Shown: one piece after another, positions 1 to 11,518 of the stretch
Position numbering within the stretch: the stretch's first letter is position 1
Layout of the letters: each line of letters opens with the position of its first letter
Assembly (NCBI GenBank): GCA_023807065.1
Contig: JAJJLU010001026.1
Coordinates: 1-11,518, forward strand
DNA from: Isotricha intestinalis
Lineage: Eukaryota; Ciliophora; Litostomatea; Vestibuliferida; Isotrichidae
Length of the DNA: 11,518 nt
Direction: 5' to 3'
Notes under the pieces: model-generated
Databases searched by the model: none
What the model was told of the DNA's origin: nothing
What the model saw: the letters and a program-made list of their open reading frames with translations, nothing else
Made by a program: the position numbers and the translations under genes

Positions 1-84
1 GAAGGAGCAACAGGGATAGTATGTGAAGGAATTGATAAGAATGGTAAACATTACGCAATTAAAAGAGTAGATAAAAAAATATAA
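1..84 (+). pseudogene. Protein kinase N-lobe fragment, first frame
   Basis: The first 81 bases read in frame 1 as a protein kinase glycine-rich loop (EGATGIVCEG, matching the usual GxxxGxV pattern) followed by the beta-3 strand with the ATP-binding lysine (HYAIKRVDKKI). The frame then closes at a TAA (82-84). The next kinase segment, in frame 3 from about base 75, contains a second beta-3 strand (KYVAIKEIDKARI), so the two pieces duplicate each other and cannot both belong to one normal kinase fold. I found no GT-AG intron that keeps exactly one AIK lysine and joins the frames, because frame 3 has a TAA at 72-74. It may be the remnant of an upstream paralogue, a recombination junction between tandem kinase genes, or an assembly error. 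The window starts inside it, so its 5' part is unseen. Confidence 0.45.
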
Positions 85-3000
85 AAACAAATAAATATGT
101 TGCAATAAAAGAAATAGACAAAGCAAGAATTAATTATAAGAATATTTTAAATGAAATAGAAATAATGAAAAAATTAAAATCAGATAATTCATTATTATTA
201 ATTGACAATATTGAAACAGAAGAATCATATTATTTAATATTAGAATTATGTTATATGTCACTTGAAGAATATATAAAAGAAAGAAAAGATAATTTATCAA
301 TAGAAGAAATAAGAGAAGTATTATTAGAATTAAATAAATGTTTAAAAGAAATGAAAGAAAAGAATATATTACATAGAGATCTTAAACCATCAAATATATT
401 ATTATCAATAAATAAATCTAAAATTAACAAAATTTGCTTTAAAATATCAGATTTTGAATTAAGTAAATTATTAGATGAAAATATTAGTATCAGTATAAAA
501 GGCACTCCATATACAAAGGCTCCTGAAATTTTACAAGGAAAAAATGATTTAATTTGTGATAAAAGTGATATTTGGAGTTTAGGAATAATTATTTATTATA
601 TGTTATTTAAAGAATATCCTTATAATGGACAAAATGAATATCAAATTATTAAAAATATTGAATCAAATAAACAATTAAAACAAATTAATAATGAAGAATT
701 AAATGATTTAATTAAAAAAATGTTAATAATTAATATTAATGAAAGAATTTCTTGGGAAAAATATTTTGAACATCCTTTTTTTAAAATTAATTCAAATCAA
801 ATTCAAATAATTAATCAATCAAATCAATTAAATTTACCTATATTTAATTTAAAATGTGAAAAACATTCAAATGAAGATTTAATTGGTTATTGTCCTGTAT
901 GTAAATGTAATATTTGTATTACTTGTTATCATGAACATTCTTCAAAATCTCATAAAGATATTTTATTTCATGAAATAGGATTTACTGAAGATGAATTAAA
1001 ACAAATTAATGATTTAACAAATCAAATTAAAAATAATATAGAAAAATTAACAAAAATAAAAGATGAAATTACTGAATTTATTGATAAATTTAAATTAATA
1101 AAAGAAAATAGTTTAATTTATGAAAATGATAAAGAAAATAATTTTAAATTATATACTATTGAATGTCTAAAAATAATAAATAATGAATTTAAATTTGAAG
1201 AAAATATTAAACTTCCTGTATTATTAAATAAATGGGAATTAAGGTATATAAATTAATCTTAATATATAGAGTAATATTTATTATTAAAATATAGTGTGTA
1301 ATTTAAATAATTATAGTTAGACAGTAAAATAATTAAATTAATTTTAGAAAGTAAATAAATATATAATAATTTTAGTGTGTAATAATTTAAAGATTAAAAA
1401 ATAGGGAGTAAATAAAAAGATAAATAATAATAGTATGTAAATATATTTAATATGAATATAGCAAGTAAAATTATATAAATGATTTATAGTATGTAAAAAT
1501 ATATTAATTAAAATTAGTACGTAAAATATAATATTAATATATAGAATGTAAATATTATTAATAAAATTAAAAGGGGGTATATATTATAATAATAATTGAA
1601 AAGGAAGTAAAAATTAAGATATAAAATATAGGAAGTAATAAAATCAAAATAATTTAAGGAAGTAAAAAATGAAATTAAATTATAGCCAATAAGATAATAT
1701 TATTAATTAATGATAGGTTGTAAGATAATATTATTAATTAATTATAGTTGGTAAGATAATATTATTAATTAATGATAGGTTGTAAGATAATATTATTAAT
1801 TAGTTATAGAAAGTAAGATAATATTATTAATTAATTATAGAAAGTAATATAATATTATTAATTAATTATAGGATATAAGAGAATTTTATTAATTAATTAT
1901 AGAGTGTAAGATAATAATATGAATCATTATAGTGGGTAATATAATATTATTAATTAAATATAGGTTGTAAGATAATATTATTCATTAATTGTAGAAAGTA
2001 ATATAATATTATTATAATTAAATATAGGATGTAAGATAATTTTATTAATTAATTATAGTTGGTAATATAATATTATTAATTAATATTAGGGAGTAAGATA
2101 ACATTATTAATTAATTATAGGATGTAATATAAAATTATTAATTAATATAGGAAGTATGATAATATTATTAATTAATTATAGGAAGTAATATAAAATGATT
2201 AATTAATTATAGAGAGTAAGATAATATTATTAATTAATTATAGGATGTAAGAGAATTTTATTAATTAATTATAGAGTGTAAGATAATAATATGAATAATT
2301 ATAGTGGGTAATATTATATTATTAATTAATTATAGGTTGTAAGATAATATTATTAATTAATCATAGAAAGTAATATAATATTATTAATTAAATATAGGAT
2401 ATAAGATAATTTTATTGATTAAATATAGTTGGTAATATAATATTATTAATTAATAGTAGGGAGTAAGATAAATTATTAATTAATTATAGGATGTAATATA
2501 AAATTTATTAATTAATATAGGAAGTATGATAATATTTTTAATTAATTATAGGAAGTAATATAAAATGATTAATTAATTATAGTTGGTTAGATAATATTAT
2601 TAATTAATTATAGAGTGTAATATAATATTATTAATTAATTATAGGATGTAGATAATATTATTAATTAATTATAGAGTGTAATATAATATTATTAATTAAT
2701 TATAGGGAATAAGATAATATTATAAACAATTATAGTGGGTAATATTATATTATTAATTAATTATAGGTTGTAAGATAATATTATTAATTAATTATAGGAT
2801 GTAAGATAAAATTATTAATTAATTATAGGTTATAAGATAATATTATTAATTAATTATAGTTGGTAAGATAATATTATTAATTAATGATAGGTTATAAGAT
2901 AATATTATTAATTAATTATAGAAAGTAGGATAAAATTATTAATTAATTATAGGGAGTAAGATAATATTATTAATTATTTATAGTATGTAAGATAATATTA

Positions 3001-3399
3001 TTAATAAAGATTGTAAATTATTTTATTTATTTTAGTGTGTATTATTTTATTTTGATATTTTAGGATGTGAAATTTTAATTTATATTTTAGGATGTGATAT
3101 TATAAATTTATATTTTAGGATGTAAAATATTTATATTATTTTAAAGGATGTAATTAATTTTATAATTTAAGAAAGTAAAATGATTTAAAATATTTAGTGT
3201 GTATATTAATTTTAAAAATAGCCTAAAGTAAAATATTTATTGAATTGAGTGTGTAAATTAATGATTGATTTGTAGGGAGTAAATTAATAATAATATATAT
3301 AGAATGTAAATATAATTAATATTTTTAGGGAGTAATATATTTAATTATTTAAAGAGTGGTTGTAAAGAGGCACATGATATTATTAAACAACAAAAGTGA
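75..3399 (+). CDS. Protein kinase with B-box zinc finger and a tail encoded by single-codon exons (5' end unresolved)
   Basis: Frame 3 is open from base 75; the first ATG is at 165 but the kinase homology starts upstream (VAIKEIDK at 99-122, then the helix-C region NEIEIMKKL), so 165 is not the true start. Counting from the 165 Met: catalytic HRDLKPSN at 70-77, DFE at 96-98 in place of DFG, APE at 119-121, DIWSLG at 135-140, and the conserved Arg at 194. A B-box follows (residues about 231-265: C231, H234, C243, C246, C251, C254, H257, H263), then a likely coiled coil (about 275-345). The first exon stops being coding at 1243. A chain of 72 mini-introns and 71 micro-exons then adds about 72 residues, including CTKCG and CPKCG, and a final exon (3355-3399) ends at TGA. 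Kinase plus B-box suggests a Ser/Thr signalling kinase with a protein-binding zinc module. The kinase and B-box are firm; the spliced tail is inferred from the reading frame; the N-terminus is broken or misassembled. Confidence 0.7.
1244..1688 (+). other. Proximal micro-exons with diverged introns, encoding CTKCGYQYYNGEEEP
   Basis: Introns 1-16 are individual in sequence, 23-28 nt. The micro-exons are A (1270), TGT (1295), ACA (1321), AAA (1348), TGT (1376), GGA (1405), TAT (1434), CAA (1462), TAT (1490), TAC (1518), AAT (1545), GGG (1574), GAA (1604), GAA (1632), GAA (1659) and CCA (1686). The single A joins the AG left at 1242-1243 to make AGA (Arg). The product after that Arg is CTKCGYQYYNGEEEP, with a CxxCG zinc-knuckle turn. 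The ACA exon needs the acceptor at 1320; the nearer AG at 1316 would make a 7-nt exon and break the frame. Because the introns here are unlike each other, this part is not a recent tandem duplication, yet the one-codon spacing is kept. Confidence 0.7.
1689..3009 (+). repeat. Central homogenised 31-bp units: near-identical 28-nt introns with differing codon exons
   Basis: Introns 17-59 are copies of one 28-nt sequence that starts GTAAGATAAT and ends TTAATTATAG; with the 3-nt exon the unit is 31 bp. The exons (17-58) are GTT, TTG, AAA, GAT, AGT, TGG, GGA, GAA, AGA and TAT in varied order. They give VLVKK, then DSWVKDLGDEER (exons from 1872), DSWVKDLGDEEL (exons from 2244), then SDSGWVD, VLVK and GY, ending with the TAT exon at 2984-2986. 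Six introns begin AT instead of GT (at 1689, 1875, 2401, 2709, 2832, 2894). Small length changes within introns are frequent (27-30 nt), while exons stay at three bases. Copy-number change of this unit would add or remove one codon without changing frame. Confidence 0.75.
1872..2613 (+). repeat. Higher-order tandem duplication of twelve intron-exon units (about 370 bp each)
   Basis: The twelve units from the GAT exon at 1872 to 2243 are repeated at 2244-2613. Exon order is identical except for the last codon (AGA then TTG), giving DSWVKDLGDEER and DSWVKDLGDEEL. Intron-specific variants repeat in the same order: the GAATTTTATT intron after the first GAT, the ATAATAATATGAAT intron before TGG, and the AATGATT intron after the second GAA. 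So this is a segmental duplication rather than independent evolution. A shorter third relative surrounds the TGG exon at 2736. The VLVK exons at 1717-1812 and 2829-2924 are also related, sharing an intron that ends AATGATAG. Confidence 0.8.
3010..3354 (+). other. Distal micro-exons with diverged introns, encoding ICDDDDKCPKCGNG
   Basis: Introns become individual again (21-25 nt). The micro-exons are ATT (3010), TGT (3036), GAT (3064), GAT (3091), GAT (3119), GAT (3147), AAA (3172), TGT (3198), CCTAAA (3222), TGT (3250), GGA (3276), AAT (3303) and GGA (3329). They read ICDDDDKCPKCGNG. CPKCG is a classic zinc-ribbon knuckle and pairs with CTKCG at the other end of the array; a further Cys precedes the acidic run. 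CCTAAA is the only two-codon exon, as if one intron had been lost or never gained there. Donors include GTGAA and GTGAT; acceptors include TAAAG, TTAAG and TTGAG. Confidence 0.7.
3355..3399 (+). other. Final coding exon of the kinase/B-box gene
   Basis: After the acceptor AAAG (ending 3354) the frame reads SGCKEAHDIIKQQK and stops at TGA (3397-3399). It continues directly from the last GGA micro-exon, giving GNGSGCKEAH with a further Cys and His that could be zinc ligands. An AATAAA overlaps the stop (3399-3404) and could serve as a polyadenylation signal. Confidence 0.6.
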
Positions 3400-3623
3400 A
3401 TAAAAATGATAAGAAAAAATGACACTTTTTCCAATAAATATTTTATTCATTTGAAATTTTTTTTTCTAATTTCATTATAAAAAAATGAATTTATAATTAT
3501 TTAAATTAATAAAAATCAGATTTAATTTTAAAAATTCAAATAATAATTATAATTTTAATAGAATAATAAAGTAAATTAATAATTTTAAAATATAATGAAA
3601 AACTTATTTATAAAAAAATAATT
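3400..3623. other. Intergenic region between convergent genes
   Basis: This is 224 bases of AT-rich sequence between the stop of the spliced kinase gene and the stop (TAA on the minus strand) of the ankyrin gene. It holds only poly-A/T runs and AATAAA-like signals that could end both transcripts. I see no gene or structured element. Confidence 0.6.
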
Positions 3624-6185
3624 TTACTCATAATTTCTCATACATTCTAAAGGAGTAAGTCCTTTTTTATTTATTAATTTTTCATCTGCCCCATGTGCAA
3701 TAAGTACATTAATTAAATCATTTCTAACATATAAAAAAGCATAATGTAAGGCAGAATTTAATTCCAGATTTTGCATATTAATATTAGCTCCTTTATCTAA
3801 TAAATATTCTATGATTTGTTTATTATAACATTTAGTAGCTCTAATTAATAAGGTATCTCCAGTGTATTTTTCTTGTTGATTAATATCATGTAATCTTAAT
3901 TCTCTAAATTGTTCGAAAAATAATTTAGTTTGACCTCTATCTATTAATTGTAGTAAAATTTCAAAAGATTTTGAATTTGAATATATTGATTCTATTTCTT
4001 GTGTTTTTAATAATGAACAATGTTTTGAATTCGGATCTCCTCCTAAATTTCTTAAAACTGACATATCTTGTTTCCATTTTGTTTCAAATATTAATTTTTT
4101 TTTTTGACGCAATAATTCTTGCTTTAATTTTATATCCATCGAATTTTTTTTTGGAGCTTTTATTTTGAAAAGAACTTCTTTTTTTAAAGGATTCCATTTA
4201 TCTAATTGTTTCTGAGTCTCATTAAATTTTTCGATCAACATTATATTTTTTATATCATCTTTTTTTTTATCAAGAGTATCATTTCCTTCTTTTATATTTT
4301 TTATAATATTATCAATTGCAGTTTTCTTTTTTACAATTTCATTTTTTTGTAATATACCATGAATAGATATTCTTTTTTTTCTTCTTGTTATTCTTTTTCT
4401 TTTTAAAAATGGAAATTCTTGATGATCAAACTTAATATCTTCATCTGTTAATTCAAAATTTATATTATCTCTAGAAGCGAATGAATTTAAATAATGAAAA
4501 TCTTCAGTTTTTAATAATTTATTGTGTTTATTATTTGAATTATTTAAAATTTGCACTTTGGGAATTGAAATATCAAATATTTTTAAATTATTCTCTATTA
4601 TACTACTTTTTCTATGAAAGTTATATTCTTTTTCTTTAAATTTTCCTTCAAAAATATAATATAAAATATGATTATAAAGTTCAAAACAATTATTACATAA
4701 ATGATGTTTATTTGGAATTGTTTGTTTTATAAGAGTAAAAGAAAAAATATGTTCTACCATGGAAAGTTCTAATTGCTTTAATATATTTTTAGTTATTATT
4801 TTTTGATAAAAAGTAGTAAAAACTTGTTTAATTAATTTTTTTATAGTTTCTTCATAAGTAATTTCTTCATCTGATTTAAGTTTTTTAACTTTATCCAGTT
4901 TTTCTTTAATACAAAAAAAAACTTTATTATTTAAATAATCTATATTTTTATTTTTAATAGTTTGACTTTTAATAGGAAATATCAATTCCATCTCAGTTTC
5001 AAGTCTTTTTCTTGTTTTATTAAAATATAATTTATAATTTAAAAAAGTTCTTTGACTTAAAGAATTTTCTCTTTTTCTTCTTCTTTCAATTTTAGGCAAA
5101 TGAATTAAATGATCAGCTACAATGAAAATTTCATTTATTTGATTTTTTGTTTGTTTAAATGTTTTCCTTCTTTTTTTGATTGGACTATGAGTTAATTGTC
5201 TTTTAACTTTTTTTTTTTTAATATTTTCACTATGAATACTATCACTCTCATTAATTTCATCACTAATTTCTTGATGATTATTATTTTCATGATTCCCATT
5301 AACTTGAAATTTTATACTTTTTATTTTATTATTTGTATTTTTAAAACTATTCATTTTTGGTTTTTGTATCACACTTACTTTTCTAATTGATTGTTTTAAA
5401 GAAATATTATTTGGTTGTTTTAATATATAAATATTTTGTCCGTTTTTTATTTCATTTGAAATTGTATCATTCAATTCATTTTCTTTTTTATCTCCTTCGA
5501 ATAAATCAGAATCAGAATTTAAACTTGAAGAAAAATCTTTTTCATTTTCTTCTTCACTTTCTTCTTCACTTTCTTCTTCTGATGATTCTTCTACATTTAT
5601 ATATGAATATAAATTATTTAATTGAATTTCTGAAAGAGAATTAATTTCTTCATCCTCATCCTCATCTTTATTATTATATGACAATATAATACTTGTTCTT
5701 TTATTTCTTATAGTTTTTGATTTATGATAATCATTTCTTTTTTTTGATAATTTCATTGAATCTTTTTTTTCTCTTATGTATTTTGGTGAAGAAAAATTTG
5801 GTAAAGTTATAAATTTAATTGAACCACTATTTCTTGATAAACTATCGTTTTCACCTGATATTGTTTTATAAAAAGTATTTTTTTCTAAACATTGTATATT
5901 ATGGAAATCTACTGTTTCTAAACTGTTTTTTTTATATTTTTTTGGAGACGGAACTATAATAAATTTTTTATCTACGAAACTTTTTGTTTTATTTATCATT
6001 TTATTAGATAAAGTAAAATCATTCTTTTCTCTATATGAATTTTTCTTATTTCTACTATGATTTGATTTTATTCTATTTTCACTATCAGTATTTGTCTTTA
6101 TTACTGGTAATTTTGGTTTTTTTAAATCATATCTCATTGGATTTGAATTTATTTTAATTTTTTTATCATTAAAAATGTTTTCCAT
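3624..6185 (-). CDS. Large charged protein with C-terminal ankyrin repeats
   Basis: An 853-residue open frame without visible introns. The first roughly 700 residues are low-complexity, rich in Lys, Asn and Ser, and probably mostly disordered. They include an acidic run of SEEE-type repeats near residues 200-215 and several basic clusters (KKKKVKRQ, RKRITRRKKR) that could be nuclear localisation signals. A more ordered Cys-containing stretch lies near the middle (KHHLCNNCFELYNHILYYI). The last roughly 110 residues form ankyrin repeats: GDTLLIRATKCYNKQIIEYL followed by LDKGANINMQN, then SALHYAF followed by LINVLIAHGADEKLINK and GLTPLE. The ankyrin part implies protein binding; nothing indicates catalysis. 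It lies in the same orientation as the two minus-strand genes to its right, 369 bases from the START gene. The start Met is preceded by an A/T-rich leader, and no upstream in-frame extension is evident. The ankyrin call is firm; the role is unknown. Confidence 0.85.
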   Translation of the reverse strand: MENIFNDKKIKINSNPMRYDLKKPKLPVIKTNTDSENRIKSNHSRNKKNSYREKNDFTLSNKMINKTKSFVDKKFIIVPSPKKYKKNSLETVDFHNIQCLEKNTFYKTISGENDSLSRNSGSIKFITLPNFSSPKYIREKKDSMKLSKKRNDYHKSKTIRNKRTSIILSYNNKDEDEDEEINSLSEIQLNNLYSYINVEESSEEESEEESEEENEKDFSSSLNSDSDLFEGDKKENELNDTISNEIKNGQNIYILKQPNNISLKQSIRKVSVIQKPKMNSFKNTNNKIKSIKFQVNGNHENNNHQEISDEINESDSIHSENIKKKKVKRQLTHSPIKKRRKTFKQTKNQINEIFIVADHLIHLPKIERRRKRENSLSQRTFLNYKLYFNKTRKRLETEMELIFPIKSQTIKNKNIDYLNNKVFFCIKEKLDKVKKLKSDEEITYEETIKKLIKQVFTTFYQKIITKNILKQLELSMVEHIFSFTLIKQTIPNKHHLCNNCFELYNHILYYIFEGKFKEKEYNFHRKSSIIENNLKIFDISIPKVQILNNSNNKHNKLLKTEDFHYLNSFASRDNINFELTDEDIKFDHQEFPFLKRKRITRRKKRISIHGILQKNEIVKKKTAIDNIIKNIKEGNDTLDKKKDDIKNIMLIEKFNETQKQLDKWNPLKKEVLFKIKAPKKNSMDIKLKQELLRQKKKLIFETKWKQDMSVLRNLGGDPNSKHCSLLKTQEIESIYSNSKSFEILLQLIDRGQTKLFFEQFRELRLHDINQQEKYTGDTLLIRATKCYNKQIIEYLLDKGANINMQNLELNSALHYAFLYVRNDLINVLIAHGADEKLINKKGLTPLECMRNYE

Positions 6186-6554
6186 AAAATTATCTATAGA
6201 AATTAATTTACAAATTTAATATATTTCAAAATGTTTTTATAAAGAAATTCTTTAAATGAAATATTTTTTGAAAATAACATTATTTTTATTATAATTATTT
6301 GAAATAAATAATAAATTAATATAAATAGGTTTTTATTAAAAAGAAAGATAATCCTAAAGAATTATATTCTAATTTAATCTCAATTTTATTATAAAATAAA
6401 AATAAAAAAAATATTTTATATTTAAAAAAATGTTTATATCATAAATAAAACAATATCCTTTATAATAAAATAAATTATAAGATATAAATTATCTAATTTA
6501 TCAAATTTATAATTATCATTTGATAAAATCCAAAATTGAAAAATATAAAAGTAT
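6186..6554. other. Intergenic region, AT-rich
   Basis: This is 369 bases between the stop of the START gene and the start of the ankyrin gene, both on the minus strand. It should hold the 3' end of the former and the promoter of the latter. It is almost entirely A and T with AATAAA-like runs; I see no ORF, RNA gene, repeat or micro-exon pattern. Confidence 0.6.
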
Positions 6555-7556
6555 TTATTGTTCAACTATCATGTTGCAACCTTTAATTAAATTATTAACC
6601 CAATTTTTCGAAGCTTTAGGAGCAACTTTATTAATCAACCAATTAGGTCCTCCAACGTCAGTTTGAGAAACAATAATTAAATTAGATTTATTTTCTCCTG
6701 GTATATCTTCAATATAATAACCACTTATAATAGTATTTGCTCTAATATATTTTTTACTTTTTGGAAATTGAGGAGAATCAATACTTGTAAAATGTAATAT
6801 ATGAGAATTATTATTTGGAAAGTTTTTCCATATTTTTCTTTGTTGAACATTATCTCTATCTTTTGTGATTAATGAAGGAGATTTAATTATCATATATAAT
6901 AATTCAACGTTTTTATTGTCTTTTTTTTCATTTATTATTTTTAATTCTGAAAATGATAAATCCCATTTTTTTCTTATTTCTAAATTTGCAATTGCTTCAT
7001 ATATTATGTCTTTATTAAATGGAATTTGACATAACGTTTTTATTAATATTACGTCATATCCTGGAATTACTTTTTTAAAAATTTTTGTTTTTGATTCATT
7101 TATTACTTTTTGATAACCATTTTCTTCTATTGGCTCTTCATTTATTACATCTATTATTTGCTTTAGTTCTTTATCATCTGTTCCATATATTTCTTCCGGT
7201 AATTTTATTAAACTTCTTTGGTTTGTTCTAATATGATATTTATATTTTTTTTTTTTAATTTTACCTTCTTCTAATGTTGAATTATTAATTTTTTGATAAT
7301 TTAAATCTTGATTTAATATTTCCCTTTTTAAATTGTATATTTCCTTTTTTGGAATATTTTTATTGTTAATTGGAATTTGATTATCAGTATCTGTTGTCTT
7401 TATTGAATTTGTAAAATTGTTAGTTTTATAATTATATTCAGTCAATTGTTTTAAATCTCCTAAAAGTTTGGGTTTTTTCTTAAGTGGTTTATTTGATGAT
7501 AATTGACTTAAACTATTAATTCTTGGTATATAAGGAGAAACGCTTGATGAAGTCAT
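6555..7556 (-). CDS. START-domain lipid-binding protein
   Basis: A 333-residue protein with no visible introns. The first roughly 135 residues are polar and probably disordered, with a basic run (KIKKKKYKYHIR) near 99-110. From about 145 to the C-terminus the sequence fits the START (StAR-related lipid transfer) fold. W198-D199 lies in RKKWDLSF, DRD at 233-235, and the RANTIISGYYIE strand (272-283) corresponds to the R-x-x-x-x-SGY-x-I stretch of STARD proteins. These are followed by SQTDVGGPNWLINKVAPKA (297-315) and a closing amphipathic helix. START domains bind a single lipid or sterol in a deep pocket and move it between membranes or sense it. No membrane segment, signal peptide or PH/HD domain is present, so a soluble cytosolic lipid carrier is likely; the ligand cannot be predicted. 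The gene sits between the ankyrin gene and the ATPase fragment, all on the same strand. Confidence 0.88.
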   Translation of the reverse strand: MTSSSVSPYIPRINSLSQLSSNKPLKKKPKLLGDLKQLTEYNYKTNNFTNSIKTTDTDNQIPINNKNIPKKEIYNLKREILNQDLNYQKINNSTLEEGKIKKKKYKYHIRTNQRSLIKLPEEIYGTDDKELKQIIDVINEEPIEENGYQKVINESKTKIFKKVIPGYDVILIKTLCQIPFNKDIIYEAIANLEIRKKWDLSFSELKIINEKKDNKNVELLYMIIKSPSLITKDRDNVQQRKIWKNFPNNNSHILHFTSIDSPQFPKSKKYIRANTIISGYYIEDIPGENKSNLIIVSQTDVGGPNWLINKVAPKASKNWVNNLIKGCNMIVEQ

Positions 7557-7752
7557 TATTTTATATATTTTTTAAAGTAAAAAAATTAAATTATATGATT
7601 TATATACATTATTAAATAATATACATTATTGACTAATCAATAAAAGAACTATGCAAAATTTTAATGTAATCAATTAAATAAATTCGGAAACCTAAAAAAT
7701 TTCTTTTTTTTAAATTCATATCTAATATTAACAATATATATTTAATTTCTTG
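7557..7752. other. Intergenic region between two minus-strand genes
   Basis: This is 196 AT-rich bases holding the end of the ATPase-fragment gene and the promoter of the START gene. I searched the minus strand here for continuation of the ATPase (hinge, P-domain, GDGxND) and found none. A TATATA run lies just before the START-gene ATG. Confidence 0.55.
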
Positions 7753-8679
7753 TCATAAGAATCCAATTTTATTACATTTATTTGTTTCTACAATAACTAA
7801 GCCTAAAAAAATCATATTCCTTTCAATTTTCTCTCTTTCAATTAATTGGCTTTGAAGATAATTCATTTTAATTATTTTTCCACATAAAGCAATAACAATT
7901 TTTCCTTTATTTATAAATTCGTTAACTTTTTCTTTAAAATTTATTGGAATTGAATCAGGTTTACATATATCTTGAATAACTGAAGGATTTCCTTTTGAAA
8001 ATACTTTATAAAAATTATCGTTTATATCTTTAATAATTACCGTTTTTTTATATGAATTTTCATCACAACCAAAATTTCTAACAACACCTAATTCATAATG
8101 TTCTTTTAAAATATTTTCATGATTTTCATCTAACATTTTTTCATTTATTCCTAAATATTTTTGGTTGATACATTCTATCTTTTCAGAAATATCTTTTTCT
8201 TGATTTGGTCTTATGAAATTTGCAATAGTATCATTTGAATTTTTTGCAAGATTTTCTTCTGTAATTGTTTGGTCATAAATTTCCCAATTTGTAAATTTAA
8301 ATAAAAGTGTATCAAGAGGATCTTTCGAAATTAATTTACTATTTACCAAAGAAACTTCATGACAAGATGACAAATTTTCTAAAAACATTTCTTTAAGTTC
8401 TTTTATTTTATTTTTATTACAAATACAATTTCTTTTTGATTTATAATAATAATAAACTTCATTTGATAAACCCGTTATTTTTTCGTAAAAAGAATCAAAA
8501 TCACATTCTTTTTCATTTTTATTTAATTTAATAGGAATAAATCCTATTACTTGGTTTTTTTTTGTGAAATTATGAGATATTGCAGATACATAATTATTAA
8601 ATGAAGTTTTTATAAATATATCTTCATTTAATTTTAAATTTTTTTCGATTTTTGTATTCAAGAAAATGGTTGATGACAT
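7753..8679 (-). CDS. P5-type ATPase nucleotide-binding domain alone (truncated relic or stand-alone domain)
   Basis: A 308-residue open frame matching only the nucleotide-binding domain of P5-type (ATP13A-like) cation/polyamine pumps, normally about 1,100-1,200 residues. Recognisable landmarks are VIGFIPIKL (44-52), which normally follows the DKTGT phosphorylation loop; SCHEVSLVNSKLI (105-117) with DPLD at 120-123 and FTNWE (129-133); KGNP at 229-232 in place of KGAP; CKPDSIP (239-245); GKIVIALCGKII; and LIEREKIERNMIFLGLVIVE (279-298). The phosphorylated Asp motif, all membrane helices, the actuator domain and the C-terminal GDGxND hinge are missing, so it cannot pump. The first roughly 40 residues do not resemble the family. 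The frame closes by TGA where the chain should return to the P-domain. Because the open frame is unbroken, it could be an expressed N-domain or a recent gene fragment typical of chromosome ends. I favour a relic, with moderate certainty. Confidence 0.75.
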   Translation of the reverse strand: MSSTIFLNTKIEKNLKLNEDIFIKTSFNNYVSAISHNFTKKNQVIGFIPIKLNKNEKECDFDSFYEKITGLSNEVYYYYKSKRNCICNKNKIKELKEMFLENLSSCHEVSLVNSKLISKDPLDTLLFKFTNWEIYDQTITEENLAKNSNDTIANFIRPNQEKDISEKIECINQKYLGINEKMLDENHENILKEHYELGVVRNFGCDENSYKKTVIIKDINDNFYKVFSKGNPSVIQDICKPDSIPINFKEKVNEFINKGKIVIALCGKIIKMNYLQSQLIEREKIERNMIFLGLVIVETNKCNKIGFL

Positions 8680-8990
8680 TTTTACAAGATATATTTAATA
8701 TATGATTTGATTAAAAAAATAATTTCTAAATTAATAGATTTTTAATGATTTATGATATTAAAAGTTTTTAAAAATAGAATTTTCATCAATACAATTCATA
8801 AAATAAAAAGAAAATTTTTCTAAATTTTAAAAATTGAAAAAGGAGCTTTGTTTTTTAAAGAATTTATTCAATGTATTTGTTTGTAAATAAAATAAAATAA
8901 ATTAAAATGTTTTTAATCTTCATTTTTAGTTTAAAAAAAAGTTATCCATTAATAAATATTATTTCCATTCTAAATTTTTATTTCAATTAT
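8680..8990. other. Divergent promoter region
   Basis: This is 311 bases between the divergent starts of the ATPase fragment (minus) and the GTPase gene (plus), very AT-rich with A-runs immediately before both ATGs. The in-frame ATG at 8907 is included here because I prefer the start at 8991. No other gene or repeat is visible, and the missing N-terminal ATPase parts are not encoded here. Confidence 0.5.
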
Positions 8991-11012
8991 ATGGAAAAAG
9001 CTTTATATTCAGCTTTACAATTTCAAAACATAGATGGAATAGAACAATCCTCATTTACAGAATATTTTAACTCTGTATTGCAAAACTCAATAAATCCAAA
9101 AATATTTATAGTAATAGGAAAAACAAGGGAAGGAAAAAGTACTCTTTTCAATCATATTTTATCTGATAAAACATTAAATACACCAAATTTAAGATTATCA
9201 AATCCTTTCAATGCTCAAGGAGGTGAAGAAGCAATAACAAAAGAATTTGTATTTTATGGACCAATTAAAGGAAGTGAAATTTCAAGAAGAAATAATATTA
9301 AATATATAGGAGATGAATGTGATTGTTTTTTCATTGATACAGAAGGTTCTGGAAATCTTTATCAAATGTCTAAATTTTTATATCATGGTATTTTCTCTTT
9401 GGAAAGTATTGCTACTTCAATTTTATTTGTTTCTAAAGGAACTATTGAACAAGAAGCACTTTTATATATTTCAAGACATATTCAAACTTCAAAATTATTT
9501 AATTCAAATGTTAATAATAATTTCCCTGGTTTAGCTATTATAAGTCGAGATGTTGGGTTAAAAGATTATGATATTCCTTTTGAACAACTAGATATTGAAA
9601 GAATTAATCAAGATAATTATAAATTAAATGACTTAAAAAAAAGATTAAATGAAAGAACACAAATTATTTTTGATGAAGATAACTTAAAATATATTGCTGA
9701 ACCTCCTTTAGACATGCCTTTTCTTTTTTTAAATTCTATTAAAGATCTTTGGAAATTTTTAATTAAAAATGCGCAAAATCAATCAAGTAAAACACCTAAT
9801 CAAATAATTAATAAATTTATTTCTCATGAAAAAATAATTAAAAAATATCCAGTTTTATTAGATACTAATGTTCCAATGGAAGAGACTTTTAATAATGTCT
9901 TTTCAATTGAACTTCAAGAAGCTTCAAATAAAATAAACAACGAAAATTCAAATTTAATTGTTAATGAAATAAATAATTTTTCTCTTTTGGAATTATCTAA
10001 TTTTAATCCATTAATTTATGAAAATAGGGTTTTAAATGAATTAGAAAATAAATTTCAAAATGAAACAAATTTAAGGTATGATGGAATGAAAGAAATTATT
10101 CCAACACAATATAATTTAATATTATTATATCTTAAAGAAAATTTTAAATTATTAATTCAAAATAAAATCAATGAAAAAATGAAACACTTTGAAAACCAAA
10201 TGAAATCTTTCATTGAAACAGCACAAATAAACTCAGAAATAATTATTAAACAAAAAATTTCTGATGAAATAAAAAAATTATCGTCTCAACAATTAAGGGA
10301 GATTAATATTGATTCATATGTTAATAAAAATACTCAAGAAGAAATTGAAATATTTGAAAAAGAGGGAAATAAATTATTTGAAAATCTAAAAAATATATCC
10401 CAAACAAAAGATTTCTATAAAGCTAAATCTGAATCATTGGAAAATTTAATAAAATTGTATAGAAAAGAAGAATTATTAAAAAAATTTGAATCTCATCCTC
10501 CTTGGCCAAAAAATATAAATGAATTATTAAAAGAACAAAATATTAAAAATCTTATTCCTCAAAATAAATATACTCTTTACTTAAATAAAAGACCTTATAT
10601 TGTTGTAGCAAGAAATGATGGTAAAATATCACTTCCAAATATTAAAGCTTTAGAATTTTATAGATATGAAGAACTTCCATGTTGGAGAAATAGTGGGGGA
10701 AAAGTATATGAAAGTTGGAATAATAATATAGATACTTGGTTTGAACCTGAAACTCAAGTTTTATTATTATCAACATGTAATGTATATCAAAATAATTGGT
10801 CTGAAGGAGGTCATAAATCTCTTTTTGTAACTAGACCACCTCGTCCTCAACAAAAAAAAACTACTTTGAATATTAATGTCGATAATCCTTGGAAAATAAA
10901 AGAATTTAATAAATCAGGAAGTGTTTCTGTTTCTTTATCTAATTACAATCATAATATGTATGTTTCAGGAAGTGGAGGATCTGTCCAAAATATTAAGTTA
11001 GAATTTAGTTGA
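8991..11012 (+). CDS. GBP/atlastin-like large GTPase
   Basis: The start at 8991 (MEKALYSALQ) gives 673 residues. An in-frame ATG at 8907 would add 28 hydrophobic residues (MFLIFIFSLKKSYPL...) that look like translated AT-rich leader, although a membrane anchor cannot be excluded. Counting from 8907, the G1 loop is GKTREGKST (71-79), the G2 Thr is probably T111, G3 is DTEG at 144-147, and SRD (213-215) matches the RD motif that replaces NKxD in the guanylate-binding-protein/atlastin group. After the G domain come about 270 residues of helical, coiled-coil-prone sequence with many Glu and Lys. The last roughly 130 residues form a compact Trp/Gly-rich module (CWRNSGGKVYESW, STCNVYQNNWSEGGHKSLFV) that I do not recognise. 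The family hydrolyses GTP and self-assembles on membranes or, in animals, on pathogens. This is the last gene before the telomere, so a fast-evolving subtelomeric family is plausible. No introns are seen; the stop is TGA. Confidence 0.85.
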   Translation: MEKALYSALQFQNIDGIEQSSFTEYFNSVLQNSINPKIFIVIGKTREGKSTLFNHILSDKTLNTPNLRLSNPFNAQGGEEAITKEFVFYGPIKGSEISRRNNIKYIGDECDCFFIDTEGSGNLYQMSKFLYHGIFSLESIATSILFVSKGTIEQEALLYISRHIQTSKLFNSNVNNNFPGLAIISRDVGLKDYDIPFEQLDIERINQDNYKLNDLKKRLNERTQIIFDEDNLKYIAEPPLDMPFLFLNSIKDLWKFLIKNAQNQSSKTPNQIINKFISHEKIIKKYPVLLDTNVPMEETFNNVFSIELQEASNKINNENSNLIVNEINNFSLLELSNFNPLIYENRVLNELENKFQNETNLRYDGMKEIIPTQYNLILLYLKENFKLLIQNKINEKMKHFENQMKSFIETAQINSEIIIKQKISDEIKKLSSQQLREINIDSYVNKNTQEEIEIFEKEGNKLFENLKNISQTKDFYKAKSESLENLIKLYRKEELLKKFESHPPWPKNINELLKEQNIKNLIPQNKYTLYLNKRPYIVVARNDGKISLPNIKALEFYRYEELPCWRNSGGKVYESWNNNIDTWFEPETQVLLLSTCNVYQNNWSEGGHKSLFVTRPPRPQQKKTTLNINVDNPWKIKEFNKSGSVSVSLSNYNHNMYVSGSGGSVQNIKLEFS

Positions 11013-11479
11013 GAATAATTTTTTTTTTTTTATTTTAATTTTTAAATTTGATTTTTTTTGAGGTTAAATAATATTTATTATTTTGAAACAAAATAAAAAT
11101 TATTTTTTATGGAGGATTGAATATTATTGTAAATCTTCTTATTTCAATTAAAAAAATATTGTCTTATATTAGGTTATTTAATAAAATTTTGAAGAGAAAA
11201 CGCTTAATTTTCATAGATTTTGTTTTAATTATTTTTTCATATATTTGTGTTTCCCCTAATCCCCATATATTTAATTAAAATAAATTAATAATTTTTAACA
11301 TAAAATTCTATGAATTTTTAAATAAAAATATATAGATTTAAAGTAAAAAAATAATTATTTTATTTCATTATTCATTAAATATAAATGATTGTTTAAAATT
11401 AATATTTTTTTATTTAAATTTATATTTTTTTCAAATTCAGAATGTAAATTAAAAAAATATTAATTTATTTTTATTAAAT
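11013..11479. other. Subtelomeric spacer
   Basis: This is 467 AT-rich bases between the GTPase stop and the telomere repeats. It opens with a long T run (from about 11020), likely the 3' end of the GTPase transcript. It contains no ORF of note and no micro-exon pattern. The only G/C-rich element is the short inverted telomere-like motif at 11253-11264. Confidence 0.6.
11253..11264 (-). repeat. Inverted interstitial telomere-like motif
   Basis: CCCCTAATCCCC read on the other strand is GGGGATTAGGGG, i.e. one GGGGATT telomere unit followed by A and GGGG. It stands out as the only C-run in some 400 bases of A/T. It may be a decayed remnant of an older chromosome end or a telomere-protein binding site; one copy is weak evidence. 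Confidence 0.4.
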
Positions 11480-11518
11480 GGGGATTGGGGATTGGGGATT
11501 GGGGATTGGGGATTGGGG
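11480..11518 (+). repeat. Telomere repeat array, (GGGGATT)n
   Basis: Five perfect GGGGATT units plus a final GGGG run to the last base of the window. The G-rich strand points 5' to 3' toward the end, as in true telomeres, and the repeat starts abruptly after AT-rich sequence. The 7-bp unit is related to TTGGGG and TTTTGGGG types but has an added A. Position at the edge, purity and orientation support a chromosome end; the array may be longer than shown. Confidence 0.85.

Follow-up and report, generated by a model that had tools for sequence, protein, structure and literature searches.

We analysed an 11,518-nt stretch of Isotricha intestinalis DNA (hereafter the window) and found, at positions 1244 to 3354 of the + strand, an array of micro-exons nearly all of which are a single codon long. 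The array is very probably protein-coding. Sister genes keep its ends codon by codon, and the U1/U2 spliceosome would cut out its 72 predicted introns singly via intron definition, adding a predicted zinc-binding tail to a protein kinase. The evidence gives a high probability that the segment is truly coding and is spliced at one-codon resolution, although the splicing itself is something we infer.

Results

The array parsed without leftover into 72 intron-like pieces of 21–30 nt, 35 of which are 28 nt long, and 71 micro-exons, of which 69 are 3 nt, one is 1 nt and one is 6 nt (214 exon bases in all). This parse reproduced the count given in the original prediction (72 introns of 21–30 nt and 71 micro-exons, 69 of them 3 nt long). 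Five base shuffles of the window yielded no comparable chain. The intron ends departed from the original prediction, which had introns starting with GT: 66 of the 72 are GT-AG, whereas six are AT-AG. All six have ATAAG donors and lie within the core of the array, one of them parsed at 1689..1716 and the other five beginning at 1875, 2401, 2709, 2832 and 2894.

The features in this paragraph are all on the + strand. The long exon preceding the array (75..1243) encodes a protein kinase domain (Pfam Pkinase, E 2.9e-45) and a weak B-box zinc finger (Pfam zf-B_box, E 3.7e-4, under its cut-off), and ends in KWEL followed by the AG of a split Arg codon. The 1-nt exon, an A at 1270..1270, completes this codon (AG|A), and with it the intron phase changes from 2 to 0. 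Throughout the 5′ flank of the array (1295..1688), which holds the conserved half CTKCGYQYYNGEEEP, every codon is a separate exon and the introns have diverged. The core (1689..3009) combines similar introns, with a 31-nt repeat period, and variable codons, and includes a 12-unit block duplication in which DSWVKDLGDEE occurs twice. The 3′ flank (3010..3354) holds the conserved half ICDDDDKCPKCGNG and contains the 6-nt exon CCTAAA (Pro-Lys) at 3222..3227, placed by the parse and by comparison of C-ends. The last coding exon, SGCKEAHDIIKQQK plus the stop codon TGA, was placed at 3355..3399 by the parse and the last exons of relatives.

Joined as predicted, the exons were expected to be free of stops, and this held: the frame leaving the kinase exon stayed open through to the TGA at 3397–3399, whereas the remaining two frames of the joined micro-exons contained 1 and 17 stops. 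In 20,000 shuffles of the micro-exon bases, stops averaged 7.6, and 0.02% of the shuffles had none. A parser blind to stops found none among 624 three-nucleotide exons of 15 phase-0 loci; these loci had been selected as phase 0 beforehand, and before phase sorting 22 of 692 triplets were stops. The claim that the micro-exons use gene-typical codons stood in part. Their codons fit the codon usage of the window's open reading frames better than intron triplets do (+161 bits), but leucine is encoded by TTG at all five of its micro-exon positions, against a preference for TTA in the open reading frames (186 of 245 Leu codons). The idea that exons avoid TA endings, which would form TAG with the donor, failed (40 of 72 versus 2155 of 3624).

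Similar arrays occur elsewhere in the same genome, in kinase genes, a small zinc-ribbon-like gene and a trypsin-like protease gene. With 3-nt exons, a two-exon pattern matched this genome 643 times versus 62 for the reversed control, whereas the same pattern with 4-nt exons matched once versus 38 for its control; a three-exon pattern gave 129 matches versus 0. When exon length was left under a flat prior, 622 exons of 3 nt were recovered and no other length rose above 15. The phase is 0 in some arrays and 2 in others, and is constant within an array wherever the parse is clean.

Comparison of 21 paralog pairs separated codons from introns. Over the first 14–15 codons, base agreement was 0.679 versus 0.331 when shifted, whereas the introns at the 5′ end agreed at 0.683 versus 0.671 when shifted and therefore had no positional similarity. 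The codon excess over the shifted control exceeded the intron excess in all 21 pairs, and agreement at codon positions 1, 2 and 3 was 0.673, 0.778 and 0.587, lowest at position 3. In the closest relative, L060, 41 of 45 exon bases (91%) versus 332 of 355 intron positions (94%) were kept, so that codons fared no better than introns. In a directed search, the leader structure with the 1-nt exon could be placed in all nine paralogs tested, the window included, with GT-AG on both surrounding introns in seven of the nine. The position of the 6-nt exon was kept in seven of eight C-ends examined, again counting the window's. L075, picked by its array matches alone, carries both conserved halves; these fall in different frames, and the middle does not parse.

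Sister kinases carry the same predicted zinc-binding tail at their ends, likewise split codon by codon. Eight aligned spliced tails share invariant W, E, L, C, C, G, P, I, C, C, P and C residues in an alignment that leaves out L044, L060, L061, L063 and L005, takes in L047 and L050 minus a 2-nt piece that did not parse and L062 minus the stretch separating its two chains, and includes one L046 Cys that depends on odd boundaries. The spacing C-x5-C-P-x-C was constant in the seven C-ends read by the strict parser (window, L045–L048, L050 and L060). In Pfam, spliced tails gave zinc-ribbon matches below cut-off only, and a search of 5.8 billion proteins returned 41 candidates for the tail, none with E<=1. 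A six-frame search of the same genome for an uninterrupted copy gave two matches, one to the last exon of the tail itself and the other at 30% identity (E 0.56). Among the 120 alpha-tubulin matches listed, of 7662, the highest identity to a named organism was 92% (Naegleria and several plants), and unnamed entries reached 98% and 95%. Another protein of the window had 24 matches, one of them named (Piromyces); matches at 58–77% identity suggest that some relatives have sequenced genomes.

The genome contains genes for U1 (72.6 bits) and U2 (146.3 bits) snRNAs, both above cut-off, and U1 carries ACTTACCT, which is complementary to the array donors. Across the wider set, 59 of 834 introns were recovered only by permitting off-consensus ends (GA, AT, TT and GC donors; TG and other acceptors), a count that excludes ATAAG donors, which the parser permitted from the outset. 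TG acceptors of L061 and L062 fall within the C-x5-C stretch. Strict chains with leftover splitting had a stop-free phase in 19 of 21 cases; L047 and L050, which lacked one, each have a 2-nt remainder and a stop. A looser second parser, which overran the true ends of some arrays (the window's too) and mishandled the 1-nt exon, left 7 of 24 loci with no stop-free phase (L047, L049, L050, L058, L062, L071 and L073). The one stop of L073 under this parser is its presumed stop codon, and at L005 the stop-free phase differs from the expected one. An automatic frame test of 10 arrays found an upstream frame of at least 300 aa in six (window, L045, L048, L049, L051 and L001), with no stop in that frame in five of the six. 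The two stops shown by L048 arise from a 1-nt exon that the script overlooked; when its leader is taken from the directed search, L048 is in phase 0 with no stops.

Much of the array is also repetitive, a property absent from the original prediction. Positions 1690–3005 form a 31-nt tandem repeat of 42.6 copies with 82% matches, and the flanks have a weaker periodicity of 26–28 nt (for example, 28 nt at 63% in 1250–1563, and 76% matches in 3012–3164). Core introns are about 88% identical at any distance and core codons differ at 63% of sites, and we therefore propose introner-like copying plus block duplication as the origin of the core introns. Single-unit tandem duplication was disfavoured as the origin of the core, since intron likeness is flat with distance and adjacent codons agree no more than far ones, except in the 12-unit block. 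Flank introns are 0.71 alike versus 0.64–0.73 between arrays for most locus pairs, and the layout is still kept. Identical 28-mers occur in introns of the window, L061 and L063, which form one gene family. Introns of L004 and L073 are 0.86 alike between the loci and 0.88 and 0.85 within them, and the joined products differ as far as they could be read, L004 being cut by the contig start. These near-identical core intron families, some common to several loci, suggest introner-like spread.

Discussion

The original prediction of a real coding segment, whose introns would be removed by intron definition, is supported by paralogs that keep codons while their introns lack positional similarity, by invariant residues and spacings, by the 1-nt and 6-nt exons and by the U1 and U2 genes. 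The same DNA could instead be a non-coding minisatellite within one long intron or 3′ UTR, its GT and AG belonging to the repeat unit, with a transcript that stops at the TAA at 1254–1256 or joins 1243 to 3355. The 31-nt repeat and the weaker flank periodicity fit this reading, as does the close pair of the window and L060, in which codons are kept no better than introns; the unspliced kinase frame does reach that TAA, and, read by eye, the frame also stays open into the last exon when the array is removed in one piece. We nevertheless consider it very improbable, because distant relatives keep codons, least at position 3, around introns that have no positional similarity, and the flanks retain their layout although their introns are hardly more alike than introns of most pairs of arrays. 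The absence of stops in 624 exons and the conserved 1-nt and 6-nt exons also argue against it.

The remaining alternatives concern how the interruptions are removed. In a variant that overlaps with the coding interpretation, and which is unlikely but deserves some weight, the ends are spliced codon by codon and many core codons, especially beside AT, GA, TT and TG boundaries, are commonly skipped to give a shorter, variable tail. Off-consensus boundaries exist, the window's six are all in the core, and the frame survives the loss of any one-codon exon. However, the TG acceptors of L061 and L062 are inside C-x5-C, whose length is constant in the seven strictly read C-ends; skipping there would break the motif, which makes it likely that some of the odd sites are in use. 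A non-spliceosomal system of RNA removal would explain tolerance of odd ends, of which the 59 off-consensus introns besides ATAAG donors are examples, but it too is very improbable given 66 GT-AG introns in the window and the presence of U1 and U2 genes. Removal from DNA during development is scarcely credible. Ciliate internal eliminated sequences have TA direct repeats flanking their excision points, and the array pieces, to our knowledge, resemble short eliminated sequences in size and A+T richness; by inspection, however, the ends that restore conserved codons are GT..AG rather than TA repeats, and U1 is complementary to the donors.

Under the preferred reading, an ordinary U1/U2 spliceosome would remove each of the 72 predicted introns one by one through intron definition, joining 69 one-codon exons with the 1-nt and 6-nt exons and appending the predicted tail to the kinase. 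The order would most simply be 5′ to 3′, the growing upstream exon gaining one codon per step, so that at every step the spliceosome would face an ordinary upstream exon followed by an ordinary tiny intron. Because every exon is one codon and the phase is constant, adding, losing or skipping units would alter the protein by whole residues and cause no frameshift; the middle of the tail may therefore be a frame-safe variable region. The chances are even that this is a new gene architecture, with coding sequence divided into one codon per exon in many genes of one genome, and that short intron families built it by self-copying between codons at a constant 3-nt spacing; DNA resembling a minisatellite would thereby have become a frame-safe ledger of codons.

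Several known systems share parts of this layout. Schistosoma micro-exon genes have 10–20 exons of 3–81 bp, and their introns range from 100 to almost 5000 bp (PMC10526429); like them, the array is a run of mostly short, frame-preserving exons, and the smallest size there is also 3 bp, but here about 70 consecutive exons are nearly all exactly 3 nt (69 of 71) and the introns are 21–30 nt. In size, these introns resemble the ultra-short introns of ciliates (about 25 bp) and nucleomorphs (18–20 bp), for which intron definition is thought to be prevalent, whereas codon-by-codon splitting is not described in the excerpted text of that source (PMC5014332). Near-identical introns at different loci recall introner families (PMC9860276), but the copies here, just 27–31 nt long, follow one another head to tail, separated by a single codon. 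A one-nucleotide exon in Fusarium CYP621A (PMC12940212) and exons of 3–6 nt (PMC13149111) appear in the available portions of those sources as isolated micro-exons, unlike the arrays here. The GT..AG ends of 66 of the 72 introns, the U1 and U2 genes and the complementarity of the U1 5′ end to the donors are features of U2-type spliceosomal introns. We know of no codon-by-codon splitting in genomes with ultra-short introns.

The machinery is known, and what is new is the gene layout. The segment is likely turned into protein after about 70 splicing steps, a density that would far exceed that of any gene that we found described. If transcripts confirm it, one-codon exons can follow each other about seventy times, outside models of exon recognition, and the spliceosome must operate by intron definition on introns of 21–30 nt set 3 nt apart and complete about 70 steps, probably tolerating AT-AG and GT-TG ends. 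With near-identical introns around unlike codons, the array would offer a natural test bed for the order and fidelity of splicing and for intron gain. It would also serve to study how gene finders miss proteins, since such a tail is invisible as an open reading frame.

Structure of the micro-exon array

The original prediction placed 72 introns of 21–30 nt downstream from the kinase exon, together with 71 micro-exons, all but two of which are 3 nt long (69), and our parse of positions 1244–3354 (forward strand) bore out this count. It had also named GT and AG as the ends of spliceosomal introns; this holds for 66 of the 72 introns, whereas the other six are AT-AG, all with an ATAAG donor. The joined micro-exons encode RCTKCGYQYYNGEEEPVLVKKDSWVKDLGDEERDSWVKDLGDEELSDSGWVDVLVKGYICDDDDKCPKCGNG, and the last exon (3355–3399) encodes SGCKEAHDIIKQQK followed by a stop codon. 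The array contains 72 introns within 214 exon bases; the figure for intron-rich genes is 6–7 introns per kb of coding sequence (PMC3174169). In Schistosoma micro-exon genes, 10–20 exons of 3–81 bp are separated by introns that range from 100 to almost 5000 bp (PMC10526429). Introns measure about 25 bp in ciliates and 18–20 bp in nucleomorphs (PMC5014332), and a one-nucleotide exon has been reported from Fusarium (PMC12940212). No description of arrays of one-codon exons was found among the titles and abstract openings listed, with bioRxiv and most subscription journals outside the coverage.

The array is distinguishable from chance

Five shuffled versions of the window yielded no comparable chain with a parser blind to stop codons. 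When the micro-exon bases were shuffled in 20,000 trials, a mean of 7.6 stops was obtained and zero stops occurred in 0.02% of the trials. Triplets offset by one or two bases likewise avoid stops because they overlap with GT or AG, and thus the case does not rest on a lack of stops by itself. The micro-exons were 161 bits likelier under window ORF codon usage than under a model of intron triplets. Across the genome, two successive 3-nt exons, each bounded by AG and GTA, gave 643 matches versus 62 for a reversed-pattern control, whereas the same pattern with 4-nt exons gave 1 match versus 38. The three-exon pattern gave 129 matches versus 0, spread over at least 26 contigs among the 100 matches listed. 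When arrays were reparsed with the exon-length preference turned off, 622 exons were 3 nt long and no other length was represented more than 15 times.

Conservation of codons among sister loci

The kinase exon matched 108 places in the genome at E≤1e-10, a number that includes the window's own and counts some genes as two pieces. Among 19 relative loci (L024–L042), the kinase is followed by a micro-exon array in eight (L024–L028, L033, L040 and L041) and extended as a plain ORF in nine (L029–L032, L034, L035, L037, L038 and L042), with L036 and L039 placed in neither class. The plain ORFs of L029–L031, L035, L037, L038 and L042 end in repeats, and therefore the same kinase bears differing tails. 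We take these repeats to resemble BspA/DUF285, or MORN in the case of L042.

Alignment of eight spliced tails, the window and seven others, identified invariant W, E, L, C, C, G, P, I, C, C, P and C residues. In it, L047 and L050 were entered minus an unparsed 2-nt piece, L062 minus the part separating its two chains, and L046 with a Cys supported by odd boundaries. With the strict parser, the C-x5-C-P-x-C spacing is fixed at seven C-ends (window, L045–L048, L050 and L060); L058 and L062 show it as well, provided that odd splice sites are allowed. For 21 pairs from seven loci, compared over the first 15 codons (14 where L058 takes part) and leaving aside L044, whose tail is off the motif, and L046, whose leader requires odd sites, codon bases agreed at 0.679 versus 0.331 when shifted by five. 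Agreement at codon positions 1, 2 and 3 was 0.673, 0.778 and 0.587. Introns of the same pairs gave 0.683 versus 0.671 when shifted, and hence carry no positional signal. L060, the closest relative, was counted against the coding reading because its codons are no better kept than its introns (41 of 45 exon bases versus 332 of 355 positions in 15 introns).

A directed search, which left out L049 and L051 as lacking the WELR leader, could place the 1-nt exon A in all nine leaders; both surrounding introns are GT-AG in seven, with odd sites needed in L046 and L047. A 6-nt exon, CCNNNN, is present at seven of the eight C-ends examined, and no stop occurs among 624 3-nt exons of 15 phase-0 loci. In L075, a locus chosen solely by array matches, CTRCQYEFWKGEEKP and CYNDNACPNCG were found once more. 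Its strict and looser parses contain 78 and 90 introns, respectively; the parse is incomplete across the middle and the two halves fall in different frames.

Proposed splicing route and odd boundaries

U1 and U2 genes in the genome exceed Rfam cut-offs, and U1 contains ACTTACCT, the complement of GTAAG-type donors. The simplest route would be intron definition in 5′ to 3′ order, in which each splicing step would add one codon onto the growing upstream exon. Sister-gene arrays depart from the consensus beyond AT-AG, with GA, TT or GC at the donor site and TG at the acceptor site. Off-consensus introns numbered 59 of 834 in the pass that divided leftovers, excluding ATAAG donors, which were permitted from the outset. 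With a single codon per exon and one phase throughout, any skip stays in frame, which may explain tolerance of odd sites. L061 and L062 have introns ending in TTTG rather than TAG at conserved positions, making them candidate GT-TG introns. These TG acceptors sit within the C-x5-C stretch, and so some odd sites are probably used.

Origin of the core introns

Among 35 core units of 28+3 nt (1689–3009), the per-site difference was 0.108 for introns and 0.628 for exons, with zero differences by construction at T +2 and the final AG, which the parser demands; all 72 introns satisfy both in a leftover-free parse. Intron similarity was flat (0.87–0.90) over distances of 1–25 units, except at 12 units, where a peak of 0.92 is the mark of a block duplication. 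Stepwise duplication of an intron-plus-codon unit predicts otherwise and is disfavored. Identical 28-mers are common to the window, L061 and L063, which belong to one gene family. L004 and L073 share a 27-mer, their joined products being different as far as read; intron similarity is 0.86 between these loci, and 0.88 and 0.85 within them. Introner-like spread, or intron homogenization combined with selection on codons, fits better than stepwise duplication.

Arrays in other genes

Arrays of other genes use phase 2, as in the trypsin-like protease gene L001 on contig C2 (Trypsin_2, E 1.8e-6; upstream frame of 306 aa). Continuing its upstream frame gives 0 stops in 41 array codons, with 7 and 3 in the other frames; its relative L070 (C1294) gives 0 in 22, with 4 and 2. 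These two phase-2 tails represent a second gene family with arrays, and L071 (C1592) has similar introns. L073 is predicted to encode a 69-residue zinc-ribbon-like protein, MSEKYCYKCGG...YCFHCGKFIY, with one codon per exon, a reading that requires a 9-nt first exon, an assumed start codon, one GC-AG intron and one GT-TG intron. Intron-like units apparently go on beyond its TGA (about 2390–2475).

Genomic context

The genome comprises 57.3 Mb in 2153 contigs, of which the window is C826. Telomere-like GGGGATT repeats close the window at 11479–11518, about 8 kb from the array, and telomere-like CCCCAAT repeats open another contig (L043, 1–24). Five window ORFs exceed 300 aa in the standard code, and the first is a protein kinase that also has a weak B-box. 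Its start looks doubled (1–110): an N-lobe ending in KHYAIKRVDKKI and a stop precedes a second, frame-shifted N-lobe (NKYVAIKEIDK) that opens into the long kinase ORF. The tubulin genes examined read without interruptions, with alpha and beta in a divergent pair; of the 120 alpha-tubulin matches listed out of 7662, those to Naegleria and several plants are at 92% identity. By eye, the protein encoded at 8991–11009 resembles a large GTPase; it had no Pfam match. Among its 24 homologs (34–100% identity), the sole named one is from Piromyces sp. E2 (51% over half), a likeness hinting at shared habitat or gene transfer.
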